Shown piece by piece: positions 1-10,918 of a stretch of DNA of 10,918 nt (positions are counted from its first letter, which is position 1; every line of letters starts with the position of its first letter). A program made the translations under genes and the position numbers. This DNA is from an uncultured Gemmatimonadota bacterium. Lineage in GTDB: Bacteria > Gemmatimonadota > Gemmatimonadetes > Gemmatimonadales > GWC2-71-9. The stretch spans positions 1 through 10,918 of the forward strand of contig CAJVYZ010000037.1 of assembly GCA_913009915.1 (NCBI GenBank), given 5' to 3'. The notes under the pieces are model-generated. The model was not told the origin of the DNA, searched no databases, and saw only the letters and a program-made list of their open reading frames with translations.

Positions 1-15
1 CCAGACGGGGCCGTG

Positions 16-432
16 ATGCCAGCGAGCCTTTCGGTGCGACGATCACGGCCGCGCAAGGTTGCACCCGAGCATCCGCCGGATAGGCGCGTGGTCCTCCTTC
101 TCATCACCGTCCTCGTGGCGCTGACGCTGTGGAACCTCCGACCAAGTGATCCGGAGGGCAGCTACACCGCTCTCGAGGAAATCGCGGACTTGCGGCTGCA
201 CATGTTCCTCACCGCATCCACCATCAACGCGTATCACGACTCCGCTGGTCGGTTCCCCCCGTCACTAGAAGTCATGGAAGCCGACGAAGAGGGTATCACA
301 TACTTGCCAGACGAAGTCGGCTACAGTCTGGTAGGGGTATCGGCCGGAACCACGATCGAGTACTACTCGGCAGACGACCTCAACATGCTGCCACCCGGCC
401 CCGCCGGCCTGCCAGGGGAGACGGCGTCGTGA
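16..432 (+). CDS. Membrane-anchored pseudopilin-like protein
   Basis: Function not firmly recognised. The 138-residue protein has a basic N-terminus (about residues 1-24), one hydrophobic membrane segment (about 25-42, VVLLLITVLVALTLW) and then a soluble, probably extracytoplasmic domain. That domain carries a helix and the pattern 'INAYHDSAGRFPPSLEVM', which resembles the Y-x-x-x-x-G-x-(Y/F)-P stretch of GspG-type pseudopilins. It lacks a G-FTLIE prepilin cleavage site, so it is not a classical pilin. The stop codon overlaps the GTG start of the next gene (GTGA at 429-432), which indicates translational coupling. I took ATG 16 rather than the adjacent GTG 13; neither has a clear ribosome binding site, and the gene's upstream context is outside the window. 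A role in a type IV pilus or type II secretion-like assembly is inferred from the neighbour. Confidence 0.6.
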   Translation: MPASLSVRRSRPRKVAPEHPPDRRVVLLLITVLVALTLWNLRPSDPEGSYTALEEIADLRLHMFLTASTINAYHDSAGRFPPSLEVMEADEEGITYLPDEVGYSLVGVSAGTTIEYYSADDLNMLPPGPAGLPGETAS

Positions 433-875
433 AGCGCCGCGGGTTTACCCTCATCGAGATGATGGTCGTCGTGGTCGTCCTGGGTGTGCTCGTCAACATC
501 GCCGTCCCGGCCTACCGCGGCATCCGCCTTCGGGCGGACGCCGCCCGGGTCATCGCCGACTTCACCACCATTCGCTTGGCGGCCTATGACAATTTCGCCA
601 GCAGGGAGTTCTATCCAGGTCACCGCGGATGGACCGTCGTCCCTACCGCCTTCCAATCGCTCCTCCCGGGGGGGTTCCAGTTTCAGTACAAGACGGCCCG
701 CTACCGATGGCGTCGCTGGTCGCGGCGCGATGGCTCCCCGCGAAACCCGAACCGGCAGGCCCAGTTGGCGGTTCAGGTCCGTTCCAGCGACCGGAAGTTC
801 ATCACGGCCATCCGCAACCAATTCAAAGGCGACTCCTACGGAAATCGCAGGAGAATCACGCTGATCATTGAATAG
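429..875 (+). CDS. Type IV pilin / pseudopilin-like protein (prepilin N-methylation leader)
   Basis: A 148-residue protein starting with GTG. It opens with the short basic leader MKRRG followed by FTLIEMMVVVVVLGVLVNIAVPAY, the classical prepilin signature: the peptidase cuts after Gly5, Phe6 becomes the N-methylated first residue of the mature protein, and Glu10 corresponds to the conserved Glu+5. The hydrophobic helix covers about residues 6-30. The remainder is a short Arg-rich globular domain with no pilin-type disulphide, because it contains no cysteine. Such proteins are cleaved by a PilD-type peptidase at the inner membrane and assemble into pili or type II secretion pseudopili. It is coupled to the preceding gene by a 4-nt overlap. 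Which system it serves cannot be decided, since no assembly ATPase or secretin is in view. It could be a GspG/GspH-like minor pseudopilin. Confidence 0.85.
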   Translation: MKRRGFTLIEMMVVVVVLGVLVNIAVPAYRGIRLRADAARVIADFTTIRLAAYDNFASREFYPGHRGWTVVPTAFQSLLPGGFQFQYKTARYRWRRWSRRDGSPRNPNRQAQLAVQVRSSDRKFITAIRNQFKGDSYGNRRRITLIIE

Positions 876-920
876 ATCGAATAACCGTGCGGAGGGCGCC
901 GGGAGTGCGCTGCGCAGAAG

Positions 921-2495
921 CTACAACCGCTCCACCGCTTCCCCCGCCTCGATCCGCCGGTCCACCGCCACACCAATCTCCTTGGCCTCCTCCAACACGC
1001 CCGTCAGGTCCTCGACCGACGCCAGACCCGCCTGCACCTTGAGCATCACCAACCGCAGTTTCTCCAACGCAGCCACGGTGTTGTTCAGGGGATCGCCGGT
1101 GTTGCCCTCCGCGCGTAACCGCTCGGCCCGCGCCTCGAGACGGTCCACCACGCGGCGGACTTCCACGGCATGACCACGCGCCGCCTCCGGGAGGGCGTCG
1201 AAGGCCGCCATGGTGGACCGGCCCAGCACCATTTCGGTGGCGTCGGCCGAGGGCAGCGCCAGACGCTTGCGCGGCTTGAGCCCGATGCCCGCCATCTGGA
1301 AGAACTTGCGCCCGAACCATCCGGCCCAGGTCCGCTGCCATTGAGCGTTCAGCCAGCGGACCCAGCGGTAGTGCTTCAACACCTCCGCTTCTTCTTCCTG
1401 GATTCTGGCCTCGGCCAACAGGGCCTGCCTGATGTTGTCGAAGGCATACCCTTCACGCAGCAACCGTCTTGCGGTGAACAGCAACTGAATCAGCAGGATC
1501 ATCCCGATGGCACCAGGCCCGCCGTTGAAGCTCACGCCACCGTCGGTGCCGACCCCGGCCCCTGATCCCGCCACCAGCACCGCCAATACGGCCATGGTGG
1601 TGATCTGCGCGTTGCGCACGAAACTCCTGACCAGTGGCGGCGCCCGCAGGTCACGGCCGCGCACCTCGCCGATGGCCCGGGCCAGGTCGTCTCCCGTCTG
1701 CCACCGTTCCTCAGCATCCTTGACCAGGCAGCGGTCGACCACGGCGGCGAATTTCTCGGGTACATCCGGCCGGGCCGCAATGAGGCTGGGCGCACGCTTG
1801 GTGATCTGGCTTGCGAGAATGGCATGGACGTGGGCGCCGTCGAATACCGCTCTCCCGGTGACGGCGTAGTAGAATGTAGCACCCAGGGCGTATAGATCAC
1901 TCCGGGCGTCGACCGCCTCACCCACCGCCTGCTCGGGGCTCATGTAGCGGGCCGTGCCGATGACTTCGCCCGCGCCCCGGGCAGCTTCATCCCGGCCGAG
2001 GGCGATGCCGAAATCGGTGACCAGGGCCCGGTCGGTGCCCTGCTCCACCATGATGTTGTCGGGCTTGATGTCGCGGTGAACCACCTCGCGTTGATGGGCA
2101 TACGCCAGGGCATAGGCCACGTCCTGCATCAGCTTCATCGCCAGGCGGGGCGAGAGCGGACCGGAACGCTCCACCCGCTGGCGCAGTGACTCGCCGTCCA
2201 CGAACCCCATGACGAAGAACACCAGCTCGTCGTGGGCCTCGACCAGGTGGATGGGTACGATATTGGGGTGCGATAGTCCGGCCGCGGTGCGTGCTTCCCG
2301 GAGGAACCGCTTGCGGTATTCCGGGTCTGCCGCCAAGCTTTCCGGCAGCAGCTTGATGGCCACCAGCCGGTCGAGGGCCACGTCGCGGGCCAGCAGCACG
2401 ATCCCCATGCCGCCACGGCCCAGTTCGGTCTCGATCGAGTACCGGCCGGCGAGGTGCTCCTGCAGGGCGAGGATGTCAGGGCTGATGGTCGTCAT
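921..2495 (-). CDS. Hanks-type serine/threonine protein kinase with membrane segment and helical C-terminal tail
   Basis: A 524-residue kinase. Visible motifs are the glycine-rich loop G26-RGGMG, the VAIK lysine K48, the helix-C glutamate E66, the catalytic loop HRDIKPDN (D141, K143, N146), DFG at 160-162, SPE at 185-187 and the D-x-x-S-D-L-Y segment around 195-201. All catalytic residues are present, and R140-D141 makes it an RD kinase that probably needs activation-loop phosphorylation. After the kinase domain (about 19-280) come two hydrophobic stretches (about 296-314 and 324-339), which anchor it in the membrane. A helical, charged tail of about 180 residues follows ('LLREGYAFDNIRQALLAEAR' and later coiled-coil-like segments). 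No PASTA, TPR or WD40 sensor is visible. The start at 2495 is preceded by AGGCGG at good spacing; a GTG at 2522 would add nine residues. The gene converges on the pilin gene, 45 bp apart. The substrate is unknown. Confidence 0.92.
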   Translation of the reverse strand: MTTISPDILALQEHLAGRYSIETELGRGGMGIVLLARDVALDRLVAIKLLPESLAADPEYRKRFLREARTAAGLSHPNIVPIHLVEAHDELVFFVMGFVDGESLRQRVERSGPLSPRLAMKLMQDVAYALAYAHQREVVHRDIKPDNIMVEQGTDRALVTDFGIALGRDEAARGAGEVIGTARYMSPEQAVGEAVDARSDLYALGATFYYAVTGRAVFDGAHVHAILASQITKRAPSLIAARPDVPEKFAAVVDRCLVKDAEERWQTGDDLARAIGEVRGRDLRAPPLVRSFVRNAQITTMAVLAVLVAGSGAGVGTDGGVSFNGGPGAIGMILLIQLLFTARRLLREGYAFDNIRQALLAEARIQEEEAEVLKHYRWVRWLNAQWQRTWAGWFGRKFFQMAGIGLKPRKRLALPSADATEMVLGRSTMAAFDALPEAARGHAVEVRRVVDRLEARAERLRAEGNTGDPLNNTVAALEKLRLVMLKVQAGLASVEDLTGVLEEAKEIGVAVDRRIEAGEAVERL

Positions 2496-2595
2496 GTCCG
2501 AGCCGCCTACGTATGGAGCCACTGCTCCGTTTCACCACCCGAGGGTAGCAGGATCACGTGCGAGGATGTTTGAGAGGCACTCTCTGCTCTCCTAC

Positions 2596-2626
2596 CCTGC
2601 GCCCTGCGCACTGTGACCTGCGCACT
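2596..2626. repeat. CCTGCGC short direct repeats in the divergent spacer
   Basis: CCTGCGC occurs at 2596-2602, immediately again at 2603-2609, and once more at 2617-2623. The last two copies extend to CCTGCGCACT and are spaced 14 bp apart. They sit between the divergently transcribed kinase (-) and cytochrome c (+) genes. Just downstream, 2632-2647 can fold as a hairpin with a 6-bp stem, TGGGGC-CGAA-GCCCCA, without a T-tract. The region could be a regulator-binding array or merely slippage-derived repeats; nothing in the sequence decides this. Confidence 0.5.
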
Positions 2627-2758
2627 CCCCCTGGGGCCGAAGCCCCACCGGAGGATGAGCCCGGAGAGCCGGACCCGCAAGCGCCAGGATCCCACGGCAG
2701 GAACCCGCCAGGCGGTGGGGGACTTCTTGTAGAAAACCTCCAAGGAAGGGCACACTCC

Positions 2759-3124
2759 ATGGTACAGAGAATCATGCTGGTTCTGGCGGGCTTGATCCTG
2801 GGCGCGGCGCTGATTTGGTTGCTGGGCGACCGGGGACCGGCATACCAGGTGGACGCGGCCGCGGCCGAGCGGGGGCAGGTATTTTATCGGGTGTGCGCCG
2901 CGTGTCACGGCGAAGATGGGGCCGGTAATCCCGACACCCAGGCTCCACGGCTGGCAGGACAGCACCCCTGGTATCTCGAACGGCAACTGCGGAACTTCAG
3001 GGCGGGCATTCGGGGAGCGGACACCGCCGACATCAACGGTTCCATGATGCGGCCCATGGCCGACGGTCTGCCCGACGACCAGGCGGTGACCGATGTGGTG
3101 GCCTACATCGGCACCTTGCGATAA
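2759..3124 (+). CDS. Membrane-anchored class I cytochrome c (mono-haem)
   Basis: A 121-residue protein with an uncleaved-looking N-terminal membrane helix (about residues 5-22, IMLVLAGLILGAALIWLL) followed by one cytochrome c domain. The haem-binding motif is C46-A-A-C49-H50, followed by GEDGAGN. The sixth-ligand methionine is probably one of M96, M97 or M100 in 'GSMMRPMADGL', and the closing helix 'DVVAYIGTL' is typical of cytochrome c553/c4-type domains. Haem is attached outside the cytoplasmic membrane, where the protein would shuttle electrons near the membrane. The ATG at 2759 has AAGGAAGG 9 nt upstream. The reading frame is open further upstream to 2558, but that extension has no signal and runs through repeat-rich spacer. 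It is transcribed divergently from the kinase and towards the lipoprotein cytochrome. The redox partner is unknown. Confidence 0.9.
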   Translation: MVQRIMLVLAGLILGAALIWLLGDRGPAYQVDAAAAERGQVFYRVCAACHGEDGAGNPDTQAPRLAGQHPWYLERQLRNFRAGIRGADTADINGSMMRPMADGLPDDQAVTDVVAYIGTLR

Positions 3125-3125
3125 A

Positions 3126-3166
3126 CGGCCCGGTGGGCCGGCAACGGGGGGCCCGGGCGGACCCCC
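3126..3166. terminator. GC-rich hairpins between convergent cytochrome genes
   Basis: Immediately after the TAA at 3122-3124 is a perfect 6-bp hairpin: CGGCCC (3126-3131), loop GGT, GGGCCG (3135-3140). A second potential stem pairs GGGGG (3146-3150) with CCCCC (3162-3166) around a GCCCGGGC core. Two convergent genes end on either side, so these structures could terminate both transcripts. There is no good T-tract on either strand, which lowers confidence in intrinsic termination. Confidence 0.45.
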
Positions 3167-3181
3167 TTGCGTTCCCAGTGA

Positions 3182-3607
3182 CTACTTGGCGGCGAAGTTC
3201 CCTTGCTCGATCTCGACATAGGCGGTCAGGGCAGCCAGCTCTTGTGAATCCCACGCGAGCGGTTCCCCCTTCATGGGCACGATCATGCAGAACTGCACCA
3301 TCTGCTCGCCGTTGATCGACTCGAGATCCGACATGCTCTTGGCCATGGCGACCCGGTGCGGATACGGCTGCTTGAAGGACTCCTTGAACTGAGCGCCACC
3401 GAGGTGACAACTGGCGCATGAAACCCCCGCGGTGCCCAGGCTGGTGTCGTTCCACAGCTCCTCGCCGGCCGCGGCCAACTCGACCGGGTCGCCCTCGAAG
3501 GCCGCCACGCCGGCCGGACGCTGCACCAGGGCCGGATCGACACTGCCGCAACCGGCCAGCGTGAGGGTGACGGTGAGCATAGCGCCAAACACCAGGTGCC
3601 TCTTCAT
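3182..3607 (-). CDS. Lipoprotein c-type cytochrome (mono-haem)
   Basis: A 141-residue exported lipoprotein. The signal peptide ends in a lipobox L17-A-G-C20, so C20 would be lipidated. The haem motif is C64-A-S-C67-H68, with candidate axial methionines in 'MVQFCMIVPMKGEPLAWDS' (M103, M108, M112) and an extra cysteine, C107. The segments 'ELWNDTSLGTAGVSCASCH', 'PYPHRVAMAK' and 'WDSQELAALTAYV' match a recognisable family of single-domain bacterial cytochromes c of unsettled function. The start is supported by GGAGG 6 nt upstream of the ATG. It faces the other cytochrome gene across 57 bp of hairpin-forming sequence. Its upstream region holds the G-rich and 18-bp repeat tract described separately. 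Electron transport at the membrane surface is established for cytochromes of this type; the specific partner is not visible. Confidence 0.9.
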   Translation of the reverse strand: MKRHLVFGAMLTVTLTLAGCGSVDPALVQRPAGVAAFEGDPVELAAAGEELWNDTSLGTAGVSCASCHLGGAQFKESFKQPYPHRVAMAKSMSDLESINGEQMVQFCMIVPMKGEPLAWDSQELAALTAYVEIEQGNFAAK

Positions 3608-3681
3608 AACGTGCCTCCGTAAATGGGGGGGATATGGTCAGAACGGGGGGAGGGTGGGAAAGGTTCCGAGGTAGATGCGGG

Positions 3682-3717
3682 GCTAAGAGGGAAAAGAGGG
3701 CTAAGAGGGAAAAGAGG
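3682..3717. repeat. Perfect 18-bp tandem duplication
   Basis: The unit GCTAAGAGGGAAAAGAGG occurs at 3682-3699 and again, identical, at 3700-3717, followed by a further GAGG/AAAA-like purine stretch. It lies in the spacer upstream of the minus-strand cytochrome lipoprotein, within a strongly purine-biased plus strand (about 3620-3735). No coding signal is seen in 3608-3821 on either strand. Confidence 0.85.
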
Positions 3718-3821
3718 AAAAAATGGAGTGGAGTTGGCCATGTTGGCACTGAGCCCGCGCTTGGCCCGGGACCTTTTTGGGGCACCGAGTTGGCCACCGA
3801 CGATTACAGCAGAGAGCGACG

Positions 3822-4703
3822 ATGACCGTTCGAGTAGATCGCAGTAATATGAAGATCAGCAAGCGCGGGTTCCAGTTCCAACCGTTCCGCCCGACGGGCG
3901 ACGGTGGTCCTCTCGCCTCCGCGGGGCTGCCGGACGACGAGGAACTTCTCGTTTTCGGCCGGAAAGATCAACACCGGGCCCTTGTCCTGCGGCAGATGGT
4001 GTACCACCACATCGCCCAGGGAGAACTGGCCGGAGAGCCCTATCTGGTCACCTTCTGAGGCCCGTGCAACAGCGGGGTCGGTCTGACCCCGATCGTCAAC
4101 GGCTCGATCCACCACTTCGGCGTCGTCGGCCTCTCCAACGGGCTGGCGGTCATGGCAGATGAAGAAACCCGCAGCCTGTGGGATCACATCACCGGCGAGG
4201 CCTTCGAGGGACCGTTGACGGGGGAGCGGCTCGACTGGTGGCCCATCAGGCTGACCACGACTGGCGCCGCCCTGGCCGAGTGGCCCTCGCTGGCGCTGCT
4301 GGTTTCCGGCTATCGCTCGGTCGCGCAAATGTTCATGGGGCGGGTGAAGCCAAAGAAGATCCACACCAAGGGCTGGCTGCCCCCTGGATTCCGTGCCACC
4401 ATGAGCGCGCCGGTGGATCCCCGACTGGGCGAGCTGGCCCAGGGATTGGGAGTCATCGTGGACGACGAAGCCCGGTTCTACCCCATGGACCGGATCCCGG
4501 CAGAGGGGCTCGAGGATATGTGGGATGGGCGGATCATGCGCATCGTGCGCGGCGCCCGGGATGGGGTGCCGGCCGCCACCTGGGCGGACGGACCGGACGG
4601 CGATGTCCCCATGCAGCTTCTTTCGAGGTGGTACGGATTTGCCTTTACCTATCCGGGGTGCACAATTGTACCGGAGGAATGGATCGTAGGCCGAGGACCC
4701 TAG
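3822..4703 (+). CDS. DUF3179-family protein, probable selenoprotein (UGA at codon 79 read as Sec)
   Basis: Read through the TGA at 4056-4058, this is one 293-residue protein covering the whole DUF3179 (PF11376) pattern: 'DDEELLVFG', a His-pair helix (H62-H63), 'GEPYLVTF', then U79-G-P-C82-NSGVG, 'FGVVGLSNGLAVM', 'ETRSLWDHITGEAFEGPL' (about 116-132) and a long C-terminal part. In this family the position before xxCNSG is a cysteine forming a CxxC; here the codon is TGA, giving UxxC. The two halves share one frame and no other stop interrupts 293 codons. The ORF downstream of the stop opens in mid-domain (M111) with no ribosome binding site, so it is not an independent gene. A hairpin downstream fits a bacterial SECIS. 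ATG 3822 has AGAGAG 5 nt upstream; ATG 3849 is an alternative. No signal peptide is seen. The biochemical role of DUF3179 is unknown to me; a redox role is inferred from UxxC. The alternative is a recent nonsense mutation or a sequencing error. Confidence 0.85.
4059..4102 (+). promoter_or_regulatory. Candidate bacterial SECIS element downstream of the in-frame UGA
   Basis: CGGGGTC (4073-4079) pairs perfectly with GACCCCG (4085-4091) around the 5-nt loop GGTCT (4080-4084). The loop begins 22 nt after the UGA, inside the roughly 16-37 nt window known for bacterial SECIS elements, and it starts with G. The E. coli fdhF SECIS has the same GGUCU apical loop, in which the G and U are contacted by SelB. 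A possible lower stem pairs CCGT (4062-4065) with ACGG (4099-4102) across a symmetric internal loop. The function would be to recruit SelB-GTP-Sec-tRNA so that UGA is decoded as selenocysteine. Confidence 0.75.
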
Positions 4704-4718
4704 TTAAGGGGCAGAACC

Positions 4719-5189
4719 ATGCAATCCACAGCCGAAACGGTCGCCGAGTATCTCGCCGGTCTCCCCCAGGACCGCCGGCAGGCCATCGAACGAGTCCGCC
4801 GGACCATTCTCGACCACCTCCCCCAGGGGTACCAAGAGGCCATGAACTGGGGAATGATCAGCTACCAGATTCCACTAGACCGCTACCCCGACAGCTACAA
4901 CGGGCAACCGCTGATGTACGCCGCGCTGGCATCACAAAAGAACCACATGGCTGTGTACTTGTTCGGCATTTACAGTTCTGATGAGGCTCGCCAGCAATTC
5001 GAAGCCGCCTACAAGGCCACCGGCAAGCGTTACGAGGTGGGCAAGTCGTGCGTCCGTTTCAAGAAACTGGACGACCTCCCCCTCGACCTGATCGGCGACA
5101 CCATCGCCTCGATGGAGGTGGAGGAGTTTATCGCGCTCACCGAAGCGGCCCACTCGGGACGCAAGAGCGGCAAGGGAAAACGGTCCTGA
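4719..5189 (+). CDS. DUF1801 domain protein (YdhG-like)
   Basis: A 156-residue soluble protein recognisable as the DUF1801 family (PF08818): the N-terminal helix 'VAEYLAGLPQDRRQAIERVR', then 'GYQEAMNWGMISYQIP', 'KNHMAVYLFGIY' and 'GKSCVRFKKLDDLPLDLIGD'. Family members are small single-domain cytoplasmic proteins related in fold to the YdhG/iron-chaperone frataxin-like group. No biochemical role is established for this subtype. The start has AAGGGG 7 nt upstream. It lies 15 nt after the DUF3179 stop, so the two are probably co-transcribed. A Lys/Ser/Gly-rich tail (GRKSGKGKRS) ends the protein. The TGA stop is followed one base later by the ATG of the next gene, pointing to an operon. Confidence 0.85.
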   Translation: MQSTAETVAEYLAGLPQDRRQAIERVRRTILDHLPQGYQEAMNWGMISYQIPLDRYPDSYNGQPLMYAALASQKNHMAVYLFGIYSSDEARQQFEAAYKATGKRYEVGKSCVRFKKLDDLPLDLIGDTIASMEVEEFIALTEAAHSGRKSGKGKRS

Positions 5190-5190
5190 C

Positions 5191-5610
5191 ATGCGCACCC
5201 TGATTCCCATTCTGGGGTTGATACTCGCCGGCGCCGTAGTCGGGCGGCCCGCCCTGGCCCAGGAGCCGGCGGACAGCGTGGCCCACCGCGTCGTCTTCGA
5301 AGGCACCTTCCGCGGTGTGGCCGGACACAAGGCCGGCGGTGGCTACCAGGTACTCCAGCGCGAGGGGCGCTGGGTAGTACGCATGACGGAGAGCTTCGCC
5401 TCGGAAAAGGTGCCCGACGGACATGTCTACTTGAGTAACCATGCCGAATCACTCGGCCGCGACGCCTACCACGTCAACCGGCTCATCCACCGAAACGGCG
5501 AGCAGGAGTACCTGCTGCCGGAAGACATCGACCCGACGGTCTTCAAGTTCCTGTTGGTGTGGTGCGTGAGGTTCGATGTGGGCGTCGCGGCCGGGCCGTT
5601 GGAAACCTAG
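5191..5610 (+). CDS. Exported DM13-domain protein
   Basis: A 139-residue protein with a signal peptide (about residues 1-23, cleavage after A21-L-A23) and a single DM13 domain (PF10517). The segments 'GTFRGVAGHKAGGGYQVL', 'VPDGHVYLSNH', 'QEYLLPEDIDP' and 'FKFLLVWCVRFDVGVAAGPL' follow the DM13 pattern, including the invariant cysteine (C125) in the V-W-C-x-x-F motif. DM13 domains are predicted to act in electron transfer or redox chemistry through that cysteine, but direct evidence is sparse. The ATG starts 1 nt after the DUF1801 stop, with an AAGGG-containing stretch inside the end of that gene. The product would act in the periplasm. Its operon position next to a candidate selenoprotein fits a redox theme, which is inference. 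Confidence 0.85.
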   Translation: MRTLIPILGLILAGAVVGRPALAQEPADSVAHRVVFEGTFRGVAGHKAGGGYQVLQREGRWVVRMTESFASEKVPDGHVYLSNHAESLGRDAYHVNRLIHRNGEQEYLLPEDIDPTVFKFLLVWCVRFDVGVAAGPLET

Positions 5611-5643
5611 GGCTCTTCTTCCACCCCGACGACGAGCGTCTTA

Positions 5644-6165
5644 GTGCCCGATCTGCGATTCCCCATTGGCAAGTTCATCCTCCCAGACGATCCCGGCACC
5701 GTGGACCGCCAGCGGGCCGTCGACGGCATCGCCGAGGCACCGGCAGCTCTTCGTTTGGCCGTGGCGGGCCTGGATGAGGGCCAACTCGATACGCCCTATC
5801 GTCCAGACGGATGGACCGTGCGCCAGGTAGTGCACCATCTGCCGGACAGCCATCTCAACAGTTACACGCGCCTGAAGTTGGCGCTGACCGAGGACGTTCC
5901 GACCATTCGCACCTACGAGGAGGCGCGTTGGGCGCAGCTGGCGGACTACGCCTCGCCGGTCAGCGTGTCGCTCGACCTGCTCGACGCACTCCATGTCCGT
6001 TGGGTCCTCCTGTTCCGACAGCTCGACGATCACCAATGGACCCGCCGGTTCCGCCACCCCGATCTCGGTGAGATGCGCGTGGATCAACTCGCGGCGCTGT
6101 ACTACTGGCACGGCCGTCACCATATCGCCCACGTTACCTCCTTGCGTCAACGGTCCGGGTGGTAG
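5644..6165 (+). CDS. YfiT/BstA-like DinB-fold metal-dependent protein (putative bacillithiol transferase family)
   Basis: A 173-residue protein with clear YfiT/BstA signatures: 'DLRFPIGKF' at the start, 'GQLDTPYRPDGWTVRQVVHHLPDSHLNSY' in the middle (described in parts: D49-TPYR, G56-WTVRQ, H64-H65, D68) and 'YYWHGRHHIAH' near the end. The metal triad would be H64/H65 with H156 and H160, as in B. subtilis YfiT. Family members have a four-helix DinB fold and add a low-molecular-weight thiol to electrophiles, or are annotated as metal-dependent hydrolases. Whether this organism makes bacillithiol is unknown, so the thiol substrate is open. The start is GTG 5644 with only a weak GACGAG upstream; no nearby ATG fits the family start better. 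It follows the DM13 gene by 33 nt in the same direction. Confidence 0.88.
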   Translation: MPDLRFPIGKFILPDDPGTVDRQRAVDGIAEAPAALRLAVAGLDEGQLDTPYRPDGWTVRQVVHHLPDSHLNSYTRLKLALTEDVPTIRTYEEARWAQLADYASPVSVSLDLLDALHVRWVLLFRQLDDHQWTRRFRHPDLGEMRVDQLAALYYWHGRHHIAHVTSLRQRSGW

Positions 6166-6224
6166 CCCACTCGGGCCCCCGGCGGGACCGGAGCGCCCAC
6201 CTTCAGAATCAGGGAGAGCCCGAT

Positions 6225-6701
6225 TTGTCAGTGCCCGACACCACGTTAGAAGCCTGGCGAACCAACAACCGCATCAACCTGTTTCTGATCGACCGAATCA
6301 GCGCGCCCGGCATGCGCTGCACCTTGTCCCAGCGCGGGGGGCGCGGCGTGGCCGGGCAGTTCGCCCACATGCACAACAACCGCGTGTGGCAACTGGAGAA
6401 GCGGGCCAAGGACCTGGCGAAGGGACTGGAGATCTTCCCCCCCAAGACCCAGCCCACCAAAGCCGCTCTGAAGAAGGCGTTCATCGCCTCGGGTAACGCC
6501 ATCGAGACGTTCCTGACCGACCTCACCGCGAGGACGCCCAAGCGTCGCGGCTTCAAGAAAGGCGTCCCGTCGACGCTGGCCTATTTCGTGGCCCACGAGA
6601 GTCATCACCGCGGCATCATCCTGTTGACGCTCAAGGAGTGCGGCCACAACCTGGACAAGGACGCTCGCTACGCCATCTGGGGCATGTGGGACAAGACCTA
6701 G
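6225..6701 (+). CDS. DinB family protein
   Basis: A second, distinct DinB-fold protein, about 158 residues. Recognisable parts are 'TNNRINLFLIDRI', 'GGRGVAGQFAHMHNNRVW' with candidate metal histidines H48/H50, and 'AYFVAHESHHRGIILLTLK', the C-terminal H-x-x-x-H-type metal site. The closing segment ends in 'YAIWGMWDKT'. Such proteins are predicted to bind a divalent metal and act on thiols or small molecules; no specific reaction is assigned. I chose TTG 6225 because AGGGAG lies 8 nt upstream; GTG 6231 is the alternative. A longer reading from 6159 would overlap the BstA-like gene and adds a non-family N-terminus. The TAG abuts the ribosome binding site of the next gene, so the genes are probably co-transcribed. 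Confidence 0.85.
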   Translation: MSVPDTTLEAWRTNNRINLFLIDRISAPGMRCTLSQRGGRGVAGQFAHMHNNRVWQLEKRAKDLAKGLEIFPPKTQPTKAALKKAFIASGNAIETFLTDLTARTPKRRGFKKGVPSTLAYFVAHESHHRGIILLTLKECGHNLDKDARYAIWGMWDKT

Positions 6702-6713
6702 AGGAGGTGACCG

Positions 6714-7289
6714 ATGCGATGCTCGAGTTCCCCACTGCGCTCTCCTGATCGGACGCTGTTGGCTTGCGGACTGGCGGCCATGCTCGTGCTGTCGGCGTCC
6801 GGCCTGAAGGCACAAGACCGCCCGAAGCCGATGCCACCGAGGGACAGCATCGTGTCCGCTGCCCGGGAGATCATGGCCGCCGCACGCTACGGGGCGTTGA
6901 TCACGGTCGACTCTGCCGGCCAGCCGCGGGCGCGGCTGATGGACCCGTTCCCGCCCGAGGCTGACATGACCATATGGCTGGCCACCAACCCGAAGAGCCG
7001 CAAGGTGGGGCACCTCCGGGCCAACCCGCGCGCCACGCTGTACTATTTCGACCCCGGCAGCCTCTCCTATGTAACGCTGACGGGCGTCGCCCGTCTGGTG
7101 GACGACCCGGCCGAAAAGGCTCGCCGGTGGAAGGAGGGGTGGGAAATGTTCTGGCCCGACCGGGACGAATCGTATCTGCTCATCGAAGTGACGCCGGCCC
7201 GGCTCGAGGTCGTCAGCCTCAAGCACGGCCTGACCGGCGACCCTGTCACCTGGACGCCGGACGGGGTGACCCTCGGTGGTGAACCGTAG
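6714..7289 (+). CDS. Exported pyridoxamine 5'-phosphate oxidase-like (general stress protein 26-type) split-barrel protein
   Basis: A 191-residue protein. An N-terminal hydrophobic segment (about 14-33, ending SGLKAQ) looks like a signal peptide or anchor, which is unusual for this normally cytoplasmic fold. The rest matches the PNPOx-like/general stress protein 26 split barrel: 'AARYGALITVDSAGQPRARL', 'MTIWLATNPKSRKVGHLRAN', 'ATLYYFDPGSLSYVTLTGVA' and 'LLIEVTPARLEVVSLKHGL'. The family binds FMN or a related flavin or cofactor; pyridoxamine oxidase activity should not be assumed. Translation should be strong: AGGAGGTGA, a near-perfect Shine-Dalgarno sequence, ends 3 nt before the ATG, directly after the previous stop codon. 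It is part of the co-directional run. Export of a flavin-type protein would fit an extracytoplasmic redox role, as inference. Confidence 0.85.
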   Translation: MRCSSSPLRSPDRTLLACGLAAMLVLSASGLKAQDRPKPMPPRDSIVSAAREIMAAARYGALITVDSAGQPRARLMDPFPPEADMTIWLATNPKSRKVGHLRANPRATLYYFDPGSLSYVTLTGVARLVDDPAEKARRWKEGWEMFWPDRDESYLLIEVTPARLEVVSLKHGLTGDPVTWTPDGVTLGGEP

Positions 7290-7386
7290 CGCAGCACTGA
7301 TCGGACGATCGAGAGTCCGCTCGACCGTCCGCAAATGATCTTGAGGATCGAACTTTCAAGGCGTTGTGCCATCAGGAGAGAAACAC

Positions 7387-7545
7387 ATGAACAACACGGA
7401 AGTCGTCAAGACCGGTATCACCTTCGGCAGCGCCCTGGCTATCGCCATTTCGTGGCACACCAACCAATCGATCCTCTGGGCCATCCTCCACGGCTTCTTC
7501 TCGTGGCTGTACGTAGTGTATTTTGCCGTGACACGCACCGCCTAG
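7387..7545 (+). CDS. Small membrane protein (52 residues)
   Basis: A 52-residue ORF below common length cut-offs. It has ATG 7387 with AGGAGAG about 6 nt upstream, and ends at TAG 7543-7545. It is mostly hydrophobic, with likely two membrane-spanning stretches (about 9-22 and 28-48) separated by a short 'WHTNQS' turn, and 'SILWAILHGFFSWLYVVY' in the second. Small proteins with an ILWAI-LHG-FF-W-YV pattern recur in bacteria as conserved hypotheticals; I recall this pattern but cannot name a function. It lies 97 nt after the PNPOx-like gene and 31 nt before the coiled-coil gene. The 97-nt gap contains a weak hairpin (7302-7319, CGGAC/GTCCG) but no clear promoter. Confidence 0.75.
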   Translation: MNNTEVVKTGITFGSALAIAISWHTNQSILWAILHGFFSWLYVVYFAVTRTA

Positions 7546-7576
7546 ACCGCACCACAGGTCTCACGATGGAGGACGC

Positions 7577-7843
7577 ATGGATTTCGCCCTACTGATCCCG
7601 ATGATCGCCTTGTCGATACCGGTGGTAGCCATCATCGTCGGCGGCATCAACAAGCGGGCCAAGTGGCGGCTGGAGGAAGCGCAGCTCCGGATGGGCGGGG
7701 GCGTCGATGCCGAGGAGCTGGACGAGCTGCGGTCCGAACTCGACCAAGTGCGAGCCGAGCTGGGCGAGATGCACGAGCGGCTCGACTTCACGGAACGACT
7801 CCTGACCCAGTCCCGCGATCGCGAAGGACAACCCCCGGCGTAG
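7577..7843 (+). CDS. Small membrane protein with cytoplasmic coiled coil (PspB-like architecture)
   Basis: An 88-residue protein with one N-terminal membrane helix (about 3-23, FALLIPMIALSIPVVAIIVGG), a basic segment (INKRAKWR), then a charged heptad-like region (about 43-80, with 'ELDELRSELDQVRAELGEM') ending in a short hydrophilic tail. The ATG has TGGAGGA at good spacing. The layout of one transmembrane helix plus a cytoplasmic coiled coil matches PspB-type envelope-stress proteins, but I see no sequence evidence strong enough to call it PspB. It is in the same direction as its neighbours and close to the 52-residue membrane protein, so the two may act together at the membrane. Confidence 0.75.
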   Translation: MDFALLIPMIALSIPVVAIIVGGINKRAKWRLEEAQLRMGGGVDAEELDELRSELDQVRAELGEMHERLDFTERLLTQSRDREGQPPA

Positions 7844-7881
7844 CTCCGGTACGGAGCACGCCCAACTTTGGATTACCTACC

Positions 7882-8499
7882 ATGTCATGGTACGGTCGCT
7901 ACGTCCTGCCGAGGCTCACCGACCTGGTGTGCCGCGCCGGGACTCACCGGCGCCAACGGGAGAAGATCGTGCCTTTGGCCCGGGGACGGGTGCTGGAGAT
8001 CGGCCTCGGCTCGGGATTGAACCTGGCGCACTACGACGCCGACGAGGTGGAGATGGTCTGGGGCGTCGATCCGTCACCGGGGATGAGCCGGCTGGCCCAA
8101 TCGCGCGTTGGGGAAGCACCGTTCGAGGTCCGTCTGCTCGAGAATACCGCGGACGACATCCCGCTCGACGACGCCAGCGCCGACTCCGCCGTGATCACCT
8201 ACACCTTGTGTTCCATCCCCGATCCGGAGGCGGCGCTGCGGGAGATCGCCCGTGTCCTCAAGCCGGGCGGTACCCTACTCTTCTGCGAACACGGCGCCGC
8301 CCCCGACGTGTCCGTCCGCCGGTGGCAAGCCCGAGTCACGCCTTACTGGAAACACTGCGCAGGCGGGTGCCACCTCGACCGCGACATACCGGCGATACTT
8401 CGCCAGGGTGGTTTTCAGGTCGAGGGACTGGAAACGATGTATCTCCCAGGCTGGCGGCCCGGGACCTTCAACTACTGGGGGTCGGCTACGCCGGGATGA
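7882..8499 (+). CDS. Class I SAM-dependent methyltransferase (METTL7/UbiE-like)
   Basis: A 205-residue methyltransferase. Motif I is L38-EIGLGSG-LN, the acidic ribose-binding position follows in 'WGVDPSPGM', and later come 'VITYTLCSIPDPEAALREI', 'LKPGGTLLFCEHG' and the tail 'WKHCAGGCHLDRDI'. The W-x-x-C-x-G-G-C-H-L signature and the overall length match the METTL7-like group, whose animal members methylate alkyl thiols; bacterial members are usually annotated only as UbiE/COQ5-type. The substrate is unknown, and a small thiol is a reasonable guess only. ATG 7882 has a weak ribosome binding site (TTTGGATTACC). The frame is open further upstream but lacks family sequence there. It is the last gene of the co-directional run, 38 nt after the coiled-coil gene. 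Confidence 0.88.
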   Translation: MSWYGRYVLPRLTDLVCRAGTHRRQREKIVPLARGRVLEIGLGSGLNLAHYDADEVEMVWGVDPSPGMSRLAQSRVGEAPFEVRLLENTADDIPLDDASADSAVITYTLCSIPDPEAALREIARVLKPGGTLLFCEHGAAPDVSVRRWQARVTPYWKHCAGGCHLDRDIPAILRQGGFQVEGLETMYLPGWRPGTFNYWGSATPG

Positions 8500-8510
8500 T
8501 CCAAGCAACC

Positions 8511-8525
8511 TCCGGTGTGACCGGA
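8511..8525 (+). terminator. Perfect 6-bp hairpin after the methyltransferase
   Basis: TCCGGT (8511-8516), loop GTG, ACCGGA (8520-8525), 11 nt after the methyltransferase stop. No T-tract follows, so this is a weak candidate for the end of the long co-directional unit. Confidence 0.3.
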
Positions 8526-8537
8526 CTCCAATCGACA

Positions 8538-8593
8538 GCTGGTGGCTAGTAGCTGGTGGCCGGTGGCTGGTGGCTTGGCCGGTGGCTGTTAGC
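8538..8593. repeat. 14-bp-period tandem repeat (GCTGGTGGC core)
   Basis: The core GCTGGTGGC occurs perfectly at 8538-8546, 8552-8560 and 8566-8574, exactly 14 bp apart. A degenerate fourth unit follows near 8580 (CGGTGGCTG). The 5-nt linkers vary. The array fills most of the 139-bp spacer between the methyltransferase and the next gene; the rest of 8500-8638 shows no coding signal. Confidence 0.8.
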
Positions 8594-8638
8594 TTTGGCT
8601 AATCGGGGTTCACCACCTGCCACCCACACCCAACCGTC

Positions 8639-9376
8639 ATGCCTCCATCCGACCCTACGCCCCGCCGCTACACCGAGAAGGAAGTCGGCCTCATCCTCCG
8701 GCGGGCGACGGAACTGCAGCGCACTGAACCGACCGCACGCGACCAGTCGGACCTCACCTTGGCCGAGTTGGAAGAGATAGCGGTGGAAGCGGGGATAGAC
8801 CCTCACCTGCTGCGGCGTGCGGCCCGAGATCTCGAGTATCAAGGGCCGACCACTTTCGGCGGACGGCTGGCGGGCGTGCCCCTGGTGATCCAGCTCGAGC
8901 GCGTCGTCGCCGGTGAGTATCCCGCCGAGCACCTCGACGAACTGATACCGGTCATCCAGGTGGCGACCGATGGACAGGGGCACGCCAGCGCCGTTGGCAA
9001 GACCCTGACATGGAACTCCCGCAGCGACAGCAAGCTCTCGTCACAGCAGGTGCTGGTGTCAGCCAACAACGGCGAGACCCTGATCCGCATCGAGGAACGC
9101 TATTCGGAATTGGCCGGGGCATTGTTCGGTGGCATCATGGCTGGCGTCGGTGGCGGCGCGGGACTCGGCCTGGGCGGTGCGCTCGCCGGAACGCTGGGAT
9201 CGGTGGCGCTCGGCGTTCTGTTCCCGCTCGTCTTCATTCCCGGGTCCTACTTCATGGCCCGCGCCATCTTGGCCGCCAAGGTTGCCAAACGGCGGCGCGC
9301 GGCTGAGGGGCTGATGGAGGAATTGGTCGAGCGCGTGAGGCACCAGGTGGAGGGGGCGCTGCCACCGGGATCCTGA
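8639..9376 (+). CDS. Conserved membrane protein of Gemmatimonadota type, function unknown
   Basis: A 245-residue protein. The N-terminal part (about 8-65) contains '[19 protein letters not shown]' and '[19 protein letters not shown]', a short helical module I associate with hypothetical proteins of Gemmatimonadota and sometimes with SHOCT-like or HTH-like annotations. A soluble beta-rich middle (about 75-160) follows. Then come two glycine-rich membrane segments (about 161-182 and 184-208, '[19 protein letters not shown]') and a basic helical tail ([16 protein letters not shown]). ATG 8639 has no obvious ribosome binding site. It is separated from the upstream run by a repeat-bearing spacer, so it may be its own unit. 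Its function is not recognisable; membrane sensing or a lipid-related role would be guesswork. Confidence 0.8.
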
Positions 9377-9431
9377 CCGGCGGGTCCGTTCCATCCGGGG
9401 CCATGCAGCCCAGTTTGTCCCTGCCGCGTGC

Positions 9432-10918
<1,487 letters not shown>

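Follow-up and report, generated by a model that had tools for sequence, protein, structure and literature searches.

A DUF3179 gene with an in-frame TGA, predicted to encode selenocysteine, in an uncultured Gemmatimonadota bacterium

The tables of two reviews, of 2022 and 2026, list a selenoprotein under the entry DUF3179 domain-containing protein, PF11376, UxxC/T (PMC9312934, PMC13188914). The 2022 review attributes it to Zhang and Gladyshev (2007), a work that, by its title, deals with the deltaproteobacterial symbiont of Olavius. The gene described here lies in a window of 10,918 nucleotides (the whole stretch of DNA analyzed), which is contig 37 of an assembly of an uncultured Gemmatimonadota bacterium, and it shares with the listed protein both the Pfam family and the UxxC motif. 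It is a different record from the listed examples (MBW1804167.1 and MDJ0986319.1), comes from Gemmatimonadota, and is leaderless by eye. The preliminary description of the window had taken a selenocysteine (Sec)-containing DUF3179 family to be undescribed, a claim that the two tables contradict. For the breadth of phyla and the adjacent Cys and Sec copies reported below, a limited literature search found no earlier description; within it, the queries for Gemmatimonadota with selenocysteine and for Thermoactinomycetaceae with selenoprotein returned nothing on this gene.

Two further comparisons are useful. The Cys-type DUF3179 proteins, found in Gemmatimonadota and in other phyla, belong to the same Pfam family and have Cys where the window protein has its predicted Sec; unlike the window, most of those examined lack a matching hairpin. 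Set against the rules for bacterial SECIS elements as given in the 2026 review (PMC13188914), the hairpin of the window is within the limits for the size of the loop, for G at its first and second positions, for the 21-nt spacing, and for energy, but it differs from known elements in matching no Rfam SECIS model. The gene and its parts are as follows.

3822 to 4703, plus strand: predicted Sec-DUF3179 gene, 293 codons on readthrough and then a TAG stop (4701 to 4703); its ATG at 3822 is kept in the same-genus copy.
4056 to 4058, plus strand: in-frame TGA, predicted Sec codon 79, first position of UxxC; of the 75 named loci that could be aligned here, 67 share the TGA.
4065 to 4067, plus strand: TGC, Cys82, second position of UxxC, invariant in a 45-row alignment (A4).
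4074 to 4090, plus strand: SECIS-like hairpin with arms 4074 to 4079 and 4085 to 4090, apical loop GGUCU (4080 to 4084), and 21 nt from UGA to loop.
4152 to 4703, plus strand: apparent second ORF of 183 aa, best interpreted as the 3′ portion of the gene at 3822 to 4703, with low dN/dS in codons 111 to 285 and 80 to 285.

Codon 79, counted from the ATG at 3822, is the sole interruption of this frame. In the list of ORFs the first one starts earlier, at a TTG at 3777, and the second starts 31 codons past the TGA. The readthrough product of 293 residues contains VTF-U-GPCNSGVG, and its U79 and C82 occupy the columns in which DUF3179 homologues have C..C. With a cut-off of 27 bits, the PF11376 profile gives 24.8 bits for residues 1–78 (under the cut-off), 48.2 bits for the 214 residues 3′ of the TGA, and 93.2 bits (E = 2.6e-26) for the whole readthrough protein. 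The first part-match stops at profile position 64 and the second picks up at 68. The whole protein covers positions 18–205 of the 292 in the profile, and the C-terminal part of PF11376 would be either divergent or absent. No NCBIfam model matched the window protein or two of its relatives at E = 0.01. Thus, the earlier claims of one frame split by a single TGA at codon 79, of 214 intact DUF3179 codons downstream, and of a UGA in place of the first cysteine in the CxxC motif (this one supported by Cys homologues at that column) all stand, and the observation of a TGA-interrupted DUF3179 gene is confirmed.

The TGA is widely conserved. A genome of the same genus (G001) has TGA at the same codon in a protein 86%–87% identical, along with an additional TGA near the C-terminus. 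Among the 53 DUF3179 matches listed for a set of 201 genomes (E = 1e-10), 13 carry TGA and none carries TAG or TAA. Because of these matches and of the same-genus copy, the TGA is more than a chance occurrence. A sample of the phylum (395 genomes, E = 1e-20, with at most six candidates scored per genome) lists 77 matches, of which 34 have TGA, one has TAA, and none has TAG; its 31 top-scoring rows (≥172 bits) all have TGA. The TGA is the first position of CxxC in 33 of the 34, the remaining one (L131, G342:C38) being a broken copy with its in-frame TGA elsewhere. The conserved TGA is found in 32 distinct Gemmatimonadota sequences. A scan of named genomes, whose loci overlap with the unnamed set, gave 78 loci with TGA (67), Cys (seven), or Ser (one) at the column, or unalignable there (three, including L194, whose Cys codon lies in a different frame). 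The scan was queried with the portions of 25 Sec members that lie downstream of the TGA. Both search peptides lie 3′ of the TGA, so that the TGA itself was not selected for, although the Sec subfamily was. The alignment of homologues at this column, suggested as a check in the preliminary description, thus comes out in favor of Sec, with 67 TGA and seven Cys among the 75 alignable named loci. The TGA forms span ten named phyla and one unassigned, as labeled in the sequence records (mostly metagenome bins), with 33 in Gemmatimonadota and five in Bacillota. Cys82, His63, Asp113, Trp120, His122, Asp199, Arg201, and Trp270 are invariant in alignment A4. The locus with Ser at the Sec column, L202 of Myxococcota, also has Asp at the second Cys, and its protein is probably without a redox motif.

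Sequence change was compared between the window gene and the same-genus copy by NG86, a single sequence pair. dN/dS is 0.27 in codons 1–78 and 0.13 in codons 80–285, and such values show purifying selection 3′ of the UGA, as read from this pair. In codons 80–110 the ratio is 0.76, from three changed codons, and dS is 0.04, against 0.62 in codons 111–285. Such a low rate of synonymous change is consistent with an RNA element laid over coding sequence, with the proviso that the quiet stretch exceeds the hairpin and comes from one pair. From the TGA to 4152 there are 31 codons, and the same-genus copy is identical at 28 of them.

Taken alone, the hairpin of the window is unremarkable, and a rule-based SECIS test is by itself weak. 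The window fold is no better than its shuffles (z = −0.60 and −0.19), and our own version of the SECIS rules is passed by 448 of 1678 background codons (27%), all taken from nine further genes in the window, by 64 of 77 Sec sequences, and by seven of 31 Cys sequences. Hence, the hairpin was accepted as real because of the comparison across relatives and not because of the window fold. Among the six inner pairs, five form without exception in the 32 distinct sequences from Gemmatimonadota, and the sixth forms in 31. Pair 20–32, which joins two wobble bases, forms in all but two of the 77 distinct Sec sequences (75; shuffle mean 42.0, reached in 0 of 10000) and takes six types among them (GU, GC, AU, CG, UA, and UG); in the Cys sequences it forms in 15 of 31, with a shuffle mean of 16.6. 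The outer pair 17–35 is not conserved (26/77, shuffle mean 23.0). A separate covariation count used the window and 67 named sequences (66 distinct rows). Paired cells make up 97.0%, double-changed cells number 36 against 8.7 in shuffles, and the covariation score is 0.433 against 0.189, a value reached in 0 of 500 shuffles, relatedness among the sequences inflating all such shuffle statistics. The pairs changed on both sides are four, against 3.1 expected, and this was matched by 81 of the 500 shuffles. Helices slid by one to three bases, a control that retains relatedness, pair in only 33%–55% of cells (maximum 55.1%).

Seven Cys copies have a similar peptide motif, and in six of these the helix is impossible, L194, with its frame break right there, being one of the six. 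The Cys copy of L170 at 2037 still forms the complete hairpin and may represent a recent Sec-to-Cys change. Six of the 77 Sec sequences, all distant, form at most four of the six pairs (three in L025, L026, and L049; four in L203, L206, and L209), and other Sec clades may use a different hairpin. L025, L026, and L049 make up a separate clade of Sec DUF3179 proteins (with ATYUTLCHTG or ATFUTLCHTG) that does not share the hairpin position. An Rfam search of 4000–4200 returned no family at the cut-off and no SECIS family among the weak matches. The check for a SECIS element suggested in the preliminary description thus speaks, by covariation, for the hairpin at 4074–4090, which matches no Rfam SECIS model.

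The assembly of the window (3.47 Mb in 676 contigs, 76.5% complete) contains selA (519 bits) and selD (349 bits). The latter (L013) terminates at the tip of contig 27, where the Sec/Cys position of SelD is unreadable; the translated tip resembles what we take to be adapter sequence. In this 76.5%-complete assembly selB was not detected, the top match reading as EF-Tu by eye and the others falling below the cut-off, nor was tRNA-Sec, the five tRNA matches being Ser, Leu, Phe, Val, and Ser. Querying the assembly with the SelB of the same-genus genome gave no better match and with its tRNA-Sec region none, an empty answer that by itself proves nothing. In the same-genus genome, selA is present, together with a full-length SelB (619 aa) and a tRNA-Sec with anticodon TCA. 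The two absences are likely due to the incompleteness of the assembly. The Sec machinery that the preliminary description suggested looking for was thus recovered in part, with selA and selD in the genome itself and selA, selB, and tRNA-Sec in the genus, but selB and tRNA-Sec undetected in its own assembly. The condition that would refute the Sec reading according to that description, a genome lacking Sec machinery, therefore applies in part. Among the 11 genomes of the 201-genome set that have a TGA-bearing DUF3179 gene, tRNA-Sec is above the cut-off in nine (not in the window genome G000 nor in G189), selA is present in ten (not in G003), and selB in eight (not in G000, G003, and G107). Because the Sec trait is common in this set (tRNA-Sec above the cut-off in 158 and selA in 146 of the 201), its co-occurrence with the TGA-bearing gene is little informative.

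We hold with great confidence that the TGA at 4056–4058 is a Sec codon and that 3822–4703 is one DUF3179 selenoprotein gene. An extremely improbable alternative is that the TGA results from a nonsense mutation or from an error of sequencing or assembly in a decaying gene. The fragmentation of the assembly into 676 contigs would be compatible with it, as would the broken relative L131 with its misplaced TGA and the one listed match with an in-frame TAA, but the TGA recurs in a separate genome of the genus and, across many phyla, at the identical column, dN/dS is low 3′ of it, and the hairpin covaries, all of which speak against an error or a decaying gene. One could also suppose that two polypeptides are made, with a stop at 4058 and a restart at the ATG that does open a 183-aa ORF at 4152. 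This is very improbable, as the 31 intervening codons are family sequence, nearly all identical in the same-genus copy, and include the Cys82 invariant in 45 rows. Translation of UGA into some other amino acid (Trp or Gly, for example), through reassignment or suppression, would by itself be compatible with the readthrough frame. Yet, the next gene (4719–5189) terminates in TGA, which is therefore also an ordinary stop here, the named homologues without TGA have Cys (7/8) or Ser (1/8) at the column, and the genus has a tRNA-Sec; the probability of this reading is next to negligible. The conserved TGA, the low dN/dS, the covarying hairpin, the family sequence with Cys82, the Cys homologues, the tRNA-Sec of the genus, and the TGA stop led us to reject these three readings (pseudogene, two peptides, and reassigned code).

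A rival of another kind accepts the gene as a genuine Sec gene but supposes that the strain has lost selB and selC and no longer makes the full protein. Neither gene was detected, yet selA and selD were, which speaks for such a loss; the limited completeness of the assembly and the presence of both genes in the same-genus genome make it quite improbable. Returning to the Sec gene as a working one, we infer that Sec is actually inserted in the strain of the window.

A second gene of the same type is found in the same genome, and Cys and Sec copies stand side by side in cultured bacteria.

Contig 80 of the window assembly (G000), locus L046, 558 to 1463, minus strand: second Sec-DUF3179 gene of the genome, 37%–39% identical, with TGA at the same column.
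L169 at 2047 and 2998, L170 at 2037, 2995, and 4062, and L171 at 1987 and 2995: side-by-side Cys and Sec copies in cultured Thermoactinomycetaceae.

By eye, the paralogue L046 and many Gemmatimonadota copies start with a hydrophobic leader that is missing from the window copy. In three of the six Bacillota loci (L169, L170, and L171), a Sec copy has one or two Cys copies immediately upstream of it, and L142 and L189 have a tandem pair of Sec copies. Nearly all members of the subfamily to which the window gene belongs are of the Sec type. A quickly built tree (91 rows), supported by SH-aLRT only, requires six Sec/Cys changes, of which at least four are forced by starred branches. It places the window copy and L193 (Gemmatimonadetes bacterium isolate N074bin45) in a starred group of six, together with one Pseudomonadota and three Chloroflexota, and this group is separate from the remaining Gemmatimonadota within the large clade, including the paralogue of the same genome. 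Acquisition of the window copy by horizontal transfer would be a fair reading of this placement.

No recurrent partner genes were found across the loci, clusters comprising at most five loci once DUF3179 is set aside together with overlapping frames, antisense or shifted. Pfam scans of chosen neighbors show genes of electron-transfer type in the window (cytochromes c, DM13, and PNPOx-like), none of them common across loci. Just upstream, at 2558–3607, are a cytochrome c gene (plus strand) and a SoxA/TsdA-type cytochrome c gene (minus strand), the latter with no match on the compared piece of same-genus contig. After the DUF3179 gene, a same-strand run (4719–7289) encodes DUF1801, DM13, two DinB-like proteins, and a pyridoxamine-phosphate-oxidase-like protein.

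In the mechanism we propose, UGA 4056–4058 would be decoded as Sec by tRNA-Sec and SelB, the hairpin at 4074–4090 directing the decoding, and the product would have Sec79-Gly-Pro-Cys82 where CxxC is usual. From general knowledge of selenoproteins, we take this UxxC pair to suggest a redox enzyme with Sec as the attacking residue. Sec79 would then attack the substrate and Cys82 would resolve the intermediate via a selenenylsulfide. That the window protein is a selenol/thiol oxidoreductase of this kind, with Sec79 attacking and Cys82 resolving, is a prediction to which we give an even chance. A search of the PDB with the family profile found no sequence relative at E = 1.

Automatic annotation readily splits selenoprotein genes or overlooks them. 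Put together, these data allow a broader but tentative reading, which we consider possible though rather less than probable: a deep, cross-phylum DUF3179 subfamily would be ancestrally and almost obligately Sec, a widespread class of selenoenzymes with repeated Sec-to-Cys changes, in which the short, apparently leaderless form of the window would be cytoplasmic and horizontally acquired and the paralogue of the same genome extracytoplasmic. With adjacent Cys and Sec copies in cultured Bacillota, the function of these proteins and the reason for their use of selenium are open to experiment.
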